From Candidatus Gastranaerophilales bacterium (GTDB taxonomy: Bacteria > Cyanobacteriota > Vampirovibrionia > Gastranaerophilales > Gastranaerophilaceae): DNA of 64,000 bases. The translations under genes were made by a program, and so were the position numbers. A model generated the notes under the pieces. That model made no database searches and had not been told where the DNA came from. It saw only the letters and a program-made list of their open reading frames with translations. Location of the stretch: NCBI GenBank assembly GCA_947630045.1, contig CANRGC010000001.1:1-64000 (forward strand), given 5' to 3'. Positions 1-64,000 of this stretch are shown in pieces. Position 1 is the stretch's first letter; each line of letters starts with the position of its first letter.

Positions 1-353
1 ACTTCCCCGCAACGGTTCAAGCCCTCTTTCTTTTCTTTACCTTCGCTTTCTTTTCTTTGATGGGCGCTTGAACAAAGTGGAAATTTCGTAGCACGGAGTG
101 AGCATAGCGAACGGAGCTGCGCCAAGGCGAACATTTGGCGGAGCGACTTGAAACCGATTAGGTTTCAATTGAGCGAAGTCCAAAAAAGTGAGCCGCTAGG
201 AATTTCCAAGAAGAAAGCGAAATAAACTCCGACAAAAAGCAAGACACCTTGCTTTTTGGAGAGGGTAATTACGGAGTAATTACACCCGCAAGTGGCGCTC
301 AATGCGCCATAAAGGTGGAAAAAAAATTAATGCGCCATAACAACATAAAAAAA
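1..353. other. Gene-free hairpin-rich region
   Basis: No convincing coding frame is present. The stretch is visibly richer in G+C than its surroundings and is packed with inverted repeats. A long imperfect palindrome spans 42-221: TTCGCTTTCTT at 42-52 pairs with AAGAAAGCGAA at 211-221, and GGAAATTTCGTAGC at 79-92 pairs imperfectly with GCTAGGAATTTCC at 195-207. Inside it GAAACC (150-155) faces GGTTTC (161-166). Three further hairpins follow: 234-257, 263-287 and 293-309. CTTTCTTTTCTTT also occurs twice as a direct repeat near 26-58. It may be a structured RNA, a MITE-like element or a terminator cluster; the sequence alone does not decide. Confidence 0.6.
234..257. terminator. Hairpin, possible terminator
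   Basis: AAAAAGCAAG and CTTGCTTTTT form a perfect 10-bp stem around a 4-nt loop (ACAC). The A-run on one side and T-run on the other would let it act as an intrinsic terminator in either direction, for example for minus-strand transcripts coming from the tRNA. The G+C core is only five pairs. Confidence 0.45.
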
Positions 354-427
354 TAGCTGAGGACAGATTCGAACTGTCGACCTTGCGGGTATGAGCCGCA
401 CGCTCTCACCAACTGAGCTACTCAGCC
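354..427 (-). tRNA. tRNA with CAT anticodon (Met or Ile2)
   Basis: On the minus strand a complete 74-nt cloverleaf can be folded. The acceptor stem GGCTGAG pairs with CTCAGCT, with one G-T pair at the first position. The D-arm contains AGCTCAGTTGGTGAGAGC, the anticodon stem TGCGG/CCGCA encloses loop CTCATAC with anticodon CAT, and the T-arm contains GGTTCGAATC-like sequence (CAGTTCGAATCTG). The closed first pair argues against an initiator tRNA, whose 1-72 pair is normally mismatched. Elongator Met and lysidine-modified Ile2 both carry CAT in the gene, and I cannot separate them by eye. CCA is not encoded. A run of seven T follows the 3' end. Confidence 0.93.
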
Positions 428-523
428 ATTTGCTTAAATTTGCGTCGGCTAAATAAAAAGCCGATAAAAAGCAAACTCTGCCATTATTATTTCAAAAACA
501 AAAAATTTTATCAAGCATAAATT

Positions 524-1108
524 TTATAAAAGCCCCTTTGTCGAAGGAACTTCATCCGCCTTTTTGTCGTCAATTTCAATTGCGGCTCTAAGCGCTCTTG
601 CAAAAGCCTTAAAAGAACATTCGATAATATGGTGAGTGTCAAAGCCGTCCAACTGTTTGATATGTAGAGTTATCAGAGAGTTTTGCGCAAAAGAGTTAAA
701 AAAGTGAGGTAACAAAACCGTTTCAAAATCTGAAGTTCTTTCATCTTCAATTTTAAACTCGGTTTTTGAAAACGCCCTGCCTGATATGTCAAGCGCACAC
801 AGAATGAGCGCCTCATCCATAGGCAAAATAACAGAAGAATAGCGCTTTATGCCTTTTTTATCTTCAAGAGCTTCCAAAAAAGATTGTCCGAGAGCAATTC
901 CGACATCTTCAATTACATGATGATTATCTTTGTCAACGGAAACAACATTCAAATCAAGGTCAAAATTACCGTGGTAACAAAACTGTTCAAGCATATGATC
1001 AAAAAACTTAATTCCCGTTGAAATATTATATTTTCCGCTCCCTTTCGGGTTAAATTTCAACGAAATTTGAGTTTCTTTAGTATTTCTTGTTTTTTCAACC
1101 GTTTGCAT
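524..1108 (-). CDS. hisB: Imidazoleglycerol-phosphate dehydratase
   Basis: Catalyses step 6 of histidine synthesis: dehydration of imidazole glycerol phosphate to imidazole acetol phosphate, in the cytosol. The 194-residue protein is full length for a monofunctional IGPD. It shows the family's metal-binding motifs: FFDHMLEQFCYHG, then HHVIEDVGIALGQ, and near the C-terminus DTHHIIECSFKAFARALR. There is no fused N-terminal phosphatase as in the bifunctional E. coli HisB. The ATG start lies 14 bp inside the end of the upstream hisC-HAD fusion gene, so the two are translationally coupled. It is the last gene of a minus-strand unit (cysteine-cluster protein, hisC-HAD, hisB). Confidence 0.96.
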   Translation of the reverse strand: MQTVEKTRNTKETQISLKFNPKGSGKYNISTGIKFFDHMLEQFCYHGNFDLDLNVVSVDKDNHHVIEDVGIALGQSFLEALEDKKGIKRYSSVILPMDEALILCALDISGRAFSKTEFKIEDERTSDFETVLLPHFFNSFAQNSLITLHIKQLDGFDTHHIIECSFKAFARALRAAIEIDDKKADEVPSTKGLL

Positions 1109-2846
1109 AAACTTCCTCGCAAGCTAATTTTATAATATTATCCGGACTTTTGACAACCCCTTTTGCGCCACTTTCAAAAAGCCTTTTTTCGGTGTCGTCA
1201 ACGCTTGAAGCATTTGGCGGAATAACGCCGTAAGCAAGGACACTGGCGTCAACACCCGCTTTAACGTCATCAACCGTGTCACCAAAATATAAAACTTTTG
1301 AATATTTACACTTTTTCTTGATTAAATTCAAACCGAACGGATCAGGCTTAAAATGACCTTCGACGTCGTCAGACGTAACAATATAAGAAAAATATTTTTT
1401 TATTTTTGAGCGTTCAAGCGAATATAAGGCTTCATTTTTCGGGCGCATGGTAAAAAGCGCACAGTCAGCATATTTAGAAAGTTCTTTAAAGAAATTTTCG
1501 TCTAAAACACAGACCTCTCTGTCGATTAAACCGCAGGAAGGCTTTCTGTCTTCTTTGAAAAACAAATTCTGGAAAATATCCACCATTTCATTGTAATCAG
1601 CCTCGCACCCGCCCTGTTTAATGAGAAAGTGAGTAACATCCCAATCGTTGCACATTCTTCCGAGATTTTTAACCTCTTGGATAGCGACATCGGAAGGCTT
1701 ATAGCCCAAATAGTGTTCAAAAGTCATTTTTATCGCTTCTCTGTAAGAATTTTGAACATCAAATATAACCCCGTCCATATCAAACACAAAAAGCGGGCGG
1801 AAAGAAAAACAAGATAAAAACCTTTCAGTGTCTTCAAGACGTGGAAGGGTTATCCTGAAAGTGTTTTCAAGAAAAGGAACATTTTTAAAATATTTAACTT
1901 TTATGTTTTTAGACAAAAGTTTTTGATAATAAAAATCGGCATATTCGCCAAAATTACACAAAATAAAGTTTGCTTCCGTCTGATAAACCTTAAAGCCCAA
2001 TGAAGAAAGAGCGTCCGTAATAATTTCTTTTGAGCGCATAAATTTCTTTTTGTTTTCATAAAAATAATTCAAGTCTGAAAGCGCCGCAATTCCTGCATGA
2101 AGTGCGTATGCGTTAACGGAATATGGCGATATGACTTTTCTTACTTCGGAAATAATTGAAGGATGAGCAAAAATACAGCCCAAACGAAGCCCCGCAAGCG
2201 CAAAATCTTTTGAAAAAGACCTCAATATAACAAGATTTTCATAATCTTTAAAAAGGGAGTAATATTTTTTTTCATCTTCTTTTGAATAGTTAAAATAAGT
2301 GCAATCCAAAACAACGAGCCTTTCTTTAAAATTTGAAAGAAGCTTTTGAATTGTTTCAGGTGGAATAACCTCTCCTGTTGGGTTATTGGGCGATGTCATA
2401 TATAAAATTTTAACATCATCGGTTATATTTTGAACAAAATAGTCATAGTCAAAATAAAAATCGTTATGATAGGGAACTTCCTCAAAAATTGCGCCGATAC
2501 AGTCACAATAAAGTTTTGGCATTGAAAATGTCGGCGAAAAGGAAAGAACTTTATCCCCTTCTTCCAAATAAGCGGAAAATATAGAGTTAATCGCCTCGTC
2601 GCACCCGTTTGTTAAAAGAATGCCATCAGAATTATGATTAAAATGTTTTGAAAGCTTGTCGATTAATTCGCCATAAGCGGGGTAAAACTTGATTTTATCG
2701 GGCGATAAATTCCTCAAAGTTTCAATCACAACGGGGGAAGGCCCGTACGAGTTTTCGTTTGAATCAAGTTTTAAGTCAACATCCTGATAATATCTGTCAA
2801 TCAGGTAAGGTTTAATGTTTGCAAGAGTTTTCTTTGGTTTAATCAT
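1095..2846 (-). CDS. hisC: HisC aminotransferase-HAD phosphatase fusion
   Basis: A 583-residue two-domain protein. Residues 1-350 are a class I/II PLP aminotransferase of the histidinol-phosphate type: LDSNENSYGPSP at 27-38, TSPNNPTGE at 151-159, and SFSKDFALAGLRLG with the PLP lysine at K213. Residues about 351-583 are a HAD-superfamily phosphatase with DMDGV (nucleophile D356, acid/base D358), T466 as motif II, K500 as motif III and GDTVDD at 522-527 as motif IV. HisC converts imidazole acetol phosphate to L-histidinol phosphate. The fused HAD domain could then remove the phosphate (step 8), the activity that sits on HisB in E. coli. The phosphatase substrate is inference; the domain could instead be a general sugar or glycolate-type phosphatase. 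The gene overlaps hisB by 14 bp, which supports the pathway assignment. Confidence 0.9.
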   Translation of the reverse strand: MIKPKKTLANIKPYLIDRYYQDVDLKLDSNENSYGPSPVVIETLRNLSPDKIKFYPAYGELIDKLSKHFNHNSDGILLTNGCDEAINSIFSAYLEEGDKVLSFSPTFSMPKLYCDCIGAIFEEVPYHNDFYFDYDYFVQNITDDVKILYMTSPNNPTGEVIPPETIQKLLSNFKERLVVLDCTYFNYSKEDEKKYYSLFKDYENLVILRSFSKDFALAGLRLGCIFAHPSIISEVRKVISPYSVNAYALHAGIAALSDLNYFYENKKKFMRSKEIITDALSSLGFKVYQTEANFILCNFGEYADFYYQKLLSKNIKVKYFKNVPFLENTFRITLPRLEDTERFLSCFSFRPLFVFDMDGVIFDVQNSYREAIKMTFEHYLGYKPSDVAIQEVKNLGRMCNDWDVTHFLIKQGGCEADYNEMVDIFQNLFFKEDRKPSCGLIDREVCVLDENFFKELSKYADCALFTMRPKNEALYSLERSKIKKYFSYIVTSDDVEGHFKPDPFGLNLIKKKCKYSKVLYFGDTVDDVKAGVDASVLAYGVIPPNASSVDDTEKRLFESGAKGVVKSPDNIIKLACEEVYANG

Positions 2847-2869
2847 AGAAAAATCATACCATAATAAAG

Positions 2870-3277
2870 TTATTTTGTAATCTTTGAAATAATGTCTTTA
2901 AATTTTTCAATCGGCTCAAGCCTGTAGCCGCAATCGGGCGAAAGCGCTCCGCCCATTTTGAAAATTTCTTCCATAGGATATTTTCTGCAAATCGGGGGTC
3001 TGAAAAAATGAATTTTGCATTTTCTTGTTTTGCTGTCAAGGTTTCTGCATTTGAATAAAAGCCCGAGTTCGTCTTTGCCGACAACATCAAGCCCTCTGTA
3101 AAAGGAATGAAAGAGTTTTAACCTTTGAAATTCTTCCACGGTTTGAATGAAGCCCTTTTTGCCGTGGTTAACGTAAATGTTTTCGCAGCATTTGCCGCAA
3201 GCTTTGCATTCCCCTTTTCTAATATATTTTTTCTTCAAAATTTTTGTCAAAAAAAATTTTTTTATCCTGTCATACAT
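2870..3277 (-). CDS. YkgJ-like cysteine-cluster protein
   Basis: A 135-residue protein of the CxxCxxCC zinc/iron-chelating family (YkgJ/UPF0153). It shows CKACGKCC near residues 23-30, then CRNLDSKTRKCKIHFFRPPIC and CRKYP, the family's typical cysteine spacing. The family is predicted to bind a metal or an Fe-S cluster; its cellular role is poorly known. It heads the minus-strand unit and lies 23 bp before hisC-HAD. No Shine-Dalgarno sequence precedes the ATG. Instead TAGAAT sits 6 nt upstream of it, so the mRNA may be leaderless. Confidence 0.85.
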   Translation of the reverse strand: MYDRIKKFFLTKILKKKYIRKGECKACGKCCENIYVNHGKKGFIQTVEEFQRLKLFHSFYRGLDVVGKDELGLLFKCRNLDSKTRKCKIHFFRPPICRKYPMEEIFKMGGALSPDCGYRLEPIEKFKDIISKITK

Positions 3278-3283
3278 AACAAT

Positions 3284-3311
3284 ATTCTATCATTTTTATG
3301 GTATATTTCAA
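3284..3311 (-). promoter_or_regulatory. Promoter of the cysteine-cluster/his unit
   Basis: On the minus strand TTGAAA (3311-3306), a 16-bp spacer and TAGAAT (3289-3284) resemble a sigma-70-type promoter. The -10 box ends 6 nt before the ATG at 3277, placing the expected transcription start on or next to the start codon. Confidence 0.5.
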
Positions 3312-3340
3312 AAAGAAGACTACTTGCAAGGAGATATTAC

Positions 3341-4855
3341 ATGAAAGACAGAGTTTTACTATGTATTCTGGACGGGTGGGGAATTTCAAAAGATACCGAA
3401 TATAATGCGGTATATCAAGCAAACACCCCGAATTATGATAAATTTATTCAGACAATGTCAAACACAACAATTCATGCTGACGGCTTAAATGTCGGACTTC
3501 CCGAAGGTCAAATGGGAAACTCGGAAGTCGGACATTTAAATATCGGTGCGGGAAGAATTGTGTATCAAGAGTTAACACGAATAAACAAAGAAATTCAAGA
3601 AAAAACATTCTTTAAAAACGAAGAATTTTTAAAAGCGATTGACCATGTCAAGAAAAACAATTCTTCACTTCATATATACGGGCTTGTTTCCTCGGGCGGC
3701 GTACATTCCGCAATGAATCATCTTGAGGCGGCAATAAAAATGGCGGCCGAAAACGGACTTAAGGACGTTTATGTACATGCATTTTTAGACGGCAGAGATA
3801 CCCCGCCGAAAAGCGCACAAACCTTTTTGAAAGAAATTGAAGACACCCTTAAAGCGAATAATCTTCCGCCGATTGCAAGCGTTATAGGAAGATATTACGC
3901 AATGGACAGAGATAAAAGGTGGGAAAGAATTGAAAAAGCTTATAATTGTTTGGTATTAGGCGAAGGAAACAAAGCGGAAAATTCGATTTCGGGCGTTCAA
4001 GCCTCATATGACAAGGATGTTACCGACGAATTTGTTGAACCGATAGTTGTTGGCGGCAAAAGAATTTCAGACAACGATGCCGTTATTTTCTTTAACTACA
4101 GACCGGACAGGGCGAGAGAAATTACAAGAGCCGTTGCAACAAAAGACTTTGACGGCTTTGACAGAAAAAAAGTTGTAAATAACCTTTATTATGTCTGCAT
4201 GACGCAATATGACGAAACTTTGGGCTTGCCAATCGCATTCAAGCCTCAAAAACTCGTAAACATTTTGGGACATGTTCTGGATAATAACAATATTAAACAG
4301 TTCAGAACCGCAGAAACCGAGAAATACGCCCATATAACATTTTTCTTTAACGGCGGCGTTGAAGAACCTTGCAAACTTGAAACCAGAAGGCTTGTTGCCT
4401 CTCCGAAAGTTGCAACTTACGATATGAAGCCCGAAATGAGCGCATACGAAGTCTGTGACAATGTTTTAGAGGCGCTTGACAACAAAGAATACGGTTTTAT
4501 CCTTGTAAACTTTGCAAACCCTGATATGGTAGGGCATACAGGAGTAATGGAAGCCGCAGTTAAGGCTTGCGGTGCGGTAGACGAGTGTGTGGGAAAAATT
4601 GCCGAAAAAGCGCTTAAAAACGGCGTTAAAATGATTATAACGGCAGACCACGGCAATGCGGAATGGATGTATAACAAAGAAACTAAAGCGCCGCAAACTG
4701 CGCACACAACAAACATTGTTCCTTTTATAATCGTAGACAATAAAAAATATAATTTAAGAGAAACAGGCGCACTTTGCGACATTGCGCCAACCGTTTTGGA
4801 ATTAATGGGAATTGAACAGCCAAAAGAAATGACAGGGCACTCTATGCTTTCTTAA
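3341..4855 (+). CDS. gpmI: 2,3-bisphosphoglycerate-independent phosphoglycerate mutase
   Basis: Interconverts 3- and 2-phosphoglycerate in glycolysis, using two Mn ions and a phosphoserine intermediate. The 504-residue protein opens with the family signature MKDRVLLCILDGWGIS. Catalytic Ser61 lies in GQMGNSEVGHLNIGAGR, and the C-terminal metal site contains ADHGNAEWM and AHTTN. I chose the ATG at 3341 because AAGGAGAT at 3327-3334 is well placed and the family begins exactly here; a longer reading back to 3125 would only add antisense of the cysteine-cluster gene. The last 14 bp overlap the convergent lgt gene. Confidence 0.96.
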   Translation: MKDRVLLCILDGWGISKDTEYNAVYQANTPNYDKFIQTMSNTTIHADGLNVGLPEGQMGNSEVGHLNIGAGRIVYQELTRINKEIQEKTFFKNEEFLKAIDHVKKNNSSLHIYGLVSSGGVHSAMNHLEAAIKMAAENGLKDVYVHAFLDGRDTPPKSAQTFLKEIEDTLKANNLPPIASVIGRYYAMDRDKRWERIEKAYNCLVLGEGNKAENSISGVQASYDKDVTDEFVEPIVVGGKRISDNDAVIFFNYRPDRAREITRAVATKDFDGFDRKKVVNNLYYVCMTQYDETLGLPIAFKPQKLVNILGHVLDNNNIKQFRTAETEKYAHITFFFNGGVEEPCKLETRRLVASPKVATYDMKPEMSAYEVCDNVLEALDNKEYGFILVNFANPDMVGHTGVMEAAVKACGAVDECVGKIAEKALKNGVKMIITADHGNAEWMYNKETKAPQTAHTTNIVPFIIVDNKKYNLRETGALCDIAPTVLELMGIEQPKEMTGHSMLS

Positions 4856-5630
4856 CAACATAAAAAATTCCGCAAAGACCGATTAAAATTCCAAAAAGCG
4901 AAATTAACACGGGGAACGGAATGTTAAAAAAGTAAAAAACAGTGTCCAGTCTGAAAAATTCAAGAACGGCTCTTATTAAAGAATAAAAAAGAATATAGAT
5001 AAAAAACACTAAACCGTCATATTTATTGGCGGTTTTTTTATAGACAAAAAAGAGAATAACAAAAAGAATAAAGTTTAGAAGTGATTCATATAAAAAAGTC
5101 GGGTGAAAATATTCATAATTAATGAATTGGGGCGGTCTTAAGGAATGGGGCACAAAAAGTTTAAAAGGCACATTTGACAAAACGGGATACCCGAAAGCTT
5201 CCGAATTAAAAAAATTTCCCCACCTTCCGACAGCCTGACCGAGAGGAAGAACGAAGCAAACGGCATCTGCGTAATTTAAAAAAGGAAGTTTCTTTTTTTT
5301 GAGATATAAAAGCCCGAAAATAATTCCCGCCAAAATTGCGCCATGGATGGAAATTCCGCCGTTCCAAACACAAAAAATTTCAATCGGGTGTTTAAGATAA
5401 TAATCAAGACTTAAACAAACATAATAAAGCCTTGCGCCTATTATTGCAAAAATTACAAGCAAGGGCGCCATGTCATATAAAACGTCTTTCTTAACGGGCA
5501 TGTTATATTTTTTGATATATAAGAACATGACAGCAAAAGAAATAATAACGGCTAAAAAAATGCAAAGCGAATAAATACGGATAGGAATATCAAAAACTGA
5601 AAAAACAGAAGAAAAAGGATATAAGACCAT
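4842..5630 (-). CDS. lgt: Prolipoprotein diacylglyceryl transferase
   Basis: Integral inner-membrane enzyme that moves diacylglycerol from phosphatidylglycerol to the lipobox cysteine of prolipoproteins. The 262-residue protein has about seven hydrophobic segments, the Lgt signature GRWGNFFNSEAFG in mid-sequence, GGISIHGA, and HPTFLYES before the C-terminal helices. Its start lies 2 bp after the stop of a TPR lipoprotein gene on the same strand, so the transferase sits in one operon with a likely substrate. Its 3' end overlaps convergent gpmI. Confidence 0.94.
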   Translation of the reverse strand: MVLYPFSSVFSVFDIPIRIYSLCIFLAVIISFAVMFLYIKKYNMPVKKDVLYDMAPLLVIFAIIGARLYYVCLSLDYYLKHPIEIFCVWNGGISIHGAILAGIIFGLLYLKKKKLPFLNYADAVCFVLPLGQAVGRWGNFFNSEAFGYPVLSNVPFKLFVPHSLRPPQFINYEYFHPTFLYESLLNFILFVILFFVYKKTANKYDGLVFFIYILFYSLIRAVLEFFRLDTVFYFFNIPFPVLISLFGILIGLCGIFYVVKKA

Positions 5631-5632
5631 GT

Positions 5633-6223
5633 TTATTCTGACACTTTCATATCCGAAAAAAGTTCATCCTCAGAAATTTTGTATTCAACGCAAGCGCTTG
5701 AAATTTGCTTTTTAAGCAAAGCTATATGGTCAGTCACCTTTTGAATTTCGTCTTTATTTGAGGCAACTTTGATAAACTTTTCATATTGTTCTATAGCAGA
5801 AATAACAAGTTTTAAACCTTCCGTAACTTCTTGTCGGGTTGGGGGTTCCAAACTAACGTTTTCACTCTCTTCGTCGTCAATTTCTCTTTCATAAGAAAAC
5901 CCTTGCGACTCAAGAGCTACGCCGTATGAATAAAGAGCGTCGGGAGATTTTGGCTGAATTTTAAGTGCATGTTCAAGCTCATTAATTGCGTTTTTGTAGT
6001 CTTCTTTTTGAACATAGGCAACTCCGAGGTTATACCTTGATTCAAAAACATTTTCATCCAAATCAACACTTGATTTAAATCGTGCAATGGCGTTGTCATA
6101 ATCTCCGTTTTGGAGATAATCGGCGCCCATTTGGTTTAATTCCTGTATGGCAAGGCTGTTAATGCAAGCTGTGCAAAAAAGGCTTGCAAACAAAATACAC
6201 ACCAACAAAAAAAACTTTTTCAA
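5633..6223 (-). CDS. TPR-repeat lipoprotein
   Basis: A 196-residue exported protein. It starts with a lipoprotein signal, MKKFFLLVCILFASLFCTAC, whose lipobox cysteine is C20. TPR repeats cover roughly residues 30-110 (ADYLQNGDYDNAIARFKSSV, YNLGVAYVQKEDYKNAINEL). The C-terminal third is acidic and probably helical. The start is a TTG at 6223 with GAGG 8 nt upstream. It immediately precedes lgt. TPR lipoproteins usually act as scaffolds at the membrane; the partner here is unknown. Confidence 0.85.
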   Translation of the reverse strand: MKKFFLLVCILFASLFCTACINSLAIQELNQMGADYLQNGDYDNAIARFKSSVDLDENVFESRYNLGVAYVQKEDYKNAINELEHALKIQPKSPDALYSYGVALESQGFSYEREIDDEESENVSLEPPTRQEVTEGLKLVISAIEQYEKFIKVASNKDEIQKVTDHIALLKKQISSACVEYKISEDELFSDMKVSE

Positions 6224-6292
6224 ACAAATATCCTCTAATACGTGTTAAATACATTTTATTCGACAAAAGAAAAGAATGCAAGAATGTTAAAA

Positions 6293-9200
6293 TCAGTTTA
6301 GCCATGTAAATGATTTAACTGCGTCGGTTGCCGAGATAGCGCCGTTCATTTTAACGCTGAAAATTCTGAAATCATCGTTACTCAAATTCATTAAAGGAAT
6401 TTTATTTATGTTTTGCAAAAGCTGGGTTTTAAAAAGTTCATCAGCTTTATTTTTTGTCACCATGTTCAAAACCGAAACAACGGAAGCGTTTCCAATCGGG
6501 CCTAAGAGGTTAGAGATTTTTCTTGAAAGTTTTCCTAAAATTTCAATATCGCCGACTCCGGTTGCTATATCATACGTTCCGCTTGTATAAGTTGAAAGTT
6601 CATCCCCTTGGGAATATATTTTTAAATCTTTTACCATGCCCGAGTCGATTTTTAAATTACCTGAAATTTTATTAAAATTGCCCTGTCTGTATGGTTTTAA
6701 AAGTTCAATAACATTATTTAAAGTAAGCCCGAAAATTCCGCTCTTAATGAAATTTGAAGCCCTTAAGAGATATTCGATTGACCCGAGTTTAGGCATTCTT
6801 CCGTCTTGAATTTCAAAATCTGCAACAGCCTTGATTTTATCAATATAGTTGACATAATCAAAATCTTTCATTTCCATAGTAAAGTTGCCGCTTGTGTTTC
6901 CGTAAACCTGTCCCGTCATATTGAAAAATGCTTTTGTAAGAAGGTCGGCGTCACAGTTTAAGAAAGTTGATGAAACCTTTATATCATCGGTTAAAAAGTT
7001 ATATTTACCCTTCCCCTTAATCAGTCCGCCCGCTATGGCAATATAAGAGTCATTTATTATTAACGAAGAATCTTTGGGAGAGTGTGAAAAGTTAAGTTTT
7101 AAGGAATTTGCTTCCACTCCGTTCAGAATAATTTTATCGACAAGAATAGCGCCTTTCTTAATTTGAACATCGGAAGGAGAAAGGGTTATGTTCTGTGTTT
7201 GAGCGGCATGAGGGGTGTTTGAAATTTTTGTTGCCGTTTCAGAGAAAGAATCAAACGCCTTTATGAGGTTATCAACCGAAATTTCGCTTGAGTGAATATT
7301 CAAACTGTCAATAACAAAAGGAAAGGTGACTTTGTTTTCAAAATTAACGAGAAAATCAACGGGAGTGTCAAATATGACAAGTTTAAAAGTAGCCCTGCCC
7401 GTATTTTTATTTAAAACGATATTAATATTTTCAACAACAGAATCATAAATCGGGAGAAAAACTTTTGAAAAAACAAGGTTTCCGTTCGCCTTTATATTTG
7501 ACAGAGAGCCGTTCAAAACAAGATTGGAAACAAATTCTCCTTCTTTTGCAATTGAGCGCTTAAACAAAAGGTTTATAAACCTTGCGGGGGCGGGGTTAGG
7601 AGTATAAAACTTAAGGTTTTTAAACTCGACATCATTTTTATTAAGCCTTATTCCGCCCGAGATTTTTATAAGGTCGTAAGGCACATGTTTTTTATTATGA
7701 AGAATATATCTGAAATATCTTATATAGTTAATATCCGCATAGTTTCCCGTGAATTTGATTTTTGAAGAAATCTCTCTTTTTGAAGCGGTGTCGCCAAGCC
7801 TAACGCCCATATAGTTGATGTCAGAGCCTTCATTTATCACGGCGGTAAGATAAGTTGTATAAGAATTTAATCTGCCTTGAATTCTGCCCTTTAATGACAT
7901 ATCGCCCGTTAATAAAACAGGATATTTCAAAAGCGGGTTAATTACCCTGTCACAAGTTTCTTCAGAAAGGTTAGCCGCCATATAAAGATTTAATTCAGGG
8001 TTTATATCGCCGTCAGATTGAATAAAACCGTCTATATATAAAGGAATTCCGCCATAGGTTAAATTGAAAGATTTAAGATAGGTTTTTTCATTTTTAAGTT
8101 TAATTTTGCCGTCTATAAGGTTAACTTTATTTCCTGTTTTTGAATCTGTAAAAGAAATTTTTGAAGGATTAATCTCGCCGTCGATTTTGTCAGCAAACAA
8201 CTTGATATTGCCTGAAACAGAGCCTTGAAAATCTTTAAACGCATTGACGTTTTTTCTCTGGTTTGAAGGCAGCAATTTTGCAAAAAGATCAACATAAGAC
8301 TTTAAAGAAGAATTGTAAAGGGTAACTTTTAAATTATTAAAAGGCTTTTGAGAAGCAAATTTATCAATATAGCCGTTTAAAAGAATATCGACATTTGAAG
8401 CCGAAATTCTAAGCCCGTTAAATTTCACGGATTTGCCCTTGAGAGAAATATCGCCCTGTTTAATGTTAAAATCGGAATTTGGAAGGTTAATTCCCTTTAT
8501 ATAACCCGAAAAATCAAATTTTGATAAATCAAGCTCGGCAGAATTTGGATAAACAAGTCCCCTTGCTTCGACATCAGCCTTTAGGGCAAACTTGCTTGAA
8601 TTAAAAATTTGAGCCAAATTTTTTGCAAATATCCTGTTTTGAGGCGCAAAAAGCGAAATGTTATCTGTAATAAAATCTCCGACGGAAGAAGAATTAATAT
8701 TATCCGAGAAAAATTTTAAATCAACCATGGAAGGAATACCGTGGACTATTTTATTTTTTGAGCCCTTTTGTTCAACTTTGCCGGTGATTTTAAACGGAGA
8801 ATCATAAATATCCGCACTCAGATTGAAATCGGCGCTGTTTTCAAAATTGAGTTCTCCTTTAACATTTGTGGTTTTAATATCAGGCTCTATTGTAAGAGAA
8901 TTCCCCTTGAAGGTAATTTTTCCTTTTGCAAAAACAGAGTCTGAACTTTGCCCGAATACTGCGTCAGGAGGAATATTTCCGTATAAATTCATATTAAAAT
9001 CTATATTTCCCGAGTCGGGTTTAAAACTCTTTAAAAATTCCCCCCCGTCAAGCGCAGATGTAACAATTGGGGAAGTTTGCGCAATATTCATGGCTTTTTT
9101 TGCGGAAATGTCTTTCACGTCAACCAGAACATTTAAATTCCCGAGTGTGTCGGCTTTTCCGTCTATTGAAACATTAGCACCGTCAATTTTGCCCTTAGCC

Positions 9201-10849
9201 CCGTTAAAAGAAATATCAGACTTATCAAAAAGAACTTTTACCTTCCCTTCGGTTAAAACTGCGTTTAAATCTTTCAAAGTGACCGTTGCGTCATCCGTGA
9301 CAAAATAGCCGTATAAATTAGCTTTTTCCTTACTTCCTTTTGTTTTAAGCTCAATTTCGCCCGCTCCTTTAAGAGTCATATACGGCAAAGGACCCATTCT
9401 TAAAGCCAAAATTTCTTTAACTGGCATCAAAACACCGTGAGCAAAGGCTAAATCAAGTTTGCCATGAGATTTTATATAAAATTCACCTTTCGGGTTTAAT
9501 TCCATTTTAGACTTGCCCGTTACGGTTAAAACAGCGTCATTTGGTGCGTTTGCATACACGTCAATCAAAACTTCCTGACCGATAAATTCGCACGAACCGA
9601 AAGAGGTTTTGGCGTTTTTCGGCCGTTCAACAACATAGACATCGTTAAAGTTAATTTTACCCTTAACGTTAAAATCTTCTTTTGATTTAAATCTTACTTT
9701 TATATCACCGTCGGCAAGAGCGTTTGCATTATATTTCTTTAGATTTTTAACATAAGGTTCTTTCATCGGAATTAGAGTATCAGGCAAAATTTGCACAAAT
9801 TTATGCAAATCAATATTTCTCAAGCCGATATTTAAATTCGGCTCAATGTTTTTTATGTTGTTTATGTTTTTTATTTTCCCCGAATATTCAACCTTCCCGC
9901 CGTCTGTCCAAAGTTCGCCTTTATTGATAATAAAGTCAGAGTTCATAAAGTTAAAATCAATTTCGTTTAAAACGGGTTTATTCGCAACGATAGTGTTTTT
10001 ATCGCCCTTATAGTCAAAAGCTATGTTCAACTTATCTGCAAAAATATAGAGTTTGAAAATTCCTTCATCCGTAGAATTTGAATATATATCTATTTTTGCG
10101 TCAAAGTTATTAAATTTTAAATCGCTAAAATAACTTTTTAAAAATGAAATATTCAAAGAAGAAAGCAAAATGTCATGTTTTTTCAAATTAAGCTTTTTTC
10201 GGGATTTTAAAAGGTCAATATCAATCAAATATGGTGAATAAGAAGTTTTATTATTTTCGTTAACGACAAAATCGCCCTTTGTTGAAACGGCTAATTTTTT
10301 ATTGAAATCAAGCCCGTTTGCCGAAATATATTTCCCGTCAATCAAAAACTTGTTTTTTGTAGCATAGTCATTAATTAAAATATTGTAATCTAAAATATTT
10401 ATTTTGGAAGAAGCCAAATCAGGCTTTATAAAAGACTTTTTGCCGTTAAAATATTTAAAAAAATCAAATGTTCCGTCTTTTTGTCTGGTTATTAATAAAT
10501 CAGCCTCGTTAGCCAAAAAAGTGTCTATGGAAAGTTTTCTTAACAAGAAGGGAAAAATGTTAATTTTTAAATACGATTTTTTTAATGTTAAAATCGGAGT
10601 TTCATTTTTTTCACTCAAAAGAAAAAGCTCATCTGCCCTGAAATTAAGGGCAAAAGGAGAATAATTAAAAGAATAATTTTCAACTTGAAGGGTCAGCCCC
10701 GTTGCTTTGTGAACACATTTATTTATAAGTTTAAAATCTGAAAGAAAGATATTTAAGGCGGTTAATAAAGCTAAAACACCAATAAATAAAACGGCAAGAA
10801 CAGAAAATGAACAAATAAATATCTTTTTCGTTAATAATTTGTGTAACAT
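6293..10849 (-). CDS. Giant AsmA-like envelope protein
   Basis: About 1518 residues: one N-terminal membrane anchor (IFICSFSVLAVLFIGVLALL) followed by a very long beta-rich region of repeating short strands, typical of AsmA/TamB/YhdP-type proteins. Early residues (LTLKKSYLKINIFPFLLRK, ADLLITRQKDGTFDF) match the AsmA N-terminal pattern, and the C-terminal part resembles AsmA C-terminal regions (LKIDSGMVKDLKIYSQGDEL). Such proteins bridge inner and outer membranes and are linked to phospholipid transport; that role is inferred from family. I set the start at the ATG at 10849. A TTG at 10885 would extend it by 12 residues, but that TTG has no ribosome site and coincides with a -35 box, while TATAAT lies 6 nt before the chosen ATG. 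Confidence 0.85.
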   Translation of the reverse strand: MLHKLLTKKIFICSFSVLAVLFIGVLALLTALNIFLSDFKLINKCVHKATGLTLQVENYSFNYSPFALNFRADELFLLSEKNETPILTLKKSYLKINIFPFLLRKLSIDTFLANEADLLITRQKDGTFDFFKYFNGKKSFIKPDLASSKINILDYNILINDYATKNKFLIDGKYISANGLDFNKKLAVSTKGDFVVNENNKTSYSPYLIDIDLLKSRKKLNLKKHDILLSSLNISFLKSYFSDLKFNNFDAKIDIYSNSTDEGIFKLYIFADKLNIAFDYKGDKNTIVANKPVLNEIDFNFMNSDFIINKGELWTDGGKVEYSGKIKNINNIKNIEPNLNIGLRNIDLHKFVQILPDTLIPMKEPYVKNLKKYNANALADGDIKVRFKSKEDFNVKGKINFNDVYVVERPKNAKTSFGSCEFIGQEVLIDVYANAPNDAVLTVTGKSKMELNPKGEFYIKSHGKLDLAFAHGVLMPVKEILALRMGPLPYMTLKGAGEIELKTKGSKEKANLYGYFVTDDATVTLKDLNAVLTEGKVKVLFDKSDISFNGAKGKIDGANVSIDGKADTLGNLNVLVDVKDISAKKAMNIAQTSPIVTSALDGGEFLKSFKPDSGNIDFNMNLYGNIPPDAVFGQSSDSVFAKGKITFKGNSLTIEPDIKTTNVKGELNFENSADFNLSADIYDSPFKITGKVEQKGSKNKIVHGIPSMVDLKFFSDNINSSSVGDFITDNISLFAPQNRIFAKNLAQIFNSSKFALKADVEARGLVYPNSAELDLSKFDFSGYIKGINLPNSDFNIKQGDISLKGKSVKFNGLRISASNVDILLNGYIDKFASQKPFNNLKVTLYNSSLKSYVDLFAKLLPSNQRKNVNAFKDFQGSVSGNIKLFADKIDGEINPSKISFTDSKTGNKVNLIDGKIKLKNEKTYLKSFNLTYGGIPLYIDGFIQSDGDINPELNLYMAANLSEETCDRVINPLLKYPVLLTGDMSLKGRIQGRLNSYTTYLTAVINEGSDINYMGVRLGDTASKREISSKIKFTGNYADINYIRYFRYILHNKKHVPYDLIKISGGIRLNKNDVEFKNLKFYTPNPAPARFINLLFKRSIAKEGEFVSNLVLNGSLSNIKANGNLVFSKVFLPIYDSVVENINIVLNKNTGRATFKLVIFDTPVDFLVNFENKVTFPFVIDSLNIHSSEISVDNLIKAFDSFSETATKISNTPHAAQTQNITLSPSDVQIKKGAILVDKIILNGVEANSLKLNFSHSPKDSSLIINDSYIAIAGGLIKGKGKYNFLTDDIKVSSTFLNCDADLLTKAFFNMTGQVYGNTSGNFTMEMKDFDYVNYIDKIKAVADFEIQDGRMPKLGSIEYLLRASNFIKSGIFGLTLNNVIELLKPYRQGNFNKISGNLKIDSGMVKDLKIYSQGDELSTYTSGTYDIATGVGDIEILGKLSRKISNLLGPIGNASVVSVLNMVTKNKADELFKTQLLQNINKIPLMNLSNDDFRIFSVKMNGAISATDAVKSFTWLN

Positions 10850-10855
10850 AAGTAA

Positions 10856-10885
10856 ATTATACAAAAAATAAGACAGTTTTTGCAA
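10856..10885 (-). promoter_or_regulatory. Promoter of the AsmA-like gene (leaderless type)
   Basis: On the minus strand TTGCAA (10885-10880), an 18-bp spacer and a consensus TATAAT (10861-10856) end 6 nt before the ATG at 10849. The -35 hexamer is a palindrome shared with the divergent promoter. Confidence 0.6.
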
Positions 10886-10908
10886 AAAAAGAAAAAATAT
10901 TTTAAAAT
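10880..10908 (+). promoter_or_regulatory. Promoter of the secreted protein gene (leaderless type)
   Basis: TTGCAA (10880-10885), a 17-bp spacer and TAAAAT (10903-10908) end 6 nt before the ATG at 10915. The upstream sequence is A-rich and contains no Shine-Dalgarno sequence. Confidence 0.55.
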
Positions 10909-10914
10909 TTCAAT

Positions 10915-11475
10915 ATGAAAAAAGCATTTATTATTATATTTTCACTCATATTATTTCTCGGGCTTAATTTAAAAGCCTCTGCCGAAACAGGAAGCGGAAA
11001 CTCTTACATATTAAAAGATATGTTTGTTCCGATACAGCCCGTGAAAACGCTGTCAACTTCCGTTCATCAGGAAGGCGACACGGTGTTTTTTATTGTTCCT
11101 TCCGATCTTTGGATTGGCGAAAATAAAGTCATTCCCAAAAACAGCATAATAAAAGCAACAATTGTCATGCTAAAAATGCCGATAACGGGAGTTAACGCAG
11201 CGATGAAAATTGATTCAAGCGAAATTAAATTTCCAAACGGTAATGTTTATGAAATCAAAGGAAGCGTGTCTTATAAGGGAGAAACAAAAATCGGCGGAAC
11301 GCTCACACCGCCGTTATCATATAATAAAGCACTCCATTACAGAAAAGGAGAATATTATAACGGAGTGGTTGCACAATACGTGCCAAGCGGCGAGTACGAA
11401 TTCGGACAGCATATTACAATTAAGCCGAATGAAATGCTCCAGTTAATTTTAAAGGAAGACTTTATACCATATTAA
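10915..11475 (+). CDS. Secreted beta-rich protein, paralogue 1
   Basis: A 186-residue protein with a clear Sec signal peptide (MKKAFIIIFSLILFLGLNLKASA, cleavage expected after ASA). I do not recognise a named family. The mature part is beta-rich and shares a pattern with the next gene's product: an LST core, then G..V, D, NK...K.S, and further on a P.G...I strand pair and a K..T...GG end. It therefore looks like a shorter paralogue of that protein. It lies divergent from the AsmA-like gene and upstream of tonB-exbBD, suggesting a periplasmic or outer-membrane role. No ribosome site is visible; the message is probably leaderless. Confidence 0.75.
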   Translation: MKKAFIIIFSLILFLGLNLKASAETGSGNSYILKDMFVPIQPVKTLSTSVHQEGDTVFFIVPSDLWIGENKVIPKNSIIKATIVMLKMPITGVNAAMKIDSSEIKFPNGNVYEIKGSVSYKGETKIGGTLTPPLSYNKALHYRKGEYYNGVVAQYVPSGEYEFGQHITIKPNEMLQLILKEDFIPY

Positions 11476-11502
11476 GATTTTTTCCATGTAAGAAATTTAA
11501 TG

Positions 11503-11508
11503 TATAAT
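11503..11508 (+). promoter_or_regulatory. -10 box before secreted paralogue 2
   Basis: A consensus TATAAT preceded directly by TG lies 22 nt before the start codon of the next gene, which here has a strong ribosome site (GGAGG at 11520-11524). The -35 region (around 11480) is weak. Confidence 0.45.
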
Positions 11509-11530
11509 AAGAAAAAAATGGAGGTATGTA

Positions 11531-12253
11531 ATGAAATTTAAAGCATGTTTTGCACTTTTGGGCGCTTTTTCCGTGGGCTTACTTATGAATTCACAAGCTA
11601 TGGCGGCAAATTACACTTATACTACGCCCGCTTCTTATAATAATGTACAAAATGAATCTCTGCAAGGGCGTGTCGTATATGTTCCTGCGGGTTCGGTTAC
11701 GACTGTTATGCTCTCAACTCCCTTAGATTCGGAAAGTACGGCTCTCGGTTCGCCCGTAAGCGTAACTCTTGTTCAAGATTTTATGTATAATAACAAAATT
11801 GTTGCGCAAAAAGGAAGCGTCGTTTCTGGCACGGTAGTTAAAGCGAAAAAAGCCGGCTTTGGCAACAGAAACGGGGAAATACAGGTTATATTCAACAATA
11901 TTACTACCCCTCAGGGATACAACATTCCTGTCAATGCGGTATTTAAAACCGATGACAATACGGGAATTTTAAAAGGCGGAACAAAAATGGACAGTGCAAA
12001 AGATTACGCAAAAAATGCCGTATTGGGTGCGGGAGCCGGCGCTGCTTTAGGAACCGCAATGGGAGCTTTGTCAAGCGGTTCTGTCGGAAAAGGCGCAATA
12101 TACGGAACTGCAATCGGCGGCGGTTTAGGCGTTGCTAAAGGTTTGTCCGAAAAAGGTGAAAACATCTCAATTCCGCAAAGCGCATATCTTGACATATACT
12201 TTACTCAACCGATAACAATTTCTGCGCCTGAAGAATACAAATACGATTACTAA
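11531..12253 (+). CDS. Secreted glycine-zipper protein, paralogue 2
   Basis: A 240-residue exported protein with signal peptide ending near ANSQAMA. Residues about 45-145 form the beta-rich domain shared with the preceding gene (VVYVPAGSVTTVMLSTPLDS, VVAQKGSVVSGTVVKAKKAG in abridged form). Residues about 160-195 are a glycine zipper (LGAGAGAALGTAMGAL, GTAIGGGLGVAKGL), a motif that often inserts into or packs against membranes. The C-terminal strand (YLDIYFTQPITI) could be a beta edge. Function is unknown; the position before tonB-exbBD suggests an outer-envelope component. Confidence 0.75.
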   Translation: MKFKACFALLGAFSVGLLMNSQAMAANYTYTTPASYNNVQNESLQGRVVYVPAGSVTTVMLSTPLDSESTALGSPVSVTLVQDFMYNNKIVAQKGSVVSGTVVKAKKAGFGNRNGEIQVIFNNITTPQGYNIPVNAVFKTDDNTGILKGGTKMDSAKDYAKNAVLGAGAGAALGTAMGALSSGSVGKGAIYGTAIGGGLGVAKGLSEKGENISIPQSAYLDIYFTQPITISAPEEYKYDY

Positions 12254-12269
12254 TATAAACAACTTGGCT

Positions 12270-12298
12270 ATTTTAAATAAGTAACTATTATTTAAAAT
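12270..12298. repeat. Perfect AT-rich inverted repeat upstream of tonB
   Basis: ATTTTAAATAA (12270-12280) and TTATTTAAAAT (12288-12298) form a perfect 11-bp inverted repeat around a 7-nt spacer, 32 bp before the tonB-like start codon. No T-run follows, so it looks more like an operator or mRNA hairpin than an intrinsic terminator. Confidence 0.5.
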
Positions 12299-12330
12299 AA
12301 AATCATAGAAGCAAACAAAAAAGAGAAAAA

Positions 12331-13527
12331 ATGGCAATCAAAATAGGAAGAAAATATATAGAACAGGAAATTGAAAACACTTATGACGGCAAAACATTAC
12401 CGAATATGTTTAGTGCCGATAATATGTCGTTAAAAAATTATATTTGCATTGCAATTGTTTGTCATATCGTGTTTTTATTGTCTACCTATCTGATAATAAC
12501 TTATCTCGGTATAGATATTTTTAAATTGGCAAAACCTGATTGGAAAGACAAAGAAATAGTCTTTGTTTTGACCGAAAATGAGGCGCCGCCGATAAACAAA
12601 AATACTCCGTTTCGTTCTGATAAAAATTCTCAGGCGGGCGGAATTCATGACCCGAAACAAAAAATTTCCGCTCCTTCGAGTTCGCCACCGCCTGCTAATA
12701 AGACAAAACAGGTTCAAAAGCCGAAAACTCCTGAAGCGCCAAAACAGGTTCAACAACAAAAGCCTAAATTAATGCCGAAAACTGTTCAGCCAAAAGTTGC
12801 TCAAACACCGCAAAAACCGGCGCCGCAAGGAATAAGCAAGCCTTCAAAGCCTGCCGCACCTTCGCAAAAACCTGTTTTAAAACCGTCGGCAGCGACGCCG
12901 AAACCGCAAATGCCGAAACTTGCCGCAAACCCGTCAAGTCCGTTTAAGGTGGCTGTTCCTAATACAGGAGCACCTGTCGGAAAAGGCTTTTCAACTTCAC
13001 AAGGCTCGGCAAGCACCGGAGGCGGGGCAAAAGGAACTCCTTCAGGTTCGGGAAAAGCCGGTTCGGGAATGCCCGCTCCGCAGTTTTCAACGACTAAAAC
13101 CGCAAGCTCAAGCGGTCCTTCGGGGAACGCAAGCGGTAAAGGTGTCGGCAGAGGAAGCTACGGCACAGGTAACATGGGAAATCCCGGCCCCGGAAACCCG
13201 TCGGGAAAACCGGGGATAGACGCAATAAAATCTCCTCAGTGGGGACCATATATGCGTGAATTGGAATCAAAAATTAAGAGAAACTGGCACCCGCCAAAAG
13301 GTGACCAATCAAAGAGAGTTGTCCTTCTTTTCAAAATAGGAAAAAGAGGAGAATTGCTTTCGGTTGTGGTTTCTAAATCGTCAGGCTCCGCCGAAAACGA
13401 TCAGGCAGCAATGCAAGCTGTACGTATGTCGGCGCCGTTTAGAGCCTTGCCGCCCGAATTTACGGGAAGTAGCGTAGATATTGACTTTACGTTTGATTAT
13501 AACGTTTTGGGCGCAAGTTACAGGTAA
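12331..13527 (+). CDS. tonB: TonB/TolA-like energy transducer
   Basis: A 398-residue protein that would carry ion-motive energy from an ExbB/ExbD motor to the outer membrane. It has a short cytosolic N-terminus and one transmembrane helix at about residues 36-60 (YICIAIVCHIVFLLSTYLII). A long Pro/Lys/Gln-rich linker covers about 85-215 and a Gly/Ser-rich stretch about 215-295. The C-terminal TonB/TolA-type domain (about 305-398) contains MRELESKIKRNWHPPKG and VVLLFKIGKRGELLSVVV. It is followed 22 bp later by exbB and then two exbD genes, the expected operon. Whether the system is TonB- or Tol-like is unclear because TolB and Pal are not here. Confidence 0.85.
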   Translation: MAIKIGRKYIEQEIENTYDGKTLPNMFSADNMSLKNYICIAIVCHIVFLLSTYLIITYLGIDIFKLAKPDWKDKEIVFVLTENEAPPINKNTPFRSDKNSQAGGIHDPKQKISAPSSSPPPANKTKQVQKPKTPEAPKQVQQQKPKLMPKTVQPKVAQTPQKPAPQGISKPSKPAAPSQKPVLKPSAATPKPQMPKLAANPSSPFKVAVPNTGAPVGKGFSTSQGSASTGGGAKGTPSGSGKAGSGMPAPQFSTTKTASSSGPSGNASGKGVGRGSYGTGNMGNPGPGNPSGKPGIDAIKSPQWGPYMRELESKIKRNWHPPKGDQSKRVVLLFKIGKRGELLSVVVSKSSGSAENDQAAMQAVRMSAPFRALPPEFTGSSVDIDFTFDYNVLGASYR

Positions 13528-13549
13528 CAAAGATAATAGGGGAATAAAA

Positions 13550-14197
13550 ATGGAACTTTTATTTAAATCATTTCTTTTAGACTGGCCGGTTTTAACACCG
13601 ATTTTAATTTGTTCATTGCTTGTTGTTGCAGTCGGCATTGAAAAATGGCTATATTACAGCCGCAACAAAAGAGATATAGGAACATTCATTCAAAATTTAC
13701 AAATTGCTCTCGGTAAAAACAATTTGGGCGCAGCAAAAAGAATTTCAAATGACCTTGGCGGAATAATTTCCGAGATGACCGAAGAAGGCTTAAGAATTTA
13801 TTCGGAACAAAGGTCAGGTTTTTCAAGAGCATATGACATTTCAAGCTCACTTGCAACAAGAAAACTTGAAACTCACCTGAACATTTTAGGTACAATAGGC
13901 GGCGTTGCTCCGTTCTTAGGCTTATTTGGTACTGTTGTAAGAATTTTATACACTTTCCAAGATTTGGCAACCAAAGGAAATCAATCAGCCGAAGTTGCAA
14001 CAGGTATCGCTTCAGCCCTTGTTGCTACCGCATTTGGTCTTGGTGTTGCTATTGTTGCGGTAATTTTATACAACTATTTCCAAAGTGTTGTAACCAGATT
14101 TGAAAGCGATTTTAAGCTTATAAAACTCGTATTTTTAAGCTTTATTGATTCAAGCGAAGAACTTTCCGTTGAAGAAACAGGTTCCGTAAAAATTTAA
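13550..14197 (+). CDS. exbB: ExbB/TolQ/MotA-type proton channel
   Basis: A 215-residue inner-membrane protein of the MotA/TolQ/ExbB family, the proton channel ring of the energy-coupling complex. It has three hydrophobic segments: PVLTPILICSLLVVAVGIEK near the N-terminus, LGTIGGVAPFLGLFGTVVRI mid-protein, and VATGIASALVATAFGLGVAI after it. The GTVxxI and TxxGLxVAI-like cores are characteristic of the family. I chose the ATG at 13550, which has AGGGGAAT upstream at 13538-13545. It lies between tonB and exbD. Confidence 0.92.
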   Translation: MELLFKSFLLDWPVLTPILICSLLVVAVGIEKWLYYSRNKRDIGTFIQNLQIALGKNNLGAAKRISNDLGGIISEMTEEGLRIYSEQRSGFSRAYDISSSLATRKLETHLNILGTIGGVAPFLGLFGTVVRILYTFQDLATKGNQSAEVATGIASALVATAFGLGVAIVAVILYNYFQSVVTRFESDFKLIKLVFLSFIDSSEELSVEETGSVKI

Positions 14198-14209
14198 AAA
14201 GAGGAAATT

Positions 14210-14665
14210 ATGGCAATAAAACTTTCTCATGACGAAAACGGCAAAAAACAAACGTTTAATGAAATAAATATAACGCCTCTTACCGATATTTTTCTCGTGC
14301 TTTTAATCATTATGATGGTAATAGCGCCAAGTTTTCAATCTGTTGATAACAACATATCTATTCCCCAAATATCAACAGGCACAGGCATTGAGGAAATGAA
14401 CGCCAATGTTGCCGTCACAAAAGCGGGTGAATTATACCTGAACGGAGAAAAAATAACTTACGATTCTCTTGAAGAAAAGCTTACGGTTCTCGGAAAAACC
14501 GCCGGAGCAAAAGAAGTTATTGTGAAAGCCGACGAAAAAGCAAAAAGTTCAGATATTCTTGACATTATGCATGCCGCCCAAAGTGCAGGGTACAAAAAAC
14601 TTGTGGTTGCGGGCGAACCTATGAGCGACAAAGAACAAAAAGACTTGGAAGAAGGAGTTCAATGA
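14210..14665 (+). CDS. exbD: ExbD/TolR biopolymer transport protein, copy 1
   Basis: A 151-residue ExbD/TolR-family protein: a short cytosolic tail, one transmembrane helix (TDIFLVLLIIMMVIAP) carrying the channel aspartate in PLTD, and a periplasmic domain. It supplies the plug/stator of the ExbB ring. The gene follows exbB by 12 bp with an AGAGGAA ribosome site, and overlaps the second exbD by 4 bp (ATGA). Bases 14261-14330 are identical to 14683-14752 in the second copy, while the rest of the two genes has diverged strongly. Confidence 0.92.
   Translation: MAIKLSHDENGKKQTFNEINITPLTDIFLVLLIIMMVIAPSFQSVDNNISIPQISTGTGIEEMNANVAVTKAGELYLNGEKITYDSLEEKLTVLGKTAGAKEVIVKADEKAKSSDILDIMHAAQSAGYKKLVVAGEPMSDKEQKDLEEGVQ
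14261..14330 (+). repeat. 70-bp exact direct repeat, copy 1
   Basis: This block in exbD copy 1 matches 14683-14752 base for base at a 422-bp offset. It encodes the EINITPLTD...IMMVIAP transmembrane segment. Confidence 0.9.
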
Positions 14666-15048
14666 AAAGACAAACATTCAACGAAATAAATATAACGCCT
14701 CTTACCGATATTTTTCTCGTGCTTTTAATCATTATGATGGTAATAGCGCCAATGCTTGACCAACAGGGTTTAAAGCTTGCAATTCCGGAATTTGTCGAAC
14801 AAACACAAAATGATAATCAGGAAAGCAAGATAATAACTGTCGTTGTCGATTCAAACAACAATTATTTTATTGATAACAACCAAATTTCTTTAAACAGTTT
14901 GGCAAAAGAAATTAAAGAGCGTTCAAAAACAATGACTGACGGGCTAATGATTCAAGTTCAAGGTGATTCAATGCACGGCGCAGTTGTCAAGCTTATGGAT
15001 ATAGCAAGAAAATCAGGAGTGAACGCTATATCAATTACCGAAATTTAA
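14662..15048 (+). CDS. exbD: ExbD/TolR biopolymer transport protein, copy 2
   Basis: A 128-residue ExbD/TolR-family protein with a very short N-terminus (MKRQTFNEINITPLTD) and the same transmembrane helix as copy 1. Its periplasmic domain (KIITVVVDSNNNYFIDNNQI and onward) is clearly different from copy 1, so the pair may form a heteromeric stator. It overlaps copy 1 by ATGA and ends the tonB-exbB-exbD-exbD operon, followed by a hairpin terminator. Confidence 0.92.
   Translation: MKRQTFNEINITPLTDIFLVLLIIMMVIAPMLDQQGLKLAIPEFVEQTQNDNQESKIITVVVDSNNNYFIDNNQISLNSLAKEIKERSKTMTDGLMIQVQGDSMHGAVVKLMDIARKSGVNAISITEI
14683..14752 (+). repeat. 70-bp exact direct repeat, copy 2
   Basis: Identical to 14261-14330 within exbD copy 1. 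Immediately 5' of both blocks the same amino acids (QTFN) are written with different codons, so identity ends abruptly. Confidence 0.9.
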
Positions 15049-15051
15049 ACA

Positions 15052-15083
15052 AAAAAAGACCGCCCTTATTGAGCGGTCTTTTT
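15052..15083. terminator. Bidirectional terminator between exbD and clpX
   Basis: AAAAAGACCGC and GCGGTCTTTTT form a stem around a short loop with A/T runs on both flanks. It lies in the 40-bp gap between convergent exbD and clpX and would stop transcription from either side. Confidence 0.85.
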
Positions 15084-15088
15084 ATATC

Positions 15089-16402
15089 TTAAGCAATGTC
15101 CTCTGCTGCCTTATCTTCCTTTTTTAAATTCGGAAGTTTTATTATTTCGGCAACATTACATTTTTTTCTGACTAAATCGGCAGTGACCGTAAATGTAGTA
15201 ACATCTTCGTTTGAAGGAACGTCATACATAACATCAAGCATAATTTCTTCAACGATTGACCTGAGCGCACGTGCGCCTGTTTTTCTTTTAATGGCTTCCT
15301 GTGCAATAAGTTCAATAGCGTCGTCGGTAAATTTAAGCTCAACGTTATCCATTTTCATTAAACATTGATATTGTTTAATTATAGCGTTTTTAGGTTCCGT
15401 CAATATCATTTTTAGAGTTTTTTCATCAAGCGGGTCTAAAACCGTATAAACAGGAATTCTGCCAATAAATTCAGGAATCAGACCGAATTTCAAAAGGTCA
15501 TCCGGCTGAAGCTTTTTAAGCATTTTTTGAGCCTGTAATTCCTTTTCTTTTTGGCTTACGGGTTTTGAACCAAAACCAACAGACATGCCGTCTGCACACC
15601 TGTGTTCAACAATCTTTTCCAAGCCGACAAAAGCGCCGCCGACAATAAAAAGAATGTTTGAAGTGTCGATTTGAATAAATTCCTGATGAGGGTGTTTTCT
15701 TCCGCCTTGAGGAGGAACATTCGCAACCGTGCCTTCTATCATCTTTAACAGAGCCTGTTGAACGCCTTCGCCCGAAACATCACGTGTAATGGAAGGATTT
15801 TCGGATTTCCTTGCGATTTTGTCTATTTCATCGACATAAATAATTCCACGTTCTGCCTTTTGAGCGTTATAGTCAGCCGCCTGATAGAGCCTCAAAAGGA
15901 TATTTTCAACGTCATCTCCGACATAGCCGGCTTCAGTTAAAGTTGTTGCGTCAGCAACAGCAAAAGGAACGTTTAACATTTTTGCAAGAGTTTGGGCAAG
16001 AAGGGTTTTACCCGAACCTGTCGGACCTACAAGCAAAATGTTAGACTTTTGAATTTCAACATCATCGTTATTTTTTTCGGCACTCGTATTGTGCGCAATT
16101 CTTTTGTAATGATTATAAACAGCAACGGCAAGAACTTTTTTAGCGTCATCCTGACCGACAATGTGTTCGTCAAGAAAAGCCTTAATTTCTTGCGGTTTAG
16201 GTACAGATTCAACACCTTGTTCAATGTCTGAAACCTTTTCATCCTGTTTGACATTAAAAAGTTCTTCGTCCAAAATTTCGTTACAAAGTTCTATACACTC
16301 ATCACAAATGCAAACATCTGGGCCGGCGATGAGTTTTTTAACCTGATCCTGAGTTTTTCCGCAAAAGGAACATTTTAAATTCGGATCGTCACTTTTTGAC
16401 AT
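15089..16402 (-). CDS. clpX: ClpX ATP-dependent unfoldase
   Basis: AAA+ unfoldase that recognises substrates and threads them into ClpP. The 437-residue protein has the N-terminal C4 zinc-binding domain (CSFCGKTQ ... [10 protein letters not shown]), Walker [16 protein letters not shown], the pore-loop GYVGDDVEN and Walker [13 protein letters not shown]. The C-terminal AAA small domain ([20 protein letters not shown]) includes the sensor-2 region. It is the last gene of the tig-clpP-clpX operon, with AAGGAG before its ATG. Confidence 0.97.
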
Positions 16403-16420
16403 AGTCTGATAACTCCTTAA

Positions 16421-17008
16421 TTAAACATTTTCTTTTGTAATGATTTTGTCAATCATACCATATTCAAGAGCTTCTTCGGGGGTCATGATATAATCTCTGT
16501 CTGTATCTTTTTCAATTTTTTTGATAGATTGACCCGTATTCGAAGCAAGAATTTCGTTTAACGATTTCTTAATTCTTATAATTTCGGCAGCTTGAATTTC
16601 AATATCGGTTGCTTGACCTTGCGCACCGCCCAAAGGCTGGTGAATTAAAACTCTTGAGTGCGGAAGCGCAAGACGTTTTCCTTTTGTTCCGGAAGATAAA
16701 AGAAAAGCGCCCATAGAAGCTGCCTGACCGAGGCAGATAGTAGAAACGTCGGATCTGATATGTTGCATTGTGTCGTAAATTGCAAAGCCCGCAGTAACGG
16801 AACCTCCGGGAGAATTTATATAAAGCATAATGTCTTTTTCCGGATTTTCGCTATCCAAAAGCAAGAGCTGAGCAACGACGAGATTTGCAACCATATCGTC
16901 AATCGGAGTTCCGAGAAATATAATTCTTTCTCTTAAAAGTCTTGAAAATATATCGAAGGATCTTTCACCACGTGAAGACTGTTCAATAACAACGGGTACA
17001 AAACTCAT
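16421..17008 (-). CDS. clpP: ClpP protease subunit
   Basis: Serine protease that assembles into a 14-mer degradation chamber with ClpX. The 195-residue protein is of normal length. It shows the Ser98 nucleophile in [11 protein letters not shown], His123 in [10 protein letters not shown] and Asp172 in DTDRDYIM, the expected triad. The N-terminal [20 protein letters not shown] is the usual ClpP opening. It lies 18 bp upstream of clpX and 23 bp after tig, with AAGGAT before the ATG. Confidence 0.97.
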
Positions 17009-17031
17009 TTATTTATCCTTTCATAATTCTA

Positions 17032-18333
17032 TTATACTTGTTTTGGCTGAAAATTGTTAGAATGAAGCAAAATATCATTCACTTTTCTGATAGCCGCCTG
17101 TTGAGTAATTGCGGAAAAGAAATGATGGTTTTGCGTAACCTGTTTTAAAATCTCCTGAGGAGAAGTTCTGTAAGCGTTTGCAATAGCTGAAACTTGCTCA
17201 ACAATATCTTTTTGCTCAATTTTAATGCCTTCTGTTTTTGCAATCTTTTCAATTATTAAAGAGTTTTTAATTCTTCTGATTGCTTCTTCACGGGCTTGGG
17301 CGGAAATGTTTTCTTCCCCTTGGTTTTCAACGATTTTATCCCAATTTTGCCCTTGTTGTTCGGCAGCCTGTTTTGTTTCTGCGATAACGGCGTTGATTTC
17401 TCTTGCTATCATAGATTCTTGAATATCAATTTTTGTGTCTGAAATAACTTTTTCAAAAATTGCTTCCATTTTTCTTTTTTCGTTTTCGTTTTCTCTTGAA
17501 GATTCGATATATTTCTTGATATCTTCTTTAAGAGCGTCAACAGAGTCAAAGTTGCCGACTTTTTTTGCAAATTCGTCATTTAATTCAGGTAAAATTCTCT
17601 GGCGAATTTTAACGAGTTTTATTTTAAATTGGGCTTTTGCGCCTTTTAATTTTTCTTCCGAATAATCAGCGGGGAAAGTAACATCAATAGTAAATTCTTC
17701 ATCTTTTTTGTGTCCGACGATTTGTTCGGCAAAACCCGGAATAAAGTTTGAATTACCGAGGTCAAGCGCATATCCTTTTCCCGAACCTCTTTCTATGGGC
17801 TCATTATTAACAAAACCTTCAAAATCAATAACGGCAATATCTTTATCGTTTGCTTCTCTGTCTTCTTCAACGGTTTTTAAAGTAGAATATCTGTTTCTCA
17901 TGGACTCAAGTTCAATTTCAACAGCATTCTCGGGAGCCTTATATTCTTCATATTCGATTGTGTTATCTTTGTATTGCCCGAGAATAACTTCGGGTTTTAA
18001 TTCGGCGGAAACAACAATCTCTAAAGGTTCGCCAACAGAAAACTTAAAACTTTCAATTGCGGGTTGAAGGGCAAGATCAAGATTATTTTCGGAAACCGCC
18101 TTTGATAATTCCAAAGGAAGAACATCATCGACAACCTGTTCTTTAAGTCTTGCTTCGCCAACATATTTTTCAATAACGGTTAAAGGCGCTTTTCCTTTTC
18201 TGAAACCGGGGATATTAATTTGTCTTGCGGCACGTGAAAGTGCGCTGTTATAAGCCTTTTTAGCGACTTCCGCATCAACGGTAACGTTAATTTTAACAAT
18301 ATTGTTTTCCAATTTTTCAATCTTAGTAGCCAT
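17032..18333 (-). CDS. tig: Trigger factor chaperone
   Basis: Ribosome-associated chaperone and peptidyl-prolyl isomerase that meets nascent chains at the exit tunnel. The 433-residue protein has the L23-binding signature PGFRKGKAP near residue 40, an FKBP-like domain around 150-245 (DKDIAVIDFEGFVNNEPIERG) and a long helical C-terminal arm. It heads the tig-clpP-clpX operon and is preceded by AAGGTG close to the ATG. Confidence 0.96.
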   Translation of the reverse strand: MATKIEKLENNIVKINVTVDAEVAKKAYNSALSRAARQINIPGFRKGKAPLTVIEKYVGEARLKEQVVDDVLPLELSKAVSENNLDLALQPAIESFKFSVGEPLEIVVSAELKPEVILGQYKDNTIEYEEYKAPENAVEIELESMRNRYSTLKTVEEDREANDKDIAVIDFEGFVNNEPIERGSGKGYALDLGNSNFIPGFAEQIVGHKKDEEFTIDVTFPADYSEEKLKGAKAQFKIKLVKIRQRILPELNDEFAKKVGNFDSVDALKEDIKKYIESSRENENEKRKMEAIFEKVISDTKIDIQESMIAREINAVIAETKQAAEQQGQNWDKIVENQGEENISAQAREEAIRRIKNSLIIEKIAKTEGIKIEQKDIVEQVSAIANAYRTSPQEILKQVTQNHHFFSAITQQAAIRKVNDILLHSNNFQPKQV

Positions 18334-18366
18334 AATACACCTTTAAATTTACTAATAATTAATTCT

Positions 18367-18397
18367 AGTATAACTTAAAAATAAAAAACATGGTCAA
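18367..18397 (-). promoter_or_regulatory. Candidate tig promoter
   Basis: On the minus strand TTGACC (18397-18392) and TATACT (18372-18367) are separated by 19 bp, slightly long for a sigma-70 promoter. The tig start codon is 34 bp further on, with its own ribosome site. Confidence 0.4.
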
Positions 18398-18404
18398 TTT
18401 GATG

Positions 18405-18410
18405 TATAAT
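18405..18410 (+). promoter_or_regulatory. -10 box of nanE (leaderless type)
   Basis: A consensus TATAAT ends 7 nt before the nanE ATG at 18418 and is preceded by TG. No Shine-Dalgarno sequence fits between them, and no good -35 is seen. Confidence 0.5.
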
Positions 18411-18417
18411 TTTAGGC

Positions 18418-19116
18418 ATGATAAAAGATGAAATTTTAAAAAAAATCGAAGGGAAAATCGTGATTTCCTCTCAGGCAGGGAAAAATGAGCCTTTGTACAA
18501 TGAAGTTGCAATGACTGCCTTAATTGACACGATAGTCATGCTTGGAAAAATTGATACATTAAGGCTTGCAGGCGAAAGAGACGTTAAAAACACAAAAGAA
18601 AAATATGGCAAAAACGTTACCGTAATCGGAATAACAAAACCCGATACAATTCCCGATAACTATAAGGAACTTGTTTATATCACGCCCGATACAAATTCGG
18701 CTCTTAAAATTGCAAAGGCGGGGGCTGATATTGTGGCTTTCGATTCAACCGTAAGAAATAAATTTGCAAAAGAAATTGTTGAGGTTATACACAGCGAAGG
18801 AAAGCTTGCAATGGGTGATATTGCAGACTTTGAAGACGCAAAATATGCATATTCTTCAGGCTGTGACATTTTATCAACCACTTTGAGCGGCTATACCAAA
18901 GAAACCGAAAACATGCCCGATGTTCCCGATTTTAATCTTTTGGAAAAAATTAAAAAAGAGCTTAAATGCCCCGTTATTTTGGAAGGAAAAATTTCTGATG
19001 AAAACGATGTAAAAAAAGCCTTTCAGTTGGGCGCAACCGCTGTTGTTATCGGCTCAATGGTTACACGCCCGCATAAAATTATCGAAAAATTTAAGAAAGG
19101 TCTTAAAAATGACTGA
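18418..19116 (+). CDS. nanE: N-acetylmannosamine-6-phosphate 2-epimerase
   Basis: TIM-barrel enzyme that converts ManNAc-6-phosphate to GlcNAc-6-phosphate in sialic acid or ManNAc use. The 232-residue protein shows the family's landmarks: KIVISSQAG near the N-terminus, VIGITKPD, ADIVAFDST, DILSTTLSGYT and the C-terminal phosphate-binding ATAVVIGSMVTRP. The next gene, a ROK kinase, overlaps it by 8 bp, the classical nanE-nanK pairing. No sialic acid lyase or transporter is in the window. Confidence 0.9.
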   Translation: MIKDEILKKIEGKIVISSQAGKNEPLYNEVAMTALIDTIVMLGKIDTLRLAGERDVKNTKEKYGKNVTVIGITKPDTIPDNYKELVYITPDTNSALKIAKAGADIVAFDSTVRNKFAKEIVEVIHSEGKLAMGDIADFEDAKYAYSSGCDILSTTLSGYTKETENMPDVPDFNLLEKIKKELKCPVILEGKISDENDVKKAFQLGATAVVIGSMVTRPHKIIEKFKKGLKND

Positions 19117-20008
19117 TATTGCACTTGGAATAGATATTGGCGGAACAAAAATTTTTCACGCCCTTGTTAATAAAAACGGAGAAATCGTAAGCGAAATAAA
19201 AAAAGATTTTACCCCGAAAACCGCCATTGAAATTGAAAAGAAGCTTAAAGAAATAATTGCGGATTATGAAAACCAAACACAGCTTGCGGGAATTGCAAGC
19301 GCCGGCGCATGTGACCTTGAAAATAAGAAAATTTTAAGTTCAACCGCCAACATGCCTGAAAACTACCGAAACATAAACTTTAAAGCCCTTAATGACAAAG
19401 TTGAAGTCGTTCTTGAAAATGACGCCAACTGTTCGGCGTGGGCAGAATTTAAAACAGGAACCGGAAAAGGGCTTAAAAATATTGTGGTCTTGACCTTGGG
19501 AACAGGGGTTGGGGGCGGAATTATCGTGAACGGCTCTCTTTTAAAAGGAAAATCAGGTGCAGCGGGCGAAATGCATTTTAAAATGCACACGGAAGAAAAA
19601 AGGAAATGTACATGCGGCGCTTACGACTGTTTTGAAGTTTATGCCTCGGGATACGGTCTTAAACTTACATATAAAGACATAACGGGCGAAGATATTTCAA
19701 CATATGAAATAATAGAAAAATATAATAATAACGAAGAAAACGCAAAAAAGGCTCTTAAAAGGTGGAATGAATATATCGCAATGGGGGCTGTCGGTTTAAA
19801 CGACATTTTTGATACGGAATTAATTGCCTTTACAGGCTCTATGGCAGAATTTGCAGACATTAAATTTATAGAAGAATATATAAACAAATATACCGTAACA
19901 ACAAAAACAAAAGCGGCAAAATGTACTGCGGGAAACTTTGCGGGTCTTATCGGTGCGGCTCTTATAGCGTTTGAAAAGAAAGCTCAGGCTAATTTTTCTC
20001 AAAAATAA
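19109..20008 (+). CDS. nanK: ROK-family sugar kinase, probable ManNAc kinase
   Basis: A 299-residue ROK kinase. It has the N-terminal ATP loop IALGIDIGGTK, the catalytic region ENDANCSAWAEF, the second phosphate loop LTLGTGVGGGII and the ROK zinc site (a His followed by CTCGAYDCFEVYASG). The start at 19109 gives the canonical N-terminus and overlaps nanE by 8 bp, with AAGAAAGG upstream. That coupling suggests phosphorylation of N-acetylmannosamine to feed NanE; a glucokinase role cannot be excluded from sequence. The end overlaps convergent rsmG by 20 bp. Confidence 0.8.
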   Translation: MTDIALGIDIGGTKIFHALVNKNGEIVSEIKKDFTPKTAIEIEKKLKEIIADYENQTQLAGIASAGACDLENKKILSSTANMPENYRNINFKALNDKVEVVLENDANCSAWAEFKTGTGKGLKNIVVLTLGTGVGGGIIVNGSLLKGKSGAAGEMHFKMHTEEKRKCTCGAYDCFEVYASGYGLKLTYKDITGEDISTYEIIEKYNNNEENAKKALKRWNEYIAMGAVGLNDIFDTELIAFTGSMAEFADIKFIEEYINKYTVTTKTKAAKCTAGNFAGLIGAALIAFEKKAQANFSQK

Positions 20009-20624
20009 CAAGCTTTCTTACATAGTTATCTGAAAGAGGAAGGTTATAAGAAATGATTTTCGGGCGCATAACATCGGAAAAAAGCCCCAGAAGTTCTTTT
20101 GTTTCTTCTTCTGCGGTTTTTGCTTTATAACAAATAAAATAGCCTTTTTTCTTTAAATGTTTTGAAGAAACTCTCCATACATCCGACATTTTGCCAACGG
20201 CACGATTGGTAATAATATCCGCATTGAGCGGCTCAATTTCTTCTATTCTGGAATTTATTGCATTGAAATTTTTAAGAGAAAGTTCATCTTTTACAAGGTT
20301 TAAAAAATTTATCTTTTTCCCTTTTGAATCAACCCCCGCAATCTTTTTATCGGGAAAGAAAATCGAAAGAATTAAGGAAGGAAACCCGCCCCCGCAGCCG
20401 ACATCCAATATTTTTTTAGAGCTTGAAAAGCCGTCAAAAAGCGTTATTGCAAGACTGTCTAAGACATGTTTTTCAAAAAGAACATCCATGTCGTTTTTGC
20501 TCATGAGGTTTGTGTGCGAATTATATTCAACAAAAAGTTTTTGCCAAGTTTCAAGGCGGCATAACGCTTCTTTTGAAGGGGTGAAATTAAACATTTTTTG
20601 AATTTCGTTTTCAATCTGAATCAT
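19989..20624 (-). CDS. rsmG: 16S rRNA (guanine-527-N7)-methyltransferase
   Basis: SAM-dependent methyltransferase (GidB) that modifies G527 of 16S rRNA; its loss gives low-level streptomycin resistance in other bacteria. The 211-residue protein shows HVLDSLAI, the SAM-binding ILDVGCGGGFPSLILSI, and DIITNRAVG. Its start overlaps the end of the upstream ATPase/TPR gene by 14 bp, so the two are probably cotranscribed. Confidence 0.94.
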   Translation of the reverse strand: MIQIENEIQKMFNFTPSKEALCRLETWQKLFVEYNSHTNLMSKNDMDVLFEKHVLDSLAITLFDGFSSSKKILDVGCGGGFPSLILSIFFPDKKIAGVDSKGKKINFLNLVKDELSLKNFNAINSRIEEIEPLNADIITNRAVGKMSDVWRVSSKHLKKKGYFICYKAKTAEEETKELLGLFSDVMRPKIISYNLPLSDNYVRKLVIFEKN

Positions 20625-22920
20625 AAAGCGCCTTCATGCCTTCAAAAACATAATTCCCGAGCCTTATTCTCATATCGTTAATTCTTGTTAAGACAATATC
20701 CGTATTTTCTTTTGAAGCCGAATTTCCAAGAAGTTTTTTTGCTTGAAAATAACAGATTAAAGCCTGTTCGTTTTGTTTGGAATTATAATAAAAGTCCCCG
20801 AGTTCAAGAAGCGAAATTGCGGTTTCAAAAGAATTTTCCGAATATCTTGCATATTCAAGCGCCGATAAAAGATATTCATAAGATTTATTCGGCTCAAAAT
20901 CTCTGTAAATTTGAGCGATACTTCTTGCGGCGTAATAAGAGTCCAGATAACTGTTTTTGCTTTTTGAAAGCTCAAAAGCGAGTTCCAGAGAAGAAATAGC
21001 CGAGTCAATTTCGCCTCTGTCGGCAAGAATCATGCCCGAAGCGGAATAACATTTAATAAGATATTTGTCATTGTTTGAAAGTTTGGAATAGTTAATCGAA
21101 TTTTGATATTCTCTGAAAGCTTCGTCATAATTTTCAATTTCTTCATAAATTGAAGCAATTTTATATGAAATTTCAGGTAAAAGCGGGTGGGCGCTTCCCT
21201 TTGAAGCAATAATGAGTTCTCTTGATTGGCTATATTCACTTATGGAATCTTCAAACGAACTTTCCATTTCATAAATTTCCGCAAGACCCATTTTAGCCCT
21301 TGCAAGAAGATACTGAGGAACATTTGCTTTATAAGAAATCAATTCGTTGTAACAACTTTTTGCCATTTGAAGAGAATACATTTTTTTATAAATCTGACCC
21401 GATTTAAGCTTGCATTCGGCAAAAAAGGCAAAATCGTCATTTTCTTTTGAAAGTTCAAACAACTCTTTTAACAAATAAAGTGCGGAATGGTTGTCGTTCA
21501 GTTTTATATAGTTTTCAACCGATTTTATATAAACTTTCTTTTTGTCCAAATAAGTTTGAGCAAGCGGATAAGCCTCGTTTTTTAAAATATGAAGCGCTTC
21601 TTTATATTTGTATTCTTTTTCTAAATCGGAAACCTTTTCCAATAAAAGAGTAAGCTCTGACTTATTTTCTTTCTTTTCTTCGGGTTTTGCCGCTTTAAGC
21701 TTTTCTCTTTCATCTCTTTGTTTTCTTAATTTATCAAGTCCGGACATATTTTTGTTTGTTGCGCCCGTCACAAACCATTGCGGATTGCTGTTTATTGCCT
21801 GTGCAACATAATTAAAGGAAGGTTTTGCAACGATTTTTTGGACCTTTGGAGTTATTTCTTCAAGGGCAGATATCAGCTTTCTTATAGTATCTCTTGAAAG
21901 CCTTAATAGCCTGTCTTTCAGGCTTTTTTTAAGTTCATTTTCATATACTGAAATAATGTTTGAATATAGAGAAATTTTATCTTGCAAACTGACATTTTCA
22001 ATAAAATAGCTTCTTAAATATGACTTAATGTAATAGGTTCCGAAAAATTCCGAAATCGCATATTTTGAAAAAAGATAGGGAAGCTGTTTTGTGTCGCCGA
22101 GTGAATATGCTTCCATAAATTTTGAAGAAACATTATGATTTATGCAGGCTAGATTTTGCAATATCGGATAATAGTTGTTGGGAATGAGTGAAATTTGCTT
22201 TCCGATTATAAAATCGGAATATAAAATATCTTTGTTTGCAAATTCTTCCATAAGTTCGCTAATTGAGCCGTTAATCGACTCAATATAAGTCAGGGACATT
22301 TTTATATATAATTCATACCCCTCGCAGCAATTGTAAAAATTGTTTATACAGTCATCCGAAAGGTCTTGAAAAGAACTTTTTATAACCTTAAAAAATTCTT
22401 TTTGGGGAATTTGTTCAAAATCAAGTCTTTCAACGCTTACTGTCGGGTTTTGCGCAATTTCGGCTTCGTCGTTTTTTGACACGATGATAACTTTTACATT
22501 TTCCAAACCCGATATATGGAGCAAAAAATCATTGATTTCGGAATTATTTTGAATAAGTTCGTAGTTATCAATAACAACAACTGCGGGATATTGAAGGCTG
22601 TTAAAATAATAATTCACTTTATTTAAAAAGGCTTCTTCGGGGTTTTTGTTGAGTTCAATTTTGCCTTTCATGGCATGCTCTCTAAAAGAATCATAGAAAG
22701 AAAGCAAAAAATCGTCCGTCGAAGTCAGAGGAAAACAAATGTGATGAAAGTTTAAAATATCTTTTTTGTAAACTTTTAAGGCATTTTTCAATGTGGAAGA
22801 TTTTCCCGAGCCTGCATATCCGCTGATATACAAAATATCGGAATTTGAATTCAAAAAGTCATGGATTTCTTGAATATAATTGCTGTAAAATTTTGTAAAA
22901 ATATCTTCCATATCTTCCAT
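20611..22920 (-). CDS. P-loop ATPase with TPR repeats (STAND-like)
   Basis: A 769-residue protein. The first 200 residues form a P-loop NTPase with Walker A YISGYAGSGKSSTL and Walker B AVVVIDNYELI, followed by a helical region. After a charged low-complexity linker (around residue 405: KLRKQRDEREKLKAAKPEEK) come about eight TPR-like repeats to the C-terminus (ARAKMGLAEIYEMESSFEDS, EISYKIASIYEEIENYDEAF). The arrangement is that of STAND signal-transduction ATPases. No DNA-binding domain or effector domain is evident. It overlaps rsmG and is divergent from the cluster starting at 23065; a link to that cluster is only a guess. Confidence 0.75.
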   Translation of the reverse strand: MEDMEDIFTKFYSNYIQEIHDFLNSNSDILYISGYAGSGKSSTLKNALKVYKKDILNFHHICFPLTSTDDFLLSFYDSFREHAMKGKIELNKNPEEAFLNKVNYYFNSLQYPAVVVIDNYELIQNNSEINDFLLHISGLENVKVIIVSKNDEAEIAQNPTVSVERLDFEQIPQKEFFKVIKSSFQDLSDDCINNFYNCCEGYELYIKMSLTYIESINGSISELMEEFANKDILYSDFIIGKQISLIPNNYYPILQNLACINHNVSSKFMEAYSLGDTKQLPYLFSKYAISEFFGTYYIKSYLRSYFIENVSLQDKISLYSNIISVYENELKKSLKDRLLRLSRDTIRKLISALEEITPKVQKIVAKPSFNYVAQAINSNPQWFVTGATNKNMSGLDKLRKQRDEREKLKAAKPEEKKENKSELTLLLEKVSDLEKEYKYKEALHILKNEAYPLAQTYLDKKKVYIKSVENYIKLNDNHSALYLLKELFELSKENDDFAFFAECKLKSGQIYKKMYSLQMAKSCYNELISYKANVPQYLLARAKMGLAEIYEMESSFEDSISEYSQSRELIIASKGSAHPLLPEISYKIASIYEEIENYDEAFREYQNSINYSKLSNNDKYLIKCYSASGMILADRGEIDSAISSLELAFELSKSKNSYLDSYYAARSIAQIYRDFEPNKSYEYLLSALEYARYSENSFETAISLLELGDFYYNSKQNEQALICYFQAKKLLGNSASKENTDIVLTRINDMRIRLGNYVFEGMKALYDSD

Positions 22921-23064
22921 TTTAAACGATTTTATGTTAATTATCCAGTAGTTGAAAGTTTTATAGTATTGTTAATTTTTGTAAAGACAAATTAAATTCG
23001 GGTGGCAATAAATATTATTTTCATGTGTTTTTTAATATGTGTGTTTTAGTGTGGAGCTTTCCTA

Positions 23065-24057
23065 ATGCAATTCAGCGCATCTCAGTTAGATAAAATACCA
23101 AAAAATTCATATGTAGTCGTAGAAAAAGACTATGATAACGAGGATCATATTATTAAAAAACGCCCCACAACAGGCGCCAGAATTGTTGCGGACAAGCTTG
23201 TAAACGATGTCTTTTCATACACGAAAAAAGGCATGAGGGGCTCTAAAAACAGTAATTTTTACGAGTTTTTATCCCTCGGATTGGTTCCGAATTTAATCGG
23301 TTCGACTATGTTAATTTTAATTTCAAACGCCCTTAACGGTACATTTGGCGGACGTGACACAATGTTTGCCAAATTTAACGGCAAGAAAATGGCGGGCGGC
23401 GTTGTTCTTTACGCTGCGGGTAAATGGATTGGCAACAAGATTATAAACAAAGGCGTTAAAGCAAAAACCGGCATAGATATCGATATGCCTTATAAAAAAG
23501 TCATTCATGAACTTCCCGAATATAAGGGGGATACAAACACAACTTCGGTTGAGTTCCATAAAGTTTTTGAAAGTGTCGACTTCCCGAGATGGGATTTGAT
23601 AAATAAAATGGGTGAGCACAACGGCAACAGATATGAATATTATGATGCTCTTGCCAAGAAAATGGGATATCATGGCGATTTAAATTCGGCAGATCAGGTT
23701 GTTCAGCCCAAAATCAGAGAGGTTCTTGTTAAGGCATCTTCCGCAAAAGCAATTAGCTCATATATTTGGGCAGCGCTTGGTTGCGCAATTGCCGCACAAG
23801 ACTCTTTCGGAGACTTTATGAGCCTCAGAAATTCACCTTCTTTAGGTGCAAAAGTTAAAAAATTGCCCAAAGAAATTTGGCATTCCGTTAAAGAAAGTAC
23901 AAAATCTCTTGCTAAGACAAGAATGGGTAAAGTTCTCATTGCGGGCGCAGCTTTGTCAAGCATGTTTGGCATAGTAAACGCAACCAAAGGCTTTAAGGCA
24001 GAAAAAGAAGATAAAACATCACAAGTCAACTATAACGAAAAATATATGGAGTTTTAA
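23065..24057 (+). CDS. Unrecognised protein with hydrophobic segments
   Basis: A 330-residue protein I cannot assign. It lacks a signal peptide. Hydrophobic segments lie around residues 74-90 (LVPNLIGSTMLILISNAL), 110-122 (GGVVLYAAGKWIG) and near the C-terminus (MGKVLIAGAALSSMFGIVNA); between them is a charged region with many Lys, Asp and Tyr. The C-terminal arrangement, a Gly/Ala-rich helix followed by a charged tail, recurs in the next gene's product. GGAG lies 9 nt before the ATG. The stop codon shares a base with the next start (TAATG), so the two are coupled. It heads the four-gene cluster that ends with two GH13 enzymes. Confidence 0.7.
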   Translation: MQFSASQLDKIPKNSYVVVEKDYDNEDHIIKKRPTTGARIVADKLVNDVFSYTKKGMRGSKNSNFYEFLSLGLVPNLIGSTMLILISNALNGTFGGRDTMFAKFNGKKMAGGVVLYAAGKWIGNKIINKGVKAKTGIDIDMPYKKVIHELPEYKGDTNTTSVEFHKVFESVDFPRWDLINKMGEHNGNRYEYYDALAKKMGYHGDLNSADQVVQPKIREVLVKASSAKAISSYIWAALGCAIAAQDSFGDFMSLRNSPSLGAKVKKLPKEIWHSVKESTKSLAKTRMGKVLIAGAALSSMFGIVNATKGFKAEKEDKTSQVNYNEKYMEF

Positions 24058-26468
24058 TGTTAAACACCAACAATCAAAACAACATACCTCAAGCAAGCCA
24101 GCTTCTTCAACAAAGAATTCGTGACAGACAGCTCTACGAAAACTTTGTCAACAAACCGGAGCATATTACCTGTGACGCTCCAAAAGGAAGTCTTGTTAAA
24201 GAAAATCTTGCTCATCAGTTTGGTGCAACATTTACAGACACTTTTCAGGACGCAAAAAATTTAAGCTCCGCCCTTTCAACAGGAAAATCAAATGACCACT
24301 CGCTCGGAAGAATGAATGACCTTGGAATGAAAATCGGCGGCGGTCTTATTGCGGCAGCTCTTATGGGCACAAAAGCGGCAACAAATAAAAAACTTATGGA
24401 AGTTTTAGGTTTTGGAACATTCTTCTCGGTTATGTCTCTTTGGCCGAAAGTTGCCATTGATTTGCCTACAAAATTAAGATTTGGTTTTAACCCTCATCAA
24501 AAATATATCGACTCTCAGGGAAGGAAAAAAGCATTCTTCCTTGATAATCAATATCTGCCATGGGATGTATGGTCAAAAGAAGATATTGAAAAAGTTGCGG
24601 ACAAAATGAAGGTTCCAAAAGACTTAAAAGACAGAGAAGAATTCACAAAAGAAAAAATGCGTACAATTGCCCTTCAAGGAAACACCTTGTGGATGTTAAC
24701 CGCAGGTTTTGCAACACCTCTCTTGACTTCACTTTGCTGTAACAGAATTGAAGAACTAATCAAAGCGCCTTCCAACAAATTAAACCTCGCAATGATATCA
24801 ATGGGCTATAAAAGCGACGATTGGTCAGCTAAAAACATATTCAGCGCATTTAATAATATGGGCAGATTTAAAAACCAGAACAAAGAGTTTAATGCCCTTA
24901 TAAAAGAACTTGAAGAAGGCAGAATGCCTCAAGACCTGACGAAAAAACTCGACAAGCTCTTTAATCTTCATAACTATGTTAATTTTTCACTTGAAAATGA
25001 GCTTTCAAAAGAATTCGTCGGCACAAGCGATTTGGTTGGAAAACTCTTTAATAAATCAGAATTAGTCTTTGAAGACAGCAATTTAATCAAACATATTGCA
25101 AAAGGCGAAAGCCCCGAAACGGTTTCACAAATTTTGGGCGAATTGAATTCCGTCAAAAAGAGTCTTATTGATGCGGGCGAAACACCTTCACTTCATAAAA
25201 TTATTACTGACATAACAAACAAAAGAGGCGCATTCTTTACATTGGAAGGACAGCCCGAATGGGTTAAAAAACTTGTCGGTTTAACCGAAGAAGAAGTTTC
25301 AGGCTTTGCGAAACAGGCTTCCAAATTTAGCAAAGATGACTTATCGCACGGCGCCGAAATTTTAAGAAATATCTACTCTCACGGGGTTATTCCCGCTCAA
25401 AAAGAAATGAGAAGATTTGCCAAAAATGTCCAGCTTTTAAACAGCATGTCGGGCGAAAAATATAACAAAGTTTTGAACATCGTAATTAAAGCAATGGGTA
25501 TTAGCGATAAAGAACTCAAAAAAATAAACATTTCGCACGAAGCTCACGGCTATCATATTCAGGAATTGTTTACCCAAAAAATTCAAGAACTTGTAAAAGA
25601 AGGAAACGAAGCCAAGTATGAAAAATTTATCAAAAAACTTGATAAAGCAATAAATTCACTTGATAAAGGTTCAACAAAAGACAGTGCGGAAGGCGCTATC
25701 AGCAAGACATTCACAAAAGTTGCCGACAAATTAAGAACTCGCCTCGCCGCTTTAACAACAAAAATCGGCGCAAACGAAAATGAAGCTCTTAAAGGCACAA
25801 GACTCGGCGCATTTATGTCGGAAAGAGGCTTGAGCGAACTTGAAGAAATGGCTGCAAAAAGAAATATAACTTCGGTTGAAGCTACAATTGCGGGAATAAG
25901 AAGCGCATTTGAACTTGAAAAGAGAATAGAAAACGGTTCTTTCTTGAAAGACTGGCAGGAAGCCATTAAAAATGTTGACAATATAGGCGAAATAAAGGGC
26001 GGTACGGAAGGCTTATACAAAGCTGCAAGAAAACTTATGTGGCAAAGCACTTTTAACGACTTAATGAATAAAGGTCATATAAAAGGGAACGGCGCATTCT
26101 ATAAGGCTATTGTAGAAACAGTATTCTCGGAACAATCTGACAATATAGACGTAAAAGCTTGGCAAGCGCAAACCAAAAAAATTCTTTTTGGCGAAGAATA
26201 CATTCCAAATCCGTCTCTTAAATTCTTACCTACGCAAATAAAGCCAAACGGTGATAAATTTGCCGAATTTGGGGAATCATTATTAAGTGCGGGCAAAAAA
26301 CGTGTTGACCAAATATGTAACGACAGAAGATGGATGAAAGTCTTTGGCGGCATAACCGCAGCACTTGTCGGCGTAACATTTATATCACAACTTTTCTTTG
26401 GCAAAGTCAAAGATGAAAATCTTTACGAAAAAAAGACAAACCAAGATAATATTGAAGGCAGGAAATAG
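24057..26468 (+). CDS. Large unrecognised helical protein with membrane segments
   Basis: An 803-residue protein of unknown function. Hydrophobic stretches lie near residues 92-140 (GGGLIAAALMGTKAA, EVLGFGTFFSVMSLWPKVAI), near 215-235 (WMLTAGFATPLLTSLCC) and at the C-terminus (VFGGITAALVGVTFISQLFF). The long middle (about 240-760) is soluble, Lys/Glu-rich and probably helical. The C-terminal end, one helix and a charged tail, resembles the preceding product. It overlaps the preceding gene by one base and is followed 3 bp later by the first GH13 gene, so the three are surely one operon. A scaffold anchoring the glucan enzymes at a membrane is one possible reading, unproven. Confidence 0.7.
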   Translation: MLNTNNQNNIPQASQLLQQRIRDRQLYENFVNKPEHITCDAPKGSLVKENLAHQFGATFTDTFQDAKNLSSALSTGKSNDHSLGRMNDLGMKIGGGLIAAALMGTKAATNKKLMEVLGFGTFFSVMSLWPKVAIDLPTKLRFGFNPHQKYIDSQGRKKAFFLDNQYLPWDVWSKEDIEKVADKMKVPKDLKDREEFTKEKMRTIALQGNTLWMLTAGFATPLLTSLCCNRIEELIKAPSNKLNLAMISMGYKSDDWSAKNIFSAFNNMGRFKNQNKEFNALIKELEEGRMPQDLTKKLDKLFNLHNYVNFSLENELSKEFVGTSDLVGKLFNKSELVFEDSNLIKHIAKGESPETVSQILGELNSVKKSLIDAGETPSLHKIITDITNKRGAFFTLEGQPEWVKKLVGLTEEEVSGFAKQASKFSKDDLSHGAEILRNIYSHGVIPAQKEMRRFAKNVQLLNSMSGEKYNKVLNIVIKAMGISDKELKKINISHEAHGYHIQELFTQKIQELVKEGNEAKYEKFIKKLDKAINSLDKGSTKDSAEGAISKTFTKVADKLRTRLAALTTKIGANENEALKGTRLGAFMSERGLSELEEMAAKRNITSVEATIAGIRSAFELEKRIENGSFLKDWQEAIKNVDNIGEIKGGTEGLYKAARKLMWQSTFNDLMNKGHIKGNGAFYKAIVETVFSEQSDNIDVKAWQAQTKKILFGEEYIPNPSLKFLPTQIKPNGDKFAEFGESLLSAGKKRVDQICNDRRWMKVFGGITAALVGVTFISQLFFGKVKDENLYEKKTNQDNIEGRK

Positions 26469-26471
26469 AAA

Positions 26472-28334
26472 ATGGGCATGAATTCGGTAAACAACATTAA
26501 TCAACAGACTCAAATTCCGGTATATCAAGCAGCAGCTCAACAAACGCCGCAGCCTGTTTATTTTCCGGTTGCGCCCGTAATTTACAATATTCCTTCACAG
26601 TCAATTTACCCTGCGCCTGTTGTAATTCAGCCTCAGGTTCCTCAAGTTCAACAGCCTTCACAACAAACAAGCAACATGAGCAGCCTTTTGCAAGAATATT
26701 TAATTGCAAACAACAGACCCGTAAACCCGACTGCGGAAGTTAAAGCCGTAGACAACCAAACAAACGGCGGCGAAGTTTGGCATAACAATTTAAAAAATAT
26801 GTTAAGAAACTCTGAAGCAAACTTTATGGCTCTTATTCCAAGAACAATGAATGCCAAAGACACAGACGGAAACGGGCTTATTCAAGGAAGTGAAATCAGA
26901 GGAAACTTTGTAAACGCAATAGACAGACTTGACGAGTTAAAAAACCTCGGCATAAACACCTTGCATATTCTTCCTATTCACCCAACGGGCAAAAAACACG
27001 CAATGGGAATAGCCGGTTCTCTTTATTCGCCGGCAGATTTACTTGCAATAGATCCCAATTTGAAAGACCCTAACACCCCCGGCACGGTTGAAGAACAGTG
27101 CAAAAACTTTATTAACGAATGTCACAAAAGGGGAATTTCCGTTATGCTTGACCTTCCAAGCTGTGTAAGCGTTGACTTTGCGGAAAAACACCCCGAGTTA
27201 ATGGCATATGAAAAAAACGGCTCTGACAAAACTCCGGGCGGTTGGCAAGATATCAGAATGTTTAGAGTTTTTGACGACGAAGAAAAAAGAATTTTAAACC
27301 CGCATTTGCTTGAACTTCATAAAAAATACGTCGATATGTGCATTGACTTAGGTTTTGACGGAATAAGAGCGGATGTCGGAAGGGCAAAACCTGCGGAATT
27401 CTGGGACGTTATAATTCCTTACTCAAGAGCAAAAGACCCTAATTTCGGATGGCTTGCGGAAACTTATACTTATGAAGACGCTTCTCCTCAATTAAATATG
27501 CCTCATGACAGACCTATCGAACTTATGAAGGCAGGTTTTGACACTTATTACGGTCAATATCATATTTACGACCAGTGGACAAAAGCTTCCGAATTGAGAA
27601 AATATGTTAACGAACAGATTGACATGCAAAAAGAATTTCAAGACAGACAACCGAGAACATTAATCGGGTCTTTCTCAACACACGATGACCAAAGCCCGAT
27701 GTTTTACGGCGGAAGCCCTTGGGTACAATTTACAAGCATTCTTCAATCAACCCTTCCTCTCTGCAATCCTTATTTTGTAGACGGGGTGCAATCGGGAGAT
27801 TATTATCTTTATCCTTATGAACATGCTTATGCGCCCGAAACTCAGACAGACACAAATGAGTGCACCGTTCATAAAGGAAGAATTGATATTTTCAACCCTT
27901 CAAGAAAACCGGGCGGAAACAACCCCGAAATCGGTCAGCAAATTGCAAATATGCTAAACTTAAGAAACGGCGAATATAAAGACGTTATTACAAAAGGTTC
28001 GACATGTTGGTTAAAACCGACTAAGCCAAACGATGAAATTATTGCCTTTGCAAGACAATATGGCAATAAAACGCTTCTTGTCATCGGAAACAGAAATGTA
28101 AACAAACGCAACAGCGCTAAATTCGCAATCAAAGACATTGTGAAAGGTCAGGAATTAAAAGACTTAACCGTGCCATACGGCGAAAAGAGCTATTTTCAAA
28201 CCGAAAACGGAGAATTAAACGTTGATTTGGCTCCTTCAAGAATGCATGTCTTTGAAATTTCCGCTCCGAATATTGAAAACGATGCGTTTGATGTATCAAA
28301 ATTTGTAAACGGTGTGTATACGAAAGTAAAATAA
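26472..28334 (+). CDS. GH13 alpha-glucan enzyme with EF-hand-like loop
   Basis: A 620-residue glycoside hydrolase family 13 protein. Residues 1-70 are Gln/Pro-rich low complexity without a signal peptide. The (beta/alpha)8 domain starts near 115. Region II is GIRADVGRA with nucleophile D301, region III WLAET with acid/base E330, region IV STHDDQ with H404-D405. Region I reads DLPSCV (227-232), so the usual Asn-His pair is replaced by Cys-Val. D130-E141 (DTDGNGLIQGSE) matches a calcium-binding EF-hand loop. The catalytic triad is intact, so it should act on alpha-1,4-glucans; hydrolase or transferase (maltosyltransferase-like) cannot be told. It is followed 77 bp later by a second GH13 gene. 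Confidence 0.85.
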   Translation: MGMNSVNNINQQTQIPVYQAAAQQTPQPVYFPVAPVIYNIPSQSIYPAPVVIQPQVPQVQQPSQQTSNMSSLLQEYLIANNRPVNPTAEVKAVDNQTNGGEVWHNNLKNMLRNSEANFMALIPRTMNAKDTDGNGLIQGSEIRGNFVNAIDRLDELKNLGINTLHILPIHPTGKKHAMGIAGSLYSPADLLAIDPNLKDPNTPGTVEEQCKNFINECHKRGISVMLDLPSCVSVDFAEKHPELMAYEKNGSDKTPGGWQDIRMFRVFDDEEKRILNPHLLELHKKYVDMCIDLGFDGIRADVGRAKPAEFWDVIIPYSRAKDPNFGWLAETYTYEDASPQLNMPHDRPIELMKAGFDTYYGQYHIYDQWTKASELRKYVNEQIDMQKEFQDRQPRTLIGSFSTHDDQSPMFYGGSPWVQFTSILQSTLPLCNPYFVDGVQSGDYYLYPYEHAYAPETQTDTNECTVHKGRIDIFNPSRKPGGNNPEIGQQIANMLNLRNGEYKDVITKGSTCWLKPTKPNDEIIAFARQYGNKTLLVIGNRNVNKRNSAKFAIKDIVKGQELKDLTVPYGEKSYFQTENGELNVDLAPSRMHVFEISAPNIENDAFDVSKFVNGVYTKVK

Positions 28335-28411
28335 AATTAAAGTTTTATAAAATTAAGTACGTTAAATAAAAGGTAAGGGCAAGGACGACAAAAGGAAAAG
28401 GAGCAAGTCTC

Positions 28412-31400
28412 GTGGATTTATCATCAATAAACAAGTTAAAGAAATCTGAAAATAATGCACAGGTTGCTTTTCAAGGCAGAAAAAGCGTTAAAGACAAGAA
28501 AGGCGCTCCCAGAGAATGCTTCTTTTTGCCGCATATAAATTTAAAAAAAGGTGAAACCCTCGGGATAGAATTTGTTCGCCTTGAAAGACAAAAAGACAAA
28601 AGTTATAAACTTGATGAAAATGCCACGGTGATGAGATATCCCGCACTTACCGACGAATTTAAAGACTTTGAAAAAGGTTTAAGAACAAGTGTTGAAGTTG
28701 ACGTTTCAGCCCTTAAAAACACGGGTGAATACGGTTACAGATTTGCCGTTTATAACGACAAAGGAAAACGTTTAAAAACATTTTCCGACGATGTCGGCGT
28801 TAAAATAAATCATAAAGACGGTCCTTTTACCATTGTTTCCACAAGACAAGGTTTTCCCGCAACCGAAGGCGCTATGGAACATATTTTTACAGACTCTTAC
28901 AATGTCAAAAATGCGCCCAAAAACTTTGAAAGAAGCCATTTTAACAAAGCCGGCGGAAATATTCAGGGAATAATTGAAAAAATTAATAACGGAAACGAGC
29001 TTGAGCCATACAGATATATTATGACAACTCCTCTTATCGGGGGCGGAAGCGTTTCACCGCATATGTATCACCCCGCAAATCACTTCAAGGTTTCTGACGG
29101 CACAGGCACTAAAAAAGACTTTAAAGACTTACAGGTTGCTTGTTTTAATAAAGGAAAAGGCTATGTCTTAGACGGCGCATTTACATCTTCCGGATATGAA
29201 GGTGTGCAATTGAAACATGCGCTTAAACATAAAGATTCGCCCTTTAAATATTGGTTTAAAAACCCTGAAAATGACGGTTATGCGCTTGGGGTGTTATCTG
29301 ACGACGAAGAAACCGACAAATATACCGGTATCAGAATTGTAAACCCGAAACACGCTCCCGGTTACGATTACAACCCAAACATGCCTACATATATCCAATT
29401 TTATGACACAAGGCTTGTAAGCAAAGAACAGCTGGAAGACAAGGGAAAAATAATTAAAGAGTATGCAAAATCAAACACCGATGACCCTTATGAAGAAACA
29501 ACATGGGATGATTCAATTTTAAGCAACACTTTTGAAGTTGACCCCGATTCGCCTTTGTACAGCACAAGAGATACGGGAACGCTTGCACAATGGAATAATG
29601 ACGGTATTTTGCCTTCCATTTTAAGCCCCAAACATTTGCCTTATTCATTCAACAGAAAAGCAAAAGTTGGCGGAACAACGGGCTGGGACGGAAATATTGA
29701 CCTTGTTAAATTAAATCTGTCAAACCATTCAAGTGACCCTAAAGTTATTGAAGGTTCAAAACAGGCTAAAAACCAAATGTATAACGTTGCAAGATATTGG
29801 ACGGAAGAAGCCAGAAATGCCATTTTAATGAATATTGCGGAAAGAACCCACTATATTGAAGGCGAGCCGCTTGCAAACTATTTTGACAATATAGAAAAAA
29901 CTTATAATCTTGAAAGAGGCTCTCTTGAAACGCTTCGTGCAAACATTGAGAAAGAAGACAAACGTGACGAATTTCCGAGCGCAAAAGTTCCTGACGCCTA
30001 TGATTATAAAATTGCGCATGAGAAAAAAGACGGCACAACGCTTATTAACGAGGCAATTTTAAACTTCCCTCTGGAATCACTAAACTTTTCGCCCGAGCTT
30101 CTTGGAATATTATCCACGCCTTATATCACTCCCCGCCCTAATCTTAAGTGTAACTCATACGATTCAAGACTTGAGATTTTTAACAAAGTTAAAGACTCAA
30201 AAGATGAATATTATTCGCCCAATATGAAAGAGGTCTATGGGGAAATTTTGCCTTCAATGGTAAGAGAAATTCTTCATAATATTCAAGCAAAAGGCGAAGG
30301 CAAAACCGATCTTTACAATGCAAACGGCAATGATATAGGTGAATTAACGGAATATGGCAAATATTTTGTTAAGGTTGCCATGGATGACATTATGCAATTT
30401 TGCATTTCATACGCACTTTTCGGAGAAGACGGACTGCCCGCAAAGAACGGAAATTCTCTTGATTTTGAATTGGCTGACAATGACGCTGACGGAGAAGGAA
30501 AGCACCTAAACCTTAAAAGGCTTGAAATTTATGAGTCAAATTCAAAAAATGAAGCTGACGCAATTGCAAAAAAACTTAAAACCGGTCTTAAAGACTTAAG
30601 AAAAAATGAAATATACATTGATTTTCAAAACTATCTGAAGAAAAAATATACCACTCTGACGCTTGACGATTATAAGCTTGCCGATGCAATTATTGACAAA
30701 ACGGGTGCAGGCTTAAACTGGCGTTTTGACGCAGCAAAAGACGTTGGCGATTTTGAAGAAACAAAAGGCAAAAGAATTTCGGCAGAAGATGTTTGGGATA
30801 ACGTAATAGACTTTTGGAAACCCTTTGTTAAAAATGTAAGAGATGTAAACGATTCGGCATATATCGTTGCGGAAGTTACTTCTCTGTGGGATTATGCGAA
30901 CTCAAATTGGGGTAAATACGGAAACCCTGACAAAGCTGAAAAAATGTTTTATGAAGAAGTTGGCGCAACAACGGGAAGCAACTATTCAACCTTCTTTGGT
31001 CTATACCCTCACCTTTTTGGTCAAAACATAGAAGACGGTTCTGTAAAAGACTTTCGTTCAATGTATAACTTCTTAAATCAGGTTAGAGAGTTTGTTAATC
31101 CGCCTGAAGAAAAAGGTCATTCTTCTTCGGAATTTATTCTCGGAAGCCATGTATTTCTTGACAATCACGACAAACCACGTGCGGCTCACCTTCAAGCCCT
31201 TGATTCCGCACTGTTTTGGAGCGACTTTAAAAATGACGCCGACAAAGAACGTGCCGAAGAAATTCTTAATACCCCTTACAATGACAACATGAGCTCAAAA
31301 GCCGTTGCAGTAGCGGAAAAATATCTCGAATATTTTGAAGCAAGAGCATGTGAGCTTCATTTAGACGAGTCTGACAGAGAAATAATCAAAGATTCAATAA

Positions 31401-32566
31401 TTCATCTTGCAAACGGTTACAGCTTTAAAGACGTTAACGACAACACAAGCGATTTTAAACGTGCAGAAGCTTTTGGCAACAAGCCTTTTGAAATAACCAT
31501 TCCGCATGTATTAAAAATTGCCGAGAAAAAAGGTCTTAAACTGGATGAACAAACCAAAGAAGATCTTGCAAACGGAGTTTTTGAAGATATGGTTGCGCCT
31601 TACGAAAGCAAAATGACTGCAATTTATGACCTTATGACGGCAACAGTCGGCATTCCGACAATATTTGCGGGCGACGAGTTTGCTCAGACAGGCTCTGAAA
31701 CAAAGTCTAAAAACTGGGCTTTGGGTTGCAGAAACCTTACAATGCACGATTGGTTAAAAGACCCTAAAAAATTTCACGTAAGAAGTTTCTATAACAGGCT
31801 TCATCAAACAGCTCTTCTCGCTAAAACTAGCAAAGAAATGAGCGCTCTTGCAAACGGCACACCGATTGTAATCGGCGCAAAACAAAATGTACAGTCTGTT
31901 TTTGATATAGCCACAAAAGATGAAGTAATAAACGGTCTTATTAAATTAATTGATAATGATATTCAATATAACAAATCAGAACCGTTTAAAGATACAATTC
32001 AGGCATGCAAATTTTTAAACTGCATACAGGAAAAAGGCAGCAATGTTACCAAAGATGAGATTGTTAAAGAGCTTAAGTCAATGGATAAAGACGAGTTGTT
32101 TAACAACCTTGGAAAAACTCTTGATAAATGCAACGACGGCTTTAAAGACTGGATATGCAACGGTCTTATTTCAGGCTGCATGAGCAAAAAACCTTCAATC
32201 GGCACGGAAACGGGCGCCGTTGTTAAATATAATAACAAAGGAAGCGTTGTTGTTTCCATGATGACAAACGCATTTATACCCGATAAACCGGATGTTAACA
32301 TACTTAAACCGGAAGCCGATGACGCCCCCGATGTTTCAAGCGTTAAACTCATAAACCCCGCCAATAAAGAACCGATTGCAAAAGAGGGCGCTATTTTCAT
32401 AAGAAAAGCTTATGACCCGAAAGAGTGGAAATTTGTTAATGCGGGCAGATATGTCTATACAAAAGAGGGAACTCTTAAGCCTATGGATAAAAATGCCTCA
32501 GACAAACTTGATTCAACGGTTACGTTTTTCTGCAAAGCCGGCGAAGACGTATACAGAACAATGTAA
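28412..32566 (+). CDS. Giant GH13 alpha-amylase-family protein
   Basis: A 1384-residue GH13 protein, about twice the usual size. An N-terminal beta-rich region (about 35-150) could be a carbohydrate-binding module. Region I is VLDGAFTSSG at 252-261, with Asn-His replaced by Thr258-Ser259; region II RFDAAKD with nucleophile D773; region III VAEVTS with acid/base E821; region IV DNHDKPR with H919-D920; then TIFAGDEFAQTG. Regions I and II are about 500 residues apart rather than the usual 80-120, so a large extra domain is inserted. No signal peptide is present; residues 16-24 (QVAFQGRKS) carry the F-[SQ]-G motif seen elsewhere in this window. The GTG start has AAGGAG upstream. The exact reaction is unknown. 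Confidence 0.83.
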   Translation: MDLSSINKLKKSENNAQVAFQGRKSVKDKKGAPRECFFLPHINLKKGETLGIEFVRLERQKDKSYKLDENATVMRYPALTDEFKDFEKGLRTSVEVDVSALKNTGEYGYRFAVYNDKGKRLKTFSDDVGVKINHKDGPFTIVSTRQGFPATEGAMEHIFTDSYNVKNAPKNFERSHFNKAGGNIQGIIEKINNGNELEPYRYIMTTPLIGGGSVSPHMYHPANHFKVSDGTGTKKDFKDLQVACFNKGKGYVLDGAFTSSGYEGVQLKHALKHKDSPFKYWFKNPENDGYALGVLSDDEETDKYTGIRIVNPKHAPGYDYNPNMPTYIQFYDTRLVSKEQLEDKGKIIKEYAKSNTDDPYEETTWDDSILSNTFEVDPDSPLYSTRDTGTLAQWNNDGILPSILSPKHLPYSFNRKAKVGGTTGWDGNIDLVKLNLSNHSSDPKVIEGSKQAKNQMYNVARYWTEEARNAILMNIAERTHYIEGEPLANYFDNIEKTYNLERGSLETLRANIEKEDKRDEFPSAKVPDAYDYKIAHEKKDGTTLINEAILNFPLESLNFSPELLGILSTPYITPRPNLKCNSYDSRLEIFNKVKDSKDEYYSPNMKEVYGEILPSMVREILHNIQAKGEGKTDLYNANGNDIGELTEYGKYFVKVAMDDIMQFCISYALFGEDGLPAKNGNSLDFELADNDADGEGKHLNLKRLEIYESNSKNEADAIAKKLKTGLKDLRKNEIYIDFQNYLKKKYTTLTLDDYKLADAIIDKTGAGLNWRFDAAKDVGDFEETKGKRISAEDVWDNVIDFWKPFVKNVRDVNDSAYIVAEVTSLWDYANSNWGKYGNPDKAEKMFYEEVGATTGSNYSTFFGLYPHLFGQNIEDGSVKDFRSMYNFLNQVREFVNPPEEKGHSSSEFILGSHVFLDNHDKPRAAHLQALDSALFWSDFKNDADKERAEEILNTPYNDNMSSKAVAVAEKYLEYFEARACELHLDESDREIIKDSIIHLANGYSFKDVNDNTSDFKRAEAFGNKPFEITIPHVLKIAEKKGLKLDEQTKEDLANGVFEDMVAPYESKMTAIYDLMTATVGIPTIFAGDEFAQTGSETKSKNWALGCRNLTMHDWLKDPKKFHVRSFYNRLHQTALLAKTSKEMSALANGTPIVIGAKQNVQSVFDIATKDEVINGLIKLIDNDIQYNKSEPFKDTIQACKFLNCIQEKGSNVTKDEIVKELKSMDKDELFNNLGKTLDKCNDGFKDWICNGLISGCMSKKPSIGTETGAVVKYNNKGSVVVSMMTNAFIPDKPDVNILKPEADDAPDVSSVKLINPANKEPIAKEGAIFIRKAYDPKEWKFVNAGRYVYTKEGTLKPMDKNASDKLDSTVTFFCKAGEDVYRTM

Positions 32567-32575
32567 GGCGTTTGT

Positions 32576-33229
32576 TTAACCGCCATTGTTCATAAGCGGA
32601 AAGGCAAGAAAAGTGCCGTCATCAAGACGCCACCTGAACCAGCCTGTTTTTGTAAGCCCGTCATAGGTGGTAATTTTTACTAACATCCAATCATTTTCAA
32701 TAAGCCAAAGAGAAACATGCTTTGCAAAAAAGAACTTGTCTACAACGTTGCTGTTATTGTCGGATGACGAATAGAGCATTTTATTTTTATCGCCCACGTT
32801 TCTGAAAATATAAATTCCGTATTTTCTGCCGTAGACGTTAAAAAAGTCTTCCCAGCTCATATAGTCTGTGTTTTCGGTTTTCTTTATCCACCCGAAAAGC
32901 CTTAATTTTTGATTGTAACAAACACAAAACCACTCGTCATTGTCAGATTTCACCGGCAAAACAAAAAGGTTTTTTGAAGGCAAAGACACAAGAAAAGTTT
33001 CTTCTTCTTTTTGAGCGGAAACATCATTTAAAATTAACTTTCCATAACTCAAAGAGCCGACTGTTTCGCTTTCTGCGCTTGGGTTTTTATAAATTTTGTT
33101 TTCACCTTGAAGAAAAACTGCGCCTATTCCATAATATGAATTAGAATTCTCATAAGAGGGAAGATAGGTTGCCTGAGCCTTAAGAGAAAATAAAATTAAA
33201 AACAAAAATATCGGAATTATTTTTTTCAT
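32576..33229 (-). CDS. Secreted SH3-like domain protein
   Basis: A 217-residue exported protein with a Sec signal peptide (MKKIIPIFLFLILFSLKAQA). The mature part is beta-rich and looks like one or two bacterial SH3-like modules (KIYKNPSAESETVGSLSYGK, then DEWFCVCYNQKLRLFGWIKK and DWMLVKITTYDGLTKTGWFR). Such modules usually bind cell wall. No catalytic domain is seen. It is convergent with the giant GH13 gene (9-bp gap). No Shine-Dalgarno sequence precedes the ATG; TATAAT lies 6 nt upstream. Confidence 0.75.
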   Translation of the reverse strand: MKKIIPIFLFLILFSLKAQATYLPSYENSNSYYGIGAVFLQGENKIYKNPSAESETVGSLSYGKLILNDVSAQKEEETFLVSLPSKNLFVLPVKSDNDEWFCVCYNQKLRLFGWIKKTENTDYMSWEDFFNVYGRKYGIYIFRNVGDKNKMLYSSSDNNSNVVDKFFFAKHVSLWLIENDWMLVKITTYDGLTKTGWFRWRLDDGTFLAFPLMNNGG

Positions 33230-33235
33230 AAAAAT

Positions 33236-33241
33236 ATTATA
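33236..33241 (-). promoter_or_regulatory. -10 box of the SH3-like gene (leaderless type)
   Basis: On the minus strand a consensus TATAAT ends exactly 6 nt before the ATG at 33229. The gap (ATTTTT) cannot hold a ribosome site. No convincing -35 is visible. Confidence 0.5.
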
Positions 33242-33292
33242 TTACATTTTGAATAATTTTTTTAACGATTACTATTTGGAAGTTTTTTGTAA

Positions 33293-33307
33293 CAAGTTGT
33301 TAACTTG
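33293..33307. promoter_or_regulatory. Inverted repeat upstream of rpoB promoter
   Basis: CAAGTT-GTT-AACTTG is a perfect 6-bp inverted repeat with a 3-nt centre, ending 5 bp before the candidate -35 of rpoB. It could be an operator. Confidence 0.35.
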
Positions 33308-33312
33308 CCACC

Positions 33313-33340
33313 TTGACGGAAAAATTTCAGGGAGTACGAT
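33313..33340 (+). promoter_or_regulatory. Candidate rpoB operon promoter
   Basis: TTGACG (33313-33318), a 16-bp spacer and TACGAT (33335-33340). This would give an untranslated leader of about 125 nt before the rpoB ATG at 33471. A second AT-rich candidate (TATAAG at 33343-33348) lies just downstream without a matching -35. Confidence 0.4.
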
Positions 33341-33470
33341 TGTATAAGCTAGAATTGTCATGATTATGGAGAAATTTCGCTCAAGCAATTATGGCAAAAC
33401 GGCTAAGATTTAACTCATACGAAGCATTCAGCTGAATTTAATTGTAATTACATATATTAGAGGTACATAG

Positions 33471-36400
33471 ATGTCAAAAACACAATATGCTAATAGAGTT
33501 ACTCCAATGGGCATACCACCAACCCGTTTGAGTGAACTTCCGGATTTGATTGAAATTCAAAAAAAATCATTTGAGTGGTTTTTAAAAGAAGGCTTAAAGG
33601 AAGAATTACTCTCGTTTTCGCCCGTTAAAGACTACACAGGAAGATTAGAATTACATTTTCTTCCGAATTACACTTTTGATAACCCGAAATACACAATTGA
33701 AGAAGCAAGAATTCATGACGCTACCTATTCAAAACAGTTAAAGGTTATGATGCGTCTTGTTAACCGTGATTCGGGTGAAATTAAAGAACAGGAAGTCTAT
33801 ATAGGCGATATCCCCACTATGACCGATAAAGGTACATTTATCGTAAACGGTGCGGAACGTGTTATTGTTTCTCAAATTGTAAGAAGCCCCGGAATTTATT
33901 ATAAAAAAGAAGTTTCTCCCACGGGAAAACGTCTTTATAATGCAACTTTAATTCCAAACCGTGGCGCTTGGCTTAAAATTGAAACCGATTCTAACGATTT
34001 GGTTTATGTAAAAATTGATAAAAACAGAAAAATCTTAGCAACAACTTTATTAAAAGCTTTGGGCATTACACCCGTTGAAATGGAAACGTTGTTTACCCAC
34101 TTTGAATTTTTGAAAAAGACTTTGGAAAAAGACACAACAAATTCAACTGATGAAGCTTTGATTGAAGTTTATAAAAAACTTCGTCCGGGTGACCCTGCTT
34201 CGGCTGCGGGCGGACGTTCCATTTTGGAAGCAAGATTTTTCGATGAAAAGAAATATGATATAGGCAAAGTCGGACGTTACAAATTAAACAAAAAACTCGG
34301 TTTAAATTTACCCGGAACACAAAGAACAATCACAATTCAAGACATTGTTGCCGCAGTTGAATATTTGATTAATTTGACATACGACGAAGGCGTTCTTGAC
34401 GATATTGACCACCTTGGCAACAGAAGAATTCGTTCAGTCGGTGAACTTCTTCAAAACCAATTCAGAGTGGGCTTAAGCCGTATCGAAAGAATTGTTAAAG
34501 AAAGAATGACCCTTCAAGATTCCGAAACTTTAACGCCTTTAAATCTTTTAAATGTTAAACCTTTAAATGCTGCAATTAAAGAGTTTTTCGGTTCATCACA
34601 GTTATCACAATTTATGGACCAGACAAACCCGCTTGCAGAATTAACTCATAAAAGAAGAATTTCAGCATTAGGCCCCGGCGGTCTTATGAGAGAACGTGCA
34701 GGGTTTGCGGTTCGTGACATTCACCCTTCTCAATACGGACGTATTTGTCCTGTTGAAACTCCTGAAGGTCCGAACGCAGGTCTTATCGGTTCACTTGCTA
34801 CTCACGCAAGAGTTAACGACTATGGCTTCATTGAATCACCATTCTTTGTTGTAAAAGACGGTGTTGTAACAGAAGAAGTTCACTATTTAACAGCCGATGA
34901 AGATGAAAACTACCGTGTTGCTCCCGCTGACGTTCAATTAGACGAAAACAGAAAAATTAAAGACCCGTATATACCTGTCAGATATCGTTCCGAATTCACT
35001 ATGGGCGATTCTAAAAAGGTTGACTACTTCGGTGTTTCACCGATACAGATTATCTCGGTTGCAACCTCGCTTATTCCGTTTATCGAACACGATGATGCTA
35101 ACCGTGCGCTGATGGGTTCTAACATGCAACGTCAGGCAGTTCCGCTTTTAATAACACAAAGACCTGTAGTCGGAACGGGCTTGGAAAAAAGAGCCGCAAA
35201 AGATTCCGGCATGGTTTCGGTTTCTGACTGTGACGGTGTTGTTGAAAGAGTTGTCGGCGAAGAAATCTTTATAAAAGACAAAGAAGGCAAAATTCATCAA
35301 CATCAACTTTTAAAATATGTAAGATCAAACCAAGACACTTGCATAAACCAAAGACCAATCGTAAGAGCGGGTCAAGAGGTTAAAAAAGGCGATGTAATTG
35401 CTGACGGCGCTTCAACAAATATGGGCGAACTTTCACTCGGCAAAAACGTTTTAGTTGCATATATGCCTTGGGAAGGTTACAACTACGAAGATGCTATTTT
35501 GCTTTCCGAAAGATGTGTATACGATGACGTATTTACATCAGTTCATATTGAAAAATTAGAAATTGACGCCCGTCAAACAAAGTTAGGGCCTGAAGAAATC
35601 ACAAGAGAAGTTCCTAACGTTTCCGAAGATGCGGTTCGTCATTTGGATGAAAGAGGAATAGTCAGAATTGGTGCAAGAGTATACGCTGACGATATTTTGG
35701 TCGGCAAAATTACACCTAAAGGCGAATCTGAACATCCGCCGGAAGAAAAACTTTTAAGAGCAATCTTTGCCGAAAAAGCAAGAGATGTTAAAGATAATTC
35801 CCTTAAAGTTCCGCACGGCGAAGGCGGAAGGGTTGTCGACGTTAAAGTGTTTGACCGTGAAAAAGGGGATGAACTTCCCCCGGGAGCAAACACCGTTATC
35901 AGAGTTTACATTGCTCAAAAACGTAAAATCTCCGTCGGCGACAAACTTTCCGGACGTCATGGAAACAAAGGTATTGTTTCAAGAATTCTTCCGAAAGAAG
36001 ATATGCCGTTCTTGCCGGACGGAACCCCTGTTGATATCGTGTTAAATCCGCTTGGTGTTCCTTCCCGTATGAACGTAGGTCAAACTTATGAATGTTTGCT
36101 TGGTTTAGCGGCATACTTAACGGGAAATCACTATGAAGCTCCGCCGTTTGATGAAATGTACGGCGCAAACCAATCTGAAATTGCAACAAAGGCCGAACTT
36201 TTAAAAGGTATTAAAGAATCAGGCTGCACTTGGGTTGGCGAAGACGGAAAAGTCACTTTATATGACGGCAGAACGGGTGAACCGTTTGACGAACCCGTTG
36301 CAGTCGGTCTGTCATATATCTTGAAACTTGTCCACCTTGTTGATGATAAAATTCACGCAAGATCAACCGGCCCGTATTCACTTGTTACACAACAACCTTT

Positions 36401-36785
36401 GGGCGGTAAAGCACAATTTGGCGGTCAAAGATTTGGTGAAATGGAAGTTTGGGCACTTGAAGCTTACGGTGCCGCATACACCTTACAAGAAATGTTGACC
36501 ATTAAATCAGACGATGTCAACGGACGTTCAAGAGCTTATGAAGCCATTGTTAAGGGCGACAACATTCCTCGCCCCGGAATTCCCGAATCATTCAAAGTAT
36601 TGGTTCGTGAATTACAATCAATCGGGCTTGATATCACCGTTGCTAAAAAAGGCGGTGAAGAAGTTGACCTCATGTCAGACACCGATGATTTAAGAAGATC
36701 TGCTCCGAAACGTGTTTTATCGGATATGGACAGTGAACTGTTAAATATAAACTTCTTTGAAACACCCGCAACTTTCAAGGATTAA
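33471..36785 (+). CDS. rpoB: RNA polymerase beta subunit
   Basis: The 1104-residue beta subunit, close to cyanobacterial length and shorter than the 1342 residues of E. coli, whose lineage-specific insertions are absent. The rifampicin-site region near residues 373-405 is [12 protein letters not shown], then [13 protein letters not shown], with the Asp, His and Ser positions associated with sensitivity. Later come [20 protein letters not shown] and the C-terminal [20 protein letters not shown]. No rplKAJL genes precede it, unlike in E. coli, and the next genes are rpoC1 and rpoC2, the cyanobacterial order. A GAGG ribosome site precedes the ATG. Confidence 0.98.
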
Positions 36786-36852
36786 TTCCAAGAAAGGCAA
36801 AAGGTGCTTTTGAAATAAGATTTACTACACAACAATTAAGGAGAAAAAGAAG

Positions 36853-38565
36853 TTGTCTACAAGTATAGATTATTTTGACTATATAAGAATTTCAATCGCT
36901 TCAAGCGAAAGGGTATTGAAATGGTCATACGGGGAAGTCACAAAACCCGAAACAATTAACTATCGTACACTTAAGCCTGAACGTGACGGACTTTTCTGCG
37001 AAAGAATTTTTGGACCTTCAAAAGACTGGGAATGCTATTGCGGAAAATATAAAAGAGTTCGTCATAAAGGCATTATATGCGAACGCTGCGGTGTTGAAGT
37101 TACCGATTCCAAAGTTCGTCGTCACAGAATGGGGCATATTAAACTCGCTGCTCCCGTTTCTCACATATGGTTTTTAAAAGGAATTCCAAGTTATTTGGGC
37201 TTGCTTTTGGATATGACCTTAAAAGATTTGGAACAGGTTATATACTTCAACAATTACGTTGTTGTTGACCCCGGCGAATCACCCTATAAAAAACTTGATT
37301 TATTAACAGAAGAAGAATATGAAAACTATGTTTTGGAACATGAAGACACAACTTTAAAGGTTGGTATCGGCGCAGAAGTTATAAAAGAACTTTTATCCGA
37401 AATTTCATTAACAAAACTTGCTGATGACATCAGAGCCGAATTAGATTCTTCGGGCGGTTCGGTACAAAAGCGTGCAAAATTAATTAAACGTTTAAGACTT
37501 GTTGAATCTTTAATTGATTCAAATACGGAACCCACATGGTTTGTAATGGACGTTCTTCCCGTTACACCGCCTGACCTTAGACCAATGGTTCAATTGGACG
37601 GCGGCAGATTTGCAACATCAGACTTAAACGACTTATACAGACGTGTTATAAACAGAAACAACCGCTTATCAAGACTTCTTGAAATGGGAGCACCCGAAAT
37701 TATCGTCAGAAACGAAAAAAGAATGCTCCAAGAAGCGGTGGACGCACTTATAGATAACGGCAGACGGGGAAGAACGGTTGTAGGCCCGAACTCAAGACCT
37801 TTAAAATCTTTATCAAACATAATTGAAGGTAAACAAGGACGTTTCAGACAAAACTTATTAGGTAAACGTGTTGACTACTCGGGACGTTCCGTTATCGTTG
37901 TAGGTCCTCAATTGAGCTTAAATCAGTGCGGTTTGCCGAAAGAAATGGCAATTGAACTTTTCAAACCTTTTGTTGTTAACAAATTGATTGAAAGAGGTCT
38001 TGTACAAAATATTAAATCTGCAAAGAAAAAAATCGAACGCTCAGAACCCGTTGTATGGGATATTTTGGAAGAAGTTGTTGAAGGACATCCCGTTATGTTG
38101 AACCGTGCTCCTACGCTTCACAGACTCGGTATTCAAGCGTTTGAACCAAAACTCGTTGAAGGCAGAGCTATTCAATTGCATCCTTTAGTTTGTACCGCAT
38201 TCAACGCCGACTTCGACGGTGACCAAATGGCGGTTCACGTACCTTTGTCAATTGAAGCACAAACGGAAGCAAGAATGTTAATGCTTGCAACTAACAACAT
38301 TTTGGCTCCTGCCAACGGAAAACCGATTATCACACCAACACAGGACATGGTCTTGGGAATTTATTATTTAACAATCTTAAAAGACCAGAACGCTCCTATC
38401 AAAGGTTATTTCCATGACTTTATGGACGCTATTTCGGCTTTTGAACTCGGAAACATCAAACTGCACGATAAAATCGTTGTCAGAGATGACAAAGGCGAAA
38501 GAATTGAAACCACGGTAGGAAGAATTATTTTCAACGAAACATTGAGAAAATCGGTTCTTCAATAA
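36853..38565 (+). CDS. rpoC1: RNA polymerase gamma subunit (N-terminal beta-prime)
   Basis: A 570-residue protein covering the N-terminal part of beta-prime, as in Cyanobacteria and plastids. It has the N-terminal zinc site ([20 protein letters not shown]) and the catalytic Mg motif [10 protein letters not shown] with D453, D455 and D457. It ends soon after this region ([13 protein letters not shown]), with rpoC2 beginning 31 bp later in another frame and with its own ribosome site, so this is a natural split and not a frameshift. The start is a TTG at 36853, supported by AAGGAG at 36838-36843. Confidence 0.97.
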
Positions 38566-38596
38566 CAAGTAATTAATAAAGAGGGAAATATTAGAA

Positions 38597-41500
38597 ATGA
38601 CAACATTAACTCCTGAAAAAAAGAAAAAAACAATTGATTATATAAATACAATTGTCGATAAAAAAGGCTTAAACAAGCTTCTTGCTCAAATTTATCTCGA
38701 ATGGGGCGGGGCTAAAACAGCTGAACTTGCAAATAACCTTAAAAATTTGGGTTACAAATATGCTACAAAAGCCGGTACGACAATTTCAATTCATGACCTT
38801 TCAGTGCCTTCAATCAAGGGCGAACTTTTAAAACAGGCTCAAGAACAGATTGAACAATCAACTTACAGATATATGAAAGGTGAAATTACCGAAGTTGAAA
38901 GATATACAAAGGTTATTGACACTTGGAGCGAAACAACCGCAAAGTTAACCGATGAGGTTGTTAAAAACTTCGACAGATTAAACCCCGTATATATGATGGC
39001 GTTCTCCGGCGCAAGAGGTAACTTATCTCAGGTTTCACAGCTTGTCGGTATGCGTGGTTTGATGGCAGACGCACAAGGTCAAATTATCGACTTGCCGATT
39101 AAATCAAACTTTAAAGAAGGCTTATCTTGTACCGAATACGTCATTTCAAGTTACGGCGCACGTAAAGGGCTTGTAGACACGGCTCTTAAAACCGCTGACT
39201 CGGGATATTTAACAAGACGTCTTGTTGACGTTGCTCAGGACGTTATTATAAGAGAAGCTGACTGTCATACTGAAAAATCAATCAAATTAACCGCAATTCA
39301 AGACGGTGAAAATATAATTGTTCCTCTTGCAGACAGACTTCTCGGAAGAACCGTTGCTCAAGATATTTTAGACAAAGACGGAAATGTTATAGTTACAAAA
39401 AACACAACCGTTAACAGAGAAGATTTGGCAAAAATCAAGGCTTTAGACCTTCAAGAAGTTGATGTAAGATCAACATTAACTTGCGAACTTGAATATGGTA
39501 TTTGCCAAAAATGTTACGGCTGGGCAATGACAACCCAAAAACTTGTCGATATCGGCGAAGCAATCGGTATTATTGCCGCTCAGTCAATCGGTGAACCCGG
39601 AACACAGTTAACAATGAGAACATTCCACACAGGCGGTGTATTCAAGGGCGCAGGCGCAATGAAACACGTTGTTGCACCTTTTGAAGGGGTTATTGAGGAC
39701 GATGTCAGAACACGTGAAATGAGAACACGTCACGGGGATGTTGTTCAAATTGCAATAAAAGAAGCCGATGTTACAATTACTGACGGCAAAAAGAAAGAAA
39801 AATTGCATATTCCGATGAATGCAACCGTAAAATTTAAAAAAGGCGAAAAACTCAAAAAAGGCGATGAAATTGCCGAGTTTGAACCTGTTTCAAAGGGAGA
39901 CGGAAGCCGTTTAACGGAAAAAGCTACAAAAGATATTACTTCTGACATTGCGGGTGAAGTTGTATTTGACGACTTTACCGCCGATGAAAAGAAAGACAGG
40001 CAGGGAAATGTTTCAAGAACCTCAAATAAATCAGGTATTGTTTGGGTTTTGGGCGGCGATGTCTATACACTTCCTACCGGTTCAAAAATTTTAGTATCAG
40101 ACAACCAGAAAGTTAAAAAAGGCGAAAAACTTGCCGAAACTTTGATTGTGTCCGAACATGGCGGCGAAGTCAGAGTTAATAACTCTCTTGAAGTTGAAGA
40201 AGTTAAGTTTGAAGGCAAGAAAATTAAGAAAATTGTTGCCGGCAAAGAGTTAACAATTGTTATTGCTTCAATTCAGCCTTCAAATGCAGTGTTTGAACAA
40301 ACCAAAAAAGAACAAATCTGGCATGTTCCGACAACTGATGAAAAATATATTGTTAAATGTCCGATTGACACAACCGTTGAAAACGGCATGATTATTGCCG
40401 AATTAATTGACGATGAACACAAAGTTACAAGCTCCGGCGAAATCAGATATAACGGTATTGAAGTCGGCGAAAATCAAGTTGTTACAAAAGGCGGCGAAGT
40501 TATCTTTATTCCTGAAGAAATTCACCAAATTTCAAAAGACGCTTCATTAAAACTCGTTGAATCAGGAACATACGTTGAAGCGGGAACGGAAGTCGTTAAA
40601 GATTTGTATACACACATTGACGGTATTGTTGAAATCAAAGAATTCAACGACATTATTCATGAAGTTGTTGTTCGCCCCGGTGAACTTTATACTCTTGATT
40701 CAATCAACGATCTTAAAGTTGATGAAAATGAAGTTGTAAGAGCCGGAACGGTTGTAGCGGGAAAAATCAAGGCAAAAGTTGATTCAATCGTAACAATTGT
40801 TGAAAACGACAACGACATGCTTGACGGTCTTGACGATTTGGATGAAGACATAACGGAAGATGTTGTTGACGAAGATTCTCTTGAAAGCAAACAGGTTCAA
40901 ATATTAATAAGACCTGTTCAAAGCTTCACAATTGAGCCGAGAGACGTTTCAATTGAATTTGAAACAACAGACGAAGCTATCGAAATTGTTCCTTTAACAC
41001 AATTGCAATTCAAAGACGGCGCACGTGTAAGAAGCTTGGATGGCGCAGTTCTTACGAGAACAAGCCTTGTTCTTTCAATGAGCGGATATTTGAGCCACCT
41101 TAAAGGTCTTGTTGAATTAAACAAAGAAGGTGATCTTAAGATTGTTGTTCTTGAAACTTTGATTGTAAGAAGAGAACAAGACGACGCCTCAAGAACATTG
41201 TCATCAATGCAAACGGAATTGTTGGTTGAAAACGGTCAAATTATTGAGCCGAGAACTCCTGTTACAAAGACACAGGTTTTATCAATTGACGATTCAATTG
41301 CAAGCATAAAGCAAACCGATAAAGACTTAAGAAGATTGCTTTTGGTTTCCGCTAAAAACGAACAAGTTATTCCTATCAAAGGAAAAGCTACGGTTAAATC
41401 AGGTGATTTTGTTAAACTTGACACTGTTGTTGCCGCTACGGGCGAAACTTCACCTTGCTCCGGCAGAGTGACGGAAGTCAGCAAAAACTCCGTAACGGTC

Positions 41501-42445
41501 AGAGTGGGACGTCCTCATCTTATAAGCCCCGGCACGCTTTTACAGGTAGAAAATAATGCACTTATATTGAGAGGCGACCTTCTTGCAACCCTCGTCTTTG
41601 AAAGACAAAAAACAGGCGATATCGTTCAAGGTTTGCCGAGAGTTGAAGAACTTCTTGAAGCAAGAAAGCCGAAAGATTCAGCAATTGTTGCCGAAGAAGA
41701 CGGCGTTGCCGAAATCGAAATTGAAGACGATATTGCAAGACTTTATATTGTAAACGAAAAAGGCAGAACGGAAATTAAATATCCGATTGAAGCTAGCGTT
41801 ATTGTTTCAGATAAACAAAAAATCGAAAAAGGTCAGCCTTTAACTTCAGGTCCTTTAAATCCGCATGACGTTATCAGGTTGAAAGGCGCAAATGCCGCTC
41901 AACAATATCTTGTTGATGAAGTTCAAAGGGTTTATCGTTCACAAGGCGTAGAAATTGCGGATAAACACGTTGAAGTTATCGTTCGTCAAATGATTAAAAA
42001 AGTTAAGGTTATTGATTCCGGAACAACAAAACTTCTCCCCGGAGAGCTTGTTGAGCTTAAAGTTGTTGAAGCTGAAAACGCTAAAATCAATGAAGCTGAA
42101 GGTGGAATTAAAGCAACATATGAAGCTTTGCTTCTTGGTATTACAAAGGCTTCTTTGAATACCGAAAGCTTTATTTCAGCCGCTTCATTCCAAGAAACAA
42201 CAAGAATCTTGACCGAAGCTGCCGTTGAGGGTAAAAAAGACGCCCTCAGAGGTTTGAAAGAAAACGTTATTATCGGTAGATTAATTCCTGCGGGAACCGG
42301 TTATCATCACTTGATTAACGCAAACGAAGAAAAAGAAAAAGAAGCTCTCCGTCGTGCGCAACAGAAAAATCAGGCAAGAAAACCTTCCGCAATATTGGAA
42401 GAAATTGAAGGAATGTTCGGGACTCCCGACTTTACCATAGAATAA
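38597..42445 (+). CDS. rpoC2: RNA polymerase beta-prime subunit (C-terminal part)
   Basis: A 1282-residue protein holding the C-terminal part of beta-prime. Early landmarks are SGARGNLSQVSQLVGMRGLM, GYLTRRLVDVAQDV and the trigger-loop side EPGTQLTMRTFHTGG near residue 345. Homology resumes near 1005 with GDIVQGLPRVEELLEARKP and continues to the C-terminal FQETTRILTEAA. The roughly 660 residues between are sandwich-barrel-like repeats (KKGEKLAETLIVSEHGGEVR and similar), corresponding to the enlarged SI3 insertion of cyanobacterial beta-prime. Together with RpoB and RpoC1 it completes the core enzyme apart from alpha and omega. Confidence 0.97.
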   Translation: MTTLTPEKKKKTIDYINTIVDKKGLNKLLAQIYLEWGGAKTAELANNLKNLGYKYATKAGTTISIHDLSVPSIKGELLKQAQEQIEQSTYRYMKGEITEVERYTKVIDTWSETTAKLTDEVVKNFDRLNPVYMMAFSGARGNLSQVSQLVGMRGLMADAQGQIIDLPIKSNFKEGLSCTEYVISSYGARKGLVDTALKTADSGYLTRRLVDVAQDVIIREADCHTEKSIKLTAIQDGENIIVPLADRLLGRTVAQDILDKDGNVIVTKNTTVNREDLAKIKALDLQEVDVRSTLTCELEYGICQKCYGWAMTTQKLVDIGEAIGIIAAQSIGEPGTQLTMRTFHTGGVFKGAGAMKHVVAPFEGVIEDDVRTREMRTRHGDVVQIAIKEADVTITDGKKKEKLHIPMNATVKFKKGEKLKKGDEIAEFEPVSKGDGSRLTEKATKDITSDIAGEVVFDDFTADEKKDRQGNVSRTSNKSGIVWVLGGDVYTLPTGSKILVSDNQKVKKGEKLAETLIVSEHGGEVRVNNSLEVEEVKFEGKKIKKIVAGKELTIVIASIQPSNAVFEQTKKEQIWHVPTTDEKYIVKCPIDTTVENGMIIAELIDDEHKVTSSGEIRYNGIEVGENQVVTKGGEVIFIPEEIHQISKDASLKLVESGTYVEAGTEVVKDLYTHIDGIVEIKEFNDIIHEVVVRPGELYTLDSINDLKVDENEVVRAGTVVAGKIKAKVDSIVTIVENDNDMLDGLDDLDEDITEDVVDEDSLESKQVQILIRPVQSFTIEPRDVSIEFETTDEAIEIVPLTQLQFKDGARVRSLDGAVLTRTSLVLSMSGYLSHLKGLVELNKEGDLKIVVLETLIVRREQDDASRTLSSMQTELLVENGQIIEPRTPVTKTQVLSIDDSIASIKQTDKDLRRLLLVSAKNEQVIPIKGKATVKSGDFVKLDTVVAATGETSPCSGRVTEVSKNSVTVRVGRPHLISPGTLLQVENNALILRGDLLATLVFERQKTGDIVQGLPRVEELLEARKPKDSAIVAEEDGVAEIEIEDDIARLYIVNEKGRTEIKYPIEASVIVSDKQKIEKGQPLTSGPLNPHDVIRLKGANAAQQYLVDEVQRVYRSQGVEIADKHVEVIVRQMIKKVKVIDSGTTKLLPGELVELKVVEAENAKINEAEGGIKATYEALLLGITKASLNTESFISAASFQETTRILTEAAVEGKKDALRGLKENVIIGRLIPAGTGYHHLINANEEKEKEALRRAQQKNQARKPSAILEEIEGMFGTPDFTIE

Positions 42446-42536
42446 TAATCGTAAAGTTGTCTAAAGACGGTTAGCAATTTAAAATAAAAGCAAACATAAT
42501 AAACTAAAAAGCATAATACTAAATAAGGAAACAAAA

Positions 42537-43031
42537 ATGTTAAGGAAAATTATTTTAGGGTTATGCTTTTTATTTTGCATAATATCATCGCCCGCTTTTG
42601 CAGACTCTGCCCCGATAACGGAACAAGAGGCAAAAGAGGTTGAAGCCTTTTTTGATGATTACATAAACGCCGCAAACACATATCAGGAAGACCTTATGGA
42701 ACGATATACAAAAGATGCGGATATAAAAAGAGTGGTAATCAAACCAAACGGCACAAAAGAAACGGTTGATATTCCGATGGACAGATATAAAAAAGAATTA
42801 AAAAGGGGTAAAACAACCGCAAAGCTTGTTAAATATACAAACAAATATTTAAACAGAAAACTTGAAAAACTTTCCGAATCAACATTTAAGCTTAAAGCGA
42901 AAAGATTTCCCATGAAAGATAAAAAAGGGCTTGACGCAGAATTTACAATAGTAAAAACTCCTGACGGGTATAAAATAAGCGAAGAAAAAATGGAAACAAC
43001 CGTTCAGAGATTTTTATCCGAAAAAAATTAA
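42537..43031 (+). CDS. Small exported protein, unknown
   Basis: A 164-residue protein with a Sec signal peptide (MLRKIILGLCFLFCIISSPAFA). The mature part is charged and helix-then-strand in character (EVEAFFDDYINAANTYQEDL, DAEFTIVKTPDGYKISEEKM), vaguely like the NTF2/SnoaL-type fold, but I do not recognise it. It follows rpoC2 by 91 bp with AAGGAA upstream of its ATG, and is followed by a hairpin terminator. Confidence 0.75.
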   Translation: MLRKIILGLCFLFCIISSPAFADSAPITEQEAKEVEAFFDDYINAANTYQEDLMERYTKDADIKRVVIKPNGTKETVDIPMDRYKKELKRGKTTAKLVKYTNKYLNRKLEKLSESTFKLKAKRFPMKDKKGLDAEFTIVKTPDGYKISEEKMETTVQRFLSEKN

Positions 43032-43036
43032 AGAAA

Positions 43037-43058
43037 AAGGCGCTGTTTAAAGCGCCTT
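43037..43058. terminator. Hairpin terminator
   Basis: AAGGCGCT and AGCGCCTT form an 8-bp stem around GTTTAA in the 39-bp gap between two convergent genes. The A-run on the left would serve as the T-run for minus-strand transcripts; the plus-strand side has only a short T tract. Confidence 0.65.
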
Positions 43059-43070
43059 ACATAGTTGGTA

Positions 43071-44468
43071 CTAGTCTAAGTCTCCGAGTTTTAATTCCCA
43101 TTCGGGCATTCCAAAATCGACAAGCACTTGTTTGAACTCGTCAGAATAATCTGAAATGTTCCCCATAGAGGCAACGGAAATGAACTCGGTTGTATTTGTA
43201 TGCGCAAGATTGATTAAATCTTCCGGAATTCCTGCGCATTCAAACTCCTCTTGATAAATTCTTTCATTCAATATTGATTTAACGGCGTTTTCATCGCTCA
43301 TTCCAAAAGAATTGGTCAGATGAATGTTTTTTCCCTGTTTTAAATCGTGTGCGCCGGTTAATTCATATCTAAGCTCGGCTGCGGGCGGCATTATATTGCC
43401 GTAATCTAAAATATCAATATAGAAAGGGGTTAAAAACTCTTTTTTACCCGCCTTTTGCCACTTTTTTAATTCATCGTAAATATCGTCAATTAAATCAGAT
43501 TGAAATTCGGGAATATAGTCTTCTTTAGGAATTTCCGCAACTTTGGTGCCGATTTCAAGTCTGATTTGTTCCATTTTTCTTTTTATATGTTCATCAGCTT
43601 CAATATCTACAGGGCTTGTAAAAACCGGTTCATCATCATTTTCATTATCATATTTTTCAACAGTTTTTGAAACGACATCTGAATTATTTTCTTTCATCTT
43701 TTTTGCCAAAGCAAACACGTTATAAATGTACGGAAAATCAATAAAGACGGTTTTATCTTTTGAATATTGGTCCGCAAGCTTTGATAAAACATCATCTTTT
43801 GAATTTTCTTTTCTTAAGTCTTTAACAAATTCATACCTTAAAAGGTCAGAATTTTCGCTCAGAGAGTCAACTTCGTTTTTTGTTAAAAGGGCGGAATCTT
43901 TCAGGGCGGAATTACAAACCGAAGTAAAGTCGCCGAAAGAAACGCCTTTTGTATTTTTCAAAAAATCGTATGTTTCAAGCGCATTGATTGTTGAAAAAAC
44001 ATCTAACTTCGGGCTTTTTTCTCTGTTAGAAGCAATTTCTATAAGTTCCGAAAACGCTTTTGGAGTAAGCTTCTTTGCGGAAACTGCGGTTTTAATTCCC
44101 GACAAATTTGTTAAATATTCATCCTCAAAGGCAACTTTTCCGTTTTTTATAATCTGACCTCTTATGTTATTTTTAACAACTTCAAGCATTCCGATTGTTT
44201 TATCATAGTCAAAAAGGGCAAGATCAATAACCTTTTGTCCGCTGTTTCTGTCTTCATAAATCGGCTTAAAATAAACATCGGGGTTTTTCCTGAAATATTC
44301 AATAAGATTTTTCAGATTCAAGTCAGGGTTGTTTTCTTTTCTCTTGCCCGAAAAATGAATATTTGAAGCGCTATAGTTTGTTTTTATAGGTAAAGCTGTT
44401 GATTTCGGAGTTTTATTTTTTGCATAAACGTGTTTATCAAAAATTATTGAGTTAACTCTTAAATTCAT
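43071..44468 (-). CDS. Unrecognised soluble protein with F-S-G motif
   Basis: A 465-residue protein without signal peptide or membrane segment. Residues 35-44 (SNIHFSGKRK) carry the N-terminal F-[SQ]-G-[KR] motif also seen in two other proteins of this window. The rest is Lys/Glu/Asp-rich and mostly helical; around residues 70-95 (SGQKVIDLALFDYDKTIGML) there is faint similarity to an ankyrin-like repeat. Acidic patches occur near 275-285 (KYDNENDDEPV). I do not recognise a family and offer no function. Confidence 0.65.
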   Translation of the reverse strand: MNLRVNSIIFDKHVYAKNKTPKSTALPIKTNYSASNIHFSGKRKENNPDLNLKNLIEYFRKNPDVYFKPIYEDRNSGQKVIDLALFDYDKTIGMLEVVKNNIRGQIIKNGKVAFEDEYLTNLSGIKTAVSAKKLTPKAFSELIEIASNREKSPKLDVFSTINALETYDFLKNTKGVSFGDFTSVCNSALKDSALLTKNEVDSLSENSDLLRYEFVKDLRKENSKDDVLSKLADQYSKDKTVFIDFPYIYNVFALAKKMKENNSDVVSKTVEKYDNENDDEPVFTSPVDIEADEHIKRKMEQIRLEIGTKVAEIPKEDYIPEFQSDLIDDIYDELKKWQKAGKKEFLTPFYIDILDYGNIMPPAAELRYELTGAHDLKQGKNIHLTNSFGMSDENAVKSILNERIYQEEFECAGIPEDLINLAHTNTTEFISVASMGNISDYSDEFKQVLVDFGMPEWELKLGDLD

Positions 44469-44531
44469 TTAAAATTTCTCACAAAAAAGGTATGTTATAA
44501 AAATGCCTATGAAAAAAATTTTTTGCCTTTT

Positions 44532-46058
44532 TTATTTATTTTTATAGATTATATTAAGAGCGTTAAAAATTGCTTTTATGTTTGCAACCGCAGTTGAACC
44601 GTGTCTTGCCCTTGCAATGATTTCAGCGCCGTTTTTATCTTCCAGATGAACAACCGTCATTGCAACAGAGGTTGAGCCCATAATTTCTTCATCAATGGCG
44701 CTTTGTTCATAGTGCAAAAGTTTAACATCAAAGCCCGATTTTTTAAGCGCCTGAACACAAGCGTCCACAGGCCCGTTTCCCTTGCCTTCAACTTTGAATT
44801 CTTTATCTTTATAAAAGAAATCAAATGTAAAAGTGTCGCCTTTCAAATAGTCAAAGCGAACAAGTTTAAAGTCGCCCTTAACGTTGAAGGTTTCATTAAA
44901 GTAAATATCAATTATGCTGCTTGTCGGAAGTTCGCCAACTTTTTCCGCCGCATTTTTAACAATGGGAGCAAGGCGAACGGCTTCTTGAATTGTAATCGGA
45001 TATCCGGCATGGGTGATAACCTCAAAAATTGCGGTTTTTCCCGATTGGGAAGTGATTGCAAGTTTTTCATCATCGTTTCTTCCGATTAAAGAAGGATGAA
45101 TTGGTCTGTATGCGCCTTTTTCCATATCCTTTGTTTTATATGCGCCGTCCTGATGAATGCCTGAACGGTGTGCAAGAGCGTCAGGTCCAATTAAAGGAGC
45201 TTTTTCCCAAATCGGGACTTTTGCCATTTGCGCAACGGTAAGGGCGGTTTCATAAATTTTGGAAAGATCAACGGGAACGTCAACTCCTGAATTATGAAGC
45301 GCCACTGCAACCTCATAAAAATTGGTGTTGCCCGCTCTTTCACCAAGTCCGTTAAGAGCGCATTCAAGTTGAACTGCGCCTTTGAAATAGCTTTCAACCG
45401 TTGTTGCCGTCGCCATGCCGAGATCGTTATGGTTGTGAACGGAAATTATAACAGACTCGTCAATTTCATTTCTTACCTTCTCAATCATTTTTACGAATTC
45501 GGAAGGATGAGTTCTTTCGACTGTGTTCGGCAAATTTAAAACACAAGCCCCCATTTGAACAATTTCTTTAAGCGTGTCAATTACAAAATCGAGATTTTCT
45601 ATGCAATCGCCGAAATGTTCAACCGAAAATTGAATTTGTCCGTTTTTGTTTGTTTTAATTAATTCGTCATATGCGAATTTAACGGCGTCAACCGCAATTT
45701 TTCTTGCTTCCTCAGGTGTTTTATCAAGAACATATTTAACATGGAAGGGCGAAAGTGTTAAAAAAGTGTGAACTCTCGGAGTTTTTGCAACAGAAATTGC
45801 ATCAATTGCAGAAATTATATCTGATTTAACACACCTTGCAAGCCCTGATACAACAAGATTGGAAGGCGCCATTTTAGATAATTCCCTGCAAGCTTCAAAA
45901 TCCATATCGGAAGAAGCGGGAAAACCAACCTCTACGGCTTGAACATTAAGGTCAAGAAGTTTTTCAAAAATAATCTTTTTATCTGCAAGCTGCCACGGTT
46001 TTTTTAATGCCTGATTGCCGTCCCTCAATGTAATATCGTAAAAAAAAGGTTGTTTCAT
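44532..46058 (-). CDS. leuA: 2-isopropylmalate synthase
   Basis: Joins acetyl-CoA and 2-oxoisovalerate, the first committed step of leucine synthesis. The 508-residue protein has a TIM-barrel catalytic domain starting DITLRDGNQALKKP, the form typical of the LeuA2/type II group rather than E. coli RDGEQ. The metal-binding HxH lies in SVHNHNDLGMATA, followed by LNGLGERAGN. The C-terminal LeuA allosteric domain covers about 370-508 (SIIDIYFNETFNVKG, GKGNGPVDACVQALKKSG) and would allow leucine feedback. No other leu genes are adjacent. AGGGAAG precedes the ATG. Confidence 0.92.
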   Translation of the reverse strand: MKQPFFYDITLRDGNQALKKPWQLADKKIIFEKLLDLNVQAVEVGFPASSDMDFEACRELSKMAPSNLVVSGLARCVKSDIISAIDAISVAKTPRVHTFLTLSPFHVKYVLDKTPEEARKIAVDAVKFAYDELIKTNKNGQIQFSVEHFGDCIENLDFVIDTLKEIVQMGACVLNLPNTVERTHPSEFVKMIEKVRNEIDESVIISVHNHNDLGMATATTVESYFKGAVQLECALNGLGERAGNTNFYEVAVALHNSGVDVPVDLSKIYETALTVAQMAKVPIWEKAPLIGPDALAHRSGIHQDGAYKTKDMEKGAYRPIHPSLIGRNDDEKLAITSQSGKTAIFEVITHAGYPITIQEAVRLAPIVKNAAEKVGELPTSSIIDIYFNETFNVKGDFKLVRFDYLKGDTFTFDFFYKDKEFKVEGKGNGPVDACVQALKKSGFDVKLLHYEQSAIDEEIMGSTSVAMTVVHLEDKNGAEIIARARHGSTAVANIKAIFNALNIIYKNK

Positions 46059-46236
46059 AATCTTCCCTGCTATTTAAAATTTACATCCTTAATAATATCA
46101 TAAATCGGTATTGACTTTTCTTTACTATGACTGTAATATTAAAAATTGTTAATACATTCGAAGCAAATCGGCAATTTTTTTCGTGTTTTGACTTAAAAAT
46201 GTTGTAACAACCGGTTAGTTAAATGAGGTCTATTGT

Positions 46237-47004
46237 TTGAACGTAACTAAAGTAAACAATTATAGTGGCGTGCCAAAATTCAGCGGGCTTAGGGCGGCAA
46301 GAATTTTGTCGAAAGCAAGCACAATCAACAGCTGGCAGCAAAGACTTGCTCTGGGTGTTGCAGCTATGGCAATTCAGCCCGCTATTGACCTGAGAAATAA
46401 ACAGGTTGATGAAGAAACAAGAAAAGTTTCCGCAAACAGAAGCTTCGCCAAAGCTCTTGTCGGAATGGCAACCGGAATTGCAGTCAGAGGGGGCTGTATG
46501 AAAGCGGTTGAAATCGGTTTGCAAAAAGACAGAGCGACAAATTATCTTGCAAAAATAACCGCAGAAAACAACACCAAAGAAGCAATTGATAAAGCAAAAA
46601 ATTTCATAAAAAATAAAGGCGGAGCAAAGCAATATGCTTCAATTATAGGAACAATCGTTGCTCTTGGGGTTATGTTATTTACAAACTTCCTTGTTGACGC
46701 ACCTTTGACAAATAAATTGACGGATAAACTCAATAAAAAACTAAACAATAAAAACGAAGAACAAAAGCCAAAAGAGGCTCAAACCAATATCCCGCCCGAA
46801 CCAAAAGAGGCAGTTTCACTTCCAAAAGAAAAAGAAGCGCCAAACATACAAACTTCTTTGGCTGAACCTGTCCTTCAAGCGCCTTGCGCACAATTTCCAA
46901 ATTTGAATTTAAAAGCGCAAAATCAACCTTTGCAAGGCGAATTTGGCATTCAAAACGGTCAAAACCCCGTAATTATCAACAATAGAAACGGGGGTGTTTT
47001 ATGA
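46237..47004 (+). CDS. Unrecognised membrane protein, pair member 1
   Basis: A 255-residue protein of unknown family. Residues 13-18 (VPKFSG) carry the F-S-G motif. Hydrophobic segments lie about 38-50 (LALGVAAMAIQPAI), 70-85 (ALVGMATGIAVRGG) and 130-155 (IIGTIVALGVMLFTNFLVDAP); after that the tail is Lys/Asn/Gln/Pro-rich and probably disordered. The start is a TTG at 46237 with GAGG 8 nt upstream; the nearby ATG at 46223 is in another frame that stops at once. The end overlaps the next gene by ATGA. Confidence 0.65.
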   Translation: MNVTKVNNYSGVPKFSGLRAARILSKASTINSWQQRLALGVAAMAIQPAIDLRNKQVDEETRKVSANRSFAKALVGMATGIAVRGGCMKAVEIGLQKDRATNYLAKITAENNTKEAIDKAKNFIKNKGGAKQYASIIGTIVALGVMLFTNFLVDAPLTNKLTDKLNKKLNNKNEEQKPKEAQTNIPPEPKEAVSLPKEKEAPNIQTSLAEPVLQAPCAQFPNLNLKAQNQPLQGEFGIQNGQNPVIINNRNGGVL

Positions 47005-47552
47005 GCTTTAAAGAAAATTTAGGACAACTGACAGGAAAATTTTTAAATTCCTGTAAGAATAATAACGGAATGTTTCTGTTCGGCGCAATGGCAATGGCAT
47101 GGTCACTTGCCTCTCTCGCACAAACAGTGGGACTTATTGCAAACAGAAAAATAACAAAAGATGAAAAGAAATTTCTTGTTCCTCAAGAAATTTTGGACGG
47201 AACGTTTAATATTGCAACATACGCCGCAGTAACCCTTCCTTTAATAAAAGGTGCGGAAATGTTAACAAAAAGCCGCATTGCAAAAAATGCAAAAGTGGTT
47301 GAAGGGGCAAAAACTATCGCCGCTATTGCCGGAGGCATTATTTCCAGCAACATTATAACTCCGCTTTTGAGAAACAAAACAAGCGTTTTAATTAAAAATA
47401 AAATGAATGAAAAAAACATTTCTCAAAACGCTCAAACCATTTATACAAACAGAAGTTATCCTTATTTTAAAGCAAAAAATAAGCCTTTGAGCATGCAAAA
47501 TTATTTAAATTTGACAAAAACTTACCAAAATAACGGCTCGTTAAAAATCTAG
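47001..47552 (+). CDS. Unrecognised membrane protein, pair member 2
   Basis: A 183-residue protein, translationally coupled to the preceding gene (4-bp overlap). Hydrophobic segments are about 24-45 (MFLFGAMAMAWSLASLAQTV), 70-82 (IATYAAVTLPLIKG) and 108-122 (IAAIAGGIISSNII). The stretch ITPLLRNKTS after the last helix resembles the ATPLL...NR stretch of the large protein at 24057-26468 and the APLTNK stretch of the preceding product. No family is recognised. Its stop overlaps the convergent flavoprotein gene by 4 bp. Confidence 0.65.
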   Translation: MSFKENLGQLTGKFLNSCKNNNGMFLFGAMAMAWSLASLAQTVGLIANRKITKDEKKFLVPQEILDGTFNIATYAAVTLPLIKGAEMLTKSRIAKNAKVVEGAKTIAAIAGGIISSNIITPLLRNKTSVLIKNKMNEKNISQNAQTIYTNRSYPYFKAKNKPLSMQNYLNLTKTYQNNGSLKI

Positions 47553-48913
47553 CTGTCTATTATTTGTTTAAGCTTATAAGCCGCAGTTAAAAGCGGATCT
47601 ATTGTTGATGAAAACGGCGGAGCATAAGGAAGATCAAGGTGCAAAAATTCGCTTATGGTAAGACCTGCTCTTAAAGCCGAGGCAACTACGCTTATTCTTT
47701 TATCGGCGTCTCCCGTGCCGACAACCTGAGCGCCGAGAATTGTTCCCGTCACGGAATCTGCAATAAGTTTGATTTTTAATATTCCAATCTGGGGCATATA
47801 GCCCGCTTTGTCGAATTCTTCAACCGTGCTTGAAATGGGCTTTATATTTATATATTCTCTCAATGAATTGGCGGAACTTTCCGACATTCCGGTCGCAGCT
47901 ATTGAATAATCAAAATATTTGGTTATCATAGACCCTAAAACACCGTCAAAAGTTTCTGTTATGCCGTGTTCTTCCGCACTTGCGTTAATTGCCGCAACAC
48001 GCCCCTGTTTATTTGCAATTGTGCCCAGAGCCATATAAACGGTTTGTTTTGTCGGAATAAAGCTTTGTTCCGTGCAATCTCCCGCCGCCCAAATGTGAGG
48101 AACGGAAGTTCTCATTTTGTTATCAACTCTAATTCCGCCTTTTATGCCGATTTCAATTCCCGCTTCTTTTGCTATGGAAATATTGGGCAAAACACCAACC
48201 GCAATAACACAAAAATCGGCAAAAATTTCACGTCCGTTTTTGGTTTTAACCCCCTCAAATTTTTCTTCTCCGATAAATTCAATAACTTCATCTTCAAACA
48301 AAAATTCAATCAAACCTTCGCCTCTTTTCAAAATTTCATCCCGAACACAGTCTGAAATTTCGTTGTCTAAAACACGAAGCATTTTTCTTGATTTTTCAAT
48401 AACATATATTTTAAGCTTGTTTTTTACAAAAGCCTCTAAAAGTTCAATTGCAATATAACCTGCGCCGATAATTACAACGGATTTTGCGGTAATAGCAATT
48501 TGTTTTATTTTAACTCCGTCATCAATTACTTTGAGGTTAAAAATGTTTTTTAAAGGATAATTGTTTATTTTCGGCACAATTGGATTAGAGCCGATACAAA
48601 GTATTAATTCGTCATAGCTCACGGTTTTTTCATTGTTAAAAACCACCGTCTTTTCTTCGGGAATAATTTTTGTACACTCATGGTTTAAGAAAATATCCAC
48701 CCCCGATTTTTTAAATTCTTCGGGTGACCTTACCATTAAATTGTTAACGTTCGGAACAACTCCGCCGATAAAATAAGGAAGCCCGCAGGCGGAATATGAA
48801 ACCATATTCTCTTTTGTGTAAAGTTCAACAACATTGTCGGGGTTAAGTCTTTTTGCTTTTGCCGCCGCCTTTGGTCCCGCAGCGCAGCCGCCTATAATTA
48901 TAATTCTTTTCAT
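47549..48913 (-). CDS. CoA-disulfide reductase/NADH oxidase-family flavoprotein
   Basis: A 454-residue FAD- and NAD(P)H-binding oxidoreductase. The N-terminal FAD loop is IIIIGGCAAGPKAAAKAK, the redox cysteine lies in SYSACGLPYF (about residue 43), the NAD(P)H loop is SVVIIGAGYIAIE, and the FAD-binding WAAGDC motif is at about 275. The C-terminal dimerisation domain is present. These features define the CoA-disulfide reductase / NADH oxidase / NADH peroxidase group; the single active-site cysteine fits all three, so the substrate is open. A role in handling oxidative stress in an anaerobe is plausible. Confidence 0.88.
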   Translation of the reverse strand: MKRIIIIGGCAAGPKAAAKAKRLNPDNVVELYTKENMVSYSACGLPYFIGGVVPNVNNLMVRSPEEFKKSGVDIFLNHECTKIIPEEKTVVFNNEKTVSYDELILCIGSNPIVPKINNYPLKNIFNLKVIDDGVKIKQIAITAKSVVIIGAGYIAIELLEAFVKNKLKIYVIEKSRKMLRVLDNEISDCVRDEILKRGEGLIEFLFEDEVIEFIGEEKFEGVKTKNGREIFADFCVIAVGVLPNISIAKEAGIEIGIKGGIRVDNKMRTSVPHIWAAGDCTEQSFIPTKQTVYMALGTIANKQGRVAAINASAEEHGITETFDGVLGSMITKYFDYSIAATGMSESSANSLREYINIKPISSTVEEFDKAGYMPQIGILKIKLIADSVTGTILGAQVVGTGDADKRISVVASALRAGLTISEFLHLDLPYAPPFSSTIDPLLTAAYKLKQIIDS

Positions 48914-48945
48914 GATAAATTAATCATAAATAAAGGAGATAAATT

Positions 48946-49482
48946 TTGCATGTTACAGGCGGGCAATACAAGGGGCATAAAATAATTATCCCCGATTGTG
49001 CAAAACCCACTCTTTCAAAAACAAGAGAGAGTGTATTTAACATCTTGTATTCCATTTTTGAAAATTTTGAAGGGAAAATCTTCTTAGACCTTTTCTCGGG
49101 TTCCGGAATTATGAGCCTTGAAGCCTTGTCACGTGGGTTTATAACAATTTCCGTAGACAAAAACAAAAAAGCGGTTTTAACCGTTAAAGAAAATCTAAAA
49201 ATTGCAAAAAACGGTTATGAGGTTATTTTGTCCGATTCTTTGAAATTTATTGAAAAAACAAGCGTTTCACCCGATGTAATTTATATTGACCCGCCGTGGG
49301 ATGTTGATTATAGGGTCATATTACATTCGGTTTTAAAAAAGTTTAAAACAAGCATTGTTGTTGTTGAATATGATAAAAAGAGGGCAGATGAATTTGCGCA
49401 AATTTATGCGCAAACAATCACGCCCTTTAAAGAAAAGGTTTATGGTCGTTGTAAATTAGACTTTATAAAGCAAGGCTTATAA
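48946..49482 (+). CDS. rsmD: 16S rRNA (guanine-966-N2)-methyltransferase
   Basis: A 178-residue SAM-dependent methyltransferase. It begins MHVTGGQYKGHKIIIP, the RsmD opening, and has KTRESVFNILYS, the SAM loop FLDLFSGSGIMSLEALSRG and the catalytic DPPW motif in IYIDPPWD. The start is a TTG at 48946, supported by AAAGGAGA just upstream; the nearby ATG at 48950 is out of frame. It is divergent from the flavoprotein gene. Confidence 0.92.
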   Translation: MHVTGGQYKGHKIIIPDCAKPTLSKTRESVFNILYSIFENFEGKIFLDLFSGSGIMSLEALSRGFITISVDKNKKAVLTVKENLKIAKNGYEVILSDSLKFIEKTSVSPDVIYIDPPWDVDYRVILHSVLKKFKTSIVVVEYDKKRADEFAQIYAQTITPFKEKVYGRCKLDFIKQGL

Positions 49483-49485
49483 GGA

Positions 49486-50028
49486 TTACTTGGAAGATGA
49501 TTTGGAAGATTTGGACGGTTGAGTTTCAACCGATGACGACGAAGGATAGAAAATCGAGATTGAGTTTGTGTTAATTCTCGGAAATTCATCTTCCATTTCT
49601 TCTCTTTGCTGGTCAATATTATATGCAGCAATTTCAGCATTCGTGACCCTGCCGTCTCCGTTTGTATCAACTTGAGAAAAATTATTTAAAACCGTTTCCA
49701 AAAGGGAATTTGAAGTTCCCTGTGAACAAAGCTGAACAAGCTCATTATAAGATAAGCCCTTTGTTGTGAGTTTATTGGTATAAGCATTTATTTCATTTTC
49801 GGTAATTTTTCCGTCCCCGTTTGTATCAAAATTTGCAAAATTGCTTGCAAGATAAGACGAGAAGGAATAATTCATCATGTAAGGATACATGTTGCCTTCT
49901 TTTGAGGGATTAATAATATTTTCAAGGGTAATTCCGTCTTTTCCCTGTGCAAGATAATAAAAGCTTGACCTTATGCCGTTTAGAGTAGCGGCAAAAATTG
50001 AATTTCCGTTTGAAGTTTTAATAGACAT
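49486..50028 (-). CDS. EF-hand calcium-binding protein
   Basis: A 180-residue protein with two canonical EF-hand loops, DTNGDGKITENE and DTNGDGRVTNAE, about 50 residues apart, with all calcium ligands in place. No signal peptide is visible. The C-terminus is Ser-rich and low-complexity. I chose the ATG at 50028, which has AAGG 9 nt upstream, rather than the TTG at 50052, which has no ribosome site. It lies 81 bp downstream of the radical SAM-M16 pair on the same strand. Function unknown; calcium-dependent structural or sensor role by inference. Confidence 0.8.
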   Translation of the reverse strand: MSIKTSNGNSIFAATLNGIRSSFYYLAQGKDGITLENIINPSKEGNMYPYMMNYSFSSYLASNFANFDTNGDGKITENEINAYTNKLTTKGLSYNELVQLCSQGTSNSLLETVLNNFSQVDTNGDGRVTNAEIAAYNIDQQREEMEDEFPRINTNSISIFYPSSSSVETQPSKSSKSSSK

Positions 50029-50109
50029 AACAGTAACCTTACATTTTATCAACCATGTTTAGTTTAATGATAATTTCACTAAAGTAAACCATTCAAATAA
50101 TGTAAAAAT

Positions 50110-52716
50110 TTACTTGCCCACAATTATTTCAAAGTGCGGGTTGGAAAAATATCTGTTTGCAAAAGATAAAATATCTGACGAAGAAACATTTGAAATTTCA
50201 TCTTTTAATTTATCCAAAAAGTCAAGGTCATATCCGTAAAGTTCATATTTTGAAAGAAATGACGCCATATCCATATTTGTTTCAAGTGCAAGTATCATAT
50301 TTCCCAAAAGTTTATCTTTCGCTTCCTGAAGTTCTTTTGTTTGAACAAACTCGGTTTTTAATTTTTCAAACTCGGCTAATATTCCGTTTTTAGCCTCGTT
50401 TTCATTTTTGGAGTTTGTTCCTATATAAGCAAAAAATGCGCCGTCATTTGCGTATTGATTAATTTGGCTTCCAACCTGATATGCAAGCCCTTTTTCTTCA
50501 CGCAAAGATTTAAACAAACGGGAACTCATGCCTGACCCCAAAAGGGAATCAATCACTCTTAAAGTCGCAAGGTCTTTCAAATTATATATTTGGGGGGTTT
50601 TATAGGCAACAATTATCCAGCTTGTTTCTTTGCCTGCGTTTGAAAGTTTTTTGGAAACGTTTTCATTCGGAATGTATTGTTCTTTCAAAAAATCTTTAAC
50701 TTGAACTTGTTTTTGCCCTTTTTCCGTAAATATTTCATTAAATTCTTTGATAAGTTTATTGTCATCAACATCGCCTGACACGGCTATTACAAGATTTGAA
50801 GGTTCAAAAATTTTATTATAATAATCAATTAAGTCATCTCTTGAAATTAAATCAATATTATTTAAAATCACTTTTGAATTAATTGAATAGGGCGAATTGC
50901 CGTATCCTATGCCGTTAAATTCATCAAGGGCAAGGGACAGCGGGCTGTCTTTTAAAGATTTTACCTTTTCTTTGTAATTTTGTTTGGTCTTTTCGATTTC
51001 TTCAGTCGGAAAAACAGGATTGTTTATGACTTCATCCAAAATATAAAAAGCGTCATTTAAACTGTTTTTTGTTGCAATCAAAGAAACGCAAAATGCGTCA
51101 GAGCCGGATGAAACTCCAAGCTGAATTCCTTTCTCGTCAAGAAAGTCGCTTAACTCCTGATAGCTGTATTTTTTTGTTCCTCTTTTTGCATTTTGAGCGG
51201 CAAAATATGATACTCCCGCCTTTGGCTGAAGGAAATTTCCGCCTTTTGCATAAATATTCATTCCGACAATAGAATTGTTTTTGTTTTTTCTTACAATTAA
51301 TGTTGCGCCGTTATCAAGCAGATATTTCTTTTCGTTTCCTTTCTCTTTTATGAGTTGTGCGCTGTTTGGAACAATTTTTGCCGCCGCCGCAACGTTATTA
51401 ACTTCAACGAAACCTTTCGGCATGACTGTCGAAATTGCGCATTTATCCTTTATTAAAAATTTGTTTAATGCGGCATAAACGTCTTTTAGCTCAACTTCAT
51501 CAATTTTCTTTAAATAATCGTCATACATTTTTATGTTGTCATAGTAAAGCGCAAAAAAGCCAAGTTCTTCGGCTATATTTGCAACAGATTCTCTTGCATA
51601 ATTTGTGGATGTTCTTAAAATTGTCTTTGCCCTTGAAAGTTGTTCCTGTGTAATGCCGTCATTTTTAGCTTTTTCAATATCTGAGAAAATTCCCTGTTTA
51701 ACCGCCTGTAATTTGTTTGGCTCAAAAGTTGAAGAAATAATGAAAAGCCCGTCGTCCAAATATTGAGAATAAGACGAGGAGACAGAATTAACGAGTCTTT
51801 GTTTTTCTTTTAAGTCCAAATTTAAAAGAGAACCGTTTGAACCGCCCAAAATGACCGCCAAAAGGTCAAGAGCATAAGTTTCTTTTGCGTTGGTAAATTT
51901 TGGCGCCTTAAACGCAATTGCCATATATCCTTGTGCAACATCTTTTTCCTCGTTAACGCTTATTTGAGATTTTATTTCGGGTATATTAGGGTAGCTGACG
52001 GGCGTATGGGTTTTTTGCTCCTGTTTGAAAGCTTCTTCAACTTTTTTTATCGCCTCTTTTGCATCAACATCGCCCGAAACAACGGTAATCATGTTATAAG
52101 GCGTGTACCAGTTATTATAAAATTTAAGAATTTCATCTCTGGATATTGATGAAATTACCTCTTTTGTGCCGATAACAGGGCGCATGTAAGGGTGTTTAAC
52201 ATCTTTATAAATTAATTTAAACAGGTTTGTATATAAAACATTTGCGGGATTATCAAGCCCCCTGCTTATTTCTTCAATTACAACCGGTCTTTCTTTTTCA
52301 AGCTCGTCTTGAGGGATTAGAGGGTTTAAAAGCATATCCGAGTGCATTTTTAAGGCAAGGTCAAAATCTTTTGAAGGAATTGTTATATAAAACTGGGTGA
52401 AGTCTTTGCTTGTGGCTGCGTTTGTTTGAGCGCCCTTAGATTCAAGAATTTTATCAAATTCGCCGGTCGGAACATTTTTTGACCCCTTAAAGAAAAGGTG
52501 TTCCAAAAAGTGTGCAACTCCGGTATTTGAGTCGTTTTCATTTATTGAACCCGTTCTTACCCAAGTGTTAACGGTTACAATAGGGTTATCTTTCATTTCG
52601 TTAACTATAACAAGCTGTCCCGAAGGAAGGCGCTTTGAGATGATATTTGAAGCAAATACGCCTGTCTGAAAGATTAAAAGAAGCAAAAAACAGATTAATA
52701 ATTTATAATTTTTCAT
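50110..52716 (-). CDS. M16 zinc protease, two-domain, exported
   Basis: An 868-residue member of the M16 (pitrilysin/PqqF/processing peptidase) family. A signal peptide (KLLICFLLLLIFQTGVFA) sends it to the periplasm. The N-terminal M16 domain has the inverted zinc motif HFLEH with H69, E72 and H73, plus the distal glutamate region PVVIEEISRG. The second half (about 440-868) is a second M16 domain lacking HxxEH, with the RLFKSLREEKGLAY substrate-binding segment, as usual. It overlaps the upstream radical SAM gene by 4 bp (ATGA). M16 proteases cleave small peptides and, in several RiPP pathways, remove leader peptides. Confidence 0.92.
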   Translation of the reverse strand: MKNYKLLICFLLLLIFQTGVFASNIISKRLPSGQLVIVNEMKDNPIVTVNTWVRTGSINENDSNTGVAHFLEHLFFKGSKNVPTGEFDKILESKGAQTNAATSKDFTQFYITIPSKDFDLALKMHSDMLLNPLIPQDELEKERPVVIEEISRGLDNPANVLYTNLFKLIYKDVKHPYMRPVIGTKEVISSISRDEILKFYNNWYTPYNMITVVSGDVDAKEAIKKVEEAFKQEQKTHTPVSYPNIPEIKSQISVNEEKDVAQGYMAIAFKAPKFTNAKETYALDLLAVILGGSNGSLLNLDLKEKQRLVNSVSSSYSQYLDDGLFIISSTFEPNKLQAVKQGIFSDIEKAKNDGITQEQLSRAKTILRTSTNYARESVANIAEELGFFALYYDNIKMYDDYLKKIDEVELKDVYAALNKFLIKDKCAISTVMPKGFVEVNNVAAAAKIVPNSAQLIKEKGNEKKYLLDNGATLIVRKNKNNSIVGMNIYAKGGNFLQPKAGVSYFAAQNAKRGTKKYSYQELSDFLDEKGIQLGVSSGSDAFCVSLIATKNSLNDAFYILDEVINNPVFPTEEIEKTKQNYKEKVKSLKDSPLSLALDEFNGIGYGNSPYSINSKVILNNIDLISRDDLIDYYNKIFEPSNLVIAVSGDVDDNKLIKEFNEIFTEKGQKQVQVKDFLKEQYIPNENVSKKLSNAGKETSWIIVAYKTPQIYNLKDLATLRVIDSLLGSGMSSRLFKSLREEKGLAYQVGSQINQYANDGAFFAYIGTNSKNENEAKNGILAEFEKLKTEFVQTKELQEAKDKLLGNMILALETNMDMASFLSKYELYGYDLDFLDKLKDEISNVSSSDILSFANRYFSNPHFEIIVGK

Positions 52717-53831
52717 TTATTTATGTCCTTAACTTTTAGTTCACAACAAAGTTGACAGGAAGAAAAACTCTTTGATATTTTTAAGTTTTTCCTGAAACAC
52801 TTATATTTCGGAAGGTTGAAAATCTCTTTGATTGTTTTTTCTTTTACATTCCCGATTTTAAATGATAAACATGGATATACATCGCCTGAAGGGTTAATCA
52901 TAATGTTTGAAAAAGGATATTTACAAGGATGATAAATTTCGCTCGGATGTCTTTTTAGCAAGGAAGGGTCATCAGGTTCAAAAAAGTTTTTGATTTTTTG
53001 AATAACATCTTCCGTTTTTCCGCCTTCAAATTTTGGCGCAAATCTTATTTTGGTATCTGACTTTAAGGATATCATTTCTTTATAAATATCAATAAACTTT
53101 TCAACATCAAAATAGGGTTTAATATCGTATGAAGGCTCATAGAATACGGGTTCAAAGCTTTCTTTTAAAACGGAATTTTGTTTAAGGTCATTATTTCTCA
53201 AAAAAGAAATTGAGAAAAACTCAAACCCCATATCGGAACAATATTTGTAAAGTTTGAAAATATCTTCAAGATTGTTATTTAAAACAATGGTTTTTATATC
53301 AACCATTGGCTTTGATTTTTTTCTTTTTTGATTTAACAATTCAAGGTTTGATATAATTTTGTCAAAAATGCCCGCTTGTCCCCTGTTTCTGTCGTGAGTT
53401 TCTCCCCAGCCGTCAAGCGAAACAGACAAAAGCATGATTTTTGATTTTATTAAGTTATCAATATTTTTCTCATTTAAAAAAGTTCCGTTTGAAACAATGT
53501 TCACTTTTCCAAACACCCTTTTTGAAGCAAAATCTGAAATTTCCTGAAAATCGCTTCTGATATAAGGTTCACCGCCGACAAGAGTAATAAATCCGTATCT
53601 TGGAATTTGAGAGATAACATTTTTCCATTCGTTTAGGGAAAGTTCATTTTTATTTCTGTTTGAGCCGATATAACAGTAAGGGCATGAAAGGTTGCAATTG
53701 TATGTTAATTCAAGAAAATATCTTAAAGGTACAATTGCGCTGCCCGTTTTAATTAAATTTGTGTTATATGATATATCCGCATAGAGATTTCTTAAAAAAT
53801 CAAACAGATAAGAATAATCTATAAGCTTCAT
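52713..53831 (-). CDS. Radical SAM/SPASM protein
   Basis: A 372-residue radical SAM enzyme. The 4Fe-4S motif CNLSCPYC uses C46, C50 and C53, followed by LVGGEPYIRSDF (GGEP SAM-binding motif). The C-terminal part has a SPASM-type cysteine set (HPCKYPFSN, GDVYPCLSFKIG, CFRK and SCQLCCE), able to hold auxiliary clusters. Such enzymes modify ribosomally made peptides or serve as anaerobic maturases. It is coupled to an M16 protease gene, but no short precursor ORF is evident in the flanks. It is divergent from dnaA. Confidence 0.88.
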   Translation of the reverse strand: MKLIDYSYLFDFLRNLYADISYNTNLIKTGSAIVPLRYFLELTYNCNLSCPYCYIGSNRNKNELSLNEWKNVISQIPRYGFITLVGGEPYIRSDFQEISDFASKRVFGKVNIVSNGTFLNEKNIDNLIKSKIMLLSVSLDGWGETHDRNRGQAGIFDKIISNLELLNQKRKKSKPMVDIKTIVLNNNLEDIFKLYKYCSDMGFEFFSISFLRNNDLKQNSVLKESFEPVFYEPSYDIKPYFDVEKFIDIYKEMISLKSDTKIRFAPKFEGGKTEDVIQKIKNFFEPDDPSLLKRHPSEIYHPCKYPFSNIMINPSGDVYPCLSFKIGNVKEKTIKEIFNLPKYKCFRKNLKISKSFSSCQLCCELKVKDINK

Positions 53832-53935
53832 ATAGTGCCTTTTTTACAAAATTTAATTTTATATTACTACGCATTGGTGTTTTTGGTAAAATTGTTAAGA
53901 AGAAAGGAATTTTTGGTTTTTTAGCGGATATTTAT

Positions 53936-55336
53936 ATGGACATGGAAGAATTAAATCTAAACCTTAACGAAGTATGGAAAGAAGCGCTTGAACTTCTTAA
54001 AACAAGAGTTTCTCCCTCAACTTTTCAACCATGGATAACCCCGCTTATCCCAGTTTCAAAAAATGAAGCCGAATATAAAAAAGACACTTTCGTTTTAAAA
54101 TCAAATCAGGCTTTTGGGGTTGCCCACCTTAATCAAAAATTTCTTCCCGAAATTCAAAAGGCAATATCCGAGGTTATTCCGCAAAATCCGCCTGTTGAAA
54201 TTGTTTTTGTGCCGACAGACGTAAAAAAAGCTCCGAAAAGAAAAGAGAAACCCACAGAGCAAATTATTTTAATGCAGGAACAAATAGACAATCTTAAACA
54301 AATGCAATCTTTTTGCGCTCTAAATCTGAAATATACTTTTGAAAACTTTGTAAACGGTGAAAATTCAAACGTTGCTTTTCAAGCGGCAAAAATGGCAGCT
54401 GATGCCCCCGGACAAAAATATAACCCTCTGTTTATTACAGGTGCGGTCGGAATGGGCAAAACCCACTTAATGCAAGCTATCGGACATCAGATATTAAAAA
54501 ATTTTCCGAAACTTAAAGTAAAATATGCAAAAACCGAGGAATTTACAAATCAGCTCATAGACTCTTGCAGAAAAGGTCTTGAATCATATTCCGATATGAA
54601 AAAATTCAGAGACCAATACAGAAATGTTGACGTTCTTTTGCTTGATGATATTCAGTTTGCGGAAGGCAAAAAAAGAACGGAAGAAGAAATTTTTAACACC
54701 TTTGACGCACTTTTTCATGCCGGAAAACAGATTGTCTTTGCTTCAGACAGACCCGTAGAGACGTTTGAAAAAACTCCGGACAGGTTAAAAAGCAGATATG
54801 AATGGGGTCTTTCCGTTGAAATAAAAGCGCCTTCGCTTGAAACAAGGGTGGAAATAATTAAAAAGCATGCGCTTCGTTCAAATTATGAAATTTCAGATGA
54901 TGTTGCAAAATTTCTTGCAAAAAATTATTCCAAAAATATAAGAGAGCTTGAAGGGGCTTATAATAAAGTGAGCGCATATGCTTCAATACAGGGAATTGAC
55001 CTTACCGTTGAAAGCGTTAAAGAAATTCTCGGCTTTAAAGAGGGAAATAAAAAAATTACTCAGGCTGATATTATTAACGCCTGTGCGGAATATTTCGGCA
55101 CAACATATGATTCCGTTATCGGAAATCAGCGCTCAAGCGAAATTAAAGCGGCAAGACAGATGTCAATTTATCTTATAAAAGAAATTTTAAACTTGAGCTA
55201 TCCCGTTATTGCCTCGACTTTTAACAAAAACCACACAACAATTCTCTATTCTTACGAAAAAATGAAAAAAGATTTAAAAACAGATAAAACTTTACAAGAA
55301 AAAGCCCAAGAGCTTGAAATTTCAATTCGTAAATAA
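53936..55336 (+). CDS. dnaA: Chromosomal replication initiator DnaA
   Basis: AAA+ initiator that opens the replication origin. The 466-residue protein has domain I at the N-terminus (LNEVWKEALELLKTRVSPST), the linker domain II, an AAA+ core with Walker A GAVGMGKTHLMQA and Walker B DVLLLDDIQF, and a C-terminal DNA-binding domain with the signature NKNHTTILYSYEKM, usually DHTTV. No DnaA boxes (TTATCCACA-like) are seen near the gene, and dnaN is not adjacent, so the origin probably lies elsewhere. A DivIC/FtsB-like gene follows 38 bp downstream. Confidence 0.97.
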   Translation: MDMEELNLNLNEVWKEALELLKTRVSPSTFQPWITPLIPVSKNEAEYKKDTFVLKSNQAFGVAHLNQKFLPEIQKAISEVIPQNPPVEIVFVPTDVKKAPKRKEKPTEQIILMQEQIDNLKQMQSFCALNLKYTFENFVNGENSNVAFQAAKMAADAPGQKYNPLFITGAVGMGKTHLMQAIGHQILKNFPKLKVKYAKTEEFTNQLIDSCRKGLESYSDMKKFRDQYRNVDVLLLDDIQFAEGKKRTEEEIFNTFDALFHAGKQIVFASDRPVETFEKTPDRLKSRYEWGLSVEIKAPSLETRVEIIKKHALRSNYEISDDVAKFLAKNYSKNIRELEGAYNKVSAYASIQGIDLTVESVKEILGFKEGNKKITQADIINACAEYFGTTYDSVIGNQRSSEIKAARQMSIYLIKEILNLSYPVIASTFNKNHTTILYSYEKMKKDLKTDKTLQEKAQELEISIRK

Positions 55337-55374
55337 TTTGGAATATTTTTATAAAAAGGGTAAAATTCATAATT

Positions 55375-55845
55375 ATGACACTTGAAAATCAAGACACAAT
55401 TAATAACAGCAATCTGAAAGAAAAAACAAGAACCAGACAAAAACATAAAAACAAAAAAAGGAAATTTTACTTATCTTCCGTTACTCTTATTTTACTTGTT
55501 CTTGTACTTCTTTTGAGTTACAGCGCCCTTTTAAACATATCAAAAATCGTAATAGGACAAAGCCAAAAAGCGACATTAAAAGAGTTAAATGCCGAAGCAA
55601 GGGCGAAAAACGAACACCTCAGAAATGAAATAGAAAACTTTAACCAAACAAACAGGGCTGAATCAATTGCCAGAAATAATCTTAAAATGGCGGGCGAAAA
55701 CGAGGTTCTTGTAATAATCAACACCCCGAAAGAAGAAGAAAAGCCCAAAACCAAAACGAAACAGTTCATTGAATATTTTGAAAAACATATTGCAAGAAAA
55801 TTTGTTCAAAACGAAAATCAGGACGATTTTATTCTCCAGCAGTAA
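55375..55845 (+). CDS. DivIC/FtsB-like septum protein
   Basis: A 156-residue bitopic membrane protein: a basic cytosolic tail (RTRQKHKNKKRKFY), one transmembrane helix at about 35-55 (SSVTLILLVLVLLLSYSALL), then a coiled coil (LKELNAEARAKNEHLRNEIE) ending in ESIARNNLKMAGENEVLVI, the FtsB/DivIC hallmark. Proteins of this type join FtsL and FtsQ/DivIB in the division complex. The C-terminal tail is Lys/Glu-rich. It follows dnaA by 38 bp and probably shares its transcript. Confidence 0.82.
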   Translation: MTLENQDTINNSNLKEKTRTRQKHKNKKRKFYLSSVTLILLVLVLLLSYSALLNISKIVIGQSQKATLKELNAEARAKNEHLRNEIENFNQTNRAESIARNNLKMAGENEVLVIINTPKEEEKPKTKTKQFIEYFEKHIARKFVQNENQDDFILQQ

Positions 55846-55853
55846 TAAATAAA

Positions 55854-55895
55854 AATAAAGCTTTCTTGAATTTTTGTTTTCAAAAAAGCTTTATT
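55854..55895. terminator. Long hairpin after the septum gene
   Basis: Two 17-nt arms starting AATAAAGCTTT and ending AAAGCTTTATT pair with a single mismatch around an 8-nt loop. It follows the septum gene's stop by 8 bp. The stem is AT-rich and lacks a clear T-run, so termination is likely but not certain; it could also protect the 3' end. Confidence 0.55.
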
Positions 55896-55984
55896 CGTAT
55901 GATGAGTTGTTCTCTTCATTTTTTTTGTGCATTCACTGCACATTATATGGGGTATGCGAGTTTGGGGGAAATTGAGGTTATTGA

Positions 55985-56155
55985 TTAAAGATATATGGAA
56001 TTTTTGTCATCTTTGAAACAAGATGCGGAAGCTTTAAGTGCGGAATATACCACCATTCTTCTTCTTTTGGCGTTTTTAACAATTAAAGCAACACAATCTG
56101 AACTGTTTGATGTTTTTGTTTTAGATTTCAAAAGCATACAGCAATCCCATAACAT
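55985..56155 (-). CDS. Possible 56-residue small protein
   Basis: A minus-strand frame of 56 codons in a gap otherwise free of genes. The product would begin MLWDCCMLLKSKTK and contain a basic patch (KNAKRRRMVV) and three cysteines. Directly before the ATG is AAGG with no spacer, so the ribosome site is poor; a later ATG (codon 7) has a weak GGGA. It lies downstream of glutaredoxin on the same strand. It may be chance. Confidence 0.2.
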   Translation of the reverse strand: MLWDCCMLLKSKTKTSNSSDCVALIVKNAKRRRMVVYSALKASASCFKDDKNSIYL

Positions 56156-56222
56156 CCTTGTATAAATTATTTCGGCAAAATAAAAAGAAACTTTATTTTT
56201 TTCAGGAAAATTGTTACAAAAT

Positions 56223-56474
56223 TTAAAAGTTTAATTCATTGTTTTTTACTTTTTCCATTAAGTCGGAGTATCCGCCTATTCTTTTGCCGTCAATTATAAT
56301 TTGCGGGGCGGTTACTTCGCCTTTTATATCAAATTTTTTTGCAAGTTTTCTGAATTCTTCTTCTTCGTCACCGTCAATTTCATATTCGGTATATTTAAGC
56401 CCTTTATCGTCAAAAAAGCTTTTTGCCGCATCACAGTAAGGGCAATATGAAAGAGTGTAAATATCAATTTTCAT
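56223..56474 (-). CDS. grxC: Glutaredoxin
   Basis: An 83-residue glutaredoxin with the CPYC active site (C11, C14) in YTLSYCPYCDAAK, the cis-proline segment VTAPQIIIDGK and the GGYSDL glutathione-binding turn. It reduces disulfides with glutathione or a similar thiol. AGGAA precedes the ATG. The upstream TPR gene is 17 bp away on the same strand, so they probably form one unit. Confidence 0.92.
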   Translation of the reverse strand: MKIDIYTLSYCPYCDAAKSFFDDKGLKYTEYEIDGDEEEEFRKLAKKFDIKGEVTAPQIIIDGKRIGGYSDLMEKVKNNELNF

Positions 56475-56491
56475 TTTTGAAAATTCCTTTC

Positions 56492-56968
56492 TTATATTTT
56501 ATCCAATATAAGTTTTACACTTTTTATTTCGTCTTCGGCAACATCCAATTTGATATAGTCTTCAAGATATTCTCTTGCGGAGTCTTTATCCCCTCTCGAT
56601 AAAAACAAAAGCCCGAGTTTTTTATATGAATAGGGGAATTTTTCATTCATTGTAACGGCTTTTAAGTGGGCTGAAATTGCCTTATCGGGTTCATTGTTCG
56701 CCTCATATGCACAACCCAGATTATAGAAAATTATCGGACTTTGATGATATTCAAGAACTTCTTCATAGTTGGCAATTGCGCTGTAATAGTCGCCCATTTC
56801 AAATTGAAGTCTGGCAAGTTCATAGTTAACTTCATAATCTTCGGGGTTTTCTTCTTCCATTCTTCCCAAAAGCTCAAAAGCATCATCAAATCTGCAATCA
56901 GCGATTAGCTGTCTTACAAATTCAATGCCGTCTATTTGTTGTTGTTCTTGCCCGAGTTCTTTGTCCAT
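56492..56968 (-). CDS. TPR-repeat protein
   Basis: A 158-residue soluble protein made of about four TPR units (YEVNYELARLQFEMGDYYSA, YNLGCAYEANNEPDKAISAH, YSYKKLGLLFLSRGDKDSAR). It has no signal peptide or catalytic domain; a protein-protein scaffold is the likely role. It precedes glutaredoxin by 17 bp. No Shine-Dalgarno sequence is present; TATAAT lies 6 nt before the ATG, so the message may be leaderless. Confidence 0.82.
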   Translation of the reverse strand: MDKELGQEQQQIDGIEFVRQLIADCRFDDAFELLGRMEEENPEDYEVNYELARLQFEMGDYYSAIANYEEVLEYHQSPIIFYNLGCAYEANNEPDKAISAHLKAVTMNEKFPYSYKKLGLLFLSRGDKDSAREYLEDYIKLDVAEDEIKSVKLILDKI

Positions 56969-56974
56969 GATTTA

Positions 56975-56980
56975 ATTATA
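56975..56980 (-). promoter_or_regulatory. -10 box of the TPR-grx unit (leaderless type)
   Basis: On the minus strand TATAAT ends exactly 6 nt before the ATG at 56968. The hexamer overlaps a plus-strand TATAAT (56977-56982) that could serve the divergent yebC, which has its own ribosome site. Confidence 0.5.
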
Positions 56981-57007
56981 ATATAAAAAGTAAAAAAAGG
57001 AATTTAT

Positions 57008-57793
57008 ATGTCAGGACATTCAAAATGGGCAAATATTAAACATAAAAAGGCAAAAACAGACGCTCTGAGAGGTGCAAATTTTGCAAAATTTTCAAGAGAG
57101 ATTATTATTGCGGCAAAAATGGGCGGGGGTGATCCTGCGGGAAATTTCCGCTTAAGAACGGCGATTGACAAAGCCAAAGCCGGCGGACTTCCAAACGACA
57201 ACATTAAACGTGCAATCGAAAAAGGTGCCGGCGGTGCGGGCGGTGACAATTATGAAGAATTAACATACGAAGGATACAGTGCCGGCGGAGCAGCAATTTT
57301 CATAGAAGCTGCAACCGACAACAGAAACAGAACAGCCGGTGATATCAGAAGCTATTTTACAAAATTCGGCGGAAATTTGGGCGCAGACGGTTGTGTGGGC
57401 TGGATATTCGAACCTGTCGGAATTATAACCTTTGACAAAGTGGTTGAGCCGGAAAACAAAAAAGAAAAGCCAAAGGTAGTTGAACTTGATGAAATTTTGG
57501 AAGCAAGCCTTGAGTTTGAGCCAAAAGACGTCTATGAAGAAGATGACGAAATTAAGGTGGTAACAACGGTTGATAACCTTCAGGCAACGACGGAAGGCTT
57601 GGAAAAGCTTGGATATAAAGCAAAAACGGCTGAAAATACAAGAATTCCAAGCAATTCAACAGAAATAACAGACCCTGAAATTGCAAGAAAAGTTCTTCTT
57701 TTAATGGAAAAGCTTGAAGAACATGACGATGTTCAAAACGTTTATTCAAATTTTGATATTGATGACGACTTAATGGAAAAAGTTAACATATAA
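57008..57793 (+). CDS. yebC: YebC/TACO1-family protein
   Basis: A 261-residue member of the YebC/PmpR family, known as DNA-binding regulators and, more recently, as factors helping ribosomes through difficult proline stretches. It begins MSGHSKWANIKHKKAKTDA and continues with RLRTAIDKAKAGGLPNDNI and YEGYSAGGAAIFIEAATDN, all family hallmarks. AAGGAA lies upstream. Its stop shares a base with the next gene's ATG (TAATG), so a DNA repair helicase is translated in tandem with it. Confidence 0.95.
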   Translation: MSGHSKWANIKHKKAKTDALRGANFAKFSREIIIAAKMGGGDPAGNFRLRTAIDKAKAGGLPNDNIKRAIEKGAGGAGGDNYEELTYEGYSAGGAAIFIEAATDNRNRTAGDIRSYFTKFGGNLGADGCVGWIFEPVGIITFDKVVEPENKKEKPKVVELDEILEASLEFEPKDVYEEDDEIKVVTTVDNLQATTEGLEKLGYKAKTAENTRIPSNSTEITDPEIARKVLLLMEKLEEHDDVQNVYSNFDIDDDLMEKVNI

Positions 57794-60783
57794 TGAAACT
57801 TAAAGAAGGTATAAAGCCAAACTTTGCCCAAATGGCGGCAATTGAAGCAATCGAGGGCGCTATTATGCTTCTTGCCGGCCCCGGAACGGGAAAAACCTTT
57901 ACGCTGATAAGAAGGGTTGAAAACATGATTGAAAAAGGAATTGACCCTTCAAGTATTCTTTGCCTTACTTTTTCTGAAGCCGCAGCAAGCGAAATGAAAA
58001 CAAGGCTTGTGACAAAACTTGGCGGAAAGGCTGCCAATGTTAATGTTTCAACCTATCACGGCTTTTGCATGGAAATTATAAGACAAAACCCCTCTGATTT
58101 TGATATGGCAAAAGAAGCGCAAGTCGCAGACGACGTTACAAGACAAACCATAATAAAAGAGTCGATTGATGAAGTTGAAGAAATTAACTTTCTAAAAGAC
58201 AGGTGGGGGAATAAATATTTCTATATTCCGCAAATTCCGTCGGCTATTGAAACAATCAAAAGAGAAAGAACCACAAAGGAAGAATATTTTGATTTTTTGA
58301 AAAATTCACCCGACTGGGAATTGAAACTTGGCGAATTAAATCTTGAACTTAAAGAAAAAGAAAAGTTAAACAAAGGAACAATCACCCTTAAAAATAACAT
58401 TGCAAACCTTGAAAATAAAATCGGAAAAGCCAAAGAATTTTACCTTGTATATGAAATATACAAAAGAAAAATGAATGAAAACGGGCTTCTTGATTTTTCG
58501 GACATGATAAATCTTGTGTTGGAAAAAATGGAATCTGACGATGAGTTTTTATACAGAGTTTCAAAAGATTACAAATATATTCTCGTTGATGAATATCAAG
58601 ACACAAGCAAGGTGCAAAACGATCTTATATTCAACATTTTAAAGGGCGCAAAAACTGAAAACATCTTTGTTGTGGGGGATGATGACCAGATAATTTATTC
58701 TTTTCAAGGGGCAAGAAGCAGAAATCTGAATGACTTTTTAGAAAAATTTCCAAACGCAAAAATTATTTGTCTGACCGAAAACAGACGGTCAACCCAGACC
58801 ATACTTGATTTTGCACAAGAAATTATAAAATATGATAAGTTCCGCCTCGGAAACACTCTGGGGGCGGATAAAACGCTTATTGCAAAAGATGAAGAAATTA
58901 TATCAAAAGAACAAAAGATAAAGTTTAATATATTTACGGAAACCGTTCAGGAAAAAAATAATATTGTTGAAGAAATTGAAAAATTAATTCAAGGCGGGGT
59001 CAAGCCCTCGGAAATTGCAATTCTTGCAAGAAAAAACGAACGGCTTGAAGATTATGCAAGGCTTTTAAAACAAAAAAACATTCCGTACATACTTCAAAAA
59101 CAAAAAGATGCTTTTTGTGTGCCTTCGTTTATTCAAATATATTTTTATCTGAAACTCCTTGTAAATTCTTATCTTGAACAGGATAAGCTCTTTGCGCTTT
59201 TATCAAGCGAACCTTTTAAGGTTCAAGACAAAATAATCGCAGACATTTTAGTTCAAAAGAAAAAAACCGGAAAAAGCGTTGTTGAAATTATTGAAGAAGT
59301 TGAAAATTCGCCCGAGATTGATAAATTTAACAAAACTTTTCGGGAACTCAAAGAGAAAAAATCTTTTACGCCCACCGTTCCCCTTCTTTATGAAATTATT
59401 ACAAAAACGGGAATTTTAGACTATTATTCAAACAAGAGTGATAAAAAAATCGAAAATATTAATGCGATAAAAAGGCTTATTGATGAAGGAAATTCATATA
59501 CCACTCTGCACAAAAATGCCCGTCTTAACGAGTTTGTATCTCATCTCAGTGCATATTTTGAAAAAGAAATTAAGCTTGAGCTTCCAAAGTCAATATATAA
59601 AACCGAGGCTGTTCAGCTTTTAACTTATCACGGTTCCAAGGGCAGAGAGTTTGAATATGTATTTATGCCAAATTTAACCGCAAAGGCTTTTGAAAAGTCT
59701 TCGGGGGGAAATCAGTCGCTTGAACTTCCGATTAAAAAATCAGTCTTTTCCGAAGACAAAACACTTAATTTGGAAGCTGAACTTTTAAGAATTTTATTTG
59801 TCGGAATTACGAGGGCAAAGTTCGGACTAAATTTAAGCTATGCAAACACAAATAACGGCACTCCCCAGATTGCAAGCATTTATATAACACGGGCGCTTGA
59901 TAAAACTTCACCCCTTCTTGAACAGAAAATTTTCAGCTTAACCGAAGAAGAAAAACTTGACGAAACAATAAAAAGCCTTCAAAACAATTTTTTGGAAAAC
60001 GAAATAAAAGACGAAATTCAAACAAGGGCAGAAAATTTCACGTTGAGCCAAACCTCTTTGAATAAATACATAAGCTGCCCGCTCAACTTCTTTTATTCCG
60101 AAATTCTTTCCGTTCCCGTATATGTTGAAGATAAAGACATTTTGGAATACGGTTCTTCAATTCACAAGGCAATTGACTATATGACAAAAGAAGCCATAAA
60201 AAGCGGATATTTCGGAAAAAAAGAAGATATGAAACAAAAGTTTCTTGAAGAAATGGACGAGCGTGTTTTTACAACTTTTGAAAAAAAGGAAGAATTAAAA
60301 CAAAGAGGGATAAATTCAATTGAAAAGAATTTTGAAAAATTTATTGAATGCGACCCTAAAAACATTCTTTCAACCGAATATAGAATGGAATTAAACTTTG
60401 AAGGAACTCTTTTAAAGGGTTTTGCCGACAGAATTTCAAAAGACAATCAGGGAAATATTTACATATATGACTTTAAAACGGGCGGATATAAGTCTGTTAA
60501 AGCAAATATAAATTATTACAATCAATTGAGATTTTACAAATTTTTATATGAAAGCATAAACCCTGATAAAAAAGTGGCGCAAACTTCGCTTGTATTTTTT
60601 GAAGAAGGGTGCAAAGAAAGTTTCCCCGAGGCTGATTTAACCTGTAACGAGGAAATAAAAGATAAAATCAAAGAGGCAATTAAAGGAATTAAGAGCCTCA
60701 ATTTTGAGCCGAAAGAAGATAAAAACACCTGTAAAAATTGTGCATATAAGCTTATATGCAGACTTTTTAAACAGGAAGATTAA
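57793..60783 (+). CDS. UvrD-like helicase fused to Fe-S RecB-type nuclease
   Basis: A 996-residue superfamily 1A helicase-nuclease. Helicase motifs in order: Walker A LLAGPGTGKTFTLIRRV, motif Ia LCLTFSEAAASEM, motif II ILVDEYQDTS, motif III VVGDDDQIIYSFQGAR, motif V TYHGSKGREFEYV and motif VI FVGITRAKFGL. The C-terminal PD-(D/E)XK domain has GFADRI and IYDFKTG. Four cysteines, C762, C980, C983 and C989, match the 4Fe-4S staple of AddB-type nucleases. It would unwind and trim DNA ends in recombination repair. No separate addA or recC partner is adjacent. It starts on the stop of yebC and overlaps convergent comEC by 4 bp. Confidence 0.92.
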   Translation: MKLKEGIKPNFAQMAAIEAIEGAIMLLAGPGTGKTFTLIRRVENMIEKGIDPSSILCLTFSEAAASEMKTRLVTKLGGKAANVNVSTYHGFCMEIIRQNPSDFDMAKEAQVADDVTRQTIIKESIDEVEEINFLKDRWGNKYFYIPQIPSAIETIKRERTTKEEYFDFLKNSPDWELKLGELNLELKEKEKLNKGTITLKNNIANLENKIGKAKEFYLVYEIYKRKMNENGLLDFSDMINLVLEKMESDDEFLYRVSKDYKYILVDEYQDTSKVQNDLIFNILKGAKTENIFVVGDDDQIIYSFQGARSRNLNDFLEKFPNAKIICLTENRRSTQTILDFAQEIIKYDKFRLGNTLGADKTLIAKDEEIISKEQKIKFNIFTETVQEKNNIVEEIEKLIQGGVKPSEIAILARKNERLEDYARLLKQKNIPYILQKQKDAFCVPSFIQIYFYLKLLVNSYLEQDKLFALLSSEPFKVQDKIIADILVQKKKTGKSVVEIIEEVENSPEIDKFNKTFRELKEKKSFTPTVPLLYEIITKTGILDYYSNKSDKKIENINAIKRLIDEGNSYTTLHKNARLNEFVSHLSAYFEKEIKLELPKSIYKTEAVQLLTYHGSKGREFEYVFMPNLTAKAFEKSSGGNQSLELPIKKSVFSEDKTLNLEAELLRILFVGITRAKFGLNLSYANTNNGTPQIASIYITRALDKTSPLLEQKIFSLTEEEKLDETIKSLQNNFLENEIKDEIQTRAENFTLSQTSLNKYISCPLNFFYSEILSVPVYVEDKDILEYGSSIHKAIDYMTKEAIKSGYFGKKEDMKQKFLEEMDERVFTTFEKKEELKQRGINSIEKNFEKFIECDPKNILSTEYRMELNFEGTLLKGFADRISKDNQGNIYIYDFKTGGYKSVKANINYYNQLRFYKFLYESINPDKKVAQTSLVFFEEGCKESFPEADLTCNEEIKDKIKEAIKGIKSLNFEPKEDKNTCKNCAYKLICRLFKQED

Positions 60784-63320
60784 AAAATTTCCTCAAATTT
60801 TTTCTTTTTTGAGTTGAAATGAAAAACCTTCATATCGTCTTTGATTTTAAATTTAATTGCTCCCAAATCTTTGGTAGATAAAACTTTTGAATGTTTAGAC
60901 AAAATTTCAACCGTTTCTTTATTCGGATGACCGTATCTGTTTCTTCCGGTTGAAAGAATTGAATATTCAGGCTTCAGCCCGTTTAACATTTCATCGGTAA
61001 CAGTGTGCTTTGCTCCATGGTGAGCGGCTTTTAAAACATCAATGTCATAATTCAGACTGTCTTTAACAGAATTATATGCTTCAATTCCCGCATCTGCCAT
61101 AAATAAAAATTTGTAATCGCCCGCAATAAAAAGAGAAATTGTTGAAAAATCATTCCTTGAACGCAAATTTGATGTATGCGGAAGAAAGTTTATCAATTTC
61201 GTGTCTTTATCAAACACAAAAGTTTGTCCGTGTTTTGGGGCAATATATTTTATGTTGTTTTCGCTTATATACTTTTTAATTGCGCAAGAATTTTGAGAGC
61301 TGCACTCAAGTTTTGGTATTACAAGATTTTTAACTTTGACTTCTTTTAAAATATCAATAAGACCGCCCGAGTGGTCAGAATCGTAGTGAGTTAAAACAAG
61401 AGTGTCGATATTTCTTATGTTTTTGTCATAAAAATATTCAAGCGTAACCATTTTTGCACTTGAAGAATCTTTAAAGATATATCTGCCCGTATCTATCATT
61501 ATATATTTATCATTTTTTGTTTTAATAAGACAATTATCAGCATTTCCGACACTGAAAAATATAACTTCCGCAGACTCCTCTTTAATTTGAATAAAACTTA
61601 AAAGAAAAAGGCAAAAAGCAATAAGTAATGATATGTTTAAGGCTTTTCTTTTGAAAAGATGTTTGAGGGAAAGAAAAAATAAAATAACGAGAAGATAAAA
61701 AGTGATAATTCCATATATCGAAGGGGAAGGAACTTTTATCGAAGAGTGAGGAAGCGAAGAAAAGAAAGCTGAAATCTTCAAAATAATTTGAATTACCAGA
61801 TTTAAAATACTGTCCGAAACGGGAAGAATAAACTTTGAAACTTTTGGCAGAAAACAAAATGCGGTGCTCATAAACCCGAGAAAACTTACAATTTCAATAA
61901 AAGGAATAACGGCAAGATTGGCGAAAACCGAATAAAGCGAAAAAGTATTAAAATAGTATGCCTGAAGCGGAGCAGCCCAAAGTTGAGATATAAAAGGAAT
62001 TGCAATCGAACAACACAAAACTGCGGGAGAAAATATAATCAGAAAAGATTTTATTAAGTTTGGAAAAGCTTTAATTTTCTTGAGATAACTTTTTTCTTTG
62101 CCGAAAAGAAGGGTGCTGAATGTCGGAGTACAGACAATAAGACCGAAAGTTACAAGAAAAGATAATTGAAAGCCGACATCTAAAACAAGTTGAGGCTTAA
62201 ATAACAAAATTAAAATTCCCGCAATAAAAATTAAAGACACTCCGTTTGTTTCTCTGTAAATGAATTTTCCGAAAAGAATTATCATTAACATAACGGAAGC
62301 CCTTACGATAGAAGGCGGAAAACCTGTCATAATCGTATATAGAAAAACAACAAACATGCCTGATGAAATTTTCAATCTGTATGGCAAATTAACGAAATAT
62401 ACAAGACAAAACCACATGGAAAGAATGATTGCAACATTTAACCCTGAAGCGGCAAGAAGATGTAAAAGTCCTGAATTTATAAAAGACTCTTTAATATCAT
62501 CCGGCGGGTTAACGGCGTCATCTCCGAAAACAACACCGCCTAAAACTTCCAATCTCGGAGATTTAATATATTTTGAATGTTCTTGCAAGACATTATCTCT
62601 TAAATCGTCCATAAAACGAAGAAAACAAACGTTTAAAACTTGAATTTTGTCCGCAATTTTCTTTTTAGATTTAATATCCGACAAAGAGGGAGAATCGACG
62701 TAAGAATATTCATTCTCATTTACATAAAATGTTTTTAAAATTCCTTTTCTTTGCAGAAAACTTTTGTAATCAAATTGAGAAGGATTTTGAGCATACACGG
62801 GCGAAGAAATTGTGCCTTTGAAATTGTAAATGTCTTTATATTTAAGCTTTTTAGTTCCTTTGTAATCTCTTAATACAACAAGCAAAAGTGAAGAATCAAC
62901 ATCATATTCTATATTCTTAAACACAAACTTCATCGGCTTAAAAGAAAATTTATATGTTCCCGTTCTTGAATTAATTTTTGGAATTTCTTCTATAGTGCCT
63001 GTTATTTCAACATTTTTGGCATTTAAAATTTTAGAAAAGTCGTCAGTAAGAACACATCTGTTTTTAGCGTTCAAATATCCTGCAATAAATATTAAATAAA
63101 GAGCAAAAATAAAAAGAGGCGAAAACAAACGAAAAGGGGAATTTTTGAACCCGAGGAAAATCAAAAGAAAAATGACGATTAAAGTATAAGTCAGGGCGAA
63201 ATAAAAAGTATACGGAGAATAAAAGGTAAAAAGTCCGAATGTATACGCAACAAAGAAAATACCGCAAAGAAAAGTTTTATTATCTTTTAAGTTAAACCAA
63301 AAATCAGACAGCTGGGACAT
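60780..63320 (-). CDS. comEC: ComEC/Rec2 DNA uptake channel
   Basis: An 846-residue polytopic membrane protein. N-terminal helices are followed by the OB-like DUF4131 segment (about 90-230), the Competence domain with LLHLLAASGLNVAII and many helices (to about 590), and a C-terminal metallo-beta-lactamase domain with LVLTHYDSDHSGG, its HxDxDH metal site intact. ComEC moves single-stranded DNA across the inner membrane in natural transformation, and the terminal domain may degrade the other strand. No comEA or pilus genes are in the window. No Shine-Dalgarno sequence precedes the ATG; TAAAAT lies 6 nt upstream. Confidence 0.93.
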   Translation of the reverse strand: MSQLSDFWFNLKDNKTFLCGIFFVAYTFGLFTFYSPYTFYFALTYTLIVIFLLIFLGFKNSPFRLFSPLFIFALYLIFIAGYLNAKNRCVLTDDFSKILNAKNVEITGTIEEIPKINSRTGTYKFSFKPMKFVFKNIEYDVDSSLLLVVLRDYKGTKKLKYKDIYNFKGTISSPVYAQNPSQFDYKSFLQRKGILKTFYVNENEYSYVDSPSLSDIKSKKKIADKIQVLNVCFLRFMDDLRDNVLQEHSKYIKSPRLEVLGGVVFGDDAVNPPDDIKESFINSGLLHLLAASGLNVAIILSMWFCLVYFVNLPYRLKISSGMFVVFLYTIMTGFPPSIVRASVMLMIILFGKFIYRETNGVSLIFIAGILILLFKPQLVLDVGFQLSFLVTFGLIVCTPTFSTLLFGKEKSYLKKIKAFPNLIKSFLIIFSPAVLCCSIAIPFISQLWAAPLQAYYFNTFSLYSVFANLAVIPFIEIVSFLGFMSTAFCFLPKVSKFILPVSDSILNLVIQIILKISAFFSSLPHSSIKVPSPSIYGIITFYLLVILFFLSLKHLFKRKALNISLLIAFCLFLLSFIQIKEESAEVIFFSVGNADNCLIKTKNDKYIMIDTGRYIFKDSSSAKMVTLEYFYDKNIRNIDTLVLTHYDSDHSGGLIDILKEVKVKNLVIPKLECSSQNSCAIKKYISENNIKYIAPKHGQTFVFDKDTKLINFLPHTSNLRSRNDFSTISLFIAGDYKFLFMADAGIEAYNSVKDSLNYDIDVLKAAHHGAKHTVTDEMLNGLKPEYSILSTGRNRYGHPNKETVEILSKHSKVLSTKDLGAIKFKIKDDMKVFHFNSKKKKFEEIF

Positions 63321-63326
63321 ACGATA

Positions 63327-63332
63327 ATTTTA
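63327..63332 (-). promoter_or_regulatory. -10 box of comEC (leaderless type)
   Basis: On the minus strand TAAAAT ends exactly 6 nt before the ATG at 63320. A TTGTAAATA direct repeat lies further upstream (about 63338-63357). No clear -35 is seen. Confidence 0.45.
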
Positions 63333-63446
63333 ATATAAAAATTGTAAATATTTGTAAATATAAAAATCTAAAAAAGGCAAGAAAATAATATGAATATACT
63401 TTGTATATATATAAGATAGTAGTACGAGGATATAAGGAGAAATAAA

Positions 63447-64000
63447 ATGGTTGCTCTAAATTCAATACAAAATCCGAGCTTATACCAGTATCAACCACAA
63501 ACGACGACTTCGACAGCAGGAACAACTGCGCAAGATCAGTCAATTTTTACAACCGCAGATGCATCAACAACTACGGCTCAACCGGTAAGTTCAGAATGTA
63601 CGGACGGACAAGACGATGGTAAAATCGGCTTTTTTGATGCATTAGGAAGCGCTATCAGCGGAGCATTTAATGGAATCGTTAACGGCATTAAAGGCTGTTT
63701 TACAGATGAAAACGGTAATTTTAGTTTATGGAATACATTAAAAACGGTAGCTACCGTTGGTGCATGTTTTATCCCCGGTGTCGGACCAATTATAGGAGCG
63801 GGGCTTTGTGTATCAGGCGTTGTTAAAGGTGCAGGAACAATAATTAACGGTATTGATGCAGCTTCAAAAGCAACAACTGACGCAGAAGCAAAAGCAGCAT
63901 TTGAAGAAATCGGAAGCGGTACTTTAACAACCGCAGCTTCGGCAGTCGGCTTAAAAGGAAGTGTCGGAGCAATTGCAAAAGGTCTTAGAGGTGCAAAAGG
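63447..64000 (+). CDS. Gly/Ala-rich protein, cut by window end
   Basis: An open frame of 184 codons runs off the window. The ATG has AAGGAG at 63435-63440. The N-terminal 55 residues are Thr/Ser/Gln-rich low complexity (QPQTTTSTAGTTAQDQ) without a signal peptide. Then come Gly/Ala-rich amphipathic and hydrophobic segments (FFDALGSAISGAFNGIVNGI and FIPGVGPIIGAGLCVSGVV) and an Ala/Thr-rich helix. The hydrophobic hairpin resembles those of pore-forming or membrane-inserting proteins, but no family is recognised. The C-terminus is missing. Confidence 0.7.
   Translation, partial: MVALNSIQNPSLYQYQPQTTTSTAGTTAQDQSIFTTADASTTTAQPVSSECTDGQDDGKIGFFDALGSAISGAFNGIVNGIKGCFTDENGNFSLWNTLKTVATVGACFIPGVGPIIGAGLCVSGVVKGAGTIINGIDAASKATTDAEAKAAFEEIGSGTLTTAASAVGLKGSVGAIAKGLRGAK

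Follow-up and report, generated by a model that had tools for sequence, protein, structure and literature searches.

In bacterial glycogen operons (glgBXCAP) and in the Sus-type outer-membrane starch systems, alpha-glucan enzymes are encoded together, and to our knowledge neither has members resembling the first two proteins of the four-gene cluster described here (P1-P4), which lies in a 64,000-nucleotide stretch (the window) from the genome of a member of the Gastranaerophilales, relatives of cyanobacteria that do not photosynthesise. The last two proteins of the cluster are enzymes of the GH13 family, in most but not all subfamilies of which CSR-I is closed by an Asn-His pair; the GH13_48 subfamily is marked by a Cys before the CSR-II nucleophile (in about 81%), by NH in CSR-I and by a CSR-VII that ends in GQ (PMC11239784). 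Glycogen storage or degradation by these bacteria has been raised in passing as a possibility (PMC5877343, PMC3787301). The literature search, which left many subscription papers outside its reach, returned no description of the cluster, and the four-gene system is apparently not described before, as the initial annotation of the window had supposed.

P1 to P4 and all features within them are located on the forward (+) strand, and the open reading frame calls agree in every detail with the layout first proposed. P1 (23065..24057) encodes 330 residues and P2 (24057..26468) encodes 803, the stop codon of the former and the start codon of the latter sharing the sequence TAATG (24055-24059) in a one-base overlap. 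P3 (26472..28334; 620 residues, with a low-complexity N-terminal tail of about residues 1-100) follows after 3 bp and P4 (28412..32566; 1384 residues, GTG start) after a further 77 bp. The gene upstream is divergent (20611-22920, minus strand) and the gene downstream convergent (32576-33229, minus strand), and P1-P4 therefore stand alone. Promoter and terminator scans gave little above shuffled sequences. The divergent neighbour encodes an AAA ATPase with TPR repeats that shows a weak MalT-like TPR match and in which no HTH was found. A role in regulating the operon throughout the class was considered for it and rejected, the gene being found beside P1 among the tested loci only in the same genus and at L097; inspection by eye also places it beside P1 at L181.

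The four-gene system is real and conserved, a conclusion that we regard as nearly certain. Among 58 relatives, orthologs of P1, P2, P3 and P4 are present in 45, 46, 46 and 44 genomes, respectively; percent identity served to tell the P3 orthologs from a paralog that is 33-42% identical, and this separation is a judgement call. All four genes occur in 43 of these genomes and none in 11, and the four genomes with a mixed pattern are either incomplete or affected by a contig end; when only the 43 genomes of 90% completeness or more are counted, the full set is present in 34 and wholly missing from eight, and one is mixed (contig end). The Fisher test for co-occurrence of P1 and P4 over the 58 genomes gives 1.3e-9, a value that ignores shared ancestry. 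P1-P2-P3 are adjacent and mostly overlapping at nearly every positive locus examined: P1 and P2 share a strand at 44 loci with gaps mostly between -16 and +2 bp, and P3 lies within 130 bp of P2 at 43 loci, and the operon arrangement is thus not due to chance. P4 is found on the same strand after P3 within about 1 kb at 17 loci, and in the majority of the other genera of the window's family it is unlinked to P1-P3 while keeping the same pattern of presence. At five loci from one family of another taxonomic order, P1-P2-P3 are adjacent and P4 is divergent beside P1. The four-gene order expected throughout the Gastranaerophilales holds for P1-P2-P3, which are tight across this taxonomic order, but not for P4, which is adjacent in some genomes and distant in others. 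The idea of a single conserved system survives, as the genes do not occur independently in relatives and are jointly present or absent even where P4 is unlinked. P3 is split over two open reading frames at L112 5830-7484 (G054), reflecting either a frameshift or an assembly error. The whole set is absent inside genera whose other members have it (G001, of the window's own genus; G046 beside G054 and G055; G051 beside G036 and G056), which, as read from genus membership, suggests several independent joint losses. Searches with P2 also recover close relatives, including Candidatus Galligastranaerophilus, and P1 is present in 157 of 240 genomes sampled across the class Vampirovibrionia and in none of the genomes from other classes in a 386-genome sample of the phylum.

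P1 and P2 had been listed as two separate unknowns; they do lack a recognised family, but they are paralogs of one another. Neither has a Pfam or NCBIfam match above cut-off, no Pfam family recurs consistently among their orthologs (43 each), and no significant match that is consistent across orthologs was obtained from Pfam, NCBIfam, PADLOC and PDB sequences; with fold searches yielding nothing consistent either, membership of a known family was rejected. Their profiles align with each other over 197 columns (hhalign, 97.3% probability, E 1.8e-11), and the predicted plan of four membrane segments is common to both: by family-averaged hydropathy, three of the hydrophobic stretches fall within the region that P1 and P2 share, and the last one lies close to the C-terminus. 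In P1, segments 1 and 2 (residues 72-127; 23278..23445) reach their highest hydropathy at residues 77 and 118 and correspond to AF2 helices 73-93 and 97-135, segment 3 (226-245; 23740..23799) peaks at 235 within helix 209-243, and segment 4 (288-308; 23926..23988) peaks at 299 within helix 286-307. In P2, segments 1-3, together with the loop that P1 also has (88-230; 24318..24746), as defined by hydropathy and hhalign, have peaks at 95, 125 and 219, and are separated from segment 4 (763-782; 26343..26402; peak at 772) by a poorly conserved helical or coiled-coil insert of about 500 residues (about 231-730; 24747..26246) that was delimited by DSSP of the AF2 model. Segment 4 forms a Gly/Ala-rich helix followed by a charged tail in both proteins, an ending which the initial annotation had already recognised. 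The hydrophobicity of the segments is moderate (family averages 1.1-1.7) and, under the positive-inside rule, the charge bias fixes no topology; insertion of P1 and P2 into the membrane is predicted from the segments themselves. AlphaFold predicted both structures with moderate confidence (P1 pLDDT 76.8, pTM 0.71; P2 pLDDT 78.5, pTM 0.67), and their best Foldseek E values of 0.13 (P1) and 0.44 (P2) provide no confident match, while the best VIA-align Z for P1 (7.0) is inside the chance range for helical matches. P2 finds its best PDB profile matches among coiled coils and designed helical bundles, which are therefore read as matches of composition. The want of a confident fold match does not prove a new fold for either modelled protein.

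P3 and P4 are alpha-glucan-type enzymes without signal peptides, as anticipated from the window alone. PF00128 scores 29 bits on P3 and 30.6 bits on P4 against a gathering score of 22, and a signal-peptide-like N-terminus is absent from the orthologs of both; one P2 is flagged for a signal peptide, and the single P3 so flagged is a secreted paralog (L126). The window's own genome encodes a separate P3 paralog that carries a signal peptide (L168 10838-12439), which makes its absence from P3 look meaningful, and a TreS-like enzyme that carries one as well (L172 6948-8966). The catalytic nucleophile, general acid/base and transition-state stabiliser are D301 (27372..27374), E330 (27459..27461) and D405 (27684..27686) in P3, invariant in 43/43 orthologs, and D773 (30728..30730), E821 (30872..30874) and D920 (31169..31171) in P4, invariant in 29/29, on which ground the reading of P3 and P4 as degenerate, non-catalytic members of GH13 was rejected. 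In place of the usual DMVLNH or DAVFNH, CSR-I reads DLPSC in P3 (D227 to C231; 27150..27164; Cys231 invariant in 43/43) and DGAFTSSG in P4. The GlgE maltosyltransferase (GH13_3, 3zss), like P3, has no canonical Asn-His in CSR-I, and the pair is accordingly not a strict requirement of GH13; its absence from both P3 and P4 means that ordinary hydrolytic activity is not assured. The barrel of P4 is broken after strand 3 by a very large insert that extends to CSR-II (about residues 285-760; 29264..30691) and was placed by the GH13 profile segments 191-297 and from about 815 onwards in the PDB alignments, with D773 marking CSR-II.

The best evidence that P3 may act beside P2 is a natural fusion found in one genome (L174 8229-11189), where a single 986-residue open reading frame comprises the four P2 segments, a short linker and the GH13 enzyme; the fusion retains segment 4 of P2 and omits the low-complexity tail of P3. 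Other genes of sugar metabolism are found near the cluster: a glycogen-synthase-like GT5 gene beside P3 at L173 and L176, a branching-enzyme-like GH13 gene after P4 at L109 and, in the loci from the other taxonomic order, an MFS gene like sucrose/proton symporters (146 bits, below the NCBIfam cut-off of 511) that adjoins P4 or, at L177, lies one gene away. The fusion, the class-wide operon and, in genomes of the other taxonomic order, the MFS and glycogen-synthase-like neighbours argue against P1 and P2 being unrelated to glucan metabolism, in line with the link to glucans that was suspected at the outset, and it is highly probable that the system acts on alpha-glucans. That P1 and P2 share only transcription with the enzymes of an ordinary maltodextrin or glycogen operon is very doubtful: operons can mix functions and the genome does encode a standard GlgA (L185 4213-5766) and an alpha-glucan phosphorylase, but the presence of P4 matches that of P1 and P2 even in lineages where it is unlinked, the P2-P3 fusion exists and the P1/P2 pair is retained class-wide.

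On balance, we favour a model in which P1-P4 make up a single module belonging to the class Vampirovibrionia. P1 and P2, multi-span paralogs of ancient origin, would contact each other in a membrane platform from which P2 extends a long helical arm, and P3 would be held at the C-terminal end of P2. P4 would process the same glucan as P3, approaching it from the same side, and is possibly held through its N-terminal motif, although its holding is less certain than that of P3. We infer that both enzymes would act in the cytoplasm at the membrane, with imported malto-oligosaccharides or a glycogen-like polymer as the substrate. The placement of P3 at the membrane by P2 appears reasonably probable, and the combined model has slightly better than even chances; the membrane tethering of glucan metabolism put forward by the initial annotation is supported to this extent. 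If true, the model would show one means by which bacteria keep alpha-glucan enzymes at a membrane, and the named proteins, residues and natural fusion make the idea testable.

A multi-span paralogous pair beside glucan enzymes, together with the MFS gene of sugar-transporter type found close to P4 in the other taxonomic order, could also be read as a sign that P1 and P2 make up a complex that transports or channels glucans or malto-oligosaccharides, with P3 and P4 trimming the substrate on entry or exit. This is unlikely, as no ATPase or known transporter family was detected in the Pfam and NCBIfam scans, Foldseek gives no confident match and the long variable helical arm of P2 is unlike carriers.

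It is likewise improbable that P1 and P2 give form to a membrane body within the cell, or envelop glycogen granules, to which an FxG motif brings enzymes and other proteins. The motif closes the N-terminal tail of P4 (VAFQG, F20-x-G22; 28469..28477), where F20 and G22 are invariant in 29/29 orthologs. It is present on 26/29 P4 tails and on 22/26 tails of a divergent GT5 against 2.0 and 1.8 expected from shuffles, respectively, and a looser form is present on 17/41 P1 tails against 6.3 expected, while on P2 tails it is not above chance. The enzymes so brought would be P4, the divergent glycogen synthase and a branching-like enzyme, and a duplicate adenylate kinase of G015 (contig C1, L152 18885-19610, minus strand) bears the motif on an N-terminal extension, downstream of which the adenylate kinases of relatives mostly begin to align. 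As a genome-wide signal the motif was rejected, the loose pattern occurring 48 times against 42 in shuffles in a census of 760 genes from parts of two genomes only, and a post-hoc start rule raises the enrichment only to 3.3-fold (p 0.005). G001 is devoid of P1-P4 and yet keeps a tagged GT5 and a branching-like enzyme, which means that P1-P4 cannot be the sole receptor, and the motif, which in a number of enzymes lies directly against the first strand of the domain, may therefore be structural. FxG on P4 and the divergent GT5 may be a targeting signal and is treated as a lead. A dedicated intracellular alpha-glucan structure, built by P1 and P2 and occupied by P3, P4 and others, some with a portable F-x-G sorting signal, is improbable; if true, both the type of compartment and the sorting signal would be previously undescribed.

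Several further proteins were observed that have the motif, hydrophobic segments or both. The own genome encodes a second, divergent glycogen-synthase-like GT5 of 958 residues with an FxG N-terminal tail (contig C8, L183 2167-5043, minus strand) and a 771-residue GH13 protein with an N-terminal LSFG motif whose NCBIfam score falls between branching enzyme and TreZ (contig C3, L159 3793-6108, minus strand). GT5-like genes at L187 4011-6875 (-) and L192 5310-8072, 10133-13087 (-) have a hydrophobic segment after a disordered N-terminal tail, which suggests a membrane-tethered variant of glycogen synthase. In the window, 46237-47004 (+) encodes a 255-residue protein without a Pfam family that has an N-terminal VPKFSG and strong hydrophobic segments; this protein and another FxG-bearing hydrophobic protein (L158 10073-11938) were considered as paralogs of P1 and P2 and rejected for want of hhalign support.

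Compared with known systems, the P1-P4 operon differs from the Sus-type outer-membrane starch systems in having no SusC/D-like gene and no signal peptides, and the gut lineage Gastranaerophilales and the wider class share a system that is built on two families without detectable relatives. The closest relatives of P4 are in the cyclomaltodextrinase/neopullulanase group (GH13_20), its best PDB profile matches (1ea9, 1sma and 1j0h) covering barrel strands 1-3. It scores 27.9 bits against the cut-off of 540 for the corresponding NCBIfam family, over profile positions 47-159 only, and is set apart by the insert of about 470 residues ahead of CSR-II and by a CSR-I without Asn-His. The PDB profile matches of P3 are 4gkl (best, E 2.4e-26), 1gju, 3dhu and GlgE (3zss; E 4.7e-17, only 64.8 bits). 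Beyond the nucleophile, the alignment with GlgE passes through D..-(T/A)KP-x-x-FW and reaches the acid/base; unlike GlgE, P3 shows nothing recognisable as the GlgE N-terminal domain, and the NCBIfam scan did not report the GlgE family for it. With the GH13_48 maltogenic amylase of Thermotoga neapolitana (4gkl; PMC11239784) P3 has the GH13 barrel and the catalytic triad in common, but it does not carry the marks of that subfamily, having Ala instead of Cys before D301, no NH and no GQ and, unlike the Thermotoga enzyme, P3 is tied to membrane-type partners.
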